From NCBI RefSeq assembly GCF_009659535.1, contig NZ_VJZZ01000002.1:248001-312000 (forward strand): a stretch of DNA of 64,000 bases, given 5' to 3'. This document shows, one piece after another, positions 1-64,000 of this stretch; position 1 is the stretch's first letter, and the number at the start of each line of letters is the position of its first letter. Position numbers and translations under genes: made by a program. The notes under the pieces were generated by a model, which was not told the DNA's origin, ran no database searches, and saw only the letters and a list, made by a program, of their open reading frames with translations. This DNA comes from Aggregicoccus sp. 17bor-14 (GTDB lineage: Bacteria > Myxococcota > Myxococcia > Myxococcales > Myxococcaceae).

Positions 1-3080
<3,080 letters not shown>

Positions 3081-3103
3081 CGCACACGACTGATCGCTAG
3101 CAC

Positions 3104-3144
3104 ACGCGCCCCGCCGGCCGGCCTTCTGCTCGGCGGGGCGCGTG
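3104..3144 (+). terminator. Perfect 14-bp hairpin after the hybrid kinase gene
   Basis: The arms CACGCGCCCCGCCG (3104-3117) and CGGCGGGGCGCGTG (3131-3144) are perfect inverted repeats around a 13-base loop. No T tract follows. It lies 24 bases after the stop codon of the first kinase and covers a GTG at 3142 that could otherwise be read as the next gene's start, which argues for the later ATG at 3235. Confidence 0.6.
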
Positions 3145-3234
3145 CCTAGCCTCTCTGCCGGCGCGCTCGCCTGCGCCCGGCATCCCGCAGAGCTGCCGAG
3201 ACCTCCCACCTTGGACCTTCGCCGAAGCCCCGCA

Positions 3235-5226
3235 ATGCCCCCTCCCGAGCCCAGTCCCAGCCCCGAGCGCAGCGCTGCTGCCCCGCGGCCCGGCGCGCGT
3301 GCCCGGGCGGCCATCCTCATGGTGGACGACCACCCGTCCAACCTGCTCGCGCTCGAGGCCATCCTCGAGCCGCTGGGCCAGGAGCTGGTCAAGGCCCACA
3401 GCGGCGAGGAGGCGCTCAAGCAGCTGCTGCGCCGCGACTTCGCCGCCATCCTGATGGACGTGCAGATGCCCGGCCTGGACGGCTTCCAGACCGCGGCCCT
3501 CATCAAGCAGCGCGAGCGCACCCGCACCGTCCCCATCCTCTTCCTCACCGCGCTCAGCCGCGACGCGGCCCACGTCTTCAAGGGCTACGCGCACGGCGCG
3601 GTGGACTACCTGCTCAAGCCCTTCGACCCGGAGATCCTCCGCTCCAAGGTCAGCGTCTTCGTGGATCTGTTCCTCAAGGAGCAGCAGATCCAGCGCCAGG
3701 CGGAGCTCTTGCGCCAGCGCGAGCGCGAGGCCCTGGAGCGCGCGAGCGAGCAGCGCTTCCGAGGCCTCATCGACGCCATGCCCCACAACGTGTGGGTGCT
3801 CGCGCCCTCGGGCGAGGTGCAGTACGCGAACCGCGCCTGGCAGGAGTACGCCCAGGTGGGCCCCACCGCGAGCGTGGAGGAGGCGATCGCCACCGTGGTG
3901 CACCCGGACGACCGGGTGCGCGCGCTCGCCCAGTGGAAGGGCGCCCAGCACGCAGTCCCCAAGCCCTTCGAGCTGGAGTGGCGGCTGCGGCGCGCGGACG
4001 GCGTGTACCGCTGGCACCTCGCGCGCGCGGTGCCCCAGAAGGACGAGGAGGGCACCTTCACCGGCTGGCTCGCCACCGCCACGGACATCGACGACAAGAA
4101 GCGCGCCGAGGAGGCGCGCGCCCGCTTCAAGACCACTCTGGACGCGACCCTGGACTTCGTCCTCATGTTCAGCCCGGACACGCTCGCGCTCACCTACGCG
4201 AACGCGGGCGCCGCGCGCCAGCTCGGCTACAGCGTGGAGGAGCTGCTGGGCCAGAGCGTGCTCGGCTTCGAGGCGGAGCGCGACGAGGCCGCCCTGCGCG
4301 CCCTCATCGCGCCGCTGCTCTCCGGGGCGCAGGCGAGCCAGAACTACGCCACCCACTACCGCCGCCGCGATGGGGCCCGGGTGCCGGTGGAGGTGGTGCT
4401 GCAGTACGTGGCCACGGACGGCGGCAGCGGGCGCTGCGTGTCGGTGGCGCGCGACATCACCGAGCACCTGCGCGCCGAGGCCGCGCTGCGCCACGCGAGC
4501 GAGGCGAAGGACGCCTTCCTCGCCGCGGCGTCCCACGAGCTGCGCACCCCGCTCGCCGCGGCGAAGGGGCACGCGCACCTCGCGCTGCTCAAGATGGGCG
4601 CGGACACCGAGACCGGGCCCGGCAAGAGCCTGAAGATCATCAACCGGCAGATCGACCGGATGGCGAAGCTGGTGGAGGACCTGCTGGACATCAGCCGCCT
4701 GCAGGCGGGCCGCCTCAGCCTGGAGCTCGAGCGCTTCGACCTGGGCACCCTGGTGCGCGAGACCTGCGAGCGCATGGCCGTGCTCAGCGGCGAGCACCAC
4801 CTCCAGATCCAGGCCCCCGAGCACCTCGAGGGCGCGTGGGACCGCGGGCGCCTGGACCAGGTGCTGACGAACCTGGTCTCCAACGCCATCCGCTACTCCC
4901 CCGAGGGCGGCACCGTGCTGGTGCAGCTGCAGGAGGAGGAGGGGGGAGACGCCGTGCACCTGTCCGTGAAGGACTCGGGCGTGGGCATCCCCAAGGAGAA
5001 GCAGGCGGTCATCTTCGAGCGCTTCGGGCGCGCCCACGGCAGCCGCTACGGCGGCCTCGGCCTCGGGCTCACCATCACCCAGGGCATCGTCGAGCAGCAC
5101 GGCGGGCGCATCTGGGTGGAGAGCGCGGGCGTGGAGGGCCAGGGCAGCACCTTCCACGTGTTGCTGCCGCGCGAGACCTCCGCCCTGCAGGCGAACGACA
5201 CCGAGCCCCAGGCGCAGCTGAGCTGA
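3235..5226 (+). CDS. REC-PAS-PAS-histidine kinase
   Basis: Soluble sensor kinase of 663 residues from the ATG at 3235. An in-frame GTG at 3142 would add 31 residues of poor composition and lies in a hairpin. An N-terminal receiver domain (about 25-145, phospho-Asp75 in LMDVQMP, conserved Lys in LLKPF) is followed by a short helix, two PAS domains (about 165-290 and 295-415, the first with a PAC-like end), HisKA with [14 protein letters not shown] (His434), and HATPase_c with [10 protein letters not shown] and GGLGLGLTI. There is no signal peptide or membrane span. An N-terminal receiver before PAS domains suggests that an upstream kinase tunes it. No response regulator is adjacent, so the partner is unknown. 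Its stop codon abuts the convergent EamA gene with no bases between. Confidence 0.92.
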
Positions 5227-6183
5227 CTACCTGCGGGCGGCCGCCGTCGCCGCCCGCACCCGCGCCCGCGTGAGCAGGAGCACCGCGGCGAGGATGATGC
5301 CCATGGCCACCACGGTCCAGGGCCCCAGCCGCTCTCCGGCGAAGAGCACGCCGAGCAGCACGGCGATGGCCGGGTTCACGTACGCGTAGCTCGTGGCGAG
5401 CGCGGGCCGCGCGTTGCGCAGCAGGTAGCCGTACGCGCTGAACGCCACGAGGCTGCCGAACACGACGAGGTAGAGGAAGGAGCCGAGGGCGCGCGGCGTG
5501 GGGGAGAGCGGCCACGGCTCCCGCAGGACGCGCGAGAGCAGCAGCGCCGCCGCGCCGCCGCACAGCATCTGCGCGGCGGTGGCCATGAGCCCAGGCGGCA
5601 GGGGCAGGCGCCGGCTCCACACGCTGCCGAAGGCCCACGCTGCCGGGGCGACGAGCAGGGCGACCGCGCCCAGCGCGCTGCCGCTCAGGCCGCCCCCGGC
5701 GTTGAGCAGCACGATGCCCGCGAAGCCGAGCAGGAGGCCCCAGCGCTCGGCGGTGCCCGGCCACTGGCCCCACAGCCCGCTGAAGAGCGCGGCCCACAGG
5801 GGCATGGAGCCCACCACCACCGCGGCGATGCCCGAGGGCAGGGTCTGCTCGCCCACCGCGACGGCGCCGTTGCCCACGGTGAGCAGGAGGAAGCCGGTGA
5901 GGGCGCTCGCGCCCCACTGCCGCCGGGTGGGCAGGGCGTGGCCGCGCACCTTGAGCGCCATCAGCAGCACGCTGCCGGCGAACAGGAAGCGCAGGCCCGC
6001 CATGGTGAAGGGGGCGAAGGACTCGAGCGCGAAGCGCATCCCCAGGTAGGTGGAGCCCCAGATGACGTAGAGCGCGAGGAGGCACAGCAGCACCAGGCCG
6101 GGGCGCGCGGGCGGCTCGAGGGTGGCCGCAGCGGCGTCGGGCGGGGCAGGGGGCTCGGGGGCGGCGCGGGCGGGGGCGGGCAT
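5227..6183 (-). CDS. EamA/DMT-family membrane transporter
   Basis: A protein of about 318 residues from the ATG at 6183; an in-frame start at 6216 would add 11 residues. A Pro/Ala-rich N-terminus of about 35 residues is followed by about ten hydrophobic segments arranged as two EamA repeats. The first begins with the family-typical LYVIWGSTYLGMRFALES. The second repeat contains PAWAFGSVWSRRLPLP and ends with AVLLGVLFAGERLGPWTV, also typical of the drug/metabolite transporter superfamily. Substrates in this family are diverse (metabolites, amino acids, drugs) and cannot be predicted here. The gene is alone: convergent with the kinase on its left and divergent from hrcA on its right. Confidence 0.88.
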   Translation of the reverse strand: MPAPARAAPEPPAPPDAAAATLEPPARPGLVLLCLLALYVIWGSTYLGMRFALESFAPFTMAGLRFLFAGSVLLMALKVRGHALPTRRQWGASALTGFLLLTVGNGAVAVGEQTLPSGIAAVVVGSMPLWAALFSGLWGQWPGTAERWGLLLGFAGIVLLNAGGGLSGSALGAVALLVAPAAWAFGSVWSRRLPLPPGLMATAAQMLCGGAAALLLSRVLREPWPLSPTPRALGSFLYLVVFGSLVAFSAYGYLLRNARPALATSYAYVNPAIAVLLGVLFAGERLGPWTVVAMGIILAAVLLLTRARVRAATAAARR

Positions 6184-6347
6184 GGTTGGCGCCAGCGTGT
6201 ACCGCACCGCGCCCACGCGCTGCGATCCGCTTCGTGCGGTTGTATGGCCCGCCCCGGGCGAAATGGCCCTTTCCCCTGCCTGCCTGCCCGCCTGTCCGGC
6301 GCGGGGGATTGAACGGACGGGGGGACCTTCTTAAGCTTCTGACATCC

Positions 6348-6381
6348 CTGGCGCTTTTCACGCGCGCCGCGCGGGCGCCAG
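6348..6381 (+). promoter_or_regulatory. Inverted repeat upstream of hrcA
   Basis: CTGGCGC (6348-6354) and GCGCCAG (6375-6381) form a 7-bp inverted repeat 21 bases before the hrcA start. The usual HrcA operator, CIRCE (TTAGCACTC-N9-GAGTGCTAA), is not present here. The repeat could be an operator or a leader hairpin; only the symmetry is seen. Confidence 0.3.
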
Positions 6382-6402
6382 GCAAGGGAGTGTGAGCTCG
6401 GG

Positions 6403-7455
6403 ATGTCGCCGGAAGAGCTGGGCCTGGGTGAGCGGGAGCGCGAGGTGCTGCGCGCGGTCGTCCAGGAGTACATCGCCACGGGCGGCCCCGTGGGCAGCCA
6501 GCAGCTCACCCGCCGGGCCGAGTTCGACGTGTCCTCGGCCACGATGCGCAACGTGCTCGCGGACCTGGAGGCGCTCGGCTACCTGGAGAAGCCGCACACC
6601 AGCGCGGGCCGCGTGCCCACCGACCGCGGCTACCGCTTCTACGTGGACACGCTGGTGCGGCTGAAGGACCCGGGGCCGCGCGAGCGCGAGCTCATCGAGC
6701 AGGGCATCGCGCAGGAGGCCGGGGTGGGAGAGACCCTGCAGGAGGCCTCGAAGATCCTGCACTCGCTCACCCGCCACGCGGGCGTGGTGCTCACCCCGCG
6801 CGCGGCGGCCACGCTGCTGCAGCGGCTCGAGTTCGTGCGCCTGCGCGAGAACCGCGTCCTCGCGGTGCTGGTGGGCGCGGGCGGGCAGGTGCAGAACAAG
6901 GTGCTCACGGTGGACTTCGCGCTGAGTGCGGACGAGCTGGTGCGCGCCTCCAACTACCTGAGCGAGCTCTTGCGCGAAGTCCCGCTGGAGCGCGCGCACG
7001 AGCGCATCCGCACGGAGATGGAGCAGGAGCAGGCGCTCTACAACGCGCTCACCGCGAAGGCGCTGAAGCTGGGCGTGGCGGCAACCGAGGCGAGCAGCGA
7101 GGGCAGCGCGCAGCAGGAGGAGCGGGTGCTCATCGAGGGCACGGGCTCGTTCCTGGAGAGCCCGGAGTTCGCGGACGTGGAGCGCATGCGCGCGCTGTTC
7201 CGGGCGCTGGGCGAGAAGCACAAGCTGCTCGCGCTGCTGGACCGGGTGCAGCGCGCGAAGGAGATGCAGATCTTCATCGGCACGGAGAGCGAGTTCTCCA
7301 GCGCGCCGGACGTGACGGTCATCGCGAGCCCCTACGGCACGCGCGACACGGTGCTGGGCACGGTGGGCGTCATCGGCCCCACCCGCATGAACTACCAGCG
7401 CATCATCCCGCTGGTGAACTTCACCGCGCAGGTGCTGGGCCGGGTGCTCGAGTAG
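6403..7455 (+). CDS. hrcA: Heat-inducible transcription repressor HrcA
   Basis: The protein of 350 residues is close to the usual HrcA length. The N-terminal winged helix includes VLRAVVQEYIATGGPVGSQQ and the typical EKPHTSAGRVPTDRGYRFYV segment (about residues 60-82). It is followed by the GAF-like and inserted dimerization domains, ending with IGPTRMNYQRIIPLVNF. HrcA normally represses groE and dnaK operons by binding CIRCE and needs GroEL for activity. Here it is not next to grpE-dnaK, which lie 32 kb away, and no CIRCE sequence was found at hrcA or at grpE. Its targets are therefore probably elsewhere. A GTG-like region precedes the ATG at 6403, and a GGGAG-like ribosome site lies just upstream. 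Confidence 0.95.
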   Translation: MSPEELGLGEREREVLRAVVQEYIATGGPVGSQQLTRRAEFDVSSATMRNVLADLEALGYLEKPHTSAGRVPTDRGYRFYVDTLVRLKDPGPRERELIEQGIAQEAGVGETLQEASKILHSLTRHAGVVLTPRAAATLLQRLEFVRLRENRVLAVLVGAGGQVQNKVLTVDFALSADELVRASNYLSELLREVPLERAHERIRTEMEQEQALYNALTAKALKLGVAATEASSEGSAQQEERVLIEGTGSFLESPEFADVERMRALFRALGEKHKLLALLDRVQRAKEMQIFIGTESEFSSAPDVTVIASPYGTRDTVLGTVGVIGPTRMNYQRIIPLVNFTAQVLGRVLE

Positions 7456-7479
7456 CGCCCGCTGCGCTACACTCGGCGC

Positions 7480-7704
7480 ATGTCGTTCTTCTGGTACCTG
7501 ATGGTGACGCTGTTCGGCGCGCTCGGCGCGCTCTGTCTGCTGCGCGTGCTCGAGCGGCTGGCCTTCGGCGGCGGCAGTGGCGCGCTCAGCATGCAGGCCG
7601 GAATGGGAATCGGCTTCCTCCTGCTCGCCCACAAGAGCCTGCGCAAGGCGCAGACGCTGCGCCGTCCGGCGAGCCCGCGCGCCGCGCCGCTCCCGCGCGA
7701 GTAG
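7480..7704 (+). CDS. Small two-span membrane protein
   Basis: Seventy-four residues starting MSFFWYLMVTLFGALGALCLL, with one clear N-terminal membrane span, a second hydrophobic stretch (about 38-50, AGMGIGFLLLAHKSL) and a basic Arg/Pro-rich tail. It begins 24 bases after hrcA and may be cotranscribed. A TACACT hexamer ends only 6 bases before the ATG and there is no Shine-Dalgarno sequence, so a leaderless transcript is also possible. I do not recognise a family. Its strong hydrophobic pattern and tight spacing support a real gene. The stop lies four bases from the convergent Rid gene. Confidence 0.6.
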   Translation: MSFFWYLMVTLFGALGALCLLRVLERLAFGGGSGALSMQAGMGIGFLLLAHKSLRKAQTLRRPASPRAAPLPRE

Positions 7705-7708
7705 GGTG

Positions 7709-8218
7709 CTAGGGCTTCGGCTGCGCGGGCGGCTCCGGGATGGAGGAGCGCGCGGTCTTGCCCGAGCCGATGACTGCCTCGGCGCGCAGCTCCATCGGAG
7801 CCTCCTTGGAGAAGAGCGCGGGCGTCGCCACCGCCGTCCACGCCGGGTAGTTCTTCTTGAAGAACTCGCGGTGCACGCGCAGCACCGGCTCCACGCGCTT
7901 GTCGAACTCGGCCTGGTCTTTCGCCACGTGGAAGCTGGTGAGCTCCACCACGTCGTCCAGCGTCGCGCCCGCGGCCTCGAGGTGGCGCTTGAGCTGCTCG
8001 AAGGCCCAGCGGATCTTCGCCTCCTCCGTGTCCCCCACGGCGGCGGGGATGCCGGAGATGATGACCCGGTTCCCCACCTTGAGCACCGGCGTGTAGTGGA
8101 GCCGGTGGTACGAGCCCTCCCAGCCCTTGGGCGCGAGGTGCTCGCGCGTGACCTTGGGGGCCTGTGCGAGCGCGGCGGTGGAGAGGAGCAGGACGAGGGA
8201 AGCAGCGGTTGCGTGCAT
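7709..8218 (-). CDS. Secreted Rid-family (YjgF/YER057c/UK114) protein
   Basis: From the ATG at 8218 the protein has 169 residues and a Sec signal peptide (MHATAASLVLLLSTAALAQA) with a likely cleavage after Ala-Gln-Ala or nearby. The mature part is one Rid domain: VGNRVIISGIPAA, IRWAFEQLKRHLEAAGATLDDVV and a final YPAWTAVATPAL...MELRAEAVI. RidA enzymes deaminate reactive imines and enamines with an Arg in the position that here reads Trp (YPAW instead of YPAR). This substitution is typical of Rid subgroups that lack RidA activity, so the reaction is unknown. Export to the periplasm is also unusual for RidA itself. A C-terminal Pro-rich tail follows the domain. Confidence 0.82.
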   Translation of the reverse strand: MHATAASLVLLLSTAALAQAPKVTREHLAPKGWEGSYHRLHYTPVLKVGNRVIISGIPAAVGDTEEAKIRWAFEQLKRHLEAAGATLDDVVELTSFHVAKDQAEFDKRVEPVLRVHREFFKKNYPAWTAVATPALFSKEAPMELRAEAVIGSGKTARSSIPEPPAQPKP

Positions 8219-8315
8219 GGGGGCCTCCGAGGGGTGTGCAAGCCCAGAAGCCCACACTGCGCCCCGCATTCCCGAAGAGGCACTGTGCCTGCGGACAGCG
8301 TTCGTGCGCGGACGC

Positions 8316-9305
8316 CTAGTGCCGCTCGGGGGCGTACACGCGCAGGGCGCCCGGCTGCACCTCGAAGCGCATGGGCGTCTGGCCCACCAGCTCGCCGTCC
8401 GCGTTCACGTCCTGCACGGGCTCCGCGCTGAGCTCGAGCCCGCGCGTGCGCAGCGTCACCACCTGCGGGTGCTCCACGTGCTCGCCCTTCTTGAGCTTCA
8501 GGGCGATGCTCGCGAGCGTGCCCAGGTCGCGCAGGTGCCCGAGGCCGGTGTCCTCCTGCCCGGCCTCGCACGCGGGCGACACCACCGCGTACACGTCGAG
8601 CCGCCGGTCATCGAGCGTGCCGTCCGGGCTCACCACGTTGCCCGCCCCGTGGTAGCGGCCGTTGCCCACCACCAGCTGCAGCACCTCGGAGTCCAGCGTC
8701 TCGCCCTCCACGGTGCGCAGCCGCACGCGGAAGGCCTCGTGGCCCCAGGCCTCGGCGGCCGCCGCCACGGGGTAGGCGAGCTTGCCCGCCTTCTGCTTCA
8801 GCTCCTTCGTCAGCCGCTTCGCGATCGCGCTGGCGAGCCCGAGGCTCGCGGCGTTCAGGAAGGGGCGTCCGTTGGCGAGCCCCACGTCCACCTTCACCGT
8901 GAAGCCGCGCGCGATGGCGTCGCACGCGGCCTCCAGCGTGGGGGCGAGCCCCAGGTTGCGCGCGAAGTCGTTCGCGGTGCCCAGGGGCAGCACGCCGAGC
9001 ACCGCGTCGCGCCCCACCAGCCGCGCCGCGGCGCAGGACAGGGTGCCGTCCCCGCCGCCCACCAGCACCCGGCGCGCCCCGGCCGCGAGCGCCGCGTCCA
9101 CCAGCTTCGGCAGGCGCTGGGGCCGCGTCACGGCGAGCGCCTCGGTGAGCGCCACCCCGCGCTCGGCGAGCAGCGCCTGCGCCTGCTCGAAGGCCTCGCG
9201 GCCCGAGCGCGAGCGGGTGTTCACCAGCAGCACCGCGGGGCCCGCCTCGAGGAGCGGGGACTCCTGACGCGGGGGGTGAGAGAGCGCGGCCTCGGACTCG
9301 GTCAC
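8316..9305 (-). CDS. Diacylglycerol-kinase-family lipid kinase (YegS/BmrU-like)
   Basis: The protein has 329 residues. The N-terminal DAGK catalytic domain begins near residue 24 with AVLLVNTRSRSGREAF, has the nucleotide-binding GGGDGTLSCAAARLVG, and the substrate-loop motif VLPLGTANDFARNLGL. A C-terminal all-beta domain contains NGRYHGAGNVVSPDGTLDDR and the closing DGELVGQTPMRFEV. These are hallmarks of the YegS/BmrU/DgkB group, which phosphorylates lipid alcohols on the cytoplasmic face of the membrane. The exact lipid substrate cannot be read from sequence. The gene ends 98 bases before the Rid gene on the same strand. Confidence 0.9.
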   Translation of the reverse strand: MTESEAALSHPPRQESPLLEAGPAVLLVNTRSRSGREAFEQAQALLAERGVALTEALAVTRPQRLPKLVDAALAAGARRVLVGGGDGTLSCAAARLVGRDAVLGVLPLGTANDFARNLGLAPTLEAACDAIARGFTVKVDVGLANGRPFLNAASLGLASAIAKRLTKELKQKAGKLAYPVAAAAEAWGHEAFRVRLRTVEGETLDSEVLQLVVGNGRYHGAGNVVSPDGTLDDRRLDVYAVVSPACEAGQEDTGLGHLRDLGTLASIALKLKKGEHVEHPQVVTLRTRGLELSAEPVQDVNADGELVGQTPMRFEVQPGALRVYAPERH

Positions 9306-9420
9306 GGACTTCCTCCTCTTTGGGCGGCCCAGGAGGCGGGCGGCCCAGGGGGCAGGCTGCCCCGAGGACCAAGGTGCGCACCGAGGGGCCCGTGCGTGAG
9401 CGGTCGGCGGGCGGGACGCC

Positions 9421-9436
9421 TGTACGCCCGCTCGCT
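9421..9436 (+). repeat. 16-base dispersed repeat, copy 1
   Basis: TGTACGCCCGCTCGCT occurs here and again, identical, at 19653-19668. This copy overlaps the last bases of the EF-hand gene and lies upstream of the lipid kinase gene. Both copies lie at gene borders. No function is known to me. Confidence 0.4.
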
Positions 9437-10322
9437 ACGGAGCGGAGGGCGTGCCGTCCCGCTCCGCGTCCTTCCCTTCGATGATGCGCTGCTGCAGCGC
9501 CTTTCGCAGGGGCAGCGCCTCCGCGACGCTCAGCCGGCCGTCCCCGTCCGTGTCGTACTGGGCCACGAGCTGCGCGCGGCGCGCCTGGGCCGCCGCCACG
9601 CGGTCCGCGCGCAGCTGGGCGCGCTCCGCGTCGTCGAGCTGGCCGTTGCCGTTTGCGTCGTACTTGGCGAGCAGCGCCGCGCGCAGCTCGGCCCAGCGCT
9701 GGCGGGCGGCCTCGCGCGCCGCCGCGCGCTCCGCGTCGTCGAGCTGCCCGTCATGGTTCGCATCGAAGTGCTCGAGGCGCTGCGCGTGCAGGCGCTCGCA
9801 GCGCGCCTCCATCGCATCCACCAGCGAGGCGCGCTCCTCGGCGTCGAGGCTGTGGCTGCCGTCCTCGTCGAAGGCCCAGCGCACGCGCCAGAAGGCCCAC
9901 GCCCGGGCGCGCGTGCCCAGCGCCCAGCGGCGCGGACGCAGGCCGTCCTCCACGAGGTCCGCGCGCAGCGCCCGCAGCTCCGCGCGGTCCAGGTGCCCGT
10001 CGCCGTTCGCGTCGTACTTCGCCAGCACCTGCTGGCGGCGCGCCTGGAAGTCGCACGGGCTGCCATCGTCCGTGGCGTCGCCCGTGGACATCGCCACGTC
10101 CTCGTCCGCGAGCGCACCCACGGACGTGTCGTCCGCGGCCACCACCGCGTCCGCGCCGATGTCCCCCGTCTCCTGGGAGGCCTGGAGGTACGCGCTCGCC
10201 TCGTCCACGGCGAGCGAGGCGTCGTCGTCCGCGCCGCGGCCACAGCCGGCGAGCGCGAGGGGCACGAGGGCACACAGCAGGATGCGGGGGAGTGGCAGGC
10301 GGTGGGAGAGAGGGTGGCTCAT
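9435..10322 (-). CDS. EF-hand lipoprotein with five calcium-binding motifs
   Basis: From the ATG at 10322 the protein has 295 residues. A lipoprotein signal peptide ends in a LALAGC lipobox, followed by an acidic linker. At least five EF-hand-like loops are visible, in order: YDANGDGHLDRAE, FDEDGSHSLDAEE, FDANHDGQLDDAE, YDANGNGQLDDAE and YDTDGDGRLSVAE. They have D-x-[DN]-x-[DNS]-G spacing and a Glu or Asp at position 12. Between them are Arg/Ala-rich helices (for example ERAAAREAARQRWAELRAALL). It is probably anchored in the outer membrane or at the cell surface and binds Ca2+. A longer frame extends upstream of 10322, but the signal peptide fixes the start. It is divergent from the histone-like gene. 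Confidence 0.86.
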   Translation of the reverse strand: MSHPLSHRLPLPRILLCALVPLALAGCGRGADDDASLAVDEASAYLQASQETGDIGADAVVAADDTSVGALADEDVAMSTGDATDDGSPCDFQARRQQVLAKYDANGDGHLDRAELRALRADLVEDGLRPRRWALGTRARAWAFWRVRWAFDEDGSHSLDAEERASLVDAMEARCERLHAQRLEHFDANHDGQLDDAERAAAREAARQRWAELRAALLAKYDANGNGQLDDAERAQLRADRVAAAQARRAQLVAQYDTDGDGRLSVAEALPLRKALQQRIIEGKDAERDGTPSAP

Positions 10323-10478
10323 GTAGGTGTGTCTCCAGTCGGCAGCGTGAGGCGTTTCCGGCCCTGGCGCCCTCAACCCCCCTGCGCGCGAAAAGTTGCG
10401 GTGACCCCCTGCTCGCGCAGCGCGCGGCTGCACGAAAGCGGCAAATGCAGAAGGTGGGGACTTCCGCATGGCAGCCCG

Positions 10479-10548
10479 GCTGCACACCTTTGGTGCAGCA
10501 CGCGATGTCCACGGTGCGACGTTGCAGCCACTTGCAACGCAGTGTCGC
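10479..10548 (+). promoter_or_regulatory. Structured leader upstream of the histone-like gene
   Basis: Two hairpins are stacked in the 106 bases before the ATG at 10585. The first is GCTGCAC (10479-10485) with GTGCAGC (10493-10499). The second is CGTTGCA (10520-10526) with TGCAACG (10533-10539), extended by GCGAC (10516-10520) with GTCGC (10544-10548) across a 4-base bulge. A sigma-54-like GG-N10-GC pattern (10470-10483) overlaps the first. They may be operators or RNA structure. The repeats are seen; the role is inference. Confidence 0.4.
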
Positions 10549-10584
10549 CACGCAGGGCGTCGCTTCTCAACGGAGGAAGCACGC

Positions 10585-10863
10585 ATGGCTGCTCGAAAGA
10601 CCTCTCGCAAGTCCACCGCGAAGCGCAGCACCGGTACCCGCAGCAAGCGCTCCGGCGGGGCCAAGCGCCGCACCGGTGGCACCGCGGCGAAGCGCGCCAC
10701 GGCCAAGCGCAGCACCGCGAAGCGCGGCACGGCCCGCAAGAGCGCGAGCCGCGGCAAGCGCACCGCGAAGCGCAGCACCGCCGGCAAGCGCGTCACCGCG
10801 CGCAAGCCGGGCGCCCGCCGCACGGCCGCCAAGCGCACCAGCACCAGGCGCGCCCGCCGCTAG
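10585..10863 (+). CDS. Arg/Lys-rich histone H1-like DNA-binding protein
   Basis: The protein has 92 residues from the ATG at 10585, with GGAGG eight bases upstream. An earlier in-frame ATG at 10468 would add 39 residues that lie over leader hairpins. Nearly the whole protein is Arg, Lys, Ala, Thr and Ser in short irregular repeats (STAKRSTGTRSKRSG, ATAKRSTAKRGTARK). There are no acidic residues in the main part and no predicted fold. Such H1-like proteins bind DNA non-specifically and compact the nucleoid; myxobacteria have several. Within this window two other proteins carry Lys/Ala/Pro tails of the same style. The gene is followed by a strong hairpin shared with the convergent HAD gene. Confidence 0.8.
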   Translation: MAARKTSRKSTAKRSTGTRSKRSGGAKRRTGGTAAKRATAKRSTAKRGTARKSASRGKRTAKRSTAGKRVTARKPGARRTAAKRTSTRRARR

Positions 10864-10880
10864 AGGCAGGGGAGCCGGGG

Positions 10881-10906
10881 GCGCTCGCGGGCTCTAGCGC
10901 GAGCGC
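10881..10906. terminator. Bidirectional hairpin between convergent genes
   Basis: GCGCTCGCG (10881-10889) and CGCGAGCGC (10898-10906) pair perfectly over nine bases. The 8-base loop contains the stop codon of the HAD gene (10894-10896). There is no T tract on either strand. Its position between convergent genes suggests a shared terminator or a barrier to read-through. Confidence 0.55.
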
Positions 10907-11598
10907 TCACCCTCGGCCTGCGCGCCCTCCCAGGGCCAGCGCGTGCGCGCGGCCTCGTAGCGCGCGAGCATCTCGGCCGGGTCCTTCATCAGGGCGCGGC
11001 AGCCCGCGGCCCGCAGGTCCGAGGCGCTGAAGCCGCCGCACAGCACGCCGAGCGCCGGCAGCTGCAGCTTCGTGGCCGCGATGGCGTCGTAGGGCGTGTC
11101 GCCCACCACCACCACGCGCTCCTTCTCCGGGCTGCCGGCCTTCTTCCACGCGGCCTCGAAGATGTCCGGCGCGGGCTTGCTCTGCTCGATGTCGTCCTTC
11201 GAGGTCTTCAGGTCCACCAGGTCCTGGATGCCGCACAGCTTCACGTAGAACTCGAGCTCGTCGCCCTTCGCGCTCGAGGCGAGCCCGCGCTTCACCCCGT
11301 CGCGCGCGAGCGCCTCGAACAGCTCGCGCACCTGGGGGAAGGGGCGCAGCTTGGGCATGAAGTCGCGCTTGAACAGCTCGCTGCGGAAGTGCTCCAGCTC
11401 CTTGCCGAACTTGCCCAGCTCCTCCTCGGTGAAGAACACCGGGAGCAGCTGGTCCGCGCCCTTGCCGATCTGGCTGCGCACGTGGGCGAAGGGCACGTCC
11501 TGTCCGTACTCGAGGAAGGCGCGTCGCCACGCCTCGGCGTGCTCGTCCACGGAGTCCACCAGCGTGCCGTCCACATCGAAGATGACCGCAGCGACCAT
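10894..11598 (-). CDS. HAD-superfamily phosphatase (phosphoglycolate-phosphatase-like)
   Basis: The protein has 234 residues from the ATG at 11598. The catalytic motif I DVDGTL is at residues 8-13 ([18 protein letters not shown]), a helical cap follows, motif II is LASSAKGDE, motif III is the Lys in [12 protein letters not shown], and motif IV is [13 protein letters not shown]. This is the standard order of the HAD-IA beta-phosphoglucomutase/phosphoglycolate phosphatase group, which hydrolyses small phosphate esters. The true substrate is not evident. A much longer frame extends upstream, but the catalytic motif at the N-terminus fixes the start. It lies downstream of two lipoprotein genes on the same strand. 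Confidence 0.9.
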
Positions 11599-11636
11599 GG
11601 GGCCAAGGTCGTCACGCGGCGGCGCGGGGGCAAGCC

Positions 11637-12410
11637 TCAGGGTGATCGCGGCACCAGCCGCTGCGTGCGCGCCTCGTAGCCCGCGGGGGCCTCGAGCACG
11701 AAGAGCCCGGAGGGGAGGGCGGGGCCGAGCGCGATGTCCCGCAGCTCGGTTTGCCCCACCTGTCGCCCGTCCACCCAGCGGGTGAGCCGGCGCGGCACGC
11801 ACAGGTGCAGGGCGGCGTCGCAGGCCTCCGCCTCCACCCGCAGCTCGCCTGCCTGGGTGCGCTTGCCCAGGAAGTCCAGCGAGGGCCAGCGCAGCAGGTA
11901 CTCCACCTGCTCGCCCTGGGGCAGCGCCACGCGCAGGCGCACCGCCTGGGGGGCGAGCCGGTGCACGGCGCGCTCGGCGCTCACGCCCGTGCGCGGCAGG
12001 AGCGGCACCCGGAAGCCCTCCGGAAGGAACGGCGAGAAGACCTCGGTGAGGAAGGCGGTGCGCTCGGGTGGCGGCAGCGCGAGCGTGAAGGTGGTGAGGC
12101 GGCGCTCGGCGTCGCGCTGCTCGTACAGGTGCTCGCCGTCGTACGCGAAGGTGCAGGGACTGCTGCCCCCGAGGCTGCCGCGCATGCGCGCCGGGGCGCG
12201 GTAGGCGAAGCGGAAGGGCAGGGGGGCTTCGCCCTCCTCCTGCACCGTGCCCTCGAAGCGGAAGGTGCGCAGCCGCGCGTCGCGCTCGCCCAGGCCCTGC
12301 TCCACCTGCCGCAGCAGGCGCGCCGCGTCGGCCGCGCTGCCGCTGCCGCCGCGCTCGCAGCCGGGCGCCACGACGAGGATCAGCAGGAGCAGACCGCGAG
12401 CGGGGCCCAC
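11637..12410 (-). CDS. Lipoprotein with LolA/DUF4292-like fold
   Basis: The most likely start is the GTG at 12410, preceded by GGGGAG at a suitable distance. It gives 257 residues with a lipoprotein signal (VGPARGLLLLILVVAPGC). The mature part has a helical start (AARLLRQVEQGLGERDARLRTF) and then alternating beta strands (TVQEEGEAPLPFRFAYRAPARMRG, TFAYDGEHLYEQRDAERR), which resembles LolA/LolB and DUF4292 lipoproteins that hold lipid-like cargo. A Cys pair (EACDAALHLCVP) is seen near residue 200. The start is 18 bases inside the 3' end of the upstream small lipoprotein gene, so translation may be coupled. Assignment to a LolA-like fold rests on pattern only. Confidence 0.72.
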   Translation of the reverse strand: MGPARGLLLLILVVAPGCERGGSGSAADAARLLRQVEQGLGERDARLRTFRFEGTVQEEGEAPLPFRFAYRAPARMRGSLGGSSPCTFAYDGEHLYEQRDAERRLTTFTLALPPPERTAFLTEVFSPFLPEGFRVPLLPRTGVSAERAVHRLAPQAVRLRVALPQGEQVEYLLRWPSLDFLGKRTQAGELRVEAEACDAALHLCVPRRLTRWVDGRQVGQTELRDIALGPALPSGLFVLEAPAGYEARTQRLVPRSP

Positions 12411-12427
12411 GCGCGCGCTCCCCGGCG

Positions 12428-12775
12428 CTACTCGACCGCCACGCCCACGGCGCTCGAGCTGGTGAAGCCGATGATGAAGCCGGTGAGGGCATAGAGGCCG
12501 TGGCGCGGGGTGGTGTGGGCGCTCTTGAGCTCCACCTTCTTCGCGCCCATCGCCTTGGCCTCGGCCACCAGCATCTTGTTCACCACGATGTCCAGGTTGC
12601 TCGGGACCAGGTCCACCATGTGGAAGAGGGCGGTGAGGCCCAGGGCGTTCGCCTGGATGACGGCCTTGGGGGCGCCGCTCTGGGCGGTGAGGTCGTCGGC
12701 CTTCACCGTCGTGACCTCGACACTGGTGCAGGCGCAGAGCGCGAGGAGCGCGAGCGCCGGGAGGACCGTCTTCAT
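12428..12775 (-). CDS. Small lipoprotein
   Basis: The protein has 115 residues with a typical lipoprotein signal (MKTVLPALALLALCAC, lipobox LCAC). The mature part includes a segment with ANALGLTALFHMVDLVPSNLDI, a helix with AEAKAMGAKKVELKSAHTT, and a hydrophobic C-terminal stretch (LYALTGFIIGFTSSSAVGVAV). I do not recognise a family name. The pattern, a lipoprotein with a short conserved core that ends in a glycine-containing hydrophobic tail, is common in bacterial hypothetical lipoproteins. It is the first gene of a leftward group with the LolA-like lipoprotein and the HAD phosphatase. Confidence 0.75.
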   Translation of the reverse strand: MKTVLPALALLALCACTSVEVTTVKADDLTAQSGAPKAVIQANALGLTALFHMVDLVPSNLDIVVNKMLVAEAKAMGAKKVELKSAHTTPRHGLYALTGFIIGFTSSSAVGVAVE

Positions 12776-12842
12776 GGGTGAGCGGGCGTAGCAGACGGCC
12801 GAGCCCAGTCAAGCGCACGGCCCCCTCCCTTCCCGGGGCACG

Positions 12843-12871
12843 TTGAAAAGGCGCGCCGCGCCTGCTACCCC
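12843..12871 (+). promoter_or_regulatory. Candidate sigma-70-type promoter of the site-2 protease gene
   Basis: TTGAAA (12843-12848), a 17-base spacer and TACCCC (12866-12871) precede the ATG at 12886. GGAGG at 12872-12876 serves as the ribosome site, which would then be almost at the transcript start. The -10 box is weak, so this is tentative. Confidence 0.3.
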
Positions 12872-12885
12872 GGAGGCTCACGCTC

Positions 12886-13869
12886 ATGGCGACTGCCCTC
12901 TTCAGGCCGGGTGACCGGCCGCTGCTGAACCTGGCGCTGGTGGTGCTCACGCTGGGCACCACCTTCCTCACCTTCCTCTGGTGGTTCTTCGGCCTGTGGG
13001 GAGGGGAGTGGCTGCAGGCCACCGCGCCGCAGCTGCAGGAGGCGGCCACCTTCGCCCTGTGCACGGTGGCCATCCTCGGGGCGCACGAGATGGGGCACTA
13101 CGTGCTCGCGCGGGTGCACGGGGTGGACAGCTCCCTGCCCTACTTCATCCCGCTGCCCTTCCTGGGCTTCGGCACCATGGGCGCGGTCATCCGGCTGCGC
13201 GCCCCCATCCCCAGCCGCAACGCGCTGGTGGACATCGGGGCGGCGGGGCCGCTCGCGGGCCTGGCGGTGGCGCTGCCGGTGCTCTTCTGGAGCTTCCGCC
13301 ACGCGGTGGTGGTGGACGCGACGCACCTGCCCGTCCACTTCCCCGCGTACGGCTCGCTGCTGCACGTGGGCGCAGAGCTCTTCGCCTTCGTGCGCGACTG
13401 GCTCGCGGGCGTCGCGCCCCCGGCCCACACGCAGGAGGTGACGGTGTTCGGAGACCCCCTGCTGCTGCTCGCCGTGCGCCACCTCGCGCTGGGCGCGCTG
13501 CCCGCGGGCAAGGACGTGGCGATGAGCGCGCCGATGCTCGCCGCGTGGTTCGGCCTGCTGGTGACGCTGCTCAACCTGATGCCGGTGGGGCAGCTGGACG
13601 GCGGCCACGTGGCGTTCGCGGTGCTGGGCCGCCGCGCGCGCGCCGTGGGCAAGGCGGTGGCGCTGCTGCTGCTGGTGCTCACCGTGTTCGTGCAGTGGAC
13701 CTGGGTGGTGTGGCTGCTCGTCGCGGGGCGCTTCGTGGGCTTCGGCCATCCGCAGGTGCTGGTGCCGGAGGAGGCGCTCAGCCCGGGGCGGCGGGTGGTG
13801 AGCGCGCTGTGCCTGCTCGCGCTCGTGGGCTGCGCGATGCCCGTCCCCATCACCACGGTGTTCCGGTGA
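12886..13869 (+). CDS. Site-2 protease-like M50 membrane metalloprotease
   Basis: The protein has 327 residues and at least six hydrophobic segments. The zinc-binding HEMGH (His67, Glu68, His71) is in a membrane segment (VAILGAHEMGHYVLARVHGV). The second metal motif is NLMPVGQLDGGH, where the Asp completes the site. PYFIPLPFLGFGTMGA between them is typical of the group of M50 peptidases that also includes plant EGY-type proteins. These enzymes cut membrane-spanning substrates inside the bilayer, often anti-sigma factors. There is no PDZ domain. The next gene starts inside its stop codon region (GTGA overlap), so the two are probably made together. Confidence 0.92.
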   Translation: MATALFRPGDRPLLNLALVVLTLGTTFLTFLWWFFGLWGGEWLQATAPQLQEAATFALCTVAILGAHEMGHYVLARVHGVDSSLPYFIPLPFLGFGTMGAVIRLRAPIPSRNALVDIGAAGPLAGLAVALPVLFWSFRHAVVVDATHLPVHFPAYGSLLHVGAELFAFVRDWLAGVAPPAHTQEVTVFGDPLLLLAVRHLALGALPAGKDVAMSAPMLAAWFGLLVTLLNLMPVGQLDGGHVAFAVLGRRARAVGKAVALLLLVLTVFVQWTWVVWLLVAGRFVGFGHPQVLVPEEALSPGRRVVSALCLLALVGCAMPVPITTVFR

Positions 13870-14861
13870 AGTACCTGTGCGAGGGCTGCGAGCGGCTCGT
13901 CGCGCCGGCGGGGTTCCGGCTCGAGCCGGGCACGGCGGCGCTGCTGCTCACCTGCGAGCGCTGCGGGGCCGACACCCGCGCCGAAGCGCCCGTGCGCCAG
14001 AGCGCCGCGCCCCCGCCCGCCGCGGACTCGCGGGAGACGCGGGATGCCGCGACGGCCGACGCAGCGGCCCGGAGCGATGCGGCGCGTGACGACTGGACCC
14101 GGAATGACCTGGCCCGGAGCGACGCGGCTCGCAGCGCCGCGACCCGGGCGGAGGCGACCCGGGCCGATGCGGCTCGAGTCGATGCGGCTCGAGCCGATGC
14201 GGCTCGAGCGAATACGGCGTGGGCCGAGGCCGACGCGCCTCGCGACGAGGCTGCTGCGGCGGACCCGCGCGCCGAGCCCGCGCCGGCCGAGCACCGCGCG
14301 CCCCCGGCGCTTCGGGTGGTGTCGCTGCGCCCCTCGGGCGAGACGGTGCGCCAGGCGGCCGCGCTCGCGCGCTCGGAGGACCCCTTCGCGCCGCCGCCCG
14401 GCCACTGCCCCAAGTGCCTGGCGCGCCGGCGCGAGGGCTCCGAGGTGTGCGCGGCGTGCGGCCTCGCGTACGCGAACTTCCGCCCCGAGGAGCACCGCCC
14501 GAGCGGGCCGCTGGGCGAGGCCTGGGTGGAGCTGCTCGCCCACTGGGACGAGGAGGCGCGCCACGAGCGCTTCGTGCAGCTCGCGCTCGCCCGCGGGGAG
14601 CTGGCGGGGGCGGGGAAGCTGTACCGGCTGAGGCTCGTGCAGGCCCCGCAGGACCTCTTCGCCCAGCGGGGGCGGGACGAGGTGCTGCGGCTCGCCAGCA
14701 TCTCCTCCGGCCCCGCACAGCTCGCGCGGGAGGAGGGGGCGGCTGAGGGCCGCTCGCGCTCGCGCCTCGTGGTGCAGGTGCTGATCATGCTGGTGCTGCT
14801 GGTGCTCGCGGTGATGTTCGTGGGGCAGCTGAAGGACCTGCTCTCCGGCCCCTCGCACTGA
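13866..14861 (+). CDS. Zinc-ribbon membrane protein with RxDAA pentapeptide repeats
   Basis: The start is the GTG at 13866, which overlaps the stop of the protease gene by four bases; the product has 331 residues. The N-terminus has two CxxC knuckles (LCEGCERL, TCERCGAD), then a low-complexity stretch with ten consecutive RxDAA-type pentapeptides (residues 69-118), a second pair of knuckles (HCPKCLAR, VCAACGLAY), a helical region and a C-terminal membrane span (LVVQVLIMLVLLVLAVMFV). It is therefore a tail-anchored cytoplasmic protein with two metal-binding modules. The function is unknown. Coupling to an intramembrane protease suggests an adaptor or a substrate; this is inference. Confidence 0.8.
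   Translation: MKYLCEGCERLVAPAGFRLEPGTAALLLTCERCGADTRAEAPVRQSAAPPPAADSRETRDAATADAAARSDAARDDWTRNDLARSDAARSAATRAEATRADAARVDAARADAARANTAWAEADAPRDEAAAADPRAEPAPAEHRAPPALRVVSLRPSGETVRQAAALARSEDPFAPPPGHCPKCLARRREGSEVCAACGLAYANFRPEEHRPSGPLGEAWVELLAHWDEEARHERFVQLALARGELAGAGKLYRLRLVQAPQDLFAQRGRDEVLRLASISSGPAQLAREEGAAEGRSRSRLVVQVLIMLVLLVLAVMFVGQLKDLLSGPSH
14070..14219 (+). repeat. 15-bp tandem repeat coding for RxDAA pentapeptides
   Basis: Ten consecutive 15-base units keep Arg in the first position and mostly Asp-Ala-Ala at the end: RSDAA, RDDWT, RNDLA, RSDAA, RSAAT, RAEAT, RADAA, RVDAA, RADAA, RANTA. Units seven to nine are nearly identical in DNA (GATGCGGCTCGAG core), so this part is young and may vary in copy number between strains. 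Confidence 0.7.
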
Positions 14862-14942
14862 GGGCAGACGGGCAGGCGCGCCGCGCGAGGGCGAGAGAGG
14901 CGGGCAGGCAGGGCGCGCGGGCGTTACACTGCGGGGCCCGCC

Positions 14943-16910
14943 GTGCGCTCTCCCCACTCCGCCACCTCCCTCTCCGTCGACCTGCTGCTGGGCCCCGGCG
15001 GCGCGCTGCAGTCCGCGCTGCCCGCGTACGAGCACCGGCCCGAGCAGCTGCAGATGGCGCGCGCCGTGGAGCGCGCCTTCGGCGAGCAGAGCTACCTGCT
15101 GGCCGAGGCCGGCACCGGCACGGGCAAGACGCTCGCGTACCTGGTGCCCGCGCTGCTCAGCGGTCGGCGCGTCGTGGTGAGCACCGCGACGAAGACCCTG
15201 CAGGATCAGATCTTCTTCAAGGACCTGCCGCTGCTGCGCGAGCGCATGGGGCTGCAGTTCGAGGCGGCCTACCTCAAGGGCCGCAGCAACTACCTCTGCC
15301 TGCACCGCTACGACGCCTTCGCGAAGGACCCGCAGTTCGTCAGCCGCGAGGAGGCGCGCGCCTGGCCGCTGCTGCAGGCCTGGGCGGGCCGCACCGAGAC
15401 GGGGGACCGCGGCGAGCTGGAGCTGCCGGAGAACTTCGCCGCCTGGTCGCGGCTGTCCACGACGTCGGAGACCTGCCTCGGCACGCAGTGCCCCGCGTAC
15501 GAGACCTGCTTCGTCACGCGCACGCGCCGCCAGGCGGAGAACGCGGACCTGCTGGTGGTGAACCACCACCTCTTCTTCGCGGACCTCGCGCTGCGCAGCA
15601 CCGGCGCGCGCGAGGCGGGCGTGCTGCCCCCCTACGACGCAGTCATCTTCGACGAGGCGCACGCGCTCGAGGACGCGGCGAGCGGCCACTTCGGCTGCAG
15701 CGTCTCCAGCTTCCGGCTGGAGGAGCTAGCGCGCGACGCGCAGGCGGCGCTGCCGCAGACGGACGCGCGCAGCGGGATGCTCGCGGCGCTCGCGCTGCGG
15801 GTGCGCGCGCAGGCGGATGCGCTCTTCGCGCAGGCGCCCGCGGCGCTCGGGCTCACGGGCAGCGAGGGCTCGGTGGCCCTGGTGCCCGAGCGCATGGCGC
15901 GGCTCTCCGGGGCCATCGAGCGGGTGAAGGAGGGGCTCGCGGCGCTGGGCAGCTTCACGGCGGCCGAGGAGGAGGCGCAGCTCTCGGCCCTCACGCGCCG
16001 CAGCGCGGAGCTGGTGGCGGAGCTCTCCTTCCTGGGTGAGGTCGGCAGCGCGGACCACGTGTACTGGGCCGAGGCGCGCGGGCGCGGCATCTTCCTGCGC
16101 GCGAGCCCCATCGACATCGCGCGCGAGCTGCAGACACGCCTTTACGGCGCCACGGACACGGTGGTGTTCACCTCCGCCACGCTCGCGGCCGAGGGGCGCT
16201 TCGACTTCTTCGCGCGCCGCATGGGGCTCTACGACGAGGACGGCGCGCCGGTGACGAGCGTGCGCCAGGTGCAGGTGCCCAGCCCCTTCGACTACACGGA
16301 GCAGGCGGCGCTCTACCTGCCCACGCACCTGCCGGACCCCAGCGCGCCCGGGTTCATCGAGGCGGCGGCCGAGGAGATCATCCGCCTCTGCGAGGTGACG
16401 GGGGGCAGGGCCTTCGTGCTCTTCACCAGCCTGCGCAACATGCAGCGCGCGCACGCGCTCGCGCTGCACCGGCTGCCCTATCAGGTCCTCCTGCAGGGCG
16501 AGCGCCCGAAGCAGCAGCTGCTCGAGGCCTTCCGCCAGGAGCCCAGCGTGCTCTTCGCCGCGCACTCCTTCTGGGAGGGCGTGGACGTGCCGGGGGATGC
16601 GCTGAGCCTCGTCATCATCGACCGGCTGCCCTTCGCCTCGCCCGGAGACCCGCTCGTGGCGGCGCGCATCCGGCAGCTGGAGGGACGCGGCGAGGAGCCC
16701 TTCGGCAGCTACCAGCTCCCGGAGGCGGCGCTCACGCTGCGCCAGGGCTTCGGGCGGCTCATCCGCACGCGCTCCGACCGGGGCGTGGTGGCGCTGCTGG
16801 ACCGGCGCATCCTCACCAAGAGCTACGGGCGCGCCTTCCTCGCGAGCCTGCCGCCCGCGCACCGGGTGCAGGGCCTCGAGGAGCTCGAGGACTGGTTCCA
16901 CCAGCGCTGA
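14943..16910 (+). CDS. dinG: DinG/XPD-family ATP-dependent DNA helicase
   Basis: The protein has 655 residues from the GTG at 14943. The Walker A motif is AEAGTGTGKT (54-63) and Walker B is the DEAH box (237-240). Four cysteines between them (119, 178, 183, 189, in YLCLHRY and ETCLGTQC, YETC) match the iron-sulfur cluster of XPD/DinG helicases. VVNHHLFFADL and the late motifs ATKTLQDQI, SATLAAEGRFDFF, HSFWEGVDVPG and QGFGRLIRTRSDRG complete the superfamily 2 set. It unwinds DNA 5' to 3', including D-loops, R-loops and forks. Only the helicase part is present; there is no exonuclease domain. A TACACT hexamer ends 12 bases before the start and no Shine-Dalgarno sequence is seen. Confidence 0.94.
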   Translation: MRSPHSATSLSVDLLLGPGGALQSALPAYEHRPEQLQMARAVERAFGEQSYLLAEAGTGTGKTLAYLVPALLSGRRVVVSTATKTLQDQIFFKDLPLLRERMGLQFEAAYLKGRSNYLCLHRYDAFAKDPQFVSREEARAWPLLQAWAGRTETGDRGELELPENFAAWSRLSTTSETCLGTQCPAYETCFVTRTRRQAENADLLVVNHHLFFADLALRSTGAREAGVLPPYDAVIFDEAHALEDAASGHFGCSVSSFRLEELARDAQAALPQTDARSGMLAALALRVRAQADALFAQAPAALGLTGSEGSVALVPERMARLSGAIERVKEGLAALGSFTAAEEEAQLSALTRRSAELVAELSFLGEVGSADHVYWAEARGRGIFLRASPIDIARELQTRLYGATDTVVFTSATLAAEGRFDFFARRMGLYDEDGAPVTSVRQVQVPSPFDYTEQAALYLPTHLPDPSAPGFIEAAAEEIIRLCEVTGGRAFVLFTSLRNMQRAHALALHRLPYQVLLQGERPKQQLLEAFRQEPSVLFAAHSFWEGVDVPGDALSLVIIDRLPFASPGDPLVAARIRQLEGRGEEPFGSYQLPEAALTLRQGFGRLIRTRSDRGVVALLDRRILTKSYGRAFLASLPPAHRVQGLEELEDWFHQR

Positions 16911-16919
16911 GGCGGACGT

Positions 16920-17942
16920 TCATCCGACCCGCGCTCGCTCCACCATGAAGCGCACCGCGTCGTTCATGTGCTCCGGGAGGAGCCGCGTGCCGGGGTGGGC
17001 ACGGGCCCAGACGCGGAACACCTCGTCGGCGAAGCCCTGGCCCACGGAGCGCACGCCCCGGAAGTCGAGCACCACCTCCTCGAACTTCTCCATTCCGTGG
17101 AGCAGGCGCTTCGCCTCCGAGCGGGAGACGAAGTCCACGCCCACCTCGAAGAGCTTGATGAAGGCGCGCGAGCGCATGAACGCAAAGTCTTCGTTGCTGT
17201 AGGCATCGAAGACGGCCTTGAGCTCGCGCGAGGTGTCCGTGGCGAGCTCCGCGCGCACGCGAGTGCCCTGGCGCGCAGGCTGCAGCTCTCCGAGCCCCAC
17301 GTCCCCGCGCACGTTGTCGGTCCACCAGCGCAGCGCGCCGCTCTCGACGAGCAGCACGTCCACCGCCTTCGACGAGAAGAACAGGCCCTGCCCGGTGTGG
17401 GCCTCGGGCGCCGTGGTGACCTTGCCCTTGGAGAGCTCCTGCAGCGCCTCGAAGTGGTCGCGCAGGTGCAGCAGCCGGCGCGCGTGCTCGAAGATGCCCT
17501 CGCCCGCGTCCACGACCTCGAATGCCACGCGCTGCGGCTCCTGCTCGAGCAGGACCTCCACCTCGGCCGCACCCGAGTGGTCGATGGCGTTGTTGAGCAG
17601 CTCGGTGAAGGCAAAGTGGAGGATGTCCATGGCGCGCTGGGGAAGCTGGCCGAGCCACGGCGCGCGCCGCTCGAGGTCCTTCCACACCTGGTCTTCCTGG
17701 AGACCCGCAGTGAGCAGCGTCAGCTGCAGCCCGGAGGGCCGCGCGCGCCGGTAGTGGGTGCCGCGTCCTGCGCCCTCCCGCGTCAGGAGCCCTTCCGAAG
17801 CCAGCGCGCTCAGGTGGGCATGTGCGGCTTGTCGGGAGATGCCAGCTCGGCTTCCCACCTCGCCGCTGGTGACCCGGGCCTGCTGTGCCAGGAGCGCATC
17901 CACCGTCTGCTTGACGATTTCCCTGACGTTCGGCCGCCTCAT
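16920..17942 (-). CDS. HTH-ATPase-DUF4325 (STAS-like) regulatory protein
   Basis: The protein has 340 residues in three parts. The N-terminus (about 1-70) is a winged helix-turn-helix (VTSGEVGSRAGISRQAAHAHLSALASEGLLTREG cut into shorter motifs; key residues SRQAAHAHL). The middle (about 90-225) is a GHKL ATPase of the RsbW/HATPase_c type with the N box FTELLNNAIDHSG and DAGEGIF. The C-terminus (about 240-330) has KRLLHGMEKFEEVVLDFRGV and SVGQGFADEVFRVWAR, matching DUF4325, a STAS-like domain. Such fusions combine an anti-sigma-type kinase and an antagonist-like domain with a DNA reader. It is convergent with dinG. Four identical 9-base sites lie at its start, so it probably controls itself. 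The name and target are unknown. Confidence 0.86.
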   Translation of the reverse strand: MRRPNVREIVKQTVDALLAQQARVTSGEVGSRAGISRQAAHAHLSALASEGLLTREGAGRGTHYRRARPSGLQLTLLTAGLQEDQVWKDLERRAPWLGQLPQRAMDILHFAFTELLNNAIDHSGAAEVEVLLEQEPQRVAFEVVDAGEGIFEHARRLLHLRDHFEALQELSKGKVTTAPEAHTGQGLFFSSKAVDVLLVESGALRWWTDNVRGDVGLGELQPARQGTRVRAELATDTSRELKAVFDAYSNEDFAFMRSRAFIKLFEVGVDFVSRSEAKRLLHGMEKFEEVVLDFRGVRSVGQGFADEVFRVWARAHPGTRLLPEHMNDAVRFMVERARVG

Positions 17943-18013
17943 GGACGAATCGTCAAGTAACCGGGGCTAATCGTCAATGAAGCAGGCGTGCGCAGCGCCC
18001 TGGATTGACGATT
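17911..18013 (-). promoter_or_regulatory. Four-site operator candidate AATCGTCAA of the HTH-ATPase-DUF4325 gene
   Basis: Four exact copies of the 9-mer are seen: TTGACGATT at 17911-17919, AATCGTCAA at 17948-17956 and 17969-17977, and TTGACGATT at 18005-18013. The first lies in codons 9-11 of the gene, the next two in the 30 bases before its ATG (17942), and the fourth about 65 bases upstream. The middle two are direct repeats 21 bases apart, two helical turns; the outer two are inverted relative to them at 37 and 36 bases. In the direction of the gene the middle sites read TTGACG, like a -35 box. Autoregulation by the winged-helix domain is the natural reading, but it is inference. Confidence 0.6.
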
Positions 18014-18077
18014 CGGAGTGAATCGCCAGCCTGAACTCCAGATGCGTCGGGCGCGAGCGCCGTCTCCGGCGGCCCGC

Positions 18078-19007
18078 TCAGTGCAGCTTCGCGCCGCCGC
18101 CCTCGGCCTGCGTGCGCGCGAGCCCGCGCGCCTCGCGCAGCCGCTGGGCGAGCGCGCGCGGCACGTACTCGCGCGAGGCCTCGATGCGGCTCGCCACCTG
18201 CGCCGCGCGCACGCCGTCGCCGTGCGCAAGCAGCCGCTGCAGCAGCCGCTCCTGGTTGAGCCAGTTGGCGGGGAAAGGCAGGCCGAGCTGCGCGCCGCGC
18301 GCCTGGGCCTCGGCCCACAGCCGCGCCACGCGCTCGCGGTCGCCCGCGGCGAGCGCGTCCTCCACGAGCAGGCTCGCGGCCCAGTCGGCGCGCAGGCGCC
18401 CGGGGCGCAGGGGGGCGCTGCGCCAGTCCGCCTGCAGGGCCTCCTCGAGGAGCGGGCGCGCCCGGTCGCGCTCGCCCGCCAGGTGCAGCGCCACGCCGGC
18501 GTCCGCCCGGTGCAGCGGGGCGTGGGCGGGGTCGCGCTCGGCGGCGGCGAGGAAGAGGGCGGAGGCCTGCAGGGGACGCCCGGGGCGCAGGCGCTCGGCG
18601 GCGTCCACCACCTGCTCGAGCGGCGCGCTGCGGGCAGCCTCGGGGGTGAGCGCCTCGGCGCGCAGCTCCGCGGCCGTCTCGGCGGCGAGCGCGCGCTCCA
18701 CCTCCTCGCGCAGCGGGGCCACCTCGTCCATCGGCAGGCCGCCTTCCGCCGCGCGCTCCAGCAGCGCGAGCGCCTCCTGGGAGGCGGGCACCAGCTCCTC
18801 CTGCATCACGGTGAGCGCGTCCTGGAAGCGCAGGAAGGCCATCAGCGCGAGCAGGCGCGGGGGCACGGCGCCCCCGGGCCCCTCCGGCAGGTGGTCGCGC
18901 AAGAGCAGCAGCGCGGTGGCCCAGTCCTCGCGCTCGAGCGCGCGCGCGAGCGCCACGTCGTGGTCGTCCGGCAGACCCCAGGGGGGAGCGAAGAGGTGCG
19001 AAGTCAT
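18078..19007 (-). CDS. TPR-like alpha-helical protein of unknown function
   Basis: The protein has 309 residues starting MTSHLFAPPWGLPDDHDVAL, with no signal peptide or membrane span. It is built of paired helices, many with TPR-like spacing: ALEREDWATALLLLRDHL, SALFLAAAERDPAHAPLHRA, GVALHLAGERDRARPLLEEAL and DALAAGDRERVARLWAEAQA. This suggests a cytoplasmic scaffold or adaptor. I recognise no named family. The start has a weak ribosome site. The gene is on the same strand as the GNAT to its right and the HTH-ATPase gene to its left, with 74 bases to the GNAT stop. Confidence 0.75.
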   Translation of the reverse strand: MTSHLFAPPWGLPDDHDVALARALEREDWATALLLLRDHLPEGPGGAVPPRLLALMAFLRFQDALTVMQEELVPASQEALALLERAAEGGLPMDEVAPLREEVERALAAETAAELRAEALTPEAARSAPLEQVVDAAERLRPGRPLQASALFLAAAERDPAHAPLHRADAGVALHLAGERDRARPLLEEALQADWRSAPLRPGRLRADWAASLLVEDALAAGDRERVARLWAEAQARGAQLGLPFPANWLNQERLLQRLLAHGDGVRAAQVASRIEASREYVPRALAQRLREARGLARTQAEGGGAKLH

Positions 19008-19081
19008 GAGGCCCTGGAAAGTGAAGCGGGAGGGTGCGGTGCACCCTCCCGCAGGGGAGACGCGAGCTGCGTGCGCGCGCG

Positions 19082-19618
19082 CTACAGCTCGCGCGACATG
19101 AGCAGCCGCAGCTTGCCGCTCTTCTTGGACACCACGGTGGCCACGGTGGTGAAGCCCGCGGTGCGGTAGAAGCTCACGGCCGGCGCGTTCGCCGGGTCCA
19201 CGCGCAGCGCCAGCGTCTTGCGGAACATGTCGCGCGCGACCTGGATGGCGTGGTTGAGCAGCAGCACGCCCAGGCCCTTGCGGCGCAGCTCCGGCTTCAC
19301 CACGATGTTGCGCATGTAGGCGGCGCCGGGCACCGGCCCGTCGCGCTCGATGGTCACGTAGCCCACGGCCTGCCCCTGCAGCTTCATCACGTGGATGTAG
19401 GGCCGCAGCTGGGTCAGCGCCTGCAGGCTCTCCTCGGGGCCCTCACCGCGCGACTTCCACGGCTCGCTCGAAGCCCGCAGCGCGGCCACGGTCGGCATGT
19501 CCTCGTCCGAGGGGGGCGCGAACTTGGCGGCGGTGGCCAGGTCGTTGGGCAGGCTGGCCAGGTCCAGCAACGGCACCGTGCTCAGCTCCACGCCGGACTC
19601 CACCCGCTTCATCGTCAT
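19082..19618 (-). CDS. GNAT-family N-acetyltransferase
   Basis: The protein has 178 residues from the ATG at 19618 (MTMKRVESG); a longer frame to 19696 is less likely. The acyl-CoA-binding core is present: AAYMRNIVVKPELRRKGLGVLLLNHAI (Q/RxxGxG/A-type loop RRKGLG), then DPANAPAVSFYRTAGF. The N-terminal 60 residues are variable. The substrate is unknown; the group includes acetylation of proteins, amino acids and antibiotics. It is the first gene of a leftward pair with the TPR-like protein and diverges from the GTPase operon across a 332-base intergenic region. Confidence 0.85.
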   Translation of the reverse strand: MTMKRVESGVELSTVPLLDLASLPNDLATAAKFAPPSDEDMPTVAALRASSEPWKSRGEGPEESLQALTQLRPYIHVMKLQGQAVGYVTIERDGPVPGAAYMRNIVVKPELRRKGLGVLLLNHAIQVARDMFRKTLALRVDPANAPAVSFYRTAGFTTVATVVSKKSGKLRLLMSREL

Positions 19619-19950
19619 TCGGTGTGCTCCTTCAGGCCTTCTCGTCAGACGGTGTACGCCCGCTCGCTCTGCCGTGGATCCTACCGCATCCACCACGGGC
19701 TGGAACCCTCCTCAACCCTGCGCACGGCCCGGTCATTCCGGACCTTGGCAGTCCACCCGAAGCCCACTTCCGCGCACCCGAATGACGGGCCGTGGACGCT
19801 CGCCCCCCACCGGCGGACGAGCGAGCGCCGGGGGAGGCCCGGGCTGCCTGGGCATCGGAGTCCAGGGACTGTATAACCGCGGACGTCGTCCGGTGCCGCG
19901 CCTCCCGCGCGCTCCGGGCGCAGGGCAGCCCGGGGCGGGACAGAACTCTC
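19619..19950. other. 332-base divergent intergenic region between the GNAT and the GTPase operon
   Basis: No convincing gene is seen here. It holds the second copy of the 16-base repeat TGTACGCCCGCTCGCT (19653-19668), a long imperfect inverted repeat (GGCCCGGTCATTC at 19726-19738 and GAATGACGGGCC at 19780-19791), and a good -10 box TATAAC (19872-19877) for the GTPase gene, followed by the near-palindrome GGACGTCGTCC (19881-19891). A weak -35 may be at 19848-19854. A start codon-rich frame continues through this region but has no domain. Confidence 0.5.
19653..19668 (+). repeat. 16-base dispersed repeat, copy 2
   Basis: TGTACGCCCGCTCGCT, identical to the copy at 9421-9436, lies 35 bases upstream of the GNAT start. 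A partial copy, GAGCGGGCGTA in the opposite orientation, is at 12780-12790, just upstream of the small lipoprotein gene. All three are near start codons of leftward genes. Confidence 0.4.
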
Positions 19951-20691
19951 GTGCAACTCAATCACGCGCAGCGCGAGCTCACGGTCAAGGTCGTCTATTA
20001 CGGCCCGGGCCTGAGCGGCAAGACGACGAACCTGCAGCAGATCCACGCGCGCACGCGCAGCGAGGTGCGTGGCCGCCTGCTCACCGTCGAGACGCACGAC
20101 GACCGCACCCTGTTCTTCGACCTGCTGCCCGTCTTCTTCACCACCGAGGCCGGCTTCAAGGTGAAGGTGAAGCTGTTCACCGTGCCCGGCCAGGTCATCC
20201 ACAACGCCACCCGGCGCATCGTGCTGCAGAACGCGGACGCGGTGGCTTTCATCGCGGACAGCCGCCGCAGCGCCGGCAAGGACAACAACGCGTACTGGAA
20301 GAACCTGCAGGAGAACATGCGCGAGAACGGGCTGGACCCCGCGCACGTGCCGGTGGTCATCCAGTTCAACAAGCGCGACCTGCCGGACACCAAGAGCGAC
20401 GCGGAGATCGAGGAGACGCGCAAGAAGGGCCGCGAGGCCGTGGTGGGCGCGGTGGCCATCCGCGGCGAGGGCGTGCTGGAGACCTTCCACGCCGTGCTGC
20501 AGGGCGCCTACCGCCAGCTGGACGCGCGCCACCAGCTGGGGCGCAACCTGAACCTCACCGAGGGCGAGTTCCTCGCGCAGATCTTCCGCCAGATGGACCT
20601 GGCCGGCACGCAGCTCGCGAGCCGCTACCCGCCGCGCCGCCCCACCGGCGCGACGCCGCCGCCCGTGGCCGGCCGCGGAGGCGTGCGTTGA
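19951..20691 (+). CDS. MglA-like Ras-family small GTPase
   Basis: The protein has 246 residues from the GTG at 19951. The P-loop is YYGPGLSGKTTNLQQIH, with the MglA-type switch region DDRTLFFDLLPVFF. G3 is VPGQ, with Thr-Val in place of the canonical Asp as in MglA, and G4 is NKRDLP. Bacterial MglA sets cell polarity and drives gliding and pilus reversal when in the GTP state, with MglB as its GAP. This protein is about 50 residues longer than MglA at the C-terminus (RQLDARHQLGRNLNLTEG and a Pro-rich end). No mglB is adjacent. It may be a paralogue with its own partner. It overlaps the following histidine kinase gene by four bases, so the two are probably functionally linked. Confidence 0.88.
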   Translation: MQLNHAQRELTVKVVYYGPGLSGKTTNLQQIHARTRSEVRGRLLTVETHDDRTLFFDLLPVFFTTEAGFKVKVKLFTVPGQVIHNATRRIVLQNADAVAFIADSRRSAGKDNNAYWKNLQENMRENGLDPAHVPVVIQFNKRDLPDTKSDAEIEETRKKGREAVVGAVAIRGEGVLETFHAVLQGAYRQLDARHQLGRNLNLTEGEFLAQIFRQMDLAGTQLASRYPPRRPTGATPPPVAGRGGVR

Positions 20692-22217
20692 GCGCCCCCT
20701 CGGACAGCGCCGCCGCCGCGCTCGTGCCCGTGCATTCGCCGACGTCCACTTCAACGCCCGTGCCGCGGCGCGAGAGCGTGCTGCAGAAGAAGCTCGGGCT
20801 GCAGGACATGCTGGACCTGCCCACCTTCCAGGAGGTGGTGAAGAGCTTCAGCGACCTGTACGGCGTGGGCATCAAGGTGCTGGACGCGCGCGGCAACAAG
20901 CTCGCGGACGTGAAGGTGGGCAACGGGGACTTCTGCGGCTCGGTGTTCAGCCACGCGGAAGGGCGCCACCGCTGCACCGCCACCGTGGCGCGGGTGAAGG
21001 ACGGGCCGCTCGAGCCGGTGCTCGGCGCGCGCACCCCGCTCACCGAGGTGCCCGGCGCGCTGGGCATGCTCACGCTGCCCTGCTTCACCGGCCTGCGCTA
21101 CCTGGTGATGCCGGTGCGCTGGGAGGGCGACGTGCTGGGGCGCACCATCTTCGGCCCCTTCACCCCGGACGAGCTCAAGGACTTCCCGCCCACGCTGCAG
21201 GACCTCGCGGGGCTGGACCTGGACCTCGCCCGCGTGCACCTGGGCAAGGTGCGCCGCGCGCACGAGCGCACGGTGGCGCAGGTGCTGGTGCACTTCAGCC
21301 AGGTGCTCGGCACGCTCATCGCCGCGGGGCAGAAGACCTACCTCACCAGCCAGCTGCACATCGAGGCCACGCTCGAGACGAACCGCGAGCTCGAGGAGCA
21401 GAACGCGCGGCTCGAGGGGCTCAACACCCGGCTGAAGGAGCTGGACCGGCTCAAGAGCAGCTTCCTCGCCACGGTGAGCCACGAGCTGCGCACGCCGCTC
21501 ACCAGCATCATCGGCTACTCGGAGATGCTCAGCGAGGGGCTCGCCGGCGCGCTCAACCCCGAGCAGGCCGAGTACGTGCGCACCATCGTGGACAAGGGGG
21601 AGACGCTGCTCAAGCTCATCTCCTCCATCCTCGACATCAGCCAGATCGAGGCGGGCAAGGTGCGCCTCGCCTTCGAGCCGGTGGACGTGGGGGAGCTGCT
21701 GCAGAACGCGCTCACCAGCGTGGCGCCGCAGGCCCAGCGCAAGGGCGTGCAGCTCAAGGTGCGCCGGCCGGAGGGCCCCCAGCCGCGCGTGGGCGCGGAC
21801 CGCGACAAGCTGCGCCAGGTGGTGGTGAACCTGCTGGCCAACGCGGTGAAGTTCACGCCCCAGGGCGGCGCCGTGAGCGTGCAGCTGAGCGAGCAGGGGC
21901 CGCAGCCGGAGCTGGGGCGCGAGGGCTACCGCATCCTCGTGGAGGACAGCGGGGTGGGCATCCCCTCGGACCAGTTCGACCGCATCTTCCAGAGCTTCTA
22001 CCAGGTGGACAACAGCAGCACGCGCGAGTTCGGCGGCGCGGGGCTGGGGCTCGCCATCGTGAAGAGCTTCGTGGAGGGACACGGCGGCGTGGTGCGGGTG
22101 GCGAGCGAGCTGGGCCACGGCGCGCGCTTCACCGCGGTGCTCCCGGTGCGCCCGCCCATGCCCTCGCAGGGCCCGGTGCTCATCGCCCCGCCGGTGGTGG
22201 AGCCGGACCGCTTCTAG
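20688..22217 (+). CDS. PocR-domain sensor histidine kinase
   Basis: The TTG at 20688 gives 509 residues, overlaps the GTPase stop by four bases and has GGAGG (20677-20681) six bases upstream, so it is a well-supported start. A PocR-type sensory domain covers about residues 30-200 (LQDMLDLPTFQEVVKSFSDL, Cys-rich NGDFCGS, RHRCTATV, TLPCFTGL). A short coiled coil follows (ETNRELEEQNARLEGLNTRL), then HisKA with [18 protein letters not shown] (His265) and HATPase_c with DSGVGIP and GGAGLGLAIV. There is no membrane span. PocR domains bind small metabolites, and conserved Cys in them can suggest redox or metal sensing. No response regulator is next to it. Confidence 0.9.
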   Translation: MSAPSDSAAAALVPVHSPTSTSTPVPRRESVLQKKLGLQDMLDLPTFQEVVKSFSDLYGVGIKVLDARGNKLADVKVGNGDFCGSVFSHAEGRHRCTATVARVKDGPLEPVLGARTPLTEVPGALGMLTLPCFTGLRYLVMPVRWEGDVLGRTIFGPFTPDELKDFPPTLQDLAGLDLDLARVHLGKVRRAHERTVAQVLVHFSQVLGTLIAAGQKTYLTSQLHIEATLETNRELEEQNARLEGLNTRLKELDRLKSSFLATVSHELRTPLTSIIGYSEMLSEGLAGALNPEQAEYVRTIVDKGETLLKLISSILDISQIEAGKVRLAFEPVDVGELLQNALTSVAPQAQRKGVQLKVRRPEGPQPRVGADRDKLRQVVVNLLANAVKFTPQGGAVSVQLSEQGPQPELGREGYRILVEDSGVGIPSDQFDRIFQSFYQVDNSSTREFGGAGLGLAIVKSFVEGHGGVVRVASELGHGARFTAVLPVRPPMPSQGPVLIAPPVVEPDRF

Positions 22218-22218
22218 C

Positions 22219-23364
22219 GTGCCCGTGAGCTCCGCCGCACGCTCCGCCCCTCCCGACCCCGCACCGGCCATCGCTCCCGACGCCGAGCCGCAGCAGCCCG
22301 GCTTCGCGCGCCGGCTGCGCGTGCCCCTGCTGCTGCTCGCGCTCGTGCTCCTGCACCACCTGGGCAGCTGGCTGTACCTGGGCGCGCGCCGGGGCGTGCC
22401 GCTGCTGGACGCGCTCAACCGCTGGGACTCGGCGCTCTACAGCACCGTGGCCACCCGCGGCGCCGAGGGGCCGCTCTGGGCCTTCCTCCCGCTCTATCCG
22501 GCGGCCGTGCGCGCGGGGCTGTGGCTGCTGCCCGGGGGGCTCGCGCCCCAGGTCGTGGGGCTGCTGCTCTCCACGCTCGCGCTGCTCCTCTTCGTGCTCG
22601 CGGTGACGTGGGCGCAGGGGAGGGTCGCGCCCGGCGACGCGCGCGCCGCGCTCCTGCCGCGCGGGAGCTGGGGCTGGTTCGTGCTGCTGTACTGGCCGGT
22701 GAGCTACACGCTGCACTCGCACCACACCGAGGGGCTCTTCCTCCTGCTCTCCTTCGGGGCGCTGTGGGCGGCCGCGGGTGGGCGCGCGGTGGTGGCGGGG
22801 CTGCTCGCGGCCGCGTGCGTGTGGACGCGCAACCAGGGGGTGCTCGTCGCGGTGACGGCGGCGCTGCTGGGCCTGCCGCAGTGGCGGCGCTTCCTGCTCA
22901 CGGGCGGCCTCGCGTTCGCGGGCTTCCTCGCGCTGCTGGGCTACGAGGCCGCGGGCACCGGGGACCCGCTCGCCTTCCTCCACGCGCAGGGCGGCTGGAC
23001 CCACGCCGCCTCGGTGGGGGACGTGCTGCGCACCTTCTGGTTCGGCAACCCCTGGCAGAACACGAACACGGGCTCGCTGCAGCGCCACGCCTGGTACCTG
23101 CTCGCGCTCGCGCTGGTGCCCGGCCTGTGGCGGCGCAGCGGGCCGCTCGGGCTCTACGCGCTGCTCTCGCTCGCGCTCATCCTGCTGCAGGGCGAGCTGG
23201 TGAATGCCTTCCGCTACACGGTGGTGCTCTTCCCGCTCGCGTTCTACGCGGGGGAGCGGCTCGAGCGGCTGCCCCCCTGGGCGCGCGGGGCGCTCGCGCT
23301 GGGGCTGGTGTGGCTCAACCACGAGCTGACGCGCCGCTACGCGCTGGGGCAGTGGGCCTACTGA
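22219..23364 (+). CDS. PIG-V-like integral-membrane mannosyltransferase
   Basis: The protein has 381 residues from the GTG at 22219, one base after the stop of the kinase gene. After an Ala/Pro-rich start it has about nine membrane segments. The first loop contains LNRWDSALYSTVATRG and AFLPLYPAAVRAG, which match the WD-x-x-x-Y and FFPLYP signature of PIG-V (GPI mannosyltransferase 2) and its bacterial homologues. These enzymes use lipid-linked sugars on the outer leaflet. A bacterial acceptor has not been established as far as I know. The gene may belong to the same operon as the GTPase, kinase and thiL. The spacing favours cotranscription. Confidence 0.78.
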   Translation: MPVSSAARSAPPDPAPAIAPDAEPQQPGFARRLRVPLLLLALVLLHHLGSWLYLGARRGVPLLDALNRWDSALYSTVATRGAEGPLWAFLPLYPAAVRAGLWLLPGGLAPQVVGLLLSTLALLLFVLAVTWAQGRVAPGDARAALLPRGSWGWFVLLYWPVSYTLHSHHTEGLFLLLSFGALWAAAGGRAVVAGLLAAACVWTRNQGVLVAVTAALLGLPQWRRFLLTGGLAFAGFLALLGYEAAGTGDPLAFLHAQGGWTHAASVGDVLRTFWFGNPWQNTNTGSLQRHAWYLLALALVPGLWRRSGPLGLYALLSLALILLQGELVNAFRYTVVLFPLAFYAGERLERLPPWARGALALGLVWLNHELTRRYALGQWAY

Positions 23365-23395
23365 AGGGCGCGCCCCTCTGCTAGAGGTCGGCGCC

Positions 23396-24403
23396 GTGAA
23401 GCGCGCCCCCGCCACTGCCGGAGAGTTCGAGCTCATCGACGCCTTCGTCGCGTGCTTCCCGCGCGCGCGCACGCCGCGGGGCCCGGGGGACGACTGCGCG
23501 CTGCTGCCGCCCTCGCGCCGCGCGCTGTGCGTCACCACGGACGCGGTGGTGGAGGACGTGCACTTCCGGCGCGCCACCTTCCGCCCCGAGGACATCGGGC
23601 ACAAGGCGCTCGCGGTGAACCTCTCGGACCTCGCGGCCATGGGCGCCGAGCCCGCCTGGTTCGTGTGCGCGCTCGCGCTGCCGCCGGACTTCGGCCGGGA
23701 GGCGTGCGTGCGGCTGGGGCGCGGCATGGCCCGGCTCGCGCGCGAGAGCGGCATCGCGCTCGTGGGCGGCAACGTGACGCGCGCGCGCGAGCTCTCCGTC
23801 ACGCTCACCGTGGCGGGCCACGCGCCCGCGCGGCCGCTGCTGCGCTCGGGCGGGCGCGCAGGAGACCTGCTCTACGTGAGCGGGCGGCTGGGGGAGGCGC
23901 GCCACGGCCTGCGCGAGCTCGAGGCCGGGGTGCGCCGGGGCGCGGCGGTGGAGCGCCAGCGGCGGCCCACCCCGCGGCTCGCGCTGGGGCGGCTCGCCGC
24001 GCGCTTCGCCTCTGCCGGAATGGACCTGTCGGACGGGCTCGCCCAGGACCTCGGGCACCTCGCGCGCGCCTCCCGCGTGGCGGCGCGCGTGGTGCCCGCG
24101 TGGCTGCCCGTCTCGCCTGCGCTCGCGCGGGTGCTGGGCCTCGAGCGCGCGCGCGCCGAGGCGCTCGCGGGCGGCGAGGACTACGAGCTGCTGCTCGCCG
24201 TGCCGCCGGCCCGGGCGCGCGCCTTCGAGCGCGCGTGTGGGCGGGGGGGCCACACCGTGACCTGTGTGGGTGCGCTGGCGCGGGGGCCCGCGGGCCGCGT
24301 GATCCTGGAGGGTTCCCGAGGCGCACCGCTGCGTGACGCGCTCGGTCGCCCGGTCGCGCTGCCCGCCGGGCACGACCACCTGGCAGGCAGGCCCGGGCGG
24401 TAG
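23396..24403 (+). CDS. thiL: Thiamine-monophosphate kinase
   Basis: The protein has 335 residues from the GTG at 23396. It contains GPGDDCALL, TDAVVEDVHF with the catalytic acids, AVNLSDLAAMGAEPAWF, GGNVTRA, GMDLSDGLAQDLGHLARAS and GGEDYELLLAVP, which are the ordered motifs of the ThiL/PurM-type ATP-binding fold. ThiL phosphorylates thiamine monophosphate to the active cofactor thiamine diphosphate in the cytoplasm. No other thiamine synthesis gene is near. AGAGG sits 8 bases before the start, overlapping a TAGAGG hexamer that could be a -10 box, so ordinary and near-leaderless initiation are both possible. It may be the last gene of the GTPase operon. Confidence 0.93.
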   Translation: MKRAPATAGEFELIDAFVACFPRARTPRGPGDDCALLPPSRRALCVTTDAVVEDVHFRRATFRPEDIGHKALAVNLSDLAAMGAEPAWFVCALALPPDFGREACVRLGRGMARLARESGIALVGGNVTRARELSVTLTVAGHAPARPLLRSGGRAGDLLYVSGRLGEARHGLRELEAGVRRGAAVERQRRPTPRLALGRLAARFASAGMDLSDGLAQDLGHLARASRVAARVVPAWLPVSPALARVLGLERARAEALAGGEDYELLLAVPPARARAFERACGRGGHTVTCVGALARGPAGRVILEGSRGAPLRDALGRPVALPAGHDHLAGRPGR

Positions 24404-24404
24404 A

Positions 24405-24432
24405 TTGACCGTGCCGGTGGGCGGGGATAAAC
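24405..24432 (+). promoter_or_regulatory. Candidate promoter of the MCP gene
   Basis: TTGACC (24405-24410) directly after the thiL stop is followed 15-16 bases later by GATAAA (24426-24431) or ATAAAC. The -35 box is strong and the -10 is AT-rich in an otherwise GC-rich region. A transcript from here would have about 150 bases before the likely start at 24587. Confidence 0.35.
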
Positions 24433-24586
24433 CGGAGCCCCTCGTCTCTCACCGCTGCATCCGCAGAGGCCCTCCCTCCCCGTGCGCCGCCCCCTTCGCG
24501 ACGATCTCCCCTCCGGCCTGCCGACGCGCCGTGAGCCTGTCCAGCGCCTGCTGCGCGTCGTCGAGGCGCCCGGCCAGGGCCGCGAC

Positions 24587-25831
24587 GTGTCGCTGCACCT
24601 CAAGATCCTCACCGGCTACGTGGTGCTGGGTGCGGCGCTCTCGGCGGCCTTCCTCCTCTCCGAGGACCTGGGCGTGGCCCTGCGGCTCACGCTCGCCGGC
24701 GTCATCACCCTGGTGCTCGCGCTCGCGCTGCCCAGCCTGCTCGCGCGCGTCACCCGCGTGCGCGTGCTCAGCCGCTCCGCCTTCGAGATCTCCCAGGGAG
24801 ACCTCTCCAAGCCGGTGCACACCCCGTCCGCCGGCATCGCGCGCGACGAGATCGACGAGCTCACCGGCGCCATCAGCAAGATGCAGGAGAACCTGCGCGA
24901 GCTGGTGGGCAAGATCCAGGACACCGCCAAGAGCGTGGCGGACACCGCGCGCGACCTGAGCCGCTCCGCCGAGAACGTGAACGGGTCCACCGAGGAGGTG
25001 GGCTCCTCCATGGACAAGATCGCGACCGGCGCCGCCGCCCAGCGCCAGCTGGTGGTGCAGGCCTCCAAGGTCATCACCGAGATGGCCGGCAGCATCCAGC
25101 GCACCGCCACCTCGGCCGAGGACGCGACCCGCGCCTCCGCGGACACCAGCATGTCCGCCGAGGACGGCAGCAAGGCGGCGCGGCTCGCCGGCGAGAAGGT
25201 GAAGAAGGTCTTCAACCGCATCGAGGACGCGAGCCAGCAGGTGTTCGCCTTCGGCGAGAAGACGCAGGAGATCTCCAAGATCGTGGACGCCATCACCCAG
25301 GTGGCCCAGCAGACGAACCTGCTCGCGCTCAACGCGACGATCGAGGCGGCGCGCGCGGGCGAGTACGGCCGCGGCTTCGCGGTGGTCGCGGACGAGGTGC
25401 GCAAGCTCGCCGAGAGCGCCGGTCGCTCCGCGGAGCAGATCTCCAAGCTCGCGCGCGACATCTCCGGCCAGTCCACCTCGGTGGTCAGCGCCATGAAGGA
25501 GGGCATCGCGGAGCTCGAGGAGGGCCGCGAGGACCTCACCGCGATCGTGCGCTCCATGGGCGCCATCACCGACACCGCGCGCAAGGGCGCGGACAAGGTG
25601 CACCTCATCTCCGACAGCGCCCGCGAGCAGCTCAAGGGCAGCGAGGAGATGGTGAAGGCGATCGAGGAGATCAGCCGCGTGGCGCGCGACAACGCCGGCT
25701 CCACCGAGGCCATCCAGGCCGTCATCCAGGAGCAGGTGGGCGCGGTGAGCCAGATGACCGGGCTCGCGAGCGAGCTGACCAACCTCTCCGTGGAGCTGCA
25801 GAGCGTGGTGCGCAGCTTCCGGCTCGGCTAA
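24587..25831 (+). CDS. Methyl-accepting chemotaxis protein without periplasmic domain
   Basis: With the GTG at 24587 (VSLHLKIL) the protein has 414 residues; a GTG at 24482 would add 35 basic residues. Two membrane segments ([20 protein letters not shown] and [19 protein letters not shown]) are separated by only a few residues, so there is no periplasmic sensor. A HAMP domain (about 45-100) and a long helical signalling domain follow, with the conserved hairpin tip [20 protein letters not shown] and [14 protein letters not shown]. Its shortness and structure resemble DifA of Myxococcus xanthus, which signals with type IV pili to control exopolysaccharide. The match is by architecture and context only. 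cheW, cheY, cheA and cheC follow after three intervening genes. Confidence 0.92.
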
Positions 25832-25841
25832 AGCGCCGGCC

Positions 25842-26444
25842 ATGGGCACCTCCTCTCCGAAGCTCCCCGCCGCGCTCGCGGCCGCCGAGGCGCAGCTCGC
25901 GCGCGCGGCACTCACCTACCCGGGCGCCACCGAGGACTTCCCCTGGGGCCACCGCGCCGCCAAGGTGAACGGGAAGATGTTCGCCATCCTCTCCACCGAC
26001 GAGGGGAAGCTGAGCGCCACCTTCAAGCTGCCGGTGAGCCACGAGGCCGCGCTGCTCTTCCCCTTCGCAGAGCCCACCGGCTACGGCATGGGCAAGAGCG
26101 GCTGGGTGACGAGCCGCTTCGCGCCCGGCGACGCGGTACCGGTGGAGCTGCTGGAGAGCTGGCTCGAGGAGAGCTACCAGGCCGTGGCGCCCAAGCGCGT
26201 GAGCGGCGCGGCCCGCAGCGCGCCCGCGGCGAAGGGTGCAGCCGCGAAGAAGGCCCCCGCGAAGAAGGCCGTGCTGCCGCGCGCACCGCTCGCGAGCAGC
26301 GCGGGCAAGCAGACGGTGAAGCGCGCCCTGAGCGCGCTCACGTCCGGGGCGAAGCCGGCGACCGCGAAGAAGGCCGCCAAGCCGCGCAAGGCAGCGGCCG
26401 CGAAGAAGCCCGCAGCCACAAAGAAGCCTGCGGCCACCCGCTGA
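25842..26444 (+). CDS. MmcQ/YjbR-family protein with histone-like Lys/Ala tail
   Basis: The protein has 200 residues from the ATG at 25842, ten bases after the MCP stop. The first 115 residues form a MmcQ/YjbR (double-wing CyaY-like) domain: LARAALTYPGATEDFPWGHRA, KVNGKMFAIL, GKLSATFKLP, GYGMGKSGWVTSRF. The C-terminal 80 residues are AAKKAPAKKA-type Lys/Ala/Pro repeats like eukaryotic H1 tails. YjbR domains are thought to bind DNA, and the tail would bind it non-specifically. The fusion is unusual. It interrupts the chemosensory genes, but its job there, if any, is unknown. Confidence 0.85.
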   Translation: MGTSSPKLPAALAAAEAQLARAALTYPGATEDFPWGHRAAKVNGKMFAILSTDEGKLSATFKLPVSHEAALLFPFAEPTGYGMGKSGWVTSRFAPGDAVPVELLESWLEESYQAVAPKRVSGAARSAPAAKGAAAKKAPAKKAVLPRAPLASSAGKQTVKRALSALTSGAKPATAKKAAKPRKAAAAKKPAATKKPAATR

Positions 26445-26449
26445 ACCGC

Positions 26450-26490
26450 GTCCTCCCTCTCCCTCTGGGAGAGGGTCGGGGTGAGGGATG
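26450..26490 (+). repeat. Dispersed hairpin repeat, copy 1
   Basis: A 9-bp perfect hairpin CCCTCTCCC (26455-26463) / GGGAGAGGG (26467-26475) with loop TCT is followed by TCGGGGTGAGGGATG. Copy 2, inverted, is at 60685-60725. Short repeats of this CCCTCTCCC-GGGAGAGGG-GGGGTGAGGG type occur between genes of many high-GC bacteria, as I recall. This copy lies downstream of the YjbR gene and convergent to the next, so it may also act as a terminator. Confidence 0.6.
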
Positions 26491-26500
26491 TCCTCCCCCT

Positions 26501-26815
26501 CTACTTCCGCTCCTTGTCCGGGTACGCGGACCAGTAGGTCTCCGGGAGCGGGTTGGTGCCGCGGTCGCTGCGGGGCCCGTCACCGTCGGGAATCGCGTTG
26601 AAGGCCTCGCGCGGGTCTCGCTCCTCGGCGCTCGCGCCGCGCGGATTCGGAGTGTCCTCGGCGTCCTGCTCCCAGTTCTCCTCGCCGTCGTCGTCGGCGG
26701 CCGCGCCGCGCGACGAGGGCAGTCCCTCCGTGGGCTCGCCGCGCACGGTGGTGGGGCGGCCGTACATGTCCTCGGCGGGCGAGGGACCTGCGCCGTTCTT
26801 CTTCTGCTCAGCCAT
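26501..26815 (-). CDS. Small acidic hydrophilic protein
   Basis: The protein has 104 residues from the ATG at 26815 (MAEQKKNGAG), with GGAGG 8 bases upstream; a longer frame to 26866 lacks such support. It is rich in Asp, Glu, Gly and Pro (AADDDGEENWEQDAEDTPNP), without hydrophobic core, signal or membrane span. It is therefore probably disordered. I recognise no family. It lies within the chemosensory cluster on the opposite strand and downstream of the small membrane protein gene. Confidence 0.6.
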   Translation of the reverse strand: MAEQKKNGAGPSPAEDMYGRPTTVRGEPTEGLPSSRGAAADDDGEENWEQDAEDTPNPRGASAEERDPREAFNAIPDGDGPRSDRGTNPLPETYWSAYPDKERK

Positions 26816-26914
26816 GGATGCGTCCTCCGTAGCCCCAACGGTCGTGGCGGGAGGCGGGCGCGGCAACCTCCCGCAGAGCGTGCACAGGAGGCGAGCGGCT
26901 CCCTGGCTGGCTGC

Positions 26915-27199
26915 TCAGCGTGAGGCGTTGTGAGGGCCGCGCAGGTTCGGACCTCGCAGGTTCGGACCTCGCAGGTTTGGATCAATAGGGGGCGGCCCGC
27001 CGCGCTTGCGCAGGATGCGCACGGTCCAGAAGAGGACGAGGACCGCGATGGCCGCGACCCAGAACCACCAGATGGGGCCGCCGTGGGTGCCGCGAGGGTT
27101 TCCGCCGCGGTCCTGGGCGAGCGCGAGCAGCGGCGCGAGCCAGGCGGTGACGAAGAGGAGGGGAGCAGGGAGGGGAGAGGTGCGGGGAGAGGGGTGCAT
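26915..27199 (-). CDS. Small membrane protein with PNLRG tandem repeats
   Basis: The protein has 94 residues from the ATG at 27199. A signal-peptide-like start (APLLFVTAWLAPLLALAQD) and a membrane span (GPIWWFWVAAIAVLVLFWTV) are followed by a basic segment (RILRKRGGPPP) and three NLRGP pentapeptides. The repeats come from 15-base units (GCAGGTTCGGACCTC, 26941-26970, plus a degenerate third), so they may change in number. The function is unknown. It is divergent from cheW. Confidence 0.6.
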   Translation of the reverse strand: MHPSPRTSPLPAPLLFVTAWLAPLLALAQDRGGNPRGTHGGPIWWFWVAAIAVLVLFWTVRILRKRGGPPPIDPNLRGPNLRGPNLRGPHNASR

Positions 27200-27295
27200 G
27201 TCCCGCACCGTGGGCACGGGTCCCTCCGCCCACAACCCCGACCCGCGCAGTGGGGCCGGCGGGCGGCCGCGCGCTTCTGCTACAACGTGGCCCCT

Positions 27296-27718
27296 GTGAG
27301 GCACGTCATCTTCCGCGTGGAGAAGGAGCGCTACGGGCTGCCGCTCGCGGCGGTGCGCGAGGTGGTGGTGCCCCCCGCGCGCTTCAGCCGGGTGCCGCGC
27401 GCGCCCCCGGCGGTGCGCGGGGTGATGAACCTGCGCGGGCGCGTGGTGACGGTGGTGGAGCTGGGCCCGCTGCTGGGCCTCTCCGAGGGCAGCACGCCGC
27501 CTGCTCGCGTGGTGCTGCTGGACCGGGGTCGCCGCGACCTGGGGCTGCTGGTGACGGAGGTGGAGGGGGTGGAGAGCATCGAGCGGGTGCTCAACGCACC
27601 GGGTCGAGCCGTGCCCGCGGTGCGCGGCGTGGCCCGCGTCAAGGGGCTGGCGGTCACGGTGCTGGACCCCGAGGGAATCGACGGGGCGGTCGTCGGCTTG
27701 TTCGCCCCCCAGAAGTGA
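27296..27718 (+). CDS. cheW: CheW-like coupling protein
   Basis: The protein has 140 residues from the GTG at 27296 (VRHVIFRVEKERYGLPLAAV). It is one CheW domain: YGLPLAAVREVV, VRGVMNLRGRVVTVVELGPLLGL, ARVVLLDRG, LGLLVTEVEGVESI, RGVARVKGLAVTVLDPEGI. CheW links receptors to CheA in signalling arrays. The long in-frame upstream extension from 26930 has no domain and is likely not translated. A TACAAC hexamer ends 9 bases before the GTG and there is no clear ribosome site. It begins the cheW-cheY-cheA-cheC row and probably serves the MCP upstream, comparable with difC. Confidence 0.88.
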   Translation: MRHVIFRVEKERYGLPLAAVREVVVPPARFSRVPRAPPAVRGVMNLRGRVVTVVELGPLLGLSEGSTPPARVVLLDRGRRDLGLLVTEVEGVESIERVLNAPGRAVPAVRGVARVKGLAVTVLDPEGIDGAVVGLFAPQK

Positions 27719-27794
27719 TTAGGCGCGGGAAAAATCCGGATGGTAGGCTCCGGCCTCCCTCTCTCAAGGCCTTCGCCGGAGGCGGAGCATCTAC

Positions 27795-28163
27795 ATGGCA
27801 AAGCGGGTCCTGGTCGTCGACGACGCGATCTTCATGCGCAACATGATCAAGGACATCTTCGCGTCCGGTGGCTTCGAGGTGGTGGGCGAGGCAGCGAATG
27901 GCCTCGAGGCGGTGGAGAAGTACAAGGAGCTCAAGCCCGACCTCACCACGATGGACATCGTGATGCCCTTCAAGAGCGGCATCGAGGCGACGCGGGAGAT
28001 CCTCAAGCACGACACCAACGCGGTCGTGATCATGTGCTCGGCGCTGGGCCAGGAGAGCCTGGTGATGGAGGCCATCGAGGCCGGCGCGAGCGACTTCATC
28101 GTGAAGCCCTTCCGCGCCGAGGACGTGCTCGCGGTGGTGAAGAAGGTCCTCGGCGAGGGCTAG
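27795..28163 (+). CDS. cheY: CheY-like response regulator
   Basis: Single receiver domain of 122 residues: VLVVDDAIFMRNMIKDI with acidic Asp9/Asp10, phosphoacceptor Asp54 in LTTMDIVMPFKSG, conserved Ser/Thr in VIMCSALGQ and Lys in DFIVKPFRAEDV. No output domain, so it acts by protein interaction as the phospho-acceptor of CheA. A GGAGGCGGA ribosome site precedes the ATG. It lies between cheW and cheA. By position it corresponds to difD of the M. xanthus Dif pathway, where the protein acts as a phosphate sink for the kinase. That function is inferred. Confidence 0.95.
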   Translation: MAKRVLVVDDAIFMRNMIKDIFASGGFEVVGEAANGLEAVEKYKELKPDLTTMDIVMPFKSGIEATREILKHDTNAVVIMCSALGQESLVMEAIEAGASDFIVKPFRAEDVLAVVKKVLGEG

Positions 28164-28178
28164 CGGCGGGCTCCGGAC

Positions 28179-30299
28179 ATGACGATGGACATGTCCCGCT
28201 ACCTCGGTCTCTTCGTCACCGAGGCGAGCGAGCACCTCGAGGGCCTGGGCCGCGACCTGGTCGAGCTCGAGAAGAGCGGCGGCCCGGGGGCGCAGGGTGC
28301 TCCGACTCCCGGGGCTCTGATCGACTCGATGTTCCGCCACGCCCACTCGGTGAAGGGCATGGCCAGCAGCATGGGCTTCGAGCCCATCGCCGTGCTCGCC
28401 CACCGCTCCGAGGACCTGGTGGAGGCGGTGCGCCAGGACGCCGGGCGCCTGGACCGCGAGCTGGTGGACCTGCTGCTCGCCGCCACCGACACGATGCTCG
28501 CGCAGGTGCGCGCCGTCGCGGAGGCCCGGCCCGCGGACGAGGCCTCGGCGCTGCTCGCGCAGCTCACCGCGCGCGTCTCCGCCATCACCGGCCAGCAGGT
28601 GGCCCCCACGCGCGTCGCCAAGACGCGCGTGAGCGTGGACGCGCCCGCAGCGGCTCCCGCGGCCGCGGCGCCCGCTCCTGCGGCGCCGGCCGCGACCGCA
28701 GCGCCCCTGCCGCCGCGCTCGGACGCCGCGCTGGGGCTGCCGCCGCGCTTCTCGGTGCGGCTGCGCATCGCGCCCAGCTGCCAGGTGCCCGGGGTGCGCG
28801 CCTTCCTCGTGCACAAGCGGCTCAGCGGCCTGGGCAACATCTTCGACCTGCGCCCCGCGCTCGACGACCTCAAGGCGGGCCGCATCCCGGAGGGGCTCAT
28901 CCAGCTCGAGCTGGAGACGGGCGCCGGCGAGGACGGCGTGCGCGCCGCGCTGCGCACGGTGTCCGAGGTGGAGATCCTCTCGCTCAAGCCCGGAGGCGCG
29001 AGCGCGCCTCCTCCTGCGCCCCCTGCGGCCGCGCCCGCTGTCCGGGCCGCCGCGAACCCCGCCGCGCCCAGCGCCGCGCCCGCGTCCGGCGAGGCCGCGC
29101 GGGCGGCTGCGGCCAGCGCCTCGGGGGTCGTCGGCGGCGAGGGCAGCGCGCGCACCGTGCGCGTGCGCACCGAGCTGCTGGACTACTTCCTGGACACCGT
29201 GGGTGAGCTCCTGCTCGCCACCGCGCGCCTGCGCGAGGTGGGCAAGACGCTGCCGGAGAACGTGCGCCCGCCGATGGAGGAGGGCGTCTACCGGCTGCAC
29301 GCGCTGGTGAAGGACCTGCACGACAAGGTGATGACGGCGCGCATGACGCCGCTCTCGGTCATCACCGACCGGCTCCCCCGCGCCGCGCGCGACATCGCCC
29401 GGCGCAAGGAGCGCGAGGTGGACCTGGTCATCAGCGGCGCGGAGATCGAGCTGGACCGCGCCATCCTGGACGACCTCGCGGACCCGCTGCTGCACCTGCT
29501 GCGCAACTGCATCGACCACGGCCTGGAGAGCCCCGAGGAGCGCGTGGCGGCGAAGAAGCCCCCCAAGGGCCGGGTGCTCGTCTCGGTGCGCCGCCAGCGC
29601 GACCGCGTGGTGGTGGAGCTGGAGGACGACGGGCGGGGCATGAACGCCGAGAAGCTCAAGGCGGCGGCGCTCGCGCGCGGGCTCATCACCCAGGAGACCG
29701 CGAGCCGGATGAGCGACCGCGAGGCCTTCCTGCTCGCGTGCGCCCCGGGCGTCTCCACCGCGAAGGACATCACGGACATCTCCGGGCGCGGCGTGGGCAT
29801 GGACGCGGTGAAGCGCGCCGTGGAGAACGTGGGCGGCACCCTGGAGATCGAGAGCGAGGCCGGGCGCGGCACCCGCTTCACCCTCAAGCTGCCGCTCACG
29901 GTCGCCGTGGTGCAGCTGCTGCTGGTGGGGGTGGGCGAGGAGGTGTTCGGCCTGCCCATCGCCAAGGTGCTCGGCGCCACCGAGGCGGACGGGGACGCGC
30001 TCTCCCGCAGCCGCGAGACGCCCCTGCTGCCCCACGGCAACGCGCTGCTGCCGGTGCACTTCCTGGAGACCCTGGTGGGGGTGCCCGGGGCGGCGGGCCG
30101 GGTGCGCCCCTTCGTGGTGATGGAGTCGGACACCGGACGGCTCGCGCTCGCGGTAGACCGGCTGCTCGGCCAGGAGGAAGTCGTGCTCAAGGCACTGAGC
30201 CGGCCCCTGGATTTGCTCCCGGGCCTTTCTGGCGTCACCATCCTGGGGACTGGGCGTCCGGTCTTCATTCTGGACGTGCCGAGGCTCCTGAGCGCATGA
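28179..30299 (+). CDS. cheA: Chemotaxis histidine kinase CheA
   Basis: The protein has 706 residues; an alternative ATG at 28191 would shorten it by four. The Hpt (P1) domain (1-110) has the phospho-His in FRHAHSVKG (His56). An Ala/Pro linker and a P2-like CheY-binding domain follow (187-274, RAFLVHKRLSGLGNIFDLRP). Then come the dimerization helix (326-, LLDYFLDTVGELLLATARL), the ATPase with HLLRNCIDHGLE (about 438), DDGRGMN and GRGVGMDAVK, and the CheW-like P5 domain (570-700). It autophosphorylates when active in the array and passes phosphate to CheY. It overlaps cheC by four bases. Comparable with difE. Confidence 0.95.
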   Translation: MTMDMSRYLGLFVTEASEHLEGLGRDLVELEKSGGPGAQGAPTPGALIDSMFRHAHSVKGMASSMGFEPIAVLAHRSEDLVEAVRQDAGRLDRELVDLLLAATDTMLAQVRAVAEARPADEASALLAQLTARVSAITGQQVAPTRVAKTRVSVDAPAAAPAAAAPAPAAPAATAAPLPPRSDAALGLPPRFSVRLRIAPSCQVPGVRAFLVHKRLSGLGNIFDLRPALDDLKAGRIPEGLIQLELETGAGEDGVRAALRTVSEVEILSLKPGGASAPPPAPPAAAPAVRAAANPAAPSAAPASGEAARAAAASASGVVGGEGSARTVRVRTELLDYFLDTVGELLLATARLREVGKTLPENVRPPMEEGVYRLHALVKDLHDKVMTARMTPLSVITDRLPRAARDIARRKEREVDLVISGAEIELDRAILDDLADPLLHLLRNCIDHGLESPEERVAAKKPPKGRVLVSVRRQRDRVVVELEDDGRGMNAEKLKAAALARGLITQETASRMSDREAFLLACAPGVSTAKDITDISGRGVGMDAVKRAVENVGGTLEIESEAGRGTRFTLKLPLTVAVVQLLLVGVGEEVFGLPIAKVLGATEADGDALSRSRETPLLPHGNALLPVHFLETLVGVPGAAGRVRPFVVMESDTGRLALAVDRLLGQEEVVLKALSRPLDLLPGLSGVTILGTGRPVFILDVPRLLSA

Positions 30300-30937
30300 C
30301 CCCCTCCACCCCCATTCCCCCGGGCACGCCCCCGGGCGCCGAGCTGCTCGAGCCCCAGCGCGATGCGCTGCGCGAGGTGGCGAACATCGGCTGCGGCCAC
30401 GCGGCCAACGCGCTCGCGCGGCTGATGGGCGGGCGGCCCGTGCAGCTCAGCGTGCCGCGGGTGGAGTCCATCGACTTCTCGGCCGGGGCCGCGGACCTCA
30501 CCCGGATGCTGGGCGGCGCGGGCGTGAGCGTGCTGGGCGCGCAGCTGGGCGTGGAGGGCGAGCTCAACGGCAGCCTCCTCATGCTCCTGCCCACCCGCGA
30601 CGGCGAGGCGCTGGGCCAGCTGCTGATGGGCGGCACGCCCGCGAGCGCCGAGGACACCCGCAGCGCGCTGAGCGAGACGGCGAACATCCTCGCGAGCGCG
30701 TGCCTCTCGGCCATCGGCACCCTCACCGGCTGGCGGCTGCTGCCCAGCGTGCCCCACCTCACCGAGGGGCCCGCCGGGGACGTGGTGGCCGAGGCCCTCA
30801 GCGGCATGGAGGGGGCGAGCGCGCGCCTGGTGGTGCTCGAGGCCCGCTTCAGCGCCCCGCAGGTCTCCGGGCAGCTGCTGCTCCTGCTCGAGCCGCGCGC
30901 CTCGCGCGAGCTGCTGCAGCGGCTCGGCGTATCCTGA
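30296..30937 (+). CDS. cheC: CheC-family CheY-phosphatase
   Basis: The start ATG at 30296 overlaps the cheA stop (ATGA); the product has 213 residues. The two CheC active-site helices are visible: LREVANIGCGHAANALARLMG and LSETANILASACLSAIGTLTG, each with the E-x2-N signature. CheC dephosphorylates CheY-P. In several bacteria it works with CheD, and in Dif it is DifG. No cheD (difF) lies here. A Pro-rich N-terminus of about 20 residues precedes the domain. Confidence 0.9.
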   Translation: MTPSTPIPPGTPPGAELLEPQRDALREVANIGCGHAANALARLMGGRPVQLSVPRVESIDFSAGAADLTRMLGGAGVSVLGAQLGVEGELNGSLLMLLPTRDGEALGQLLMGGTPASAEDTRSALSETANILASACLSAIGTLTGWRLLPSVPHLTEGPAGDVVAEALSGMEGASARLVVLEARFSAPQVSGQLLLLLEPRASRELLQRLGVS

Positions 30938-30966
30938 GCGGGGCCGCTGAGGTAGACCTCGCTCCC

Positions 30967-31719
30967 ATGGACGAGAAGACCCTCACGCAGCTGCTCTCCC
31001 AGGTGAAGGGGGGCAAGGTTTCCGTGGACGAGGCCGTGGGCCGGCTCAAGGACCTGCCCTTCGCGCAGCTCGGCTACGCCACCGTGGACACGCACCGCTC
31101 GCTGCGCTTCGGCGTGCCCGAGGTGGTGCTGGGCGGCCCCAAGACGGTGGAGCAGCTGCTCGGCATCGTGGGTGTGCTGGTGGAGCGCAAGCAGACGGTG
31201 CTGGTGACGCGCCTGCAGCCGGAGAAGGCCGAGGCGCTGCTCGAGCGCTTCCCGAAGGCGAAGTACCATGAGGTGGCGAAGCTCTTCCACCTGCCGCAGG
31301 GCAAGCCCAAGGCGGGCATCGTGGCGGTGGTGAGCGCGGGCACCAGCGACCTGCCGGTGGCCGAGGAGGCGGCGCTCACGGCGGAGGCCATGGGCGCGAC
31401 GGTGCGGCGCGTGTACGACGTGGGCGTGGCCGGCATCCACCGGCTGCTCGCGCGGCGCGAGGAGATCCAGGGCGCGCACGCGGCCGTGGTGGTGGCGGGC
31501 ATGGAGGGCGCGCTCGCGAGCGCGGCGGGAGGCCTGGTGGGCATCCCGGTCGTCGCGGTGCCCACCAGCGTGGGCTACGGGGCGAGCTTCGGCGGCGTCT
31601 CGGCGCTGCTCGCGATGGTGAACTCCTGCGCCTCGAACGTGGCCACCATGAACATCGACAACGGCTTCGGCGGCGGCTTCTACGCCGCGCTCATCAGCCG
31701 CACCAAGGGCCGCCGGTAG
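30967..31719 (+). CDS. larB: LarB, nickel-pincer cofactor biosynthesis carboxylase
   Basis: The protein has 250 residues from the ATG at 30967. It contains the PurE-like fold with VVSAGTSDLPVAEEAALTAEAMG, RVYDVGVAGIHRLL, AVVVAGMEGALASAAGGLV and VPTSVGYGASFGGVSALLAMVNSC, which are LarB signatures. LarB carboxylates and hydrolyses nicotinic acid adenine dinucleotide to start synthesis of the nickel-pincer cofactor of lactate racemase-type enzymes. A TAGACC hexamer ends 8 bases before the ATG, with no ribosome site. It is followed by larC after eight bases. Confidence 0.93.
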   Translation: MDEKTLTQLLSQVKGGKVSVDEAVGRLKDLPFAQLGYATVDTHRSLRFGVPEVVLGGPKTVEQLLGIVGVLVERKQTVLVTRLQPEKAEALLERFPKAKYHEVAKLFHLPQGKPKAGIVAVVSAGTSDLPVAEEAALTAEAMGATVRRVYDVGVAGIHRLLARREEIQGAHAAVVVAGMEGALASAAGGLVGIPVVAVPTSVGYGASFGGVSALLAMVNSCASNVATMNIDNGFGGGFYAALISRTKGRR

Positions 31720-31727
31720 CCCTCCCC

Positions 31728-32897
31728 ATGCGAAAAATCCTCTACCTCGAGCCCGTGGGCGGCATCGCGGGCGACATGTTCCTGGCCGCGGGCGTCGACC
31801 TCGGCCTCTCGCCGGATGCGATCGCGCACGCGCTGAGTGGCCTGCAGGTCCCGGGCTGGAAGCTCTCGGTGAGTCGCGCGGTGCGCCACGCCATCAGCGG
31901 CACACACCTGGACGTGGTGCTGGACGAGCGCGAGGCCCACCCGCACCGCGCCTACGCGGACATCCGCCAGCTCATCGAGGCGGCCCCCACGCTGAGCCCG
32001 CGGGTGAAAGAGCGCGCGCTCGCGGTGTTCCGGGCCATCGGCGAGGCGGAGGCGAAGGTGCACGGCGTCTCGGTGGAGGAGATCCACTTCCACGAGGTGG
32101 GGGCCGTGGACTCCATCGTGGACATCTGCGGCGCGGCCGTGGTGCTGGAGCTGCTCGGAGACCCCGAGGTGCACGCGGCGCCGCCGCCCCTGGGCTCGGG
32201 CAGCATCCGGGTGGCGCACGGGATGATGCCCATCCCCGTGCCCGCCACGCTGGAGCTGCTGCGCGACGTGCCGGTGCGCTTCGAGGGCGTGGGCGAGCTG
32301 ACCACGCCCACGGGCGCGGCGCTGCTCAAGGTGCTCGCGCACATCGGCACGCCGCCGAACTTCATCGTCGAGCGCGTGGGCTACGGGGTGGGGACGAAGG
32401 ACTTCAAGGACCGCCCCAACGTGCTGCGCGCGAGCCTCGGCCACGCAGAGGAGAAGGCGCAGGGCGGCCTCTGGGAGCTGCAGGCGAACCTGGACGACGC
32501 GACGCCGCAGCTGCTCGGCTACCTCGTGGAGCGGCTGATGGCCGCCGGGGCGCTGGATGCGTGGGTGCTGCCGGCGGTGATGAAGAAGGGGCGCCCCGGG
32601 CACCTGCTGGGCGTGCTGTGCGAGGGCGGCAGGCGCGAGAGCCTGCTGGACCTGCTCGTGCGCGAGAGCCCCACGCTGGGCGTGCGCTCGCACCCGGTGG
32701 AGCGGCTCGCGCTCGAGCGCGACTGGGTGCAGGTGCAGACGCCGTGGGGCGCGGTGCGCGTGAAGCGCGGCCTGCGCGCGGGCCAGGTGCTCAACGCGCA
32801 CCCCGAGTTCGAGGACTGCCGCGCGCTCGCGGAAGGTGCGGGCGTGCCGCTCAAGGACGTGATGGCCGCGGCCCTGCGCGCGCTGCCGCAGGGCTAG
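31728..32897 (+). CDS. larC: LarC, nickel insertion protein for the pincer cofactor
   Basis: The protein has 389 residues. The N-terminal motif EPVGGIAGDMFLAAGVDLG, EIHFHEVGAVDSIVDICGAAVVLELL and the later TPTGAALLKVLA, WELQANLDDATPQ and KKGRPGHLLGVLCEGG are LarC (DUF111) hallmarks. LarC puts nickel into the sulfur-bearing nucleotide to finish the cofactor. In Lactobacillus it is made from two frames by a programmed frameshift; here it is a single uninterrupted frame. larE, the sulfur donor, and a larA-type racemase are not in the window. Confidence 0.93.
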   Translation: MRKILYLEPVGGIAGDMFLAAGVDLGLSPDAIAHALSGLQVPGWKLSVSRAVRHAISGTHLDVVLDEREAHPHRAYADIRQLIEAAPTLSPRVKERALAVFRAIGEAEAKVHGVSVEEIHFHEVGAVDSIVDICGAAVVLELLGDPEVHAAPPPLGSGSIRVAHGMMPIPVPATLELLRDVPVRFEGVGELTTPTGAALLKVLAHIGTPPNFIVERVGYGVGTKDFKDRPNVLRASLGHAEEKAQGGLWELQANLDDATPQLLGYLVERLMAAGALDAWVLPAVMKKGRPGHLLGVLCEGGRRESLLDLLVRESPTLGVRSHPVERLALERDWVQVQTPWGAVRVKRGLRAGQVLNAHPEFEDCRALAEGAGVPLKDVMAAALRALPQG

Positions 32898-33082
32898 GGC
32901 GCCCGCGCCGCGCACCGGTACGGGGAACCCCGCACGAGCGCGCTCCTCCTCCGCGCACCCGGGGGTGTCCACCCGCGGAAGCGGCGTGCGCACTGTCGAA
33001 CCCGCATTGCCGCGTGTGGGTTGCCGACTGCCCGGTCCATCCACAGGGTGCGCCCCGGATGGGTGTTGGAAGGGGGCGGCAG

Positions 33083-35632
33083 ATGCAGTGGACCCGACGC
33101 GAGCTGTGCCTGTTGCTGCTGGGCTGCGCGTGCGCACCGGAGGCGGTGACGACGGGGGGAGGCGAGGGGCCTCCGGAGACGGATCCGACCACCCCGGTCA
33201 CCACGAACGACCCGCCGCCGCCCCCGCCTCCTCCGCCGCCTCCGGTGGACAGGTTCTTCCCCCTGCGCGCCTCGCCCATCGCGGCAGAGAACCGGCGCGC
33301 GGGCAGCCGCAACTGGCGCCTCACGCAGCCCTCGCGCGAGCTGGGCGCCTTCGTGGACCAGACGAGCTACCTGCCGGGCGAGGCGGTGCGCGTGCACCTG
33401 GGCGGGCCCACGGAGCAGCAGGCCACCTGGGAGCTGTGGCGCCTCGGCTACTACGGAGGGCAGGGCGGGCGCCGCGTGCTCGCCGGCGGCCCGGTGACGA
33501 TGCCGGTCGCCGCCCCGCCCGAGGTGGACCTGAGCACCGGCGCGGTGAGCTGCCCCTGGCCGGAGACCTTCTTCTTCACCCTGCCGGACGAGGCCGTCAC
33601 CGGCTTCTACCTGCTCAAGGTGAGCACGCCGCTGGGGCAGACCTACGCGCCGCTCGTGGTGCGCGAGCCCACGCCCGCGGCGACCACCACGGTGGTCATG
33701 GCCTTCAACACCTACCAGGCCTACAACGCCTGGGGCGGCACCAGCCTCTACGTGAACCAGCGCAAGGACTTCACGGGCCGCCACGCCTACGCCGTGTCCT
33801 TCGACCGCCCGTACGCGAGCGGCGGCGGCGCGGGGCAGGTGCTGGACCACGACCTGGGCCTCATCACCTTCGCCGAGGCGCAGGGCTACGACATCGCCTA
33901 CGCGTCGGACCTGGACCTGGACCTGGACCCCGAGCTCACGCACCGGCGGCGCGCGCTCGTCATCCAGGGGCACAGCGAGTACTGGACCCTGGGCATGCGG
34001 CTCGCGTGCGATGCGGCCGTCGCGCGCGGCACGAACCTCATGAACCTGGGGGCGAACAACGCCTACTGGCGCGTGCGGCGCGAGCCCTCGAAGGACGGAC
34101 GGGCGAACCGGCTGCTGGTGGGCTACCGCGACCAGGGCGCGCGCGACCCGCTGCGCAACACGACGGAGGCCTCGAAGCTGTTCCGCGAGCTCGGGCGGCC
34201 CGAGAACGCGCTGTTCGGCACCATGTTCGGCAGCTGGATCTACACGGCCGCGCCGCTGGTGGTGAAGGACCCCTCGCACTGGGCCTGGACCGGCAGCGGC
34301 GTGAAGGAGGGCACGCAGATCAACGCCGTGTTCGGCGACGAGACGGACCGCCGCTACGACAACGGCGCCACGCCCGCGGGCCTCGAGGTGCTGGGCGAGA
34401 GCACGGTGGAGTCCTACGGCGCCACGCTCGACCCGGGCGAGCTCACGCTCTTCACCGCGCCCTCCGGCGCGCAGGTGTTCTCCGCCGGCAGCATCACCTT
34501 CTCCGAGGCGCTCGCGGAGGAGGGCCCCTGTGACCGGCGCATCCAGCAGCTGATGGCCAACGTCTTCTCGCGCTTCACCGGGCAGGATGCCCTGGGCGCC
34601 GACGCCCTGAAGGCCTTCCCGCTGCCGCCGCCCCCGCGCATGGACCACCGGTCCGGCGTGCAGGTGCAGACCCTCACCCGCACGCTCACGGCGCCGGTGG
34701 CCATCGCCTTCGACCCGCAGGGCCACGCGGTGGTCGCGGACGGCAACCGCATCGTGCGCGTGAGCCCCACCGGCCAGGTGAGCTGGATTGCCGGCTCCTC
34801 CCAGGCGGGGCACAACACCTTCGACGGGGTCGTGTCCGCGACGGCCGCGCGCTTCAACCGTCCGCGCGGCCTGGCGGTGGACGCGCAGGGGCGCATCTAC
34901 GTGGCGGACTCGGGCAACCACCAGATTCGCGTCATCGAGAACGGCCAGGTGTGGCGGCTCGCGGGCGGCAACTGGGAGGGCTTCGCCGACGGCGTGGGCA
35001 CCCAGGCGCTCTTCACGCAGCCGCAGGGCCTCGCGCTCACCGCCGCGGGCAGCCTGCTGGTCGCGGACACGTGGAACCACCGCGTGCGCGAGGTGACGCC
35101 CGAGGGCGTGGTGAGCACCTGGGCGGGCACCGGCGAGCAGTCGGTGGTGGACGGCCCGGGCGCGAGCGCGGCGCTCTCCTATCCCCTCTGCGTCTCGCTG
35201 CTGCCCAGCGGGGATGCGGTCATCGTGGAGCCCGGCACGGGGCTGGTGCGCACGGTGAGCGCCGCGCCCGAGCACACGGTGTCGCGGCTCGCGGGCTCGC
35301 TGGGCACCGCGGGCTGGGCGGACGGCCCGGTGGAGAGCGCCCAGCTGTCCGAGCTGCAGGGCGCCATCGCCTCGGCGGGCGGCATCTTCCTGCTGGACGG
35401 CGCGAGCGCCCGGGTGCGCGAGCTGCGCGACGGGCGGGTGCGCACGCTCGCGGGCGGGAAGGTGGGCGGCTGCGTGGACGGCGAAGGCGAGAGCGCGGGC
35501 TTCGGCATGCCGCGCGCCGGGGCGCTCGCGCCGGACGGCTCGCTCTGGGTGCTCGATGCGCGCGAGCACGCGGTGCGGCGCCTCACCGGGCTCGAGCCGC
35601 CGCCTCCGCCGCCTCCGCTGCCCCTGCCCTGA
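33083..35632 (+). CDS. Lipoprotein with N,N-dimethylformamidase-like domain and NHL repeats
   Basis: From the ATG at 33083 (AGGGGG ribosome site 8 bases upstream) the protein has 849 residues. A lipoprotein signal ends in LLGC, then a Thr/Pro linker with a run of 12 Pro. The middle (about 75-510) matches the large-subunit C-terminal domain of N,N-dimethylformamidase (AFNTYQAYNAWGGTSLY, YDIAYASDLDLD, GHSEYWTLGMR, NLGANNAYWRVR). The C-terminal 330 residues are an NHL propeller with repeats such as FNRPRGLAVDAQGRIYVADS and LTAAGSLLVADTWNHRVRE. The combination is a surface-anchored enzyme plus a propeller. Whether it hydrolyses amides is not known. Confidence 0.85.
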   Translation: MQWTRRELCLLLLGCACAPEAVTTGGGEGPPETDPTTPVTTNDPPPPPPPPPPPVDRFFPLRASPIAAENRRAGSRNWRLTQPSRELGAFVDQTSYLPGEAVRVHLGGPTEQQATWELWRLGYYGGQGGRRVLAGGPVTMPVAAPPEVDLSTGAVSCPWPETFFFTLPDEAVTGFYLLKVSTPLGQTYAPLVVREPTPAATTTVVMAFNTYQAYNAWGGTSLYVNQRKDFTGRHAYAVSFDRPYASGGGAGQVLDHDLGLITFAEAQGYDIAYASDLDLDLDPELTHRRRALVIQGHSEYWTLGMRLACDAAVARGTNLMNLGANNAYWRVRREPSKDGRANRLLVGYRDQGARDPLRNTTEASKLFRELGRPENALFGTMFGSWIYTAAPLVVKDPSHWAWTGSGVKEGTQINAVFGDETDRRYDNGATPAGLEVLGESTVESYGATLDPGELTLFTAPSGAQVFSAGSITFSEALAEEGPCDRRIQQLMANVFSRFTGQDALGADALKAFPLPPPPRMDHRSGVQVQTLTRTLTAPVAIAFDPQGHAVVADGNRIVRVSPTGQVSWIAGSSQAGHNTFDGVVSATAARFNRPRGLAVDAQGRIYVADSGNHQIRVIENGQVWRLAGGNWEGFADGVGTQALFTQPQGLALTAAGSLLVADTWNHRVREVTPEGVVSTWAGTGEQSVVDGPGASAALSYPLCVSLLPSGDAVIVEPGTGLVRTVSAAPEHTVSRLAGSLGTAGWADGPVESAQLSELQGAIASAGGIFLLDGASARVRELRDGRVRTLAGGKVGGCVDGEGESAGFGMPRAGALAPDGSLWVLDAREHAVRRLTGLEPPPPPPPLPLP

Positions 35633-35644
35633 GGGCGGGCGCTG

Positions 35645-37174
35645 CTAGCAGCCGGTCTCGACCGCGCCGATGTCCGGGCCTGCGCCGCAGTAGGCCAGGC
35701 CCAGGTTGCGGCCGTGGTCGATGGCGGCGCTGCCGGGCGTGAACTTGCCGTCGGTGGACAGCTGCAGCGGCGCCTCGACCGAGCCGGAGTCCAGGCCGCG
35801 GCTCATCCAGCTGGAGAAGGAGAGCACGCCCGCGCCGCTCAGGTTGATCTTCGCGGTGCTCGCGTAGAGGTTGTTGCCCAGCACCAGGCCCGGGGCCTGC
35901 GAGCCGATGCGCACCGTCTCCGCGCCCTGCAGGATGTTGTTGTAGACCTTGAGGTTGCTCGTCGCGCCGCCCTCGCCGCCGCCCAGCCGCAGCGCCGCGG
36001 TCACCGCGCCCACCACGGTGTTGTTGGCGACGAGCACGTCCTCGCAGTTCTCGAGGCGGATGCCGTTGCCCTCCCAGGTCGCGCTGCCCAGGTGCACGTC
36101 CTGGATGCGGTTGCGGCGCACGACGATGTGGGTGGGCACCGGGCCGTAGTGGTTGCCGCCGATCTGGATGCCCTTGCCCACGCCGGTGATGAGGTTGTCC
36201 TCGATGAGCACGTTGGACGCGGACATGTGCACCACGCCCGCCGCGTCGAAGTCGCGCATCACGTTGCCGCGGATGGTGACGTTGGAGCAGGTCTTGATGT
36301 CGAAGGCGTTCTCGAAGTTCGAGTACATCTCGTTGCCCTCGATGAGCACGGTGTCGGCCGGGGGCAGGGTGCTGTAGTCCTCGGGCCCGATGCACTGCAC
36401 CGAGTCACCCGACACGTTGTGGATCTTGTTGCCGCGCACGGTGATGTTCTTGCTCGAGTACTCCACCAGCACGCCGTGGCTGTCCGTGCCGTCGATCCAG
36501 TAGTCGTAGATCTCGTTGTTCTCGATGGTGACGCCGGTCGCGTACGACACCGTGCTCACCGCGGCGCCGGCCGTGCCGTTGTGCACCTTGGAGCCCGAGA
36601 GCACGCTGCCCGTGGTGGTCGCGTCGGCGAAGACCACGCCCGCCTTGTTCTGCCCCTGCGCGTCCACCTCGAAGCCGTCGATCTGCCAGTAGGGCTTGCG
36701 CACGTTGATCATGGACCAGGCGCTGTTGCCGGGGATGATCCTGGGCATCCCCTCGCCCTGCAGCCGGATGGGAGCGGACTGCGTGCCCGCCTTCACCGTG
36801 CTCTCGATGCTGATGCGCTCCGCGTAGGTGCCCGCCTTCACCGTGATGCGCTCGCCGGGTCCCACCACGCTCAGCGCCTTGCCGATGGTGCGAAAGGGCG
36901 CCGCCGCGCTGCCCGCGCTGCTGTCGCTGCCGGTGGGGGCCACCACCCACTCGCGCGTGTACTTCACCGCGGGCGCCGGAGGAGCGGGCGGCGTCGTCGG
37001 AGAGGTAGGCGTGGTCACCGGGGTGTTGCCCGTGCCCGTGCCCGTGCCCGGCGCCGCCACCTCGCCGCCGAGCGGGTCGGGGCTCTGCGTGTCCGCGCCA
37101 CCGCCCTGCTGGCAGGCGCTCAGGGCGCCCGAGGTGAGGATGAGAAGACCGAGCAGGCGGGAACGAAGGTGCAT
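35645..37174 (-). CDS. Right-handed beta-helix lipoprotein
   Basis: The protein has 509 residues from the ATG at 37174. A lipoprotein signal with LSAC is followed by a Gly/Thr/Pro linker (GTGTGTGNTPVTTPTSPTT) and then parallel beta-helix turns with NosD/pectate-lyase-like spacing (GVTIENNEIYDY, NITVRGNKIHNV, NVTIRGNVMRDF, NVLIEDNLITGV, DVLVANNTVVGA). At about 80 residues it starts as a DUF1565-type segment (EWVVAPTGSDSSAGSAAAPFRTIGKAL). Beta-helix proteins of this kind bind or cut polysaccharides; catalytic residues cannot be assigned. It is convergent with the DMF-amidase-like gene. Its leader is one of the few AT-rich stretches here. Confidence 0.87.
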   Translation of the reverse strand: MHLRSRLLGLLILTSGALSACQQGGGADTQSPDPLGGEVAAPGTGTGTGNTPVTTPTSPTTPPAPPAPAVKYTREWVVAPTGSDSSAGSAAAPFRTIGKALSVVGPGERITVKAGTYAERISIESTVKAGTQSAPIRLQGEGMPRIIPGNSAWSMINVRKPYWQIDGFEVDAQGQNKAGVVFADATTTGSVLSGSKVHNGTAGAAVSTVSYATGVTIENNEIYDYWIDGTDSHGVLVEYSSKNITVRGNKIHNVSGDSVQCIGPEDYSTLPPADTVLIEGNEMYSNFENAFDIKTCSNVTIRGNVMRDFDAAGVVHMSASNVLIEDNLITGVGKGIQIGGNHYGPVPTHIVVRRNRIQDVHLGSATWEGNGIRLENCEDVLVANNTVVGAVTAALRLGGGEGGATSNLKVYNNILQGAETVRIGSQAPGLVLGNNLYASTAKINLSGAGVLSFSSWMSRGLDSGSVEAPLQLSTDGKFTPGSAAIDHGRNLGLAYCGAGPDIGAVETGC

Positions 37175-37313
37175 CGACAACCCCGGGTGCCTCCTGCACG
37201 GCATTGCGCAGCGAGAGGCAAAAGGTTGTAGAGCAAACGAATGTGCGTCTGATTCCGCCTAAAAAGAATTCAGGCTGGCCAGGCCGGAGGGCAGGCAGGG
37301 AAGCGAGCCCCGC

Positions 37314-38804
37314 TCAGGGCGCGGCCGGGAGCACGAAGCGCGAGCTGACCGGGTAGTGGTCCGAGGTGGTGGTGCTGTAGCTCGGGGTCGCGGGCTTCAC
37401 GATGGTGGCCGAGCCGGCCACGTAGTCCGGCAGCAGCTCGTTGCTCGCCATCTGGTGGTCGATGGCGTCCTTGAAGCCGGTGGTGGTGCCCACGTGCGCG
37501 TCGGTGAAGGGGCGGGTGACGTAGGTGTAGTCCGCCGGCGCGTCGAGGAAGTTCTGGAAGGGCGTGGGGTAGCCGCTGGCAATGGACGTATCGAGGTCGT
37601 CGTTCCAGTCGCCGAGCACCAGCACGCGGGCGCTGCCCAGGTCGCGCTGCACGTAGGTCTGGATGAGCGCGGCCGCGTCCTTGCGCCGCTGCCAGTCCTC
37701 GCCGGCGGTGCTGCTGCTGTGCGCCTTGAGGTGCACGACGATCAGCGTGAGGTCCGTGGTCAGGGCGCTGTCCGGGTCCTTCACGCGCAGGTCCACGCGC
37801 AGCGGCGGGCGCCCGGCGAACGCGTAGTCCTCGTCGTAGTAGTCCTGCACGCGCAGCAGGCGCGCGCCCAGCAGCTGCACGCGGTCCGTGCGGAAGAGCA
37901 CCGCGGGCTTCTGCTCGGTGACGGTGTAGCGCGTGCTGCCGTCCGTCACGCGCGCGTCGTTGCTCGCGAAGCCGTCGTAGCCGGGCAGCTGCGCCTTGAG
38001 GTCGTCGAAGGCGGCCGCGTCCACCACCTCCTCCAGCGCCCACACGTCCGCGTTCACCGAGAGCATCACGTCGCGCACGTTGGCCTGCTGCAGGGGCTCG
38101 TCCGAGGGGCCGTGGCCACTCGTCGAATCGCCGAACCACTCGAGGTTCCAGTTGGCCACCTTGAGCTGCGCGCCGCTGAAGGCGCTGCGCACCTCGAGCA
38201 CCAGCGAGCGCGTGCCCGTGGCGCCCACCGCATCGCGCGCCTGCACCGCGAAGGTCTGGGTGCCCTCGCCCGTGGGCGTGCCGGCGAGCACGCCGTCCGC
38301 TCCGAGGGAGAGCCCCGCGGGCAGCGCGCCGCTCGCGAGCGTCCACTGCACCGGCGCCGCGCCCGCCGCCACGGCGAGCTGCACGCGGTAGGCGGTGCCC
38401 ACCACCGCCGCCGGCAGGGAGGTCGTCGTCACCTGCAGCGGGGCGCGCACCTCCAGTGCGTAGGCGCGCGTGTCCTGCGCGCCGCGCGCGTCCACCACCT
38501 TCACGTCGAGCAGGAAGCCGCCCGCGCGCGTGGCCGAGCCGCTCAGGCTCCCGGTCGCCGCGTCGTAGGTGAGCCCCGGCGGCAGCCCCCCCACGGTGTA
38601 GCGCAGGGGCGCCGTGCCGCCGCTCGCCGCGAAGCTGCCGGCGTAGGCGCTGCCCACCTGCGCCTCGGGAAGCGCCAGCGCGGGCAGCGCGGGCGGCTCC
38701 ACGCCCACGGGCTCCTCGTCGCGCCCCGCACAGGCGGCGAGCAGCAGCAGCAGGGGGAGCAGCAGGGCAGGGCGGGGAGGACGGCGCGGGGAGACGGCGT
38801 GCAC
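37314..38804 (-). CDS. Lipoprotein with Ig-like domains and endonuclease/exonuclease/phosphatase domain
   Basis: With the GTG at 38804 (ribosome site GAGAGG just upstream) the protein has 496 residues; a TTG at 38831 would add nine. A lipoprotein signal ends in LAAC. Two putative-Ig (He_PIG-type) domains follow (about 40-215, GTAPLRYTVGGLPPGLTYDA and WTLASGALPAGLSL). The rest is an EEP-fold domain: VANWNLEWFG, ALEEV, VVHLKAHSSS, LVLGDWNDDLD and TSDHYPV, which supply metal and His/Asp catalytic residues. Secreted EEP proteins include nucleases, phosphatases and sphingomyelinases; the substrate is unknown. Confidence 0.88.
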   Translation of the reverse strand: MHAVSPRRPPRPALLLPLLLLLAACAGRDEEPVGVEPPALPALALPEAQVGSAYAGSFAASGGTAPLRYTVGGLPPGLTYDAATGSLSGSATRAGGFLLDVKVVDARGAQDTRAYALEVRAPLQVTTTSLPAAVVGTAYRVQLAVAAGAAPVQWTLASGALPAGLSLGADGVLAGTPTGEGTQTFAVQARDAVGATGTRSLVLEVRSAFSGAQLKVANWNLEWFGDSTSGHGPSDEPLQQANVRDVMLSVNADVWALEEVVDAAAFDDLKAQLPGYDGFASNDARVTDGSTRYTVTEQKPAVLFRTDRVQLLGARLLRVQDYYDEDYAFAGRPPLRVDLRVKDPDSALTTDLTLIVVHLKAHSSSTAGEDWQRRKDAAALIQTYVQRDLGSARVLVLGDWNDDLDTSIASGYPTPFQNFLDAPADYTYVTRPFTDAHVGTTTGFKDAIDHQMASNELLPDYVAGSATIVKPATPSYSTTTSDHYPVSSRFVLPAAP

Positions 38805-38984
38805 GCGCCCCTCTCTACACCCTTTGCGCAATGGACGCGCGCGCGGGCCGTCTCCGTCATCGGAGCTCGAGTCGGCGCACAGGCCGACGCGCGCGCCCGG
38901 AATGCTTTGCGCCCCCGGGGGCCCTGCGCTCAGATGGACGCGTTCGCTCTACAGGCTTCGAACACGGAACACGGGAGGCACACG

Positions 38985-39491
38985 ATGGCCGACAAGTGGG
39001 ACAAGCAGCTCATGCAGCTGCTGCGCAGGACGGGAGAGGAGCTCAAGCGCTCGGGCGAGGAGCTGCGCGTGGAGGCCCAGCGCCTGCTCACCGAGGTGCG
39101 CGACCCGGCGAACCAGGCGAAGGTGAAGGCCGGCGTCGAGGAGCTCAAGGCCTGGGCAAAGCAGGCGGGCCGCGAGGCCACCGAGCTGCTCGAGACCACC
39201 GTGAAGAAGGTGGAGGGCGCCGTGGACAGCTTCCAGAGCCGCAGCGGCCAGGGCCAGAGTGGCAGCGCCTCCGACACCGCCGCCCGCACACCCCGTGCGC
39301 CCGAGCCCAGCCCGGCGCCTCCGGCCGCGAAGAGGGCGGCAGCGAAGGCGCCCGAGAAGACCCCGGCGAAGGCACCGGAGAAGACCATCGGGAAGAAGGC
39401 CGGCGCCCGCCCCGCGCGCACCCCGCCGGAGGGCAGCGCCAAGCCCCGCCCCAAGACCGTGGGGAAGAAGAAGCGGCCGGCCTCGCCCTGA
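38985..39491 (+). CDS. Amphipathic helical protein with Lys/Pro/Ala histone-like tail
   Basis: The protein has 168 residues from the ATG at 38985, with GGGAGG upstream. Residues 1-85 are a long amphipathic helix (DKQLMQLLRRTGEELKRSGEEL, VEELKAWAKQAGREATELLETT), phasin-like in pattern. The tail (90-168) has PAPPAAKRAAAKAPEKTPAK and GKKAGARPARTPPEG repeats like H1. It has no signal or membrane span. A DNA- or nucleoid-associated function is plausible; I recognise no named family. It is followed by grpE, with a separate promoter between them. Confidence 0.72.
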   Translation: MADKWDKQLMQLLRRTGEELKRSGEELRVEAQRLLTEVRDPANQAKVKAGVEELKAWAKQAGREATELLETTVKKVEGAVDSFQSRSGQGQSGSASDTAARTPRAPEPSPAPPAAKRAAAKAPEKTPAKAPEKTIGKKAGARPARTPPEGSAKPRPKTVGKKKRPASP

Positions 39492-39586
39492 TCCAGCAGG
39501 GTCCGGAGGAGGGGGGTGTGGGATACCGCCCGACGCCCCTTTGTACACCCCCGCTGGATGCCTGCCTGGTCTGTTTTCTGCCTGTC

Positions 39587-39626
39587 CTTCCAAGCGGTTG
39601 GAAGATGTTGGGGCGCGTGAGATAGT
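39587..39626 (+). promoter_or_regulatory. grpE-dnaK promoter with overlapping palindrome; likely leaderless start
   Basis: CTTCCAA (39587-39593) and TTGGAAG (39598-39604) form a perfect 7-bp palindrome with spacer GCGG. Its right arm overlaps a -35-like TTGGAA (39598-39603), which has a 17-base spacer to GATAGT (39621-39626). Transcription from this -10 would start about seven bases later, at the GTG of grpE (39633), and there is no Shine-Dalgarno sequence. The palindrome covers the -35, so a bound repressor would block the promoter. It does not resemble CIRCE. Confidence 0.45.
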
Positions 39627-39632
39627 CCGCCC

Positions 39633-40484
39633 GTGTCCGCCCCCAGCGAAAAAGGCAACTTCAGTACGGAGATCGGTCAGGACGTGATCGACGAGGCGCT
39701 GCGCAGCGTGGAGCGCCACCAACCGGCCTCCGCGTCTCCTCCCGAGTCCACCGACCCCACCGAGCCCGCAGCGTCCGACGAGGCCGGCGTCGAGCTCAGC
39801 GTGGAAGGCGCTCCGGAGCCCTCGGGAGCCCCTGCTGCAGATGCAGCCCAGTTGCAGGCGCTGCGCGCCGAGCTCGAGAGCGTGCGCGCCCAGCTCGAGC
39901 TGAGCCAGGCCAAGGGCCGCGAGATGATGGAGAAGATCAAGGACAGCCACGAGCGCGCCCTGCGCGCCGCGGCGGACCTGGACAACTTCAAGAAGCGCGC
40001 GGCCAAGGAGAAGGAGGACGTGCAGAAGTTCGGCAGCGAGAAGCTGCTCAAGGACCTGCTGCCCGTCGTGGACAACCTGGAGCGCGCGCTCGAGGCGAGC
40101 AGCCGCACGCCGGACCTCGCCAGCCTGGAGAAGGGCGTGGCGATGACCCGCAAGCTCTTCGAGGACACGCTGGGCCGCCACGGCGTGAAGGGCTTCAGCG
40201 CCAAGGGCCAGCCCTTCGACCCGCGCCTGCACGAGGCGATGCAGCAGGTGCCCACGGCAGACGTGCCCGCCGGGCACGTCGCCTTCGAGGTGCTGCGCGG
40301 CTTCACCCTCAACGACCGCCTCGTGCGTCCCGCGCTCGTCGCGGTCGCGGTGGCTCCGCCGGCTCCGGCCGCAGTGGAGGCCCAGGGGCCCGTGGCCGAA
40401 GCGCCGGCGCAGGGGTCCACGCCGGAGTCGGGCAACGGAAGTGCTGAGGGCCAGGGCAACGACAGCTCCGGGGGGAGTCGGTAA
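39633..40484 (+). CDS. grpE: GrpE nucleotide-exchange factor
   Basis: The protein has 283 residues from the GTG at 39633, longer than usual (about 190-200). An 80-residue acidic Glu/Pro/Ala N-terminus is followed by the coiled coil ([58 protein letters not shown] cut into motifs [17 protein letters not shown] and [12 protein letters not shown]) and the beta-domain (GKGFSAKG-like [33 protein letters not shown]). A Pro/Ala/Gly tail of about 60 residues ends the protein. It exchanges ADP for ATP on DnaK. Pair arrangement and absence of dnaJ match grpS-sglK of M. xanthus. Confidence 0.93.
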
Positions 40485-40489
40485 GTCAC

Positions 40490-42322
40490 ATGGGCAAGGT
40501 CATCGGAATCGATCTCGGGACGACCAACTCCTGCGTCTCCGTCATGGAGGGCGGTGAGCCGGTCGTCATCCCCAACAGCGAGGGCAGCCGCACCACGCCC
40601 TCCATGGTCGGCTTCACGGAGTCCGGCGAGCGCCTGGTCGGGCAGATCGCCAAGCGCCAGGGCATCACCAACCCGGAGAACACCGTCTTCGCGGTGAAGC
40701 GGCTCATCGGCCGCAAGTTCGACTCGCCCGAGGCCAAGAAGGCCATCGCGGTGAGCAGCTTCCGCGTCAGCCCCAGCCCCAACGGGGACGCCTGGGTCGA
40801 GGTGCGCGGCAAGGGCTACAGCCCGCCCGAGATCAGCGCCATCGTGCTGATGAAGATGAAGCAGACGGCGGAGGACTACCTGGGTGAGCCGGTCACCGAG
40901 GCGGTCATCACCGTCCCCGCCTACTTCAACGACGGCCAGCGCCAGGCCACCAAGGACGCGGGCCGCATCGCCGGCCTCAACGTGCTGCGCATCATCAACG
41001 AGCCCACGGCCGCGGCGCTCGCCTACGGCCTGGACAAGGTGAAGGACGCGGGCACCGAGCGCATCGCGGTCTACGACCTGGGCGGCGGCACCTTCGATAT
41101 CTCCATCCTCGAGCTCAACGCGGGCGTGTTCGAGGTCAAGAGCACCAACGGCGACACCTTCCTGGGCGGCGAGGACTTCGACCAGCGCCTCATCGACTAC
41201 CTGGCCAAGCGCTTCGCGGATGCGAACAACGGCCTGGACCTGCGCAAGGACCGCATGGCGCTGCAGCGCCTGAAGGAGGCCGCCGAGCGCGCGAAGCACG
41301 AGCTGTCCAGCGCGCCGGAGACCGAGGTCAACCTCCCCTTCATCACCGCGGACGCGAGCGGCCCCAAGCACCTCACCGAGACGCTCGAGCGCGCCACGCT
41401 CGAGGACATGGTCACCGACCTCATCGAGCGCACCATCGAGCCCTGCCGCATCGCGCTCAAGGACGCCGGGCTCACCGCGCAGCAGGTGAACCAGGTGCTG
41501 CTGGTGGGCGGCATGACCCGCATGCCGCGCGTGCAGGCGCGGGTGAAGGAGTTCTTCGGCCGCGAGCCGCACAAGGGCATCAACCCGGACGAGGTGGTCG
41601 CCGTGGGCGCCGCCATCCAGGGCGGCGTGCTCAAGGGCGAGGTGAAGGACGTGCTGCTGCTGGACGTCACGCCCCTGTCCCTGGGCGTCGAGACGGCCGG
41701 CGGCGTCTTCACCAAGATCATCGACAAGAACACCACCATCCCCTGCAAGAAGGGCCAGGTGTTCAGCACCGCGGTGGACAACCAGCCGCTGGTGAGCGTG
41801 CACGTGCTGCAGGGCGAGCGCGAGATGGCGGCGGACAACAAGACGCTCGCGCGCTTCGAGCTGGTGGGCATCCCGCCCGCGCCGCGCGGCGTGCCGCAGA
41901 TCGAGGTCTCCTTCGACATCGACGCCAACGGCATCGTGCACGTGAGCGCCAAGGACCTGGGCACCGGCAAGCAGCAGGCGGTGCGCGTGGTGAGCAACTC
42001 GGGCCTCAGCGAGACCGAGATCCAGGGGATGATCGCGGACGCCCAGGCGCACCAGGGCGACGACAAGAGGAAGAAGGAGCTCGCCGAGCTGCGCAACAAC
42101 GCGGACGGGCTCATCTACACCACCGAGAAGAGCCTCGAGGAGTACGCGAACCTCCTCACCGAGAAGGACCGCGAGGAGATCAAGGTGGACCTGGAGCGGC
42201 TCAAGGCCCAGCTGCCCATCGACGACGCGGTGAAGCTCAAGGAGGTGTTCCAGCGCCTCGAGGGCAGCGCCTACCGCATCGCGGACGCCATCTACGCGGA
42301 CCAGCAGAAGGCGGGCGGCTAG
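40490..42322 (+). CDS. dnaK: Hsp70 chaperone DnaK (SglK-like)
   Basis: The protein has 610 residues, slightly shorter than E. coli DnaK (638). The ATPase is complete: [39 protein letters not shown] in shorter form ([17 protein letters not shown]), [28 protein letters not shown]. The peptide-binding domain contains [14 protein letters not shown] and [15 protein letters not shown]. The C-terminus ends YADQQKAGG, without the Gly/Asp/Glu tail common in housekeeping DnaK. No dnaJ follows. In Myxococcus xanthus the DnaK homologue SglK, paired with GrpS, is needed for exopolysaccharide and social motility; this gene is probably its counterpart, but a housekeeping role is not excluded. It starts five bases after grpE. 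Confidence 0.95.
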
Positions 42323-42341
42323 CGACCGGGAGGGGGGCGCG

Positions 42342-43148
42342 GTGCAGAGCCTGCGCGCGAAGCTTGGGGCAGGGGCGGCGCTGCTCGCGCTGCTCACCGC
42401 GCTCGCCTGCGCGCAGCTGCTCGCCACCCGCCGCGCCGTGCTGCAGGTGCCCGCCGAGCAGCTGCGCAGCGCGCAGGTGCTCGAGGCGCTGCTCACCGTG
42501 AGCACCCAGGGCAGCACCTACGTCGCCCGCGTGGGCGAGGCGCTCACCACGGACGTGCCGGACCTGGACGCCGTGCGCGAGGCGCGCGCCGCGCTCGCCG
42601 CCGCGCTCGCCCGGCTCGAGCAGGTGGCGAGCCCCGCGGACCGGCCGAGCTACCGGCCCCTGCGCGAGGCCTTCGAGGCGCTGGATGGCCAGGCGCGCGG
42701 GGCGCTCTTGCCCGGGCAGATGCGCCACCGCGCCGCGCTCGACGGAGAGCTCGCGCTGGTGGAGGCGACGTACGAGCAGGACTGGACCCCGGCGCTCGCC
42801 GTGGCGGTGGGGGCGGCGCGCGCGGACGCCGCGCGCGTGCAGGCGAGCACGGCCGCCCGCGCCTCCGGGCTGCTGCGGCTGGTGCTGCTGCTGCCCGCGG
42901 GCCTGGTGCTCGCACTGCTGCTGCTGTGGGGCTGGGCGCTGCGGCCCCACCTGCGCGCGCTGCAGCGGCTCGGCGAGGAGGCGCAGCGGCTCGCGCGGGG
43001 CGAGGGCGGCGTGCGCGTGCCCGTGCAGCGCGCGGACGAGCTGGGCGTGCTCGGCTCCGCGCTCAACCGGCTGGCGTGGCAGCGCGAGGGGACGGCTCCC
43101 CCTCTCCCGGAGGACGAGGGGGAGCGCGGGGGCACTAGTAGCGCTTGA
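42342..43148 (+). CDS. Membrane protein with periplasmic helical domain and terminal HAMP
   Basis: The protein has 268 residues from the GTG at 42342, 19 bases after dnaK. An N-terminal membrane span (LGAGAALLALLTALACAQLL) is followed by a periplasmic, four-helix-bundle-like region (about 30-170), a second span (LLRLVLLLPAGLVLALLLLW in 20 residues) and a HAMP domain (LGEEAQRLARGEGGVRV). The protein ends soon after HAMP with no kinase, cyclase or MCP domain. It may be a stand-alone sensor that acts on another protein, or a reduced receptor. The 3' end overlaps the convergent DUF2382 gene by 14 bases. Confidence 0.78.
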   Translation: MQSLRAKLGAGAALLALLTALACAQLLATRRAVLQVPAEQLRSAQVLEALLTVSTQGSTYVARVGEALTTDVPDLDAVREARAALAAALARLEQVASPADRPSYRPLREAFEALDGQARGALLPGQMRHRAALDGELALVEATYEQDWTPALAVAVGAARADAARVQASTAARASGLLRLVLLLPAGLVLALLLLWGWALRPHLRALQRLGEEAQRLARGEGGVRVPVQRADELGVLGSALNRLAWQREGTAPPLPEDEGERGGTSSA

Positions 43149-44172
43149 GCGGGTCGTCGTCCGGGGCGCGGAAGCCCGAGCGGGTGCGGTCCGCGTCCTC
43201 CACGTCCCCTTCGGTGCGCACGTCCACCTGCTCGCGCCGCACCGTCTCCGCCACGCGCCGCTCCTCCTCGATGGCGTCCTTGTGGACGACCACCTCCTCC
43301 TTGATGAGGGCGCGCTTCTCCACCTCCACCTGCTCCTCGCGCAGCGGCACCACGATGGTCTCGTCCTTGAAGGACGCACTCATCGCCGGGCGGCCCGGCT
43401 CCACGTTGCGCCGCTCCACGCGCACGCGCTCCTTGCGCACCGGGACGCTCACCTCCTGCTCCTCGCTCACCACCTCCTTCGTGATGCGCACCTGGCCCGC
43501 CTCGCGCTCGCGCTTCACCACGTCCAGCTCCTCGCGCGCCACGGGCACTGCGATTTCACGGTCGTTGTCGCCAACCGTGCGCTGCGTGCCGGAGCGCGCC
43601 GCCTCGCGCTCGAAGCCGCGGCCCTCGCCCGTGCCCACGCCGAAGCCCGCGCCGGCGCCCAGCGTGTCGGAGCGGCGCTCATCGACGCGGCCGGTGTCCA
43701 GCGAGTCGCGGCCGAGGTCCGTGCCGATGCTGCCTGCGCTCGCGGTCATGCCGGTGGCGCCCAGGGCCATGCCCGGCAGAGGGGTCGCCTCGCGCGCGGT
43801 GTCGCGGGAGTCCCAGGCCCCGGTCGTCGCGGCGGTAGAGGCCGACACGCCGGTGTCGCCGATGCCCACCGCGCCCGGGCCCACGCCCGCCCCGCCGCCG
43901 GTGCCCGCGAGGTAGCCCGCGTCGCCCGCGCCCGGGCGCGCCTCCTTCTGCTCGAGGCTCAGCGCGCGCAGGCTGTCGCGCCCGTGGGCGAGCACCAGCT
44001 CGCCGTCGCGCACGCCTGCCACCTCGCTCAGCTGCACCCGGTAGTCCTTCGGGAAGAACAGCCCCTTCTCGATGTGGAAGGAGTCCTCGCCCACGGAGAA
44101 GACGCGGCCCAGCTTCTCGCCGTCCTGGCTGCGCACGACCATGCCTTCCTTCACCTGCGAACGCTCGAACAT
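43135..44172 (-). CDS. PRC-barrel/DUF2382 (YsnF/AvaK-like) stress protein
   Basis: The protein has 345 residues from the ATG at 44172 with AAGGAG upstream. The N-terminus (1-75) is a PRC-barrel/DUF2171-like domain (VKEGMVVRSQDGEKLGRVF, GLFFPKDYRVQLSEVAGV). A Gly/Ala/Thr-rich linker follows, then about 130 residues of DUF2382: IAVPVAREELDVVKREREAG, EVSVPVRKERVRVERRNVEP, IVVPLREEQVEVEKRALIKE. These P-x-x-x-E repeats are typical of YsnF/AvaK proteins, which are linked to general stress. The molecular activity is unknown. It is divergent from a related gene to the right. Confidence 0.83.
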   Translation of the reverse strand: MFERSQVKEGMVVRSQDGEKLGRVFSVGEDSFHIEKGLFFPKDYRVQLSEVAGVRDGELVLAHGRDSLRALSLEQKEARPGAGDAGYLAGTGGGAGVGPGAVGIGDTGVSASTAATTGAWDSRDTAREATPLPGMALGATGMTASAGSIGTDLGRDSLDTGRVDERRSDTLGAGAGFGVGTGEGRGFEREAARSGTQRTVGDNDREIAVPVAREELDVVKREREAGQVRITKEVVSEEQEVSVPVRKERVRVERRNVEPGRPAMSASFKDETIVVPLREEQVEVEKRALIKEEVVVHKDAIEEERRVAETVRREQVDVRTEGDVEDADRTRSGFRAPDDDPLKRY

Positions 44173-44402
44173 CGCGGCTCTCCTTCTCGGGGGGAAATGT
44201 CCTGGAGCCCTGGTAGGCCTGGGTCCCTGAAGGTGCGCAGCGGGGGCCCCTCCGGGAAACCTCCGGGGCAGGCGAGCGCCGGTCCTCCGCTCGCTCCAGG
44301 GACGAGCGGGGGGAGGCCTGCTGGCGCAAGGCGGGCGTCCCTTCCTCCGCCAGCCCGCAGGTCCAACCCTTTGGGGCAGGGACACGTGCGCCAGGAGGGC
44401 GG

Positions 44403-45155
44403 ATGGAGCGGGATATCCAGGAGGGAATGGTCGTTCGCAGCGAGAGCGGTGAGAAGCTCGGCACCGTCACGCGCTGCGGAGACAGGGACTTCGTCGTGGA
44501 GAAGGGGCTGCTCTTCACCCGCGACTTCCTCGTCCGCTACGACGAGGTGACGGAGATCCGCGACCGCGAGGTGCTGCTCAGCCGCGCGGCGAGCGAGGCG
44601 GTGCAGCGCCAGCGCGAGCAGCGGGCCGGGGCCACCGGAGGGCAGCGGACGGCGGGCCCGCGCGAGGACGTGGTGCCCCTGGGCACCTTCGGAAAGCCCC
44701 AGGACATCATCGTGGAGCTCGCCGCCGAGGAGGCCCTCCCGCGCACCGTCGTGCGCCCCTCGGGCAGCCTGCGCATCCACAAGGTGGTCCGCACCGAGAT
44801 GAAGGAGTTCCGCATCCCGGTGCGCCGCGAGGAGCTGCACATCGAGAGGGTGGCGGTGGACCGGGCCGCCGATGAGCGCAGCGCGGCGGCCGCCCCCGGG
44901 GCGCGCGCGGAGTCCGCGGCCTCGCTGCAGGGCCTGCGCGACGGGACCGTCTTCGAGGAGGCCACGGTGGTCATCCCCCTGCACGAGGAGCGGGTGGAGT
45001 TCACCAAGACGGCGCACGTCTGGCAGGAGGTGCACGTGCACAAGGCCGCCGCGGAGGAGCTCACCCAGGTGCGCACCGAGCTGCGCCGCGAGGTGGCCGA
45101 GGTGAGCGAGAGCGGCCAGGTCAGCCACGACGGGCCCCTCGATGGATTGCACTGA
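44403..45155 (+). CDS. PRC-barrel/DUF2382-like protein, divergent partner
   Basis: The protein has 250 residues from the ATG at 44403. Its N-terminus (IQEGMVVRSESGEKLGTVT, FVVEKGLLFTRDFLVRYDEV) is clearly related to the neighbour to the left, and its C-terminal half contains two DUF2382-like segments (EFRIPVRREELHIERVAVD, TVVIPLHEERVEFTKTAHVW). The linker is shorter and differs in sequence. The two genes are divergent across 230 bases and look like an old duplication with a shared control region. The activity is unknown; a stress role is suggested only by the family. Confidence 0.8.
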   Translation: MERDIQEGMVVRSESGEKLGTVTRCGDRDFVVEKGLLFTRDFLVRYDEVTEIRDREVLLSRAASEAVQRQREQRAGATGGQRTAGPREDVVPLGTFGKPQDIIVELAAEEALPRTVVRPSGSLRIHKVVRTEMKEFRIPVRREELHIERVAVDRAADERSAAAAPGARAESAASLQGLRDGTVFEEATVVIPLHEERVEFTKTAHVWQEVHVHKAAAEELTQVRTELRREVAEVSESGQVSHDGPLDGLH

Positions 45156-45238
45156 AGGGCTGCACTGAGAGTGGGGGCCCGCACGCCGCGCTGCGGCAAG
45201 GCTGTCGGGAAGAAGCGCTGCGGCCGGCGGTTGCGCGC

Positions 45239-45267
45239 TTGACCCACCTGCGCTTTCCCTCTTAGAA
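45239..45267 (+). promoter_or_regulatory. Sigma-70-type promoter of the liv operon
   Basis: TTGACC (45239-45244), a spacer of exactly 17 bases and TTAGAA (45262-45267) form the best promoter match in the window. Transcription would start around 45274, leaving a leader of only about 26 bases before the ATG at 45300. Confidence 0.55.
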
Positions 45268-45270
45268 GAC

Positions 45271-45299
45271 GCGGGCTTTACCACTCGGAGGAAGCCCGC
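45271..45299 (+). promoter_or_regulatory. Hairpin enclosing the ribosome-binding site of the liv operon
   Basis: GCGGGCTT (45271-45278) and AAGCCCGC (45292-45299) pair perfectly over eight bases. The loop TACCACTCGGAGG holds the ribosome site GGAGG (45287-45291), and the stem ends on the base before the ATG (45300). A folded leader would partly hide the start from the ribosome. The left arm lies at the predicted transcript start, so where the message begins decides whether the stem forms. Confidence 0.5.
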
Positions 45300-46496
45300 A
45301 TGCGCCGCCCCGTTCCGTTGGTCCTCGCCGCCCTCCTGCTGGGCGCCCTGGCCTGTGAGAAGAAGGCGCAGGCGCCCTCGGCTCCCAACCCCGGCGCCTC
45401 CGGTGCCCCGAGCGCCGCGGGCGGCGCGCCCGCTCCGGCCGGCACCCTGCTGCTGGGCGTGGCCACCGCCCTCACCGGCGGCCAGGCCACCTTCGGCATC
45501 TCCACGCGCAACGGCATCGAGCTCGCGATCGCCGAGGCCAACGAGGCGGGCGGCGTGAAGGGCCAGAAGCTCGCCACGCGCGTCTACGACACGCAGGGCA
45601 AGCCCGAGGAGGCGGCCAGCGCCGTCACCCGGCTCATCAACCAGGACCACGTGGCGCTCATCCTGGGGGACGTGGCCAGCAGCAACTCGCTCGCCATGGC
45701 GGAGAAGGCCCAGGCGGCGAAGGTGCCGATGATCACCCCGTCCAGCACCAACCCGGACGTGACGAAGAAGGGCGACTACATCTTCCGCGTCTGCTTCATC
45801 GACCCCTTCCAGGGCTTCGTGATGGCGAAGTTCGCGCGCGAGAACCTGAAGCTCTCCAAGGTCGCCGTGCTCAAGGACAACCGCAGCGCCTACAGCGAGG
45901 GGCTCGCGGACGTGTTCGTGCGCAAGTTCACCGAGATGGGCGGCAAGGTGGTGGCCACCGAGAGCTACAGCCAGGGCGACACCGACTACCGCGCGCAGCT
46001 CACCGCCATCAAGAAGCAGAAGCCGGACGCCATCTACGTGCCCGGCTACTACAGCGAGGTGGGCATCATCGCGCGCCAGGCGCGCGAGCTCGGCCTCAAC
46101 GTGCCGCTGATGGGCGGCGACGGCTGGGACAGCGAGAAGCTCTTCGAGCTGGGCGGCAGCGCGGTGGAGGGCAGCTACTTCTCCAACCACTACTCGAGCC
46201 AGGACCCGAACGAGCGCGTGCAGAAGTTCGTGCAGGCCTACAAGGCCAAGTACGGCGGCGTGCCGGACGCGCTCGCGGCGCTCGCGTACGACGCGGCCCG
46301 CGTGGCGGTGGACGCGATCAAGCGCGCCCCGGACACGAAGCCCGCGAGCCTGCGTGACGCCATCGGGCAGACGAAGGACTTCGCGGGCGTGGCGGGCACC
46401 ATCACGCTGGACGAGAACCGCAATCCGGTGAAGAGCGCCGCCGTGCTCAAGGTCGGCGATGGCACCTACGAGTTCGTCACCACCGTGGCTCCCTGA
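45300..46496 (+). CDS. livJ: Branched-chain amino-acid ABC transporter substrate-binding lipoprotein
   Basis: The protein has 398 residues with a lipoprotein signal (LLLGALAC) and an Ala/Pro linker. The mature part is a Leu/Ile/Val-binding fold: LLLGVATALTGGQATFGISTR, INQDHVALILGDVASSNSLAM, VPMITPSSTNPDVTKKGDYI, FRVCFIDPFQGFVMAKFAR, ADVFVRKFTEMGGKVV, DALAALAYDAARVAVDAIKR. It captures the amino acid in the periplasm and hands it to LivHM. In similar systems it may also bind other small ligands. It is the first gene of a five-gene operon and has a strong promoter and a hairpin leader. Confidence 0.94.
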   Translation: MRRPVPLVLAALLLGALACEKKAQAPSAPNPGASGAPSAAGGAPAPAGTLLLGVATALTGGQATFGISTRNGIELAIAEANEAGGVKGQKLATRVYDTQGKPEEAASAVTRLINQDHVALILGDVASSNSLAMAEKAQAAKVPMITPSSTNPDVTKKGDYIFRVCFIDPFQGFVMAKFARENLKLSKVAVLKDNRSAYSEGLADVFVRKFTEMGGKVVATESYSQGDTDYRAQLTAIKKQKPDAIYVPGYYSEVGIIARQARELGLNVPLMGGDGWDSEKLFELGGSAVEGSYFSNHYSSQDPNERVQKFVQAYKAKYGGVPDALAALAYDAARVAVDAIKRAPDTKPASLRDAIGQTKDFAGVAGTITLDENRNPVKSAAVLKVGDGTYEFVTTVAP

Positions 46497-47416
46497 TGTC
46501 CCAGCTCCTGCAGCACCTGATCAACGGCCTGGCCGCCGGCACCATCTACGCGCTCGTCGCGCTCGGCTACACGATGGTGTACGGCGTGCTGAAGCTCATC
46601 AACTTCGCCCACGGCGACGTGATGATGGTGGGCGTCTACTTCGGCTACTCCACCGCCTTCATGCTGGGCAGGGCCGCGCGCCAGAGCCTGTGGGGCGTGG
46701 CGCTGGTGTTCCTCGCCGCCATGGTGGGCTGCGCGCTGCTCGGCTTCCTCATCGAGCGCTTCGCGTACCGGCCCCTGCGCGAGAAGCCGCGGCTCACGGC
46801 GCTGATCACGGCGATCGGCATCTCGTTCACGCTGAGCTACGGCTTCCAGCTGGACCTGGGGCCGCTGCCGGGCGCCAGCCCCCGCGCCTTCCCGCAGATC
46901 ATCAAGCCCAACGAGTGGTTCATCATAGGTGACCGGGACGTGGTCATCTGGAACTGGCAGGTGCTGAGCCTCGCCATCGCGGTGGGGCTGATGCTGCTCC
47001 TGCAGTTCCTGGTGTTCCGCACCCGCTTCGGGCGGGCGATGCGCGCGGTGTCCTTCGACCACCGCACCGCGGCGCTGATGGGCATCCCCACCGACCGCAT
47101 CATCGCGCTCACCTTCATGCTCAGCAGCGCGCTGGCGGCCGGGGCGGGCCTGCTCTACGCCATCAAGGACACCAGCGTCTCTCCGCTCATGGGCCTGTAC
47201 GTGGGGCTCAAGGCCTTCGTGGCGGCGGTCATCGGGGGCATCGGCAACGTGCCGGGCGCCGTGGTGGGCGCGCTGCTCTTGGGCCTGGTGGAGGAGTTCG
47301 TGGTGGGCTACGCGGCGAGCACCTGGCGCGACGCGGTGGCCTTCGGCTTCCTCATCCTCGTCCTGCTCGTGAAGCCGGGTGGCCTCTTCGGCCGCGTGGC
47401 GGCGGAGAAGGTCTAA
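46496..47416 (+). CDS. livH: Branched-chain amino-acid ABC transporter permease LivH
   Basis: The ATG at 46496 overlaps the stop of livJ by one base (TGATG). The protein has 306 residues and about eight membrane segments. It starts MSQLLQHLINGLAAGTIYAL, has the typical GYTMVYGVLKLINFAHGDVM and ends in GLVEEFVVGYAAS and VLLVKPGGLFGR. It forms the translocation pore with LivM. All residues of the family EAA-like loop region (MRAVSFDHRTAALMGIPTDR) are visible. Tight spacing in the operon supports translational coupling. Confidence 0.95.
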   Translation: MSQLLQHLINGLAAGTIYALVALGYTMVYGVLKLINFAHGDVMMVGVYFGYSTAFMLGRAARQSLWGVALVFLAAMVGCALLGFLIERFAYRPLREKPRLTALITAIGISFTLSYGFQLDLGPLPGASPRAFPQIIKPNEWFIIGDRDVVIWNWQVLSLAIAVGLMLLLQFLVFRTRFGRAMRAVSFDHRTAALMGIPTDRIIALTFMLSSALAAGAGLLYAIKDTSVSPLMGLYVGLKAFVAAVIGGIGNVPGAVVGALLLGLVEEFVVGYAASTWRDAVAFGFLILVLLVKPGGLFGRVAAEKV

Positions 47417-47419
47417 GCG

Positions 47420-48477
<1,058 letters not shown>

Positions 48478-48481
<4 letters not shown>

Positions 48482-49361
48482 GAGAGGCGACCAACGCCGC
48501 CGGCCCCGCGCTGCTGGAGGCGGACCAGGCGAGCATCCAGTTCGGCGGCCTCAAGGCGCTGAGCAACTTCAGCCTCGCGGTGCGCTCCGGAGACCTGCAG
48601 GGGCTCATCGGGCCCAACGGCGCGGGCAAGACCACCGCCTTCAACGTGCTCACCGGCGTGTACCGGCCCACCAGCGGGGAAGTGCGGGTGGTGGGGCAGC
48701 GGGTGAACGGGCGGCAGCCGCACCAGATCAACCACCTGGGGCTCGCGCGCACCTTCCAGAACATCCGGCTCTTCAAGAGCCTCTCCGCGCTGGACAACGT
48801 GAAGGTGGCCTGCCGCTCGGACGTGGCGAGCGGCGCGGTGCACGGGGACCTGAGCATGAAGGCGCGCATGGGCGCGGCCCTCACCAACTACCGCGACTGG
48901 TGGCGCGCCATGCTGCTCACGCCCGGCTTCCAGGCGGAGGAGCGGCGCATCACCGAGCGCGCCGAGCGGCTGCTCGAGGTGATGGGGCTCGCGCACCGGC
49001 GCGACGAGGAGGCGAAGAACCTGCCCTACGGCGAGCAGCGGCGCCTGGAGATCGCGCGCGCGCTGGGCACCGGGCCCAAGGTGCTGCTCCTGGACGAGCC
49101 TGCGGCCGGCATGAACACGCGCGAGAAGGCGGACCTGATGGTCCTCATCCGCAAGCTGCGCGACGACTTCAAGCTCGGCATCCTGGTCATCGAGCACGAC
49201 ATGAAGCTGGTGATGGGCATCTGCGAGCACATCACGGTGCTCGACCACGGGGAGATCATCGCCCGCGGCGCGCCGCAGGCGGTGCGCAGCGACCGCAAGG
49301 TCATCGAGGCCTACCTGGGCGACAACTACCTGGAGACGCACGGCGGCACGGGGGCGGCACC

Positions 49362-49365
<4 letters not shown>
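48478..49365 (+). CDS. livG: Branched-chain amino-acid ABC transporter ATPase LivG
   Basis: The GTG at 48478 overlaps the livM stop (GTGA). The protein has 295 residues, about 35 more than usual because of an insert after the Walker region (residues 120-150, RMGAALTNYRDWWRAMLLTP). It has Walker A GPNGAGKTTAF, a signature near NLPYGEQRRLEIARAL (YGEQRR in place of the classical LSGGQ, as is typical for LivG), Walker B KVLLLDEPAAGMN and H-loop VIEHDMKLVM. It hydrolyses ATP with LivF to power uptake. It overlaps livF by four bases. Confidence 0.95.
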
Positions 49366-50132
<767 letters not shown>

Positions 50133-50135
50133 GGA

Positions 50136-50159
50136 CTTCCGCCAGTCGTCAGACGGAAG
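50136..50159 (+). terminator. Weak hairpin after livF
   Basis: CTTCCG (50136-50141) and CGGAAG (50154-50159) form a 6-bp stem with a 12-base loop, directly after the livF stop. There is a short T-containing stretch (CATTCTGTG) after it. A longer palindrome lies 20 bases further and may share the role. Confidence 0.35.
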
Positions 50160-50178
50160 CATTCTGTGTCGCGAAAGT

Positions 50179-50211
50179 GGCCACCCTTGCCCCGTTTCGT
50201 CTAGGGTGGCC
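50179..50211. promoter_or_regulatory. Perfect 9-bp inverted repeat upstream of a lipoprotein gene
   Basis: GGCCACCCT (50179-50187) and AGGGTGGCC (50203-50211) are separated by 15 bases. It could be the second half of the liv terminator or an operator for the lipoprotein gene starting at 50247. The position, 36 bases before the ATG, favours an operator or a leader hairpin. Confidence 0.4.
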
Positions 50212-50246
50212 CACTGGTTCCACTTCTACCCAGGGAAGCGCGCCCC

Positions 50247-50999
50247 ATGATCCAGAAGTTCCGCCTCCTCGCAGCCATCACCGTCCTCGGCGTCGTCGCC
50301 GCCTGTGCCACGAAGCCCAAGGGCCAGGCGTCCTCCACCATCGAGGAGATCCCGAACGAGCCCGGCGCCAACGGTGCCCCGGCCGAGGGCGCCGCGCCTC
50401 CTGCCGGCACCCAGCTGGTGGAGCTCGCGGCACCCGAGGGCTTCAAGGTGCAGATGCCCGCCAACCCCCAGGTGAACCACAACAAGACGCCCACCGCCGC
50501 GGGTGAGGTCACCGTGGGCAGCTGGTCCACCCAGACCGACGGCGTCGTCTACTCGGTGAGCACCGCGGACTACCCCGAGTCGGTCATCGCCTCCATCTCG
50601 CCCGCCGCCTTCCTCAACGGCGTGCGCGACGGCGTGGTGAAGCAGCTCAAGGGCGGCACCCTCAAGAGCGAGGAGGAGGTCACGCTCGACGGCTACCCCG
50701 GCAAGTCCTTCGTCGCCGAGAGCAACCAGGGCGAGGCCAAGGTGCGCACCTACCTCGTCGGCCCGCGCCTCTACACGCTGGTGACCGTGTACAACCCCAG
50801 CGTCGGCGCGCCCCAGGCGGACACCTTCCTCGGCTCGCTGCAGCTGGTGAACCCGCCCCCGGCCATCCCCTTCCGCGGCAAGGGCGCCGCGGGCGCGGAC
50901 GCCGGCACGGCGGACGGCGCCGCGATGGACGCGGACGCGGGCACCGCCGCTCCGGACGCGGGCACCCCCGCGCCGGCGCCCAAGAAGCGCCGCCACTAG
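50247..50999 (+). CDS. Lipoprotein with Asp-Ala-Gly-Thr C-terminal linker
   Basis: The protein has 250 residues with a lipoprotein signal (LLAAITVLGVVAAC). The mature core (50-215) has beta-rich segments: LVELAAPEGFKVQMPANPQV, STQTDGVVYSVSTADYPESV, LDGYPGKSFVAESNQGEAKV and LVGPRLYTLVTVYNPSVG. It is a mixed alpha/beta domain of about 150 residues that I do not recognise by name. The C-terminus is Ala/Asp/Gly/Thr (DAGTAAPDAGTPAPA) and then a basic end. DAG-rich linkers are typical of myxobacterial surface proteins. Confidence 0.78.
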   Translation: MIQKFRLLAAITVLGVVAACATKPKGQASSTIEEIPNEPGANGAPAEGAAPPAGTQLVELAAPEGFKVQMPANPQVNHNKTPTAAGEVTVGSWSTQTDGVVYSVSTADYPESVIASISPAAFLNGVRDGVVKQLKGGTLKSEEEVTLDGYPGKSFVAESNQGEAKVRTYLVGPRLYTLVTVYNPSVGAPQADTFLGSLQLVNPPPAIPFRGKGAAGADAGTADGAAMDADAGTAAPDAGTPAPAPKKRRH

Positions 51000-51026
51000 G
51001 CTCCGCGCCTCCTCGAGGCTGCTCCC

Positions 51027-51058
51027 GGGCCTCCTCTCCGCACGCGGAGGGGAGGCCC
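51027..51058. terminator. Strong hairpin terminator between two surface-protein genes
   Basis: GGGCCTCCTCTCC (51027-51039) pairs with GGAGGGGAGGCCC (51046-51058), 13 base pairs with one T-G wobble and a 6-base loop. The sequence after it is GTTGCGTTTCC, with few T. It follows the lipoprotein gene by 27 bases. Confidence 0.6.
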
Positions 51059-51206
51059 GTTGCGTTTCCGCCCCCGCCCCGGCCCCTGGCCCGCAGAGCA
51101 GCCAGGGAGGCGAGGGCCGGGGCTCCGCGAGCCCACCCGCCCAGGGCGCGCCTTAGCTTCCCCGTAGGCGGGGGCAGGGGTTCGGCGCCCGGAGGGGGCA
51201 GGACAC

Positions 51207-53711
51207 ATGACGGGGTTGATGGCGGGGCTGGTGGCCACGATGCTGGCCGCCTCGACGCCGCTGGTGCCGGTGGGCGGCGGCAACGCGCTGACGCTGCCGG
51301 CGCACCGGCACCTGGTGCGGCTGGAGCTGGGCAACGGCCGGTCGGCGGTGCTCTTCGCGCTGCAGCAGGAGGGCGCGGGCGGGCGGGGGCTCTCCTTCTA
51401 CCGCTCGGACGACGGCGCCCGCACCTTCCGCTTCCTCGCTCCCATCCAGCCGGACGCGAGCCATACCGACCGCGCGGACCTGGTGGCGGTGGGCCCGGAC
51501 GTGGCGCTCGTCTACAGCTACGAGGGGCCCAGCCTGGCCAACTCGGATCGCCACGACGTGTACTTCCAGTGGTGGCGCTACGACGCCGCCCAGGACACCT
51601 GGGTGCCGCGCCCCGCGGTGCGGGTGTTCGACGCGAGCGCGAGCCAGGCCTACTCGCGCGCCGAGCTCGCGCGCGACTCGCAGGGCCGGCTGTGGGTGCA
51701 GGCCTTCCGGCTCGAGGCGGACGGCGGCAGCACCGCGGTGCTCTCCGTCTCCACGGACGGGGGCGCGAGCTTTCTGCGCCAGGCGGACCTGGGGCGCACG
51801 AAGCGGCGCGGCGGCGGGCGCCTGCTCAGCCTCGGCTCGCGGATGATCTTCCTCTGGGCGATGCACGACGGCTTCGAGCCCACGCGCATGCGGCTGCGCA
51901 ACGACTCGGACCCGGTGGGCAGCTGGGGCCCGCAGCAGGACGCCTTCAGCGACGGCATCTACCACGGCGCCGCCCTGAGCGCGGTGGCGGACGGGCGCGG
52001 CGGCATGCACCTCGTCTACAAGGACGAGAGCGAGCGGCTGCAGTACCGCTCCTTCAACGGCAGCAGCTTCGGCGCGCGCACCCAGGTGGACAGCTACAGC
52101 GACTGGGCGCTGCAGCCGGCCGTCACCCGCGTGGGCGACGAGCTCTTCATCTTCTTCAACTCCCCGCGCGCGGTGGGCACCAACTACCAGTTCCAGGTGC
52201 GCACCCTGCGCAACGGCGCGCTCGGGCCCGTCACCACGCTGGACTCGGCGGCCGTCTTCAAGGGCTACCCCAACGCCATCGACGTGCTGCCCACCAGCGT
52301 GGGCGAGGTGCCCGCCTTCTTCGGCTACGGCGCGGAAGGGGGCACCGTGAACCGCGTCGCCCAGCCGCGCACGCCCACCGGCGGTGAGCCACCTCCGACC
52401 GATGGCGGCACGCCCGATGCCGGCACGCCGACGACGGACGCGGGCACGCCGGGCGGCGGCGCCACGCCTCCGCTCTCGGGCAGCCTGCTATTCGCGGACG
52501 ACTTCGGCCGCACGGCGTCCGACCTCGGCGCGCAGTGGAGCCAGGTGGCCGGCGCGTGGCTCACCAACGGCAGCGTCGCGGGCAGCGACCGCGACGCGGC
52601 GAACCTCGCGCTCGCCCCCGCCTCGGCCTGCCGCGACTGCGAGGTGGAGGCGCGGATGCAGAGCTTCGGCGTCTCCGAGGTCGGCCTCGCCCTGCGGGCC
52701 CAGGGGGCCTCGCGCTACGGCGCCGTCCTGCGCACCGACGGGCGCGTGGAGCTGCGCCGCTACACGAGCACCACCGCCTTCACCGTGCTCGGCTCTGCCG
52801 CGAGCGGGCTCTCCAGCGCGAGCGAGGCCTTCACCCTGAAGCTCTCCGCGCAGGGCGCAGGCCCCGTGCAGCTCACCGTCAGCGTCAACGGCACCTCGCG
52901 CCTCGCCCTCACCGACGCGAGCAGCAGCGCGCTCGGGGCCGCGGGCAGCGCGGGCCTCGCCACGCTGCGCGCCGGCATCTGGTTCGATGCCTTCCGGGTG
53001 CGCGCCCTCGAGGGCGCGGCGCCCGCGCCGGACGCGGGGACGCCGCTGCCCGATGCCGGGACGCCCGATGCAGGCACGCCGCCGGATGCCGGGACGTCCG
53101 ATGCGGGAGGCTCGCTGGATGCGGGAACGCCGCCTCCCGATGCCGGCACCGCGGATGCGGGCACGCCGCCCGCGGGGAGCCTCGTGTTCGCGGACGACTT
53201 CGGGCGCAGCGCGAGCAGCCTGGGAGCGCAGTGGAGCCAGGTGGGGATGTGGCTGACGAACGGGAGCGTCGCGGGCAGCGACCTCGACGGCGACGACGTG
53301 GCGCTCGCCACCCCGTCCACCTGCGGCGACTGCGAGGTGGAGGCGCGGATGCAGGGCTTCGGCGTGCCCGAGCTGGGCCTCGTGCTGCGCGCGCAGGGCA
53401 GCGCCCGCTACCAGGCGGTGCTGCGCAGCAGCGGGCAGCTCGAGCTGCGGCGCTACCAGGGCAGCACCTTCACCGTGCTCGCCACGGGCGCGAGCGGCCT
53501 CGCGGACCCCAAGGCGCCCTTCACACTCGCCCTCTCGGCGCGCGGCGACGAGAGCGTCGCGCTCGGCGTCAGCGTGAACGGCGTCGTGCGCCTGAGCGCC
53601 ACGGACGCGAGCAGCGCGGCCCTGCGCGGCCCCGGCACCGCGGGGCTCGCCACCCGCAGCGCGGGCGTGTGGTTCGACGCCTTCCGCGTGCGCACGCTCG
53701 CGCCTCCCTGA
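51207..53711 (+). CDS. Secreted protein with BNR-like propeller and two duplicated LamG-like domains
   Basis: The protein has 834 residues from the ATG at 51207 (GGAGG upstream), with a signal peptide. Residues 25-395 form a sialidase/BNR-like propeller (YRSDDGARTFRFL, STDGGASFLRQADL, LVYKDESERLQYRSFNGSSF). After a Gly/Asp/Thr linker come two related beta-sandwich domains (about 415-600 and 670-833) that both begin LVFADDFGRSASSLGAQWSQ-like and contain CEVEARMQ[SG]FGV. They are joined by a Pro-Asp-Ala-Gly-Thr linker. They resemble LamG/DUF1080-type carbohydrate-binding folds. The domain duplication is clear; the ligand is not. Confidence 0.8.
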   Translation: MTGLMAGLVATMLAASTPLVPVGGGNALTLPAHRHLVRLELGNGRSAVLFALQQEGAGGRGLSFYRSDDGARTFRFLAPIQPDASHTDRADLVAVGPDVALVYSYEGPSLANSDRHDVYFQWWRYDAAQDTWVPRPAVRVFDASASQAYSRAELARDSQGRLWVQAFRLEADGGSTAVLSVSTDGGASFLRQADLGRTKRRGGGRLLSLGSRMIFLWAMHDGFEPTRMRLRNDSDPVGSWGPQQDAFSDGIYHGAALSAVADGRGGMHLVYKDESERLQYRSFNGSSFGARTQVDSYSDWALQPAVTRVGDELFIFFNSPRAVGTNYQFQVRTLRNGALGPVTTLDSAAVFKGYPNAIDVLPTSVGEVPAFFGYGAEGGTVNRVAQPRTPTGGEPPPTDGGTPDAGTPTTDAGTPGGGATPPLSGSLLFADDFGRTASDLGAQWSQVAGAWLTNGSVAGSDRDAANLALAPASACRDCEVEARMQSFGVSEVGLALRAQGASRYGAVLRTDGRVELRRYTSTTAFTVLGSAASGLSSASEAFTLKLSAQGAGPVQLTVSVNGTSRLALTDASSSALGAAGSAGLATLRAGIWFDAFRVRALEGAAPAPDAGTPLPDAGTPDAGTPPDAGTSDAGGSLDAGTPPPDAGTADAGTPPAGSLVFADDFGRSASSLGAQWSQVGMWLTNGSVAGSDLDGDDVALATPSTCGDCEVEARMQGFGVPELGLVLRAQGSARYQAVLRSSGQLELRRYQGSTFTVLATGASGLADPKAPFTLALSARGDESVALGVSVNGVVRLSATDASSAALRGPGTAGLATRSAGVWFDAFRVRTLAPP

Positions 53712-53776
53712 GTGGGCGCGCTCGCGGCTTGCCGGCCGCGCGCTCGCGGCGCTAGGGAGAGGGGGCACCCCGAGCG

Positions 53777-54568
53777 GTGCAGAGAGGCAGGCCCTCCGTG
53801 TGGAACCCCACGCAGTACGAGCGCTTCCGCGAGGCGCGGCGCCGTCCCTTCTTCGAGCTGCTCGCCCGCGTCGAGCACGCGGCGCCCCGGCAGGTGGTGG
53901 ACCTGGGCTGCGGCACCGGAGACCTCACGCGCACGCTCACCGAGCGCTGGCCCGAGGCGCAGGTGCTCGGCGTGGACGGCTCGGAGGCGATGGTCGAGCG
54001 CGCAGGTGAGCAGGCCCTGCCCGGGCGGCTGCGCTTCGCGCTCGGAGACCTCGCCACGTGGACACCCGCGCGGCCGCGCAGCGTGGACGTGCTCGTCACC
54101 AACGCGGCGCTGCACTGGGTGCCGGACCATGGCCCCCTGCTCGCGCGGCTCGCGGAGCACCTCGCGCCCGGAGGGGTGCTGGCGATGCAGGTGCCGGCCA
54201 ACTTCGAGGCGCCCTCGCACCGCCTCGTGGAGGCGCTGAAGGCGGACCCGCGCTTCGCGCCTGCGCTGCACGGCGTGGCGAGCGGCCGGGTGGAGCCGCT
54301 CGCCTGGTACGAGGCGCGGCTCGCCGTGCTGGGCGCGCGCGTGGACGCCTGGGACACCACCTACCTCCAGGTGCTGCCCGGCGAGGACGCGGTGCTCGAG
54401 TGGCTGCTGGGCACCACGCTGCGCCCCGTGCTCGGCGCGCTGGGGGAGGAGGGGGGCCGCGCCTTCGTCGAGGCGCTGCGCCCGCGGCTGCGCGAGGCCT
54501 ACCCGCCCGCGCCCCGCGGCACGCCCTTTCCCTTCACGCGCCGCTTCGCCGTGGCGCACTTCCCCTGA
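53777..54568 (+). CDS. tam: Trans-aconitate-2-methyltransferase-like SAM methyltransferase
   Basis: The protein has 263 residues from the GTG at 53777; a GTG at 53798 (VWNPTQYERF) would fit better with E. coli Tam, which starts near a WNP motif. SAM-binding motifs are clear: VVDLGCGTGDLTRTLTERWP, VLGVDGSEAMVERA and DVLVTNAALHWVPDHGPLL. The C-terminal region (PLAWYEARLAVLGARVDAWDTTYLQVL) is also Tam-like. Tam methylates trans-aconitate, an inhibitor of aconitase. The length is close to Tam (about 250). No neighbour supports a pathway. Confidence 0.85.
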   Translation: MQRGRPSVWNPTQYERFREARRRPFFELLARVEHAAPRQVVDLGCGTGDLTRTLTERWPEAQVLGVDGSEAMVERAGEQALPGRLRFALGDLATWTPARPRSVDVLVTNAALHWVPDHGPLLARLAEHLAPGGVLAMQVPANFEAPSHRLVEALKADPRFAPALHGVASGRVEPLAWYEARLAVLGARVDAWDTTYLQVLPGEDAVLEWLLGTTLRPVLGALGEEGGRAFVEALRPRLREAYPPAPRGTPFPFTRRFAVAHFP

Positions 54569-54718
54569 GCGCGGGCGTTCCGGGCCGCCTCCAGGAGCGG
54601 GTGCCGGGCAATACACAGCGTGCGCCCCAGCGGAAGGTGTCCCACAGTGCAGAGGGGCGTGCGCGTCTGGTACCTTCCCGCGTTCATTTCACGCCCCGTC
54701 CGGGCCCCAGGAGCCGCC

Positions 54719-56590
54719 GTGCGCACGACCCTGCTCAAGCTCTGCACCCTTCCCCTGTTGCTCTCGCTGGGATGCGCGAGCACGACCGCGGACGGTGGCG
54801 TCGACGAGGGAGGCGTGGACCCTGGCGGCACCGGCGTGGACGCCTCGGTGGCCGGGGTGTGGAACCGCTTCGGCAGCGAGTATGGCCTCCAGACGGACGT
54901 GGCGTACGGCAGCATCGCGGGCGAGGTCACCGAGCGCGTGTTCATGTGCGAGCTGCCCCCGTCGCCCACCGCTGGGCTCTACAAGGGTCGGCTGGTGAGC
55001 GCGCACCGCATCCAGTGGGACGCCGAGCACGGCCTGCCCGACTACGAGGTGGTGTTCGAGGGCAGCACGATGCACTTCCTGCCGCAGAACGGCACCAACA
55101 CCTTCCTCGGCAACTACAAGCGCGGCACCTGGACGGCCGGGGCGTGCGAGCTGAAGATGGAGGGCGGCAAGCTGGTGGACGCCTCGCGCACCGGCTACGT
55201 CTACGCGCCCTCCAACTCCAGCGCCAACCCCCGGGTGATCAGCATCAAGGCGGGCGGGGTGACCCTGCCCGTGAAGGCCTCGGTGGAGGGCGCCTGCAAC
55301 ACCGCGCCGAAGATCCCGGGCAGCGCGGGCACCGCCGACATCCCGGTGGTCATCACCCTCAGCGGCACGGGCGTGGATGGCTCCTACACGCACACCGTGA
55401 ACACGGTCCTCTCCCCCTCGCGCCTCACCCAGCCCTGCAACCGGCTCGTCGTGATGATTGGCTGCGGCGCGCTCGAGGCCTGCGTCGACGTGGACAACAG
55501 CCCTCCGCCCCCGGACCCGGCCGCCGGGCTCTCGTGCAACACGGGCGCGCTCGGCAGCAGCTTCGACCTCGCGGCGACCACCTTCCCGAGGAACGTGGTG
55601 GTGGCGGACCTCAACGGCGACGGCCGCCCGGACGTGGCGGGCATCGGGGGCTACGGCGTCAGCGTGTGGCTCAACCAGGGCGGCGGCGCCTTTGCCCCGG
55701 AGGTCGTGTACGCGCTGAGCTTCGGCCGGGAGCTCGCCGCCGCGGACGTCAACGGTGACGGCCGGGTGGACCTGGTGGGCACCGGGCGGGACACTTCCGC
55801 GCGGGCCGCCGTGGGCGTGCTGCTGAACCGGGGGAGCGGCGCCTTCAACGCGCCGGTGCTCTACACCGTCGGCGACAGCAGCGGCGGAGAGCCGCCGCGC
55901 CGGCTCATCGCGACGGACCGCACGGGCGATGGCCGGCCGGACCTCGTCATGCTGCGCAACTCGGATAACGCGTATCCGGATGGCGCGCTCACCCTGATGA
56001 CCAACAGCGGCTCGGGCACCTTCAGCGTCTCGGCGAACGTCACCGGGCCCGGGCTCTACGACCTGGACGCGGCCGACCTCAACGCAGACGGCAAGGCGGA
56101 CGTGGTGGTCAGCACGGGGCAGGGGGTCGGCGTCTACCTCACGCAGGCCAACGGCGCGCTGGGCGCGCGCGTGGACTCCGGCAGCCCCACCGTGAGCCTC
56201 GTGCGCATCGCGGACGTGAACGGGGACGGCAAGCCGGACGTGGTCGCTCCCACGTCGGACACGACGCAGGTGCTGCTGAACCCGGGCACCGGCGTCTTCG
56301 GTGCGGCGAAGCTCACCTCGCAGTCCTTCGCGGCCCAGAACATGGTCGCCGCGGACGTGAACGGGGACGCCAAGCCGGACCTCGTGGGCTTCCTGCCGGG
56401 TCAGCCCGGCAGCATCCTGATCTCGCTCGGGCGAGGCGATGGGAGCTTCGCAGGGGTCACCGTCTACGGCTCGACGACCACCAGCGCCGCGGGGCTCGCG
56501 GTGGCGGACCTGACCGGAGACGGCAAGCGCGACGTGGTGGTGACCACCGACCCGAACGGCGTGGCGGTCATCACCAACGCCTGTCCGTAG
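54719..56590 (+). CDS. FG-GAP/VCBS-repeat surface lipoprotein
   Basis: The GTG at 54719, with AGGAG upstream, gives 623 residues. A lipoprotein signal ends in LSLGC. After a Gly/Asp linker the N-terminal 280 residues have a beta-rich domain (VWNRFGSEYGLQTDVAYGSI, CELKMEGGKLVDASRTGYVY) that I do not recognise. The C-terminal 330 residues form an integrin-like propeller with repeated calcium motifs: DLNGDGRPDV, DVNGDGRVDL, DRTGDGRPDL, DLNADGKADV, DVNGDGKPDV, DVNGDAKPDL, DLTGDGKRDV. It is therefore a Ca2+-binding surface adhesin-like protein. The seven blades match a full propeller. Confidence 0.88.
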   Translation: MRTTLLKLCTLPLLLSLGCASTTADGGVDEGGVDPGGTGVDASVAGVWNRFGSEYGLQTDVAYGSIAGEVTERVFMCELPPSPTAGLYKGRLVSAHRIQWDAEHGLPDYEVVFEGSTMHFLPQNGTNTFLGNYKRGTWTAGACELKMEGGKLVDASRTGYVYAPSNSSANPRVISIKAGGVTLPVKASVEGACNTAPKIPGSAGTADIPVVITLSGTGVDGSYTHTVNTVLSPSRLTQPCNRLVVMIGCGALEACVDVDNSPPPPDPAAGLSCNTGALGSSFDLAATTFPRNVVVADLNGDGRPDVAGIGGYGVSVWLNQGGGAFAPEVVYALSFGRELAAADVNGDGRVDLVGTGRDTSARAAVGVLLNRGSGAFNAPVLYTVGDSSGGEPPRRLIATDRTGDGRPDLVMLRNSDNAYPDGALTLMTNSGSGTFSVSANVTGPGLYDLDAADLNADGKADVVVSTGQGVGVYLTQANGALGARVDSGSPTVSLVRIADVNGDGKPDVVAPTSDTTQVLLNPGTGVFGAAKLTSQSFAAQNMVAADVNGDAKPDLVGFLPGQPGSILISLGRGDGSFAGVTVYGSTTTSAAGLAVADLTGDGKRDVVVTTDPNGVAVITNACP

Positions 56591-56847
56591 CCTGCGCAGG
56601 CGCGCCCCCAAGGGCGCCAACTGCGTCGCCTCGCCCACGTGAACGAGGATGGTCCGGACGCCGGTGGATTCGTCAGGTACGCCAGCACCCGGCGCTCGCC
56701 ACCGCAGCGTGTGCGGGAGGCCGGTGGGCTCAGCCTGCGTTGGGAAGGTCGACGTTCGCCTGCAGCGTCTCCTCGCGGGAACCCTGGCCGGCGGGCTTTC
56801 GCTGGACAGGGAGGCGAGGAGGTGTGGGCCTCCGTGCAGCGGATGCG
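56591..56847. other. 257-base convergent intergenic region without a clear gene
   Basis: Short frames exist on both strands, but none has a domain or a ribosome site. GGCGCGCCCCCAAGGGCGCC (56600-56620 area) may form a small imperfect hairpin for the FG-GAP gene. Base composition here is slightly less extreme than in the flanking genes. I see nothing else. Confidence 0.35.
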
Positions 56848-57309
56848 TCACAGGAGCTGCTGGTACACGATGAAGCCGCTTCGCGTGGCGACCTGGTCGT
56901 AGAGGGCCCGGGCGGTGGCGTTGGTCTCGTGCGTCTGCCAGTACAGCCGGCGGCACCCGAGCCTCGCGGCTTCGTCGTGGACCGCCTGAATCAACGCCCG
57001 CGCCACGCCCTTTCCCCGGGCCGCCGGCGCCGTGAACAGGTCCTGCAGGTAGCAGCTGGGGACGAGCTGGAGGGTGCTGCGGTGCAGCAGCGCGTGAGCG
57101 AGCCCCAGCAGCGACCCCGACGCCTCTGCCACCCAGGCGAGCATGGGCTCGTAGGGGTCGAAGAAGCGCGACCAGGTGGTGCGCGTGACCTCCATCGGCA
57201 GCGCGGTCGTGCCCTCCCTCCCGTAAAAGGCGTTGTACCCATCCCAGAGGGCCTTCCAGGCCTCGAAGTCGTCCGGCGACGCCCGGCGGATGATCAGGTC
57301 GTTCGTCAC
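56848..57309 (-). CDS. GNAT-family N-acetyltransferase
   Basis: The GTG at 57309 (VTNDLIIRRASPDDFEAWKA) with AGGGAG upstream gives 153 residues, the usual size. The core motif is LQDLFTAPAARGKGVARALI, with the acetyl-CoA loop RGKGVA; TNATARALYDQVA and FIVYQQLL follow. The frame continues to 57468, but that part has no domain. It is likely a small-molecule acetyltransferase (amino acid or amine); the substrate is unknown. Confidence 0.88.
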   Translation of the reverse strand: MTNDLIIRRASPDDFEAWKALWDGYNAFYGREGTTALPMEVTRTTWSRFFDPYEPMLAWVAEASGSLLGLAHALLHRSTLQLVPSCYLQDLFTAPAARGKGVARALIQAVHDEAARLGCRRLYWQTHETNATARALYDQVATRSGFIVYQQLL

Positions 57310-57520
57310 GAGGTGCTCCCTTCGGCCACGACGTTGCGGAGCGCAGCGTTTCCACGAGGAGTCCGGGAGGGGAACCCGGCGAGGTTCTCGCGCACCGCTC
57401 TCCCTGCCTTGCTGCCTCCGTCCCGCCTGCCCTGGGCGGGACGCTCCAGGGCGAGGCCGACAGCACACCTGGGCGCGACCGGCCCGGGCGAGGGGGACGG
57501 CCTCCGGGCTGTCCAGCGCC

Positions 57521-59911
57521 TCAGGGCCAGTGCGCGATCCAACCGTCCTCGCCCACCACCCAGAGGTTCTCGGGGCTCGTGCCGGCGAGGTCGCGCAGCC
57601 TCACGCCCGACAGCGGGGCGCCCACCTGGCGCCAGGTGCTGCCGTCGAACTGGAACACGCGGCTCTGCTGCGGCGTCGCGCCGCTCGCGGGCGTATAGGC
57701 CACCGCGTAGAGCGCGTTGCGACCGAAGGCCACCAGCGCCACGAGGTCGCCCTCGCTCGCGCTCGCCAGCGGCCCTGCGACCTGCACCGTGCTCGCCCCG
57801 TCGAAGCGCATCACCGTGTTGGCGTCGCCGACGGCGTACGCGAGCTTCGGGTGCAGGGCCCACACCGCGCGCAGCAGCTGGTCACCCTGGTCGGTGCCGT
57901 TGCCCACCGGGGCGAAGAAGTTGTTCACCGTGTCGAACTGATAGATGCGCCCCTTCGTCCCGGGCGTGCCTCCGACTGCCAGGAGGTTCGAGCGCGCCGT
58001 TCCGTGGACGTCGTAGAGCGGGAAGGTGTGGTCCTTCGTGGTGGCATTGTTGCCGTTCTCGGCGCCGTCCCAGACGACCGAGCGGCCCGGCAGAGCGTTC
58101 TGGCCGGTCGGCACGGGCCGCACCTCGCCCACCGCGTACACGTCCTGGCCGCCCGTCTTCGGAATGCCGAAGATGCCGCGGGAGTAGCTCGAGGACTGGC
58201 CCCAGCTGCCGCTGTTACAGGTGCCCTGCGCGATGTTGTAGACGCCCAGGCGCAGCTCGCCTCCGAGGAAGAGCTTGCCGCTCGAGGCATCCGCCCACAC
58301 GCCCTGCCACTCGCCCACGCAGCTCTGCGCGGTGGGGCCGAAGCTCGAAGCGCCCGGCACGCGCAGCAGCACCTGGCTGCCCTGGCCGGCCACCGCGACG
58401 CCCCCGTTGCCGAAGAGGCTCACCGAGTACCACTGGGCCGTCGTCCCGCCGGCGGACTCGCGCTGCCAGGGGTCGGTGTCCGCGCGGCAGGCGAGCTGCT
58501 CGTCGACGCTGCCGTTGCAGTTGTTGTCCTTGTGGTCGCACAGCTCGGGGGCGCCGGGCTTCACGAAGGGGTCGCCGTCGTCACAGTCGTCGTTGCTCGT
58601 GACGAAGTCCGGCCCGAGGCACTCGTTCACCGCCGCCACGCCCGCCTTGCCGCGCGTGTCGCGGTCATCGTCCGGATAGGCGGGCACCTTCGCCGTCCCG
58701 ACGCACTGGGTGCCCGTCTTCGCGGCGTTGCAGGCGAGCTTGCCGGCGCAGGGCTGCCCGCCCACGTTGCACGAGGCCCCCAGGTTGAAGCCCTCGTCCA
58801 CGACGCCGTCGCAGGTGTTGTCCTTGCCGTCGCAGAGCTCGCCCGTGGTCTGCTTCTTCACCGTGGCGTCGCCGTCGTCGCAGTCGGTGTTGTTCGCCAC
58901 CCAGCCGGCCGTCTCGTTCGCGCAGCGCGGCTCCGCGGCGGCCCTGCTGCTGCCCTGGCCGTCGCCGTCCGCGTCCGGGTAGAGCATGACGGGCGTGGCG
59001 GCGTTGCAGGCGGCCGTGCCGTCCGCGAGGCAGGCGCGTGCGCCCGCGCAGCTCTTGCCGTTCACCACCGCGCTCGTGCATGCGGCGCCGACGTTGAAGC
59101 CCTCGTCCTTCGCGCCGTCGCAGTTGTTGTCCACGCCGTCGCAGCGCTCGGCCGCGTTGGGGTTCACCTTGTTGTTGCCGTCGTTGCAGTCCAGCGCGTT
59201 GGCCACGTAGCCCGCCGGCTGCAGGCAGGCCGTCTTGCCCGGCGCGGTGCTCGAGCCGAAGCCGTCCCCGTCCGTGTCCGGGCGCCACTGGCCCTGCGTC
59301 TCGGTGCAGCTGCGCGTGCCGTCCGCCGCGCACGCCCACGCGCTCTGGCAGCCCGCGGCCGTGGTGCACAGCTGCCCCACGCTGAAGCCCTCGTCGCGCT
59401 GCCCGTCGCAGTTGTTGTCCACGCCATCACAGCGCTCGGTGCCGTCCGGAGAGACATTGGCCGCGTCGTCGCGGCAGTCGCTGCCGCCGCTCGCCGCCTC
59501 CACGTAGCCGTCGCCGTCCGCGTCGCGCGCGCTGAGCGCGAGCGTGAGCTGCGTCACCTGGCCCTCCACCACCGCGGCCTGGCCATCGGTCCTCGCCACC
59601 GCCGTGCCCACGCAGCCCTCGCGCTCAAAGGCCTCCACGCGCAGCTGCAGGGTGCTGCCCCAGCTCGGGTCGCGGAACACGGCGAGCTTCACCTCGCCGC
59701 CCGTCGCCTCGCCCTTGCCCGCCACGTCCGTGCTGTGCGCGGGGGCGCCCTGGCCCGCCGCATCCACGGCGCTCACCCGCAGGCAGCGCGGGCGGAAGCC
59801 GGAGTAGGCCACCGTGAGGCTCACTGCGCCCTCGCGCGGAGGGGTGGAGGAGCAGGCCGCGAGCAGGAACAGGCAGACGGCCGGGAGGACGCGCGAGCGG
59901 GGAGCGTGCAC
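57521..59911 (-). CDS. MopE-type metal-binding-repeat lipoprotein with C-terminal propeller
   Basis: The protein has 796 residues, with a lipoprotein signal (VCLFLLAAC). After an Ig-like N-terminal region it contains at least four MopE-type repeats (CDGVDNNCDGQRDEGF, CDGVDNNCDGAKDEGF, CDGKDNTCDGVVDEGF, CDHKDNNCNGSVDE), each preceded by DCxDDG-type segments and separated by Cys-rich segments. The C-terminal 310 residues are an Ala/Gly beta-propeller (VALVAFGRNALYAVAYTPAS, LRDLAGTSPENLWVVGEDGW). MopE-type repeats bind metals, for example copper, and myxobacteria have many such proteins. The propeller suggests binding of a surface partner. Confidence 0.87.
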   Translation of the reverse strand: MHAPRSRVLPAVCLFLLAACSSTPPREGAVSLTVAYSGFRPRCLRVSAVDAAGQGAPAHSTDVAGKGEATGGEVKLAVFRDPSWGSTLQLRVEAFEREGCVGTAVARTDGQAAVVEGQVTQLTLALSARDADGDGYVEAASGGSDCRDDAANVSPDGTERCDGVDNNCDGQRDEGFSVGQLCTTAAGCQSAWACAADGTRSCTETQGQWRPDTDGDGFGSSTAPGKTACLQPAGYVANALDCNDGNNKVNPNAAERCDGVDNNCDGAKDEGFNVGAACTSAVVNGKSCAGARACLADGTAACNAATPVMLYPDADGDGQGSSRAAAEPRCANETAGWVANNTDCDDGDATVKKQTTGELCDGKDNTCDGVVDEGFNLGASCNVGGQPCAGKLACNAAKTGTQCVGTAKVPAYPDDDRDTRGKAGVAAVNECLGPDFVTSNDDCDDGDPFVKPGAPELCDHKDNNCNGSVDEQLACRADTDPWQRESAGGTTAQWYSVSLFGNGGVAVAGQGSQVLLRVPGASSFGPTAQSCVGEWQGVWADASSGKLFLGGELRLGVYNIAQGTCNSGSWGQSSSYSRGIFGIPKTGGQDVYAVGEVRPVPTGQNALPGRSVVWDGAENGNNATTKDHTFPLYDVHGTARSNLLAVGGTPGTKGRIYQFDTVNNFFAPVGNGTDQGDQLLRAVWALHPKLAYAVGDANTVMRFDGASTVQVAGPLASASEGDLVALVAFGRNALYAVAYTPASGATPQQSRVFQFDGSTWRQVGAPLSGVRLRDLAGTSPENLWVVGEDGWIAHWP

Positions 59912-60018
59912 GCTCCCAACGCTCGGCCGGCCGCCCCTCCCGAGTCAAGACGGCGACCCCATTTCGCAACGGCCCGCAGCCGCATGCCGGCATCTTTGCA
60001 ATGCGGGAGGAATGCACC

Positions 60019-60648
60019 TCAGGGCGCGTAGTCGCTGTAGACGCGCTGCAGCGCAGGATCTGCCGCGAGGCTCGCCGGCGTGACGAGCTCGAGCCCGAGC
60101 GGCACCGTCCCGCCGTAGCGCTCGCGCAGCGCGGGGCCGAGCGCGCGCAGGTCCAGGCGCTCAAGCCGCTCGCGCTGGCCCAGCGTGAGCCCCGCGCCGC
60201 GCGCGTAGGCCTTGTGCACCAGCTCCGAGCAGTACAGCGCCTCGTCACCCCAGCCGAAGCGCGCGTCGTAGGGCTTGCCCAGGTGGCGGCGCGCCTCGCG
60301 CAGCACCGCCTCGCGCGCCTGCGGGGCGAGCCCCGGGTGGCGCAGCACGAGGAGCCGGCCCCCCTCGCCCCGCGCGCGCCAGCGCTCGAAGGGCGTGCGC
60401 TGCACCGGCTGCACCGCCTCGAGCACGAAGGTGCCCTGCGCCGTCACCTCCACCAGCCCCACGTGCGAGAGCGGGCTGTGCGTCGCCGCCTGGATGGCCG
60501 CGCTCTGGCGCGAGCGCGAGGTCTGGAACACGAGGTCGCCGCTCTGCAGCGGTGGCAGTGCCGCCGGGCGCGGCTGGCAGGCCGCGGCGTGGGCGGTGAG
60601 ACACGCGAGCAGCAGCAAGGCGCGGAGCGGGAAGAGGGGAGAGGACAT
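60019..60648 (-). CDS. YiiX/YebB-like permuted NlpC/P60 cysteine hydrolase
   Basis: The protein has 209 residues with a signal peptide (LFPLRALLLLACLTAHAAA). The papain-like permuted core has SGDLVFQTSRSRQS, SHVGLVEV with the catalytic His, and the Cys motif LYCSELVHKAYARG. Such enzymes cut peptide or lipid-ester bonds in the cell wall or envelope. The substrate is unknown. It may be a lipoprotein (a Cys follows at residue 24, HAAAC), but the lipobox is imperfect. Confidence 0.8.
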   Translation of the reverse strand: MSSPLFPLRALLLLACLTAHAAACQPRPAALPPLQSGDLVFQTSRSRQSAAIQAATHSPLSHVGLVEVTAQGTFVLEAVQPVQRTPFERWRARGEGGRLLVLRHPGLAPQAREAVLREARRHLGKPYDARFGWGDEALYCSELVHKAYARGAGLTLGQRERLERLDLRALGPALRERYGGTVPLGLELVTPASLAADPALQRVYSDYAP

Positions 60649-60684
60649 GCCGGCGGGGCAGTGCAGGCCGGGTGCCAGCGGCGC

Positions 60685-60725
60685 TCATCCCTCACCCCTA
60701 CCCTCTCCCAGGGGAAGAGGGGACG
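60685..60725 (-). repeat. Dispersed hairpin repeat, copy 2 (inverted)
   Basis: Read on the minus strand this segment gives CTGGGAGAGGGTAGGGGTGA and then GGGATG, nearly identical to the copy at 26450-26490. The hairpin arm CCCTCTCCC is at 60701-60709; the other arm has one extra A. It lies between the YiiX-like gene and thpR, at the 3' end of the latter. Confidence 0.6.
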
Positions 60726-60746
60726 GTTTCGCTCGACTGCACTCCA

Positions 60747-61304
60747 CTACGGCGAGGGGCCGGTGAGCGGCGCCTCGACGAGGCGGTGGTAGGCGCCCGC
60801 GCGGCTCTCGAAGAGCACGAGCTGGTCCACGCCGGCCTCGCCCCAGTCCTCGCCCGCGAGCGCCTCCACGCACGCCGTGAGGGCGGCGTCTCCGCGCGGG
60901 TCCTTCGCGCGCGCGAGCGTCAGGTGTGCCGTGTACGGGCGCGACTCCGGCGTGAAGCCCAGCGGCGTGAGCGCACGCGCCACGTCCGCCTGCAGCGCGC
61001 CCAGCGCCGCGGTGTCCCCGCACACGTCCGCCCAGAGCACGCGCGGGCGTGCGTGGGAGCCGAAGCTGCCGCCTCCCGCCGCGCTGAGGCGGAAGGGCGC
61101 GTGGCGCGCGGCCACCTCGCGCAGCGCGGCCTCCAGCGCCGGCACGCGCTCGGGTGGGGTCTCGCCGAGGAAGGCGAGCGTGAGGTGCAGCCCCTCGAGC
61201 CGCGCCCAGCGCGCGCGCGGCGCGAGCGCCCGCAGCCGCGCCACCGCGGCCTCCGCGCGCGAGGTGACCTGCTCGCCCAGCGTCACCGCGACGAAGAGCC
61301 TCAT
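60747..61304 (-). CDS. thpR: RNA 2',3'-cyclic phosphodiesterase (2H family)
   Basis: The protein has 185 residues from the ATG at 61304. Two HxTx motifs are visible: HLTLAFLGETPPERVP and YTAHLTLARAKDP. These form the active site of the 2H phosphoesterase fold. ThpR-type enzymes open cyclic phosphate ends of RNA and are sometimes called RNA ligase-like. The start overlaps the stop of the YdjM-like gene by four bases, so both are probably cotranscribed. Confidence 0.92.
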   Translation of the reverse strand: MRLFVAVTLGEQVTSRAEAAVARLRALAPRARWARLEGLHLTLAFLGETPPERVPALEAALREVAARHAPFRLSAAGGGSFGSHARPRVLWADVCGDTAALGALQADVARALTPLGFTPESRPYTAHLTLARAKDPRGDAALTACVEALAGEDWGEAGVDQLVLFESRAGAYHRLVEAPLTGPSP

Positions 61305-61819
61305 GCCGCACGGCTCCGGCGCGGCCACAGCGCGTAGAGGAAGAAGGGCAGGAACAGCAGCGTCTCCACGAGCAGCACGTACAGCCCGCGCGCCGAGAGC
61401 ATGCCTGCACCGATGGGCGCCACCGGCAGCGGGCGCAGCGGCGCGAAGAAGCGTGCGTTGCTCGCGGGCCACAGCAGCGCCGCGCCGAGGCCTCCGTCGG
61501 TGAGCGTGTCCAGCAGCCCATGGCTCGCCACCGCGACGAAGGTGAAGAGCCCGGCGCGGGCCGCACCCGGCGCGCGCAGCAGGCGCACGAGCAGCGCCGC
61601 GAGCAGCCCGAGCAGGGCGGCGAGCGCGAGCGAGTGGCTCGCGCCGCGGTGGCCCCAGGGGGCCGCGTAGGGGATGCCCAGCCGGAAGGCGACCACGTCC
61701 GCATCCGGCAGCAGCGCGAGCGCGCCCAGCAGCGCGAGCGGGACGAGGCCGCCGCGCGCGCGCCCCGTGTAGCGCCGCCCCAGTGCCATCCCCACCGCCA
61801 CGTGCCCGATGCTCGCCAT
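61301..61819 (-). CDS. YdjM-like metal-dependent membrane hydrolase
   Basis: The protein has 172 residues with about four or five membrane segments. The N-terminus (MASIGHVAVGMALGRRY) and conserved LLPDADVVAFRLGIPYAAPW, GHRGASHSLALAALLG and ASHGLLDTLTDGG carry the His and Asp residues typical of the DUF457/YdjM family. In E. coli YdjM is induced by the SOS response; here no LexA-type site was seen. The activity is unknown. It overlaps thpR by four bases. Confidence 0.85.
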   Translation of the reverse strand: MASIGHVAVGMALGRRYTGRARGGLVPLALLGALALLPDADVVAFRLGIPYAAPWGHRGASHSLALAALLGLLAALLVRLLRAPGAARAGLFTFVAVASHGLLDTLTDGGLGAALLWPASNARFFAPLRPLPVAPIGAGMLSARGLYVLLVETLLFLPFFLYALWPRRSRAA

Positions 61820-61864
61820 GCTCCGGAAGGTTAGACCCCGCGAGGCCGGAGGACCACGCCGCGC

Positions 61865-62764
61865 TCACCTCGCTGCTGGGCTGCAGACCTGGCGGACGAG
61901 GCCCCGCAGCCAGCGGTGCGCGGGGTCCGCGTCCTGGCGCGGATGCCAGAGCAGGGAGACGTGGAGCTCGGGCACCGGGAAGGGCAGCGGGAAGCCGAAC
62001 ATCCCCGTCCGCAGGCTCGCGGTGTGGCGCTCTGGAACGGTGGCGACGAGGTCGCCCCCGCGCGCGAGCGCGAGCGCGGCCGAGAAGCCGCCCACCACCG
62101 CGACGATGCGGCGCTCCAGGCCGAGCGCCGCGAGCGCCTCGTCCACCGGCCCCCTGTCCCGCCCGCGCCGCGAGAAGTGGACGTGCCGGCCGCCCGCGTA
62201 GCGCGCAGGGCTCACCCGGCCCCGGCTGAGCGGATGTCCCTTGCGCACCACGCCGATGAAGCGGTCCCGGAACAGGCCCTGCGCACGGAGCTCCGGTCCC
62301 ATGTCCTGCCCCACGACTCCCGTCTCCAGGTCGATGCTCCCGTCGCGCAGCGGCGTGCTGTCCTTGTCCACCTTCGGCACGAAGCGCAGCCGCACCCCGG
62401 GCGCCTCCGTCTGCACGCGTGTGAGCAGCCGCGGGCCGAAGCTCTCCACGAAGCCCTCGCTCGTGCGCAGCGTGAAGGTGCGCACCAGCCGCGAGAGGTC
62501 CAGCTCCTGCGCGGGCCGCAGCAGCGCCTGGGCGTCCTGCACCAGCGGGCCCACCCGCTCGCGCAGCTCGAGCGCGCGCGGCGTGGGGACGAGCCCGCGG
62601 CCCGCCCGCACCAGGAGTGGGTCACCCGTCACCTCCCGCAGCCGCGCGAGCGCACGGCTCATCGCGGAGGGACTGAGGCGCAGGCGCCGCGCCGCGCGCG
62701 CGACGCTGCCCTCGGTGAGCAGCACGTCCAGGGTCACCAGCAGGTTGAGGTCCGGCGTCGGCAT
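61865..62764 (-). CDS. LysR-family transcriptional regulator
   Basis: With the ATG at 62764 (MPTPDLNLLVTLDVLLTEGS) the protein has 299 residues; starts at 62773 or a GTG at 62791 are also possible, and ribosome sites do not decide. The N-terminal HTH is EGSVARAARRLRLSPSAMSRALARLREV in its usual position. The remainder is the LysR substrate-binding domain (PLRDGSIDLETGVVGQDMGP, HVSLLWHPRQDADPAHRWLRG). It diverges from the efflux pump gene, and a T-N11-A site lies between them, so it very likely controls that gene and itself. Confidence 0.92.
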   Translation of the reverse strand: MPTPDLNLLVTLDVLLTEGSVARAARRLRLSPSAMSRALARLREVTGDPLLVRAGRGLVPTPRALELRERVGPLVQDAQALLRPAQELDLSRLVRTFTLRTSEGFVESFGPRLLTRVQTEAPGVRLRFVPKVDKDSTPLRDGSIDLETGVVGQDMGPELRAQGLFRDRFIGVVRKGHPLSRGRVSPARYAGGRHVHFSRRGRDRGPVDEALAALGLERRIVAVVGGFSAALALARGGDLVATVPERHTASLRTGMFGFPLPFPVPELHVSLLWHPRQDADPAHRWLRGLVRQVCSPAAR

Positions 62765-62798
62765 GCCCTCCATATATGGCGTCAAACGCACGGATACA

Positions 62799-62813
62799 GT
62801 GCAAATGCTGCAC
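62799..62813. promoter_or_regulatory. LysR-type binding site (T-N11-A palindrome) between regulator and efflux pump
   Basis: GTGCA-AATGC-TGCAC is a perfect 5-5-5 palindrome that meets the LysR rule T-N11-A (T at 62800, A at 62812). It lies 70 bases before the ATG of the pump gene, where LysR activation sites usually are, and upstream of the regulator's own gene. A second palindrome, CCATATATGG (62770-62779), overlaps the regulator's possible starts. Confidence 0.55.
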
Positions 62814-62882
62814 GTTCCGCCATGTCTCCCCGGCGCCTAGCTTTCCTCCAGCTCCACTTCGGGAGCCGTGAGGAGCCGCCGC

Positions 62883-64000
62883 ATGGTGTCGCAAGAGATT
62901 CGAGAGAGTCGCGGGGTGGGGCAGGGCGCTGCGCTGCGCGGGGCGCTGGCCAGCCTCTCGCTGAGCATGCTGATGCCCTCGCTCGACACGAGCATCGCCA
63001 ACGTGGGGCTGCCCACCCTGGCCCAGGCCTTCGGCGCGTCCTTCCAGGCGGTGCAGTGGATCGTCCTCGCCTACCTCCTCGCGCTCACCGCGCTCATCGT
63101 CAGCGCCGGGCGGCTGGGGGACCTCTTCGGCCGCAAGCGGCTGCTGCTCTGCGGCATCGGCCTGTTCACCGCGGCCTCGCTGCTGTGCGGCGTGGCGCCC
63201 TCGCTCGGGGTGCTCGTGGCCGCCCGCGCGGCGCAGGGGCTGGGCGCGGCGCTGATGATGGCGCTCACGCTCGCGCTGGTCTCGGAGACCGTTCCCCGGG
63301 AGAGCACCGGCAGCGCGATGGGGCTGCTCGGCACGGTGTCCGCCGTGGGTACCGCGCTCGGCCCCTCGCTCGGGGGCGTGCTCATCGCGGGGCTGGGCTG
63401 GCGGATGATCTTCCTCGTCAACGTGCCCCTGGGCCTGCTCAACCTCGCGCTCGCGCAGCGCACGCTTCCTCAGGACCGCGCGGTGGCGCGGCGCACGCAA
63501 GCCGGCTTCGACGCGCGGGGCACGCTGCTGCTCGCGCTGACGCTCGCGGCGTACGCCCTGGCGATGACGCTCGGGCACGGCCACCCGGGCCCGCGCAACG
63601 CTGCGCTGCTCGGGGCTGCGGCGCTCGGGGGGCTGCTCTTCGTGCGCTCCCAGCGCAGCGCGCCCTCGCCCCTGCTGCGGCTCGCGATGCTGCGAGACGC
63701 GGCGCTGGGCGCGGGGCTCGCGATGAGCGGGCTCGTCTCCACGGTGATGATGGCGACGCTGGTGGTGGGGCCCTTCTACCTCTCGCTCGGGCTCGGGCTC
63801 GATGCGGCCCGCGTGGGGCTGGTGATGTCCGCGGGCCCGCTCGTGGCGGCGCTCGCGGGCGTGCCGGTGGGCCGCCTCGTGGATCGCCTCGGCACCGCGC
63901 GGATGACGCAAGTGGGGCTGGGCGGCATGTGCGCGGGGCTGCTCGCGCTCGCGACGGCGCCGGGCGTGTTCGGCGTCGCGGGCTACCTCGGCTCCGTCGT
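62883..64000 (+). CDS. DHA2-family (EmrB/QacA-type) drug efflux MFS transporter, 3' end cut by window
   Basis: The frame is open to the last base; 372 residues are seen from the ATG at 62883, with GAGGAG eight bases upstream. The motif A of MFS pumps is GRLGDLFGRKRLLLCG, motif D1-like is LMPSLDTSIANVGLPTLAQAF, and motif C is GTVSAVGTALGPSLGGVLIAG, which marks drug antiporters. At least nine membrane segments are visible, and the full protein should have 14. It exports drugs or other toxic compounds with proton uptake. The divergent LysR regulator and the T-N11-A site suggest induction by a ligand. Confidence 0.9.
   Translation, partial: MVSQEIRESRGVGQGAALRGALASLSLSMLMPSLDTSIANVGLPTLAQAFGASFQAVQWIVLAYLLALTALIVSAGRLGDLFGRKRLLLCGIGLFTAASLLCGVAPSLGVLVAARAAQGLGAALMMALTLALVSETVPRESTGSAMGLLGTVSAVGTALGPSLGGVLIAGLGWRMIFLVNVPLGLLNLALAQRTLPQDRAVARRTQAGFDARGTLLLALTLAAYALAMTLGHGHPGPRNAALLGAAALGGLLFVRSQRSAPSPLLRLAMLRDAALGAGLAMSGLVSTVMMATLVVGPFYLSLGLGLDAARVGLVMSAGPLVAALAGVPVGRLVDRLGTARMTQVGLGGMCAGLLALATAPGVFGVAGYLGSV

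Follow-up and report, generated by a model that had tools for sequence, protein, structure and literature searches.

Four copies of a nine-base word as probable autoregulatory half-sites at the gene of a winged-helix, ATPase and DUF4325 protein

Four exact copies of the 9-mer AATCGTCAA span 103 bp at the start of the gene for a three-domain regulator in the 64,000-nt stretch of DNA analysed here (the window). We consider them to be probable operator half-sites of this adjacent gene, to which its own winged helix-turn-helix (wHTH) domain would bind, with negative autoregulation as the outcome. That repeated sites of this kind are the docking sites for the family's control of its own gene appears very probable from the comparison of relatives presented below. 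The start-to-start spacings of the four copies are 37, 21 and 36 bp, and the two inner ones, C and B, form a direct repeat of 21 bp (Table 1).

Table 1. Features of the regulator gene and of the arrays located outside its family
Feature	Position	Strand	Description
Three-domain regulator gene	16920..17942	(-)	340 aa; winged HTH residues 6-67, SpoIIAB-like HATPase residues 68-237, STAS-like DUF4325 residues 276-330
Promoter (intergenic) region	17943..18077	(-)	135 bp separating the gene from the upstream ORF on the same strand; from ORF ends
Site A	17911-17919	(-)	exact 9-mer; inside the ORF, nt +24..+32, reverse, codons 8-11 (E-I-V-K)
Site B	17948-17956	(+)	exact 9-mer; -14..-6 to ATG, forward; coding strand TTGACGATT; covers -10 position
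Site C	17969-17977	(+)	exact 9-mer; -35..-27 to ATG, forward; coding strand TTGACGATT; covers -35 position
Site D	18005-18013	(-)	exact 9-mer; -71..-63 to ATG, reverse; inverted relative to site C
Array outside family (L066)	1501-1521 (G005:C269)		same 9-mer
Array outside family (L068)	1501-1551 (G035:C29)		same 9-mer
Array outside family (L070)	1501-1546 (G005:C870)		same 9-mer

An earlier, sequence-only reading had reported four identical sites at this place and regarded chance as an unlikely cause; the exact positions were confirmed, and the judgement on chance was borne out. In the window, which has a GC content of 73%, 0.01 copies of the word are expected, and four or more copies appeared in none of 100 shuffles. 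It is also the sole 9-mer of the window with at least four copies inside 103 bp, and no comparable cluster was produced in 20 order-2 Markov simulations. The word is not equally common at random places of the genome (6,922,639 bp): it occurs there five times, four of them at this gene, and the fifth copy lies on contig 5, within the coding frame of a dehydrogenase-like protein (ARIVNVASRAHQ). The reversed word, used as a control, has no copy in the whole genome. With up to one mismatch allowed, 129 scattered matches were obtained, and no second array was present among the 100 of these that were listed.

The ATG at 17942 is supported as the start codon because the frame is open for just eight codons further upstream and orthologues start there too. 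All three domains, wHTH, HATPase and DUF4325, lie within one chain, for which Pfam gave PF14213 (E 5e-15) and HATPase_c_2 (E 1e-7), with no receiver domain among the matches. Beyond weak HTH or ATPase matches, PADLOC, NCBIfam and PHROGs contained no named family for this protein, and a sequence search of the PDB returned a weak ArsR-type match and nothing else. In the AlphaFold2 model (pLDDT 82.6), the winged HTH consists of helices 6-20, 26-33 and 37-49 with a two-strand wing, its structural matches covering residues 5-67, and the best solved structural match of the ATPase domain is SpoIIAB (Z 13.5, 135 residues, rmsd 2.9, over residues 68-237). The N, G1 and G2 boxes of the Bergerat fold are present, with E114/N118, D145-x-G-x-G and H182-x-G-x-G invariant in 12 proteins. 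The window's genome encodes a second DUF4325 protein (L037, G000:C5:304999-305169), which is a single-domain protein of 118 aa with no sites upstream.

Relatives in genome and viral contigs were found with alignments, the window protein alone as a query having given none; no relatives were found in phage or plasmid records. Among the genomes searched from the same taxonomic family, the only full-length gene was the window's own, and its nearest full-length relatives come from other families of the order, from elsewhere in the phylum, from two Planctomycetota and from proviral contigs. The window protein is 51% identical to a planctomycete copy (L090), as compared with 48 and 43% for relatives from the order. 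Since the gene is absent from the other same-family genomes searched and is slightly closer to the planctomycete copy, it was probably acquired horizontally.

The sites are kept before orthologous and related genes. In the closest full-length orthologues (two Myxococcota and two Planctomycetota), the same or near-identical sites occur before or just inside the gene. Thus, L090 has TTTACGATT, TTTACGATT and TTGACGATC at 21-bp steps, L089 has TTGACGATT, TTGACGATG and TTTACGATG, L008 contains TTGACG(A/C)T some ten times, often at a distance of 22 bp, and L007 bears TTTACRAT-type words, TTACAATAAGTTTACGATTAGTTTACAATA, in 11-bp steps. A second group of relatives, wHTH-DUF4325 proteins without the ATPase, is encoded in about seventeen Myxococcaceae MAGs. 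Between -300 and +60 the exact 9-mer is present in 15 of the 17 wHTH-DUF4325 genes, with 37 exact copies in 6,120 bp compared with 2 in 126,107 bp of flanking DNA. This flanking DNA of the same loci served as the control for these counts, the reversed word being too lenient as I-V-N codons favour the forward word. In most genes of this group the upstream sites fall between -45 and -290, away from the core promoter, and at one locus (L087) none was present within 300 bp. Palindromic fusions of the half-site were observed as well, upstream of L073 at -208..-76 (CTGACGAATCGTCAT) and of L014 at -131..-40 (AATCGTAAACGTTACGATT).

The copy located within the gene is also retained. An inverted exact copy starts at ORF nt 9 in 13 of the 17 wHTH-DUF4325 genes and is homologous to site A (REIVKQ / MREIVNQ). 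In all 13, the codon preceding ATC at this site ends in A (GGA, GAA, GCA), while such codons make up 5.4% of the codons of these genes; this bias argues that the in-gene site is maintained as a DNA word, beyond the peptide alone. L095 carries an exact AATCGTAAA shortly after its start, there read in another frame. DNA looping, which the sequence-only reading had thought the outermost, in-gene site to allow, found no support: positioned just 24-32 nt after the start (in most relatives 9-17 nt), this site resembles a roadblock or an additional half-site rather than a remote partner for a loop.

Spacing of the repeats was assessed by a motif-blind count. In the upstream 160 bp of each of 29 non-redundant full-length genes, among them proviral ones, pairs of 9-mers with one mismatch at most were counted for all distances between 8 and 60. 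Only the distances of 21 and 22 bp stood far out, being found in 10 and 12 of the 29 sequences with 0.7 expected for each, and this was matched in none of 200 simulations. A pair at 21 or 22 bp occurred in 20 of the 29 family upstreams, the window's included; among control upstreams, taken from other ORFs at the same loci, the count was 11 of 191 (Fisher P 4e-14). The P values are optimistic, since the sequences are related and the counts not independent, and start codons were picked by eye. At this threshold, a 21/22-bp repeat was lacking in the remaining 9 full-length genes. One might argue that the repeats are core promoter elements only, because similar -35 and -10 hexamers (TTGACA/TACAAT) yield repeats of 21-22 bp; this geometry fits, and L126 indeed reads TTGACA-N17-TACAAT. 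We find such an explanation highly improbable, given the low number of control upstreams with these repeats, the presence of three or more copies, of inverted copies and of in-gene copies, none of which belong to a promoter, and the shift of the repeat word with the HTH. Moreover, a sigma-70 consensus scan of 17850-18120 found no promoter, though myxobacterial promoters may depart from the consensus.

Different HTH domains tend to be accompanied by different repeated words. TTGACGATT or TTTACRAT words go with many SRQA-type helices and the TATAGTTAA word with SLNTVYRY, and other words are found in L098 (GATGTTGCTAAA), L147 (AGTAGCAAGT) and L128 (ACARTGCAGG). This covariation is weak (rho 0.25). 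When the C-terminus was controlled for, word similarity correlated with HTH identity (partial r 0.23, permutation P 0.004); the corresponding value for the C-terminus, controlled for the HTH, was 0.02 (P 0.45). This tracking of the HTH by the repeat word across relatives supports the proposal of an operator for the gene's own winged-helix protein, from which we infer direct binding and autoregulation, and we regard the operator reading as strong. Relatives in which word and HTH covary while the spacing is fixed also offer a ready set for studies of HTH specificity.

A search of 147 genomes of the class for exact direct 9-mer pairs within 51 bp gave 10 places, spread over 8 genomes. Of these places, 7 are at this gene family; all 8 genomes also have a DUF4325 gene. 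The 7-mer pair TTGACGA-N12-16-TTGACGA was non-specific as a search pattern (45 places in 35 genomes, mostly with a spacing of 21, which we read as in-frame coding repeats), and the 9-mer pair was therefore used. One genome (G021) has 48 copies of the 9-mer, scattered and without arrays. The remaining three pair places, two in G005 and one in G035, are in or beside intergenic regions of other genes, which include those for a secreted outer-membrane-like protein and for a protein beginning MARRVLVLHG; these arrays are possible further targets of the regulator in these two genomes. The same arrays near non-family genes would be expected if an unlinked DNA-binding protein used the sites, the gene being one of its targets among others. 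We give this idea very little credence, because G035 and G005 carry the family gene as well, other clusters in the window's genome were not seen among the matches listed, the repeat word tracks the HTH of this very protein, and the sites go along with the gene in other phyla and in proviral contigs.

How binding might affect transcription is indicated by the position of the sites. In 16 of the 17 wHTH-DUF4325 genes, TAnnnT begins 12-14 nt ahead of the start codon, which suggests a leaderless transcript. The window has GACGAT at this position, as a part of site B, and 17 bp separate it from the TTGACG of site C farther upstream; sites C and B probably sit at the -35 and -10 of a leaderless promoter. 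In the proposed mechanism, the half-sites (TTGACGATT) would be bound by the gene's own winged HTH, the protein probably being dimeric or oligomeric on the direct pair C-B, with D and A as flanking sites. The 21 bp between C and B equal two helical turns, which would place both copies on the same face of DNA. With C and B over the promoter elements and A just past the start, binding should block RNA polymerase, hence negative autoregulation, while the SpoIIAB-like ATPase and the STAS-like domain of the same chain would toggle DNA binding on a signal. On the other hand, the protein might recruit RNA polymerase to its own promoter, making a self-sustaining switch with no repressor loop. The wHTH-DUF4325 genes have a separate -10-like TAnnnT well downstream of most sites, and many-site arrays suit cooperative activation. 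Nevertheless, such positive autoregulation seems unlikely, as the repeats of the window, L007, L126, L135 and L136 immediately precede the start, where the core promoter is likely to be, and the in-gene site just past the start is conserved.

An operator with repressive action would resemble several known systems in part. Winged HTH proteins of the OmpR/PhoB type bind head-to-tail direct repeats in one-turn steps, and the M. tuberculosis PhoP operator has direct repeats of a 7-bp motif with a 4-bp spacer (PMC4832192). Some relatives described here use 11-bp steps; the window, however, has 21 bp (two turns) and inverted flanking sites, and its protein possesses an ATPase and a STAS-like domain instead of a receiver domain. 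The occurrence of an ATPase that best matches SpoIIAB together with a STAS-like domain recalls SpoIIAB/SpoIIAA and RsbW/RsbV, but in the window protein both are in one chain with a DNA-binding domain, and there is no known sigma factor partner. The serine that is phosphorylated in SpoIIAA presumably has no serine as its counterpart in the window protein. ArsR, MarR and IclR autorepressors share the wHTH fold and an operator over their own promoter, but differ in domain make-up; their operators are usually palindromes. A toxin-antitoxin or another operon-linked autoregulator was considered and rejected in view of the lack of a conserved partner gene at the wHTH-DUF4325 loci, where no neighbour was common to more than three of the other 19 loci.

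Proteins with DUF4325, which many bacteria and archaea encode, are unstudied; our literature search found no description of the 9-mer or of a DUF4325 regulator, the name DUF4325 being merely mentioned. The repeats give this family a concrete DNA target, predict autoregulation, and offer a handle on what the fused ATPase/STAS unit senses. We tentatively suggest, as a possibility that we hold with some doubt, that these proteins are horizontally moving orphan regulators, in which a SpoIIAB-like ATPase and a STAS-like domain, together a partner-switch-like unit, are fused to a winged HTH. Their own gene would be the main or only target, word and HTH would co-evolve at a fixed two-turn spacing, and the whole would form a self-contained switch of chromosomes and proviruses. 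Some two dozen relatives (L121-L148) sit in contigs classed as viral, and proviruses seem to carry regulators of the wHTH-HATPase-DUF4325 type. In one proviral contig (L129, 4728-5819), the same ATPase-DUF4325 part is found with an HTH that looks XRE-like and replaces the winged one, and the repeats are absent.

Follow-up and report, generated by a model that had tools for sequence, protein, structure and literature searches.

A histidine kinase gene kept beside the gene of a probable SofG ortholog across most of the Myxococcota

Described GTPase-kinase gene sets and the locus studied here

Gene sets that bring together a histidine kinase and a small GTPase are already known in bacteria, and the locus described here differs from them in four respects: the GTPase is of the SofG type and belongs to Group 1, the set has two genes only, its sensor is soluble and changeable, and its composition is constant across the phylum. 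The primary paper on SofG itself is reportedly that of Bulyha et al. 2013. In the actinobacterial conservon, the histidine kinase CvnA is encoded with CvnB, CvnC and the GTPase CvnD, and PMC4316618 relates that the GTPase has been proposed as the output of a set that holds no response regulator; the same text mentions that, for Group 1 Rup GTPases, a signalling protein, sometimes a histidine kinase, is encoded beside the small GTPase. SofG of Myxococcus xanthus is presented there as an orphan GTPase of 239 aa whose cognate GAP had not been identified at that time (PMC4316618), and two further papers localise it with the bactofilin BacP and assign to it the sorting of two pilus ATPases, PilB and PilT (PMC5703909; PMC4372379). 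Statements about MglB are in conflict: according to PMC4316618, MglB is no aid to GTP hydrolysis by SofG, whereas in PMC11016934 and PMC7949163 MglB is stated to bind SofG or to act as its GAP. In the open-licence literature on SofG, MglA-PocR and MXAN_6702-6706 we found no account of a kinase partner, and the MXAN matches concern the GNAT acetyltransferase.

The window, by which we mean the whole stretch of 64,000 nucleotides analysed from Aggregicoccus sp. 17bor-14, carries the GTPase-kinase pair and the neighbours listed in Table 1. Like the conservon, the locus is a conserved set that joins a histidine kinase to an MglA-family GTPase without a response regulator, and a Pfam scan of the neighbouring window proteins gave neither a receiver domain nor a response regulator. 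It differs from the conservon in consisting of two proteins, in the absence of an MglB homolog from the locus, in its apparently soluble PocR kinase, where the conservon has a membrane HAMP kinase, and in the active site of the GTPase, which is of Group 1 here and of Group 2 there. The Rup neighbourhoods are more distant in kind, since their GTPase belongs to another family, without the G3 glutamine, and is found with a partner of another architecture. With SofG of M. xanthus the GTPase shares a length close to 239 aa, the lack of a coupled MglB, the arginine by the G2 threonine and the GNAT neighbour; the literature, however, links SofG to BacP and to PilB/PilT, whereas the partner candidate at this locus is a kinase. 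As regards the sensor, the kinase resembles other PocR-domain sensors in matching PF10114 above the cut-off and in its several cysteines, which an unrelated kinase (L281) has as well, but other PocR proteins of the same genomes lie at separate loci and match the PocR family, not closely this kinase.

Compared with the MglA/MglB module, the GTPase fold and active site are the same, but the window GTPase is C-terminally extended, has no roadblock protein at its locus and is changed on the side that faces MglB in MglA. The original prediction had seen in this locus an MglA whose customary partner position was taken by a sensor kinase. The pair is real and no MglB (Robl_LC7) gene lies at the locus; the GTPase, however, is not MglA, since the genome keeps a separate mglBA on contig C4, where its only PF03259 match adjoins mglA, and the window GTPase is a distinct paralog, 43-44% identical to MglA. 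A replacement of MglB by the kinase on MglA was for this reason rejected.

Table 1. Position of the pair, its parts and its neighbours in the window
Feature	Position	Strand	Basis
GNAT acetyltransferase, divergent neighbour	19082..19696	-	Pfam; matches MXAN_6704
Small GTPase of the MglA family (Group 1 type), 246 aa; probable ortholog of SofG	19951..20691	+	GTG start at 19951, stop TGA 20689-20691
C-terminal extension of the GTPase, residues ~195-246 (helical conserved part to ~215, variable tail after)	20533..20688	+	alignment and fold model
Ribosome-binding site GGAGG, 6 nt ahead of the kinase TTG	20677..20681	+	sequence
Four-base stop/start overlap TTGA, GTPase/kinase	20688..20691	+	sequence
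PocR-domain histidine kinase, 509 aa, apparently soluble	20688..22217	+	TTG start at 20688
PocR sensory domain, residues 40-212; Cys83, Cys96, Cys132	20805..21323	+	PF10114
Linker between PocR and the phosphoacceptor domain, one long helix (residues 193-282); conserved around H224/E226	21264..21533	+	fold model
HisKA phosphoacceptor domain, His265	21453..21656	+	Pfam
HATPase_c catalytic domain	21798..22151	+	Pfam
ThiL-like (AIRS) gene, kept as a neighbour by about half of the order loci	23396..24403	+	Pfam
Methyl-accepting chemotaxis protein (MCPsignal), neighbour	24482..25831	+	Pfam
CheW-like protein, neighbour	27110..27718	+	Pfam

Elsewhere in the window (16920-17942, minus strand), a helix-turn-helix, a HATPase and a STAS-like DUF4325 are combined in one chain, which is unusual for a regulator.

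Features of the GTPase and of the kinase

The GTPase matches the Pfam family Arf (26.9 bits against a cut-off of 22.3), its solved sequence relatives in the PDB are MglA structures, and its fold model (pLDDT 89) has the best PDB match in M. xanthus MglA (6h17, TM 0.89 by target length). Before the GTPases and the kinases were aligned, sequences that were near-identical or incomplete were removed. Among the 87 aligned GTPases, the P-loop GxxxxGK[T/S] (G18, G23, K24, T25), the arginine adjoining the G2 threonine (R52-T53), the G3 motif TVPGQ (T77, P79, G80, Q81, with V78 in at least 90% of sequences) and the G4 motif NKxD (N140, K141, D143) are present and, apart from V78, invariant, and the same holds for the active-site residues R52, T53, D57 and Q81 taken together (87/87). 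An arginine in this place is what defines Group 1 in PMC4316618. The chain runs about 50 residues past the MglA end. This extension begins with a conserved part (F207 occurs in at least 90% of the 87 sequences), modelled as two helices, 196-200 and 204-212, in a block of pLDDT 93-96; the last 25 residues or so of the chain are variable. Subfamily-specific changes (V61, F63, V71, K72, K74, H84 and T87) lie at or close to the strand by which MglA faces MglB, the MglB-facing positions being taken in part from PMC6785124.

The length of the GTPase, its GNAT neighbour and its map position together make it very probable that it is the ortholog of Myxococcus SofG. Four of the six Myxococcus-type orthologs checked are 239 aa long (L046, L048, L049, L050), the two others 241 and 242 aa (L043, L047), and the window protein has 246 aa. 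We take the locus tag of SofG to be MXAN_6703 and, presuming that gene numbers run to about 7,514, expect its map position at 6703/7514, that is 89.2%; in the complete genome G099 the ortholog lies at 8,374,900 of 9,316,447 bases, or 89.9%. The divergent neighbour of the window GTPase encodes a GNAT acetyltransferase, as does MXAN_6704 according to two papers (PMC4048283; PMC11928866). Another paralog of the same genome (L248) was considered as SofG and rejected, its frame running for about 370 residues from the P-loop region, far from 239. This third MglA-family GTPase of the genome (L248, 4917-6038) carries about 180 extra residues at its C-terminus, and a gene that is DUF4388/PATAN-like by eye is found close by.

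In the kinase, PF10114 (PocR) is matched with 70.1 bits against a gathering cut-off of 23.9, and HisKA and HATPase_c were also found. The fold model (pLDDT 90, pTM 0.65) has no evident membrane segment, and the kinase is apparently soluble; searched with Foldseek, the model matched kinase cores and whole kinases, nothing PocR-specific. The H, N, G1 and G2 boxes are intact, with H265, N385, D420, G424, G450, G452 and G454 kept in 84 of 84 relatives (the kinase alignment omits L275, whose true start overlaps the GTPase end, and L092, which has an unusual frame). Judged by these residues, both the GTPase and the kinase look catalytically complete. In the linker helix, H224 is found in 80 and E226 in 77 of the 84 relatives; read as a strict motif, however, the histidine segment was discarded, the motif as written fitting just 56 of the 84.

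The reading frame of the kinase is open back to 19497, and a start near 20688 is supported by the relatives: start codons stand at the overlap position in 81 of the 103 pairs measured, the overlap being exactly four bases in these, and a match of at least 4 bases to the anti-Shine-Dalgarno sequence lies upstream of the kinase in 74 of the 103, against 25% of control windows within the GTPase gene. The four-base overlap, the kinase's own GGAGG with its TTG start and the roughly 50 extra C-terminal residues of the GTPase, all of which had been noted in the original prediction, were confirmed in the sequence or borne out by the comparison with MglA. What it had said of conserved cysteines in the PocR domain fared less evenly. 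Conserved they are (Cys83, Cys96 and Cys132 are kept in 80, 79 and 81 of the 84 relatives), but they do not look special: an unrelated PocR kinase (L281, one example) also has several in the region, and the triad is altered in the GTPase-linked kinases of L223, L229, L244, L137 and L138. They look like ordinary PocR features.

Occurrence and divergence of the pair in the phylum

The GTPase-kinase pair is old in the Myxococcota and conserved across most of the phylum. With a clear ortholog defined by at least 225 bits, the GTPase was found in 108 of the 117 genomes searched in the order of the window's genome (Myxococcales); in two more (G033, G036) a partial ortholog adjoins the kinase, and seven have paralogs only. 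We read 98 neighbourhoods, namely 68 order loci, drawn from the 110 order genomes with an ortholog, and 30 loci elsewhere in the phylum. The original prediction had called for a check of conservation, with separation of the two genes in most relatives as the adverse outcome. The check was run: the kinase directly follows the orthologous GTPase on the same strand in 97 of the 98 loci (kinase core directly downstream in 67/68 within the order and in 30/30 in the rest of the phylum), and the 98th is censored by the end of its contig. In a fragment that stands outside this count (L236, G104), the end of the GTPase likewise adjoins the kinase. The way in which loci were chosen decides what each set tests. 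The order loci were mostly chosen by the GTPase; 26 of the 30 loci outside the order were chosen by a PocR relative, so that in these it was the presence of the GTPase that was tested, and the other four were chosen by the GTPase in genomes without a PocR hit, so that the presence of the kinase was tested. In all four loci from these PocR-negative genomes the gene that directly follows the GTPase encodes a histidine kinase, the sensor of which is diverged or shortened.

Other neighbours are kept less strictly. ThiL directly adjoins the kinase in 37/68 order loci and 5/30 other loci, GNAT is in place in 36/68 and 0/30, and the PIG-V-like gene of the window was found in 1/68 and 0/30. The two genes of the pair are also nearly co-absent, six of the seven order genomes without a GTPase ortholog lacking a PocR relative too. 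The seventh, G020, the assembly of which is 69% complete, has a lone, distantly related PocR kinase that no GTPase adjoins, and two other genomes of its family have neither the GTPase nor the PocR kinase. In this lone kinase (L239, 3749-4996) the linker helix is, by eye, shorter by roughly 45 residues, and the missing part includes the segment of the conserved histidine. Such a loss in a kinase without a neighbouring GTPase fits with a use of the linker for coupling, as far as one kinase from a 69% complete assembly goes. Fifteen genomes from elsewhere in the phylum that gave no PocR hit were also examined: the GTPase and an adjacent kinase occur in four, a contig end in one (G154) leaves a fragment of the GTPase, and the ortholog is absent from ten; eight further phylum genomes without a PocR match lie outside this count. 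Beyond the phylum, a search for the subfamily in the group of G181 gave 0 of 199 genomes at E 1e-56, in a search run without a positive control, and among 18 genomes of other groups a near-subfamily match was met in G168 only, the locus of which (L138) has an adjacent kinase.

The pair persists where the PocR sensor has diverged or shrunk. In one genus (g3; L240, L241, L088-L090) the PocR domain is shorter and strongly diverged, with about 32% identity to that of the window in L240 and L241, and the kinase core and the gene order are kept. Since the sensor varies most and the kinase core is better kept, PocR is not the defining feature of the pair. The GTPase and the kinase core diverge in step, with partial correlations of 0.65, 0.65, 0.69 and 0.56 in overlapping sets of 45, 31, 31 and 18 loci (neighbours held constant), and no such agreement is seen between the GTPase and PocR (-0.25, -0.17, -0.05 and -0.01 in the same order), a result to be taken as a pattern and not as a test since pairwise distances are non-independent. 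Mutual information between the two proteins, computed on 78 pairs (Neff 58), put 11 of the top 60 residue pairs on PocR, which makes up 124 of the 356 kinase columns used, and the remainder favoured the kinase core and the linker; relatedness is uncontrolled in this measure, which is too shallow to name contacts.

Possible roles of the kinase

The explanation that accounts best for these observations, and one that we hold to be somewhat probable, is a dedicated two-protein module in which the kinase is the missing upstream partner of SofG and acts on the GTPase. The GTPase and the soluble histidine kinase would be made from one message; the PocR domain would sense a cytoplasmic small molecule or a redox state, the class of ligand being read from the name of the domain only; the sensed change would travel along the one long helix to the kinase core, and the core would contact the GTPase and set its nucleotide state or its docking site. 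Via the GTPase, if this is SofG, the kinase might govern how the pilus motors PilB and PilT are sorted. Our confidence is moderate as regards a physical contact between kinase and GTPase, and weaker as regards control that runs from the former to the latter. The kinase is the best candidate for the regulator of SofG because both proteins look catalytically complete, no response regulator was met among the scanned neighbours and the MglB-facing side of the GTPase is changed; with the conservon proposal as a precedent, the GTPase would be the output of the kinase. If MglB does bind SofG or act as its GAP, then SofG already has a GAP, and this counts against the explanation. A tentative form of the same idea, possible but not one that we would expect, is that the kinase directly sets the nucleotide state of SofG, as a GAP, as an exchange factor or by phosphorylation, that the GTPase replaces a response regulator, and that an exchangeable sensor tunes the placement of pilus motors to metabolism.

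Adjacency and overlap could also arise from co-expression alone, that is from a message shared for reasons of dose or place by proteins that make no contact. Four-base overlaps are common in bacterial operons, and ThiL, a metabolic gene without evident link to the pair, also stays near in many loci; a mere sharing of the message is nonetheless improbable in view of an adjacency that holds in 97 of 98 loci (one censored) while other neighbours drift, of the near co-absence, and of a GTPase divergence that tracks the kinase core specifically. The divergence of the sensor can be turned round as well, for a sensor that shrinks while the pair persists is what one would expect if it were the GTPase that supplied the signal. 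GTP-bound SofG might thus recruit or switch the kinase, for instance to a subpolar bactofilin site, and the kinase would then phosphorylate a distant response regulator; the catalytic residues of the kinase, all kept in 84 of 84 relatives, are as expected if phosphotransfer matters, and with no response regulator among the scanned neighbours a distant one may be the target. We nevertheless regard this reverse direction as rather unlikely: the kinase has no known phosphotransfer partner, and the missing response regulator of the conservon was read the opposite way, with the GTPase as the output, in PMC4316618. Farther still from what we expect, and very improbable, is a chemosensory branch in which the pair shares its output with the MCP and CheW, and adapts that output or relays it to polarity control. 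Downstream of the pair and in its orientation, an MCP is indeed encoded in 32 of 68 order loci and 10 of 30 others, with CheW adjoining it in 25 and 7, but many loci are without MCP or CheW within the stretch read, and no CheA was noticed beside the pair. The order MCP then CheW downstream of the pair recurs in other classes of the phylum.

A module in which the kinase acts on SofG is the reading that we prefer. Kept beside SofG phylum-wide, the kinase is a specific and testable candidate for a regulator of a GTPase that, in PMC4316618, is without an identified cognate GAP and on which the statements concerning MglB conflict. If the module works as proposed, it would constitute a sensor kinase with a Ras-like GTPase as output and no response regulator in Gram-negative bacteria, an arrangement that the conservon only suggests, and it would link a chemical signal to cell polarity.

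Two loci of the acidobacterial genome G181 show further arrangements of MglA-type GTPases. The GTPase of L312 has a comparable extension at its C-terminus; after it, in a shifted frame, comes a HisKA match too weak to reach the cut-off (E 0.0014), and a duplicated segment is present. This is possibly a GTPase-kinase fusion, or else an assembly fault. In L322 the frame of the GTPase continues for about 270 residues that are, by eye, sensor-domain-like.
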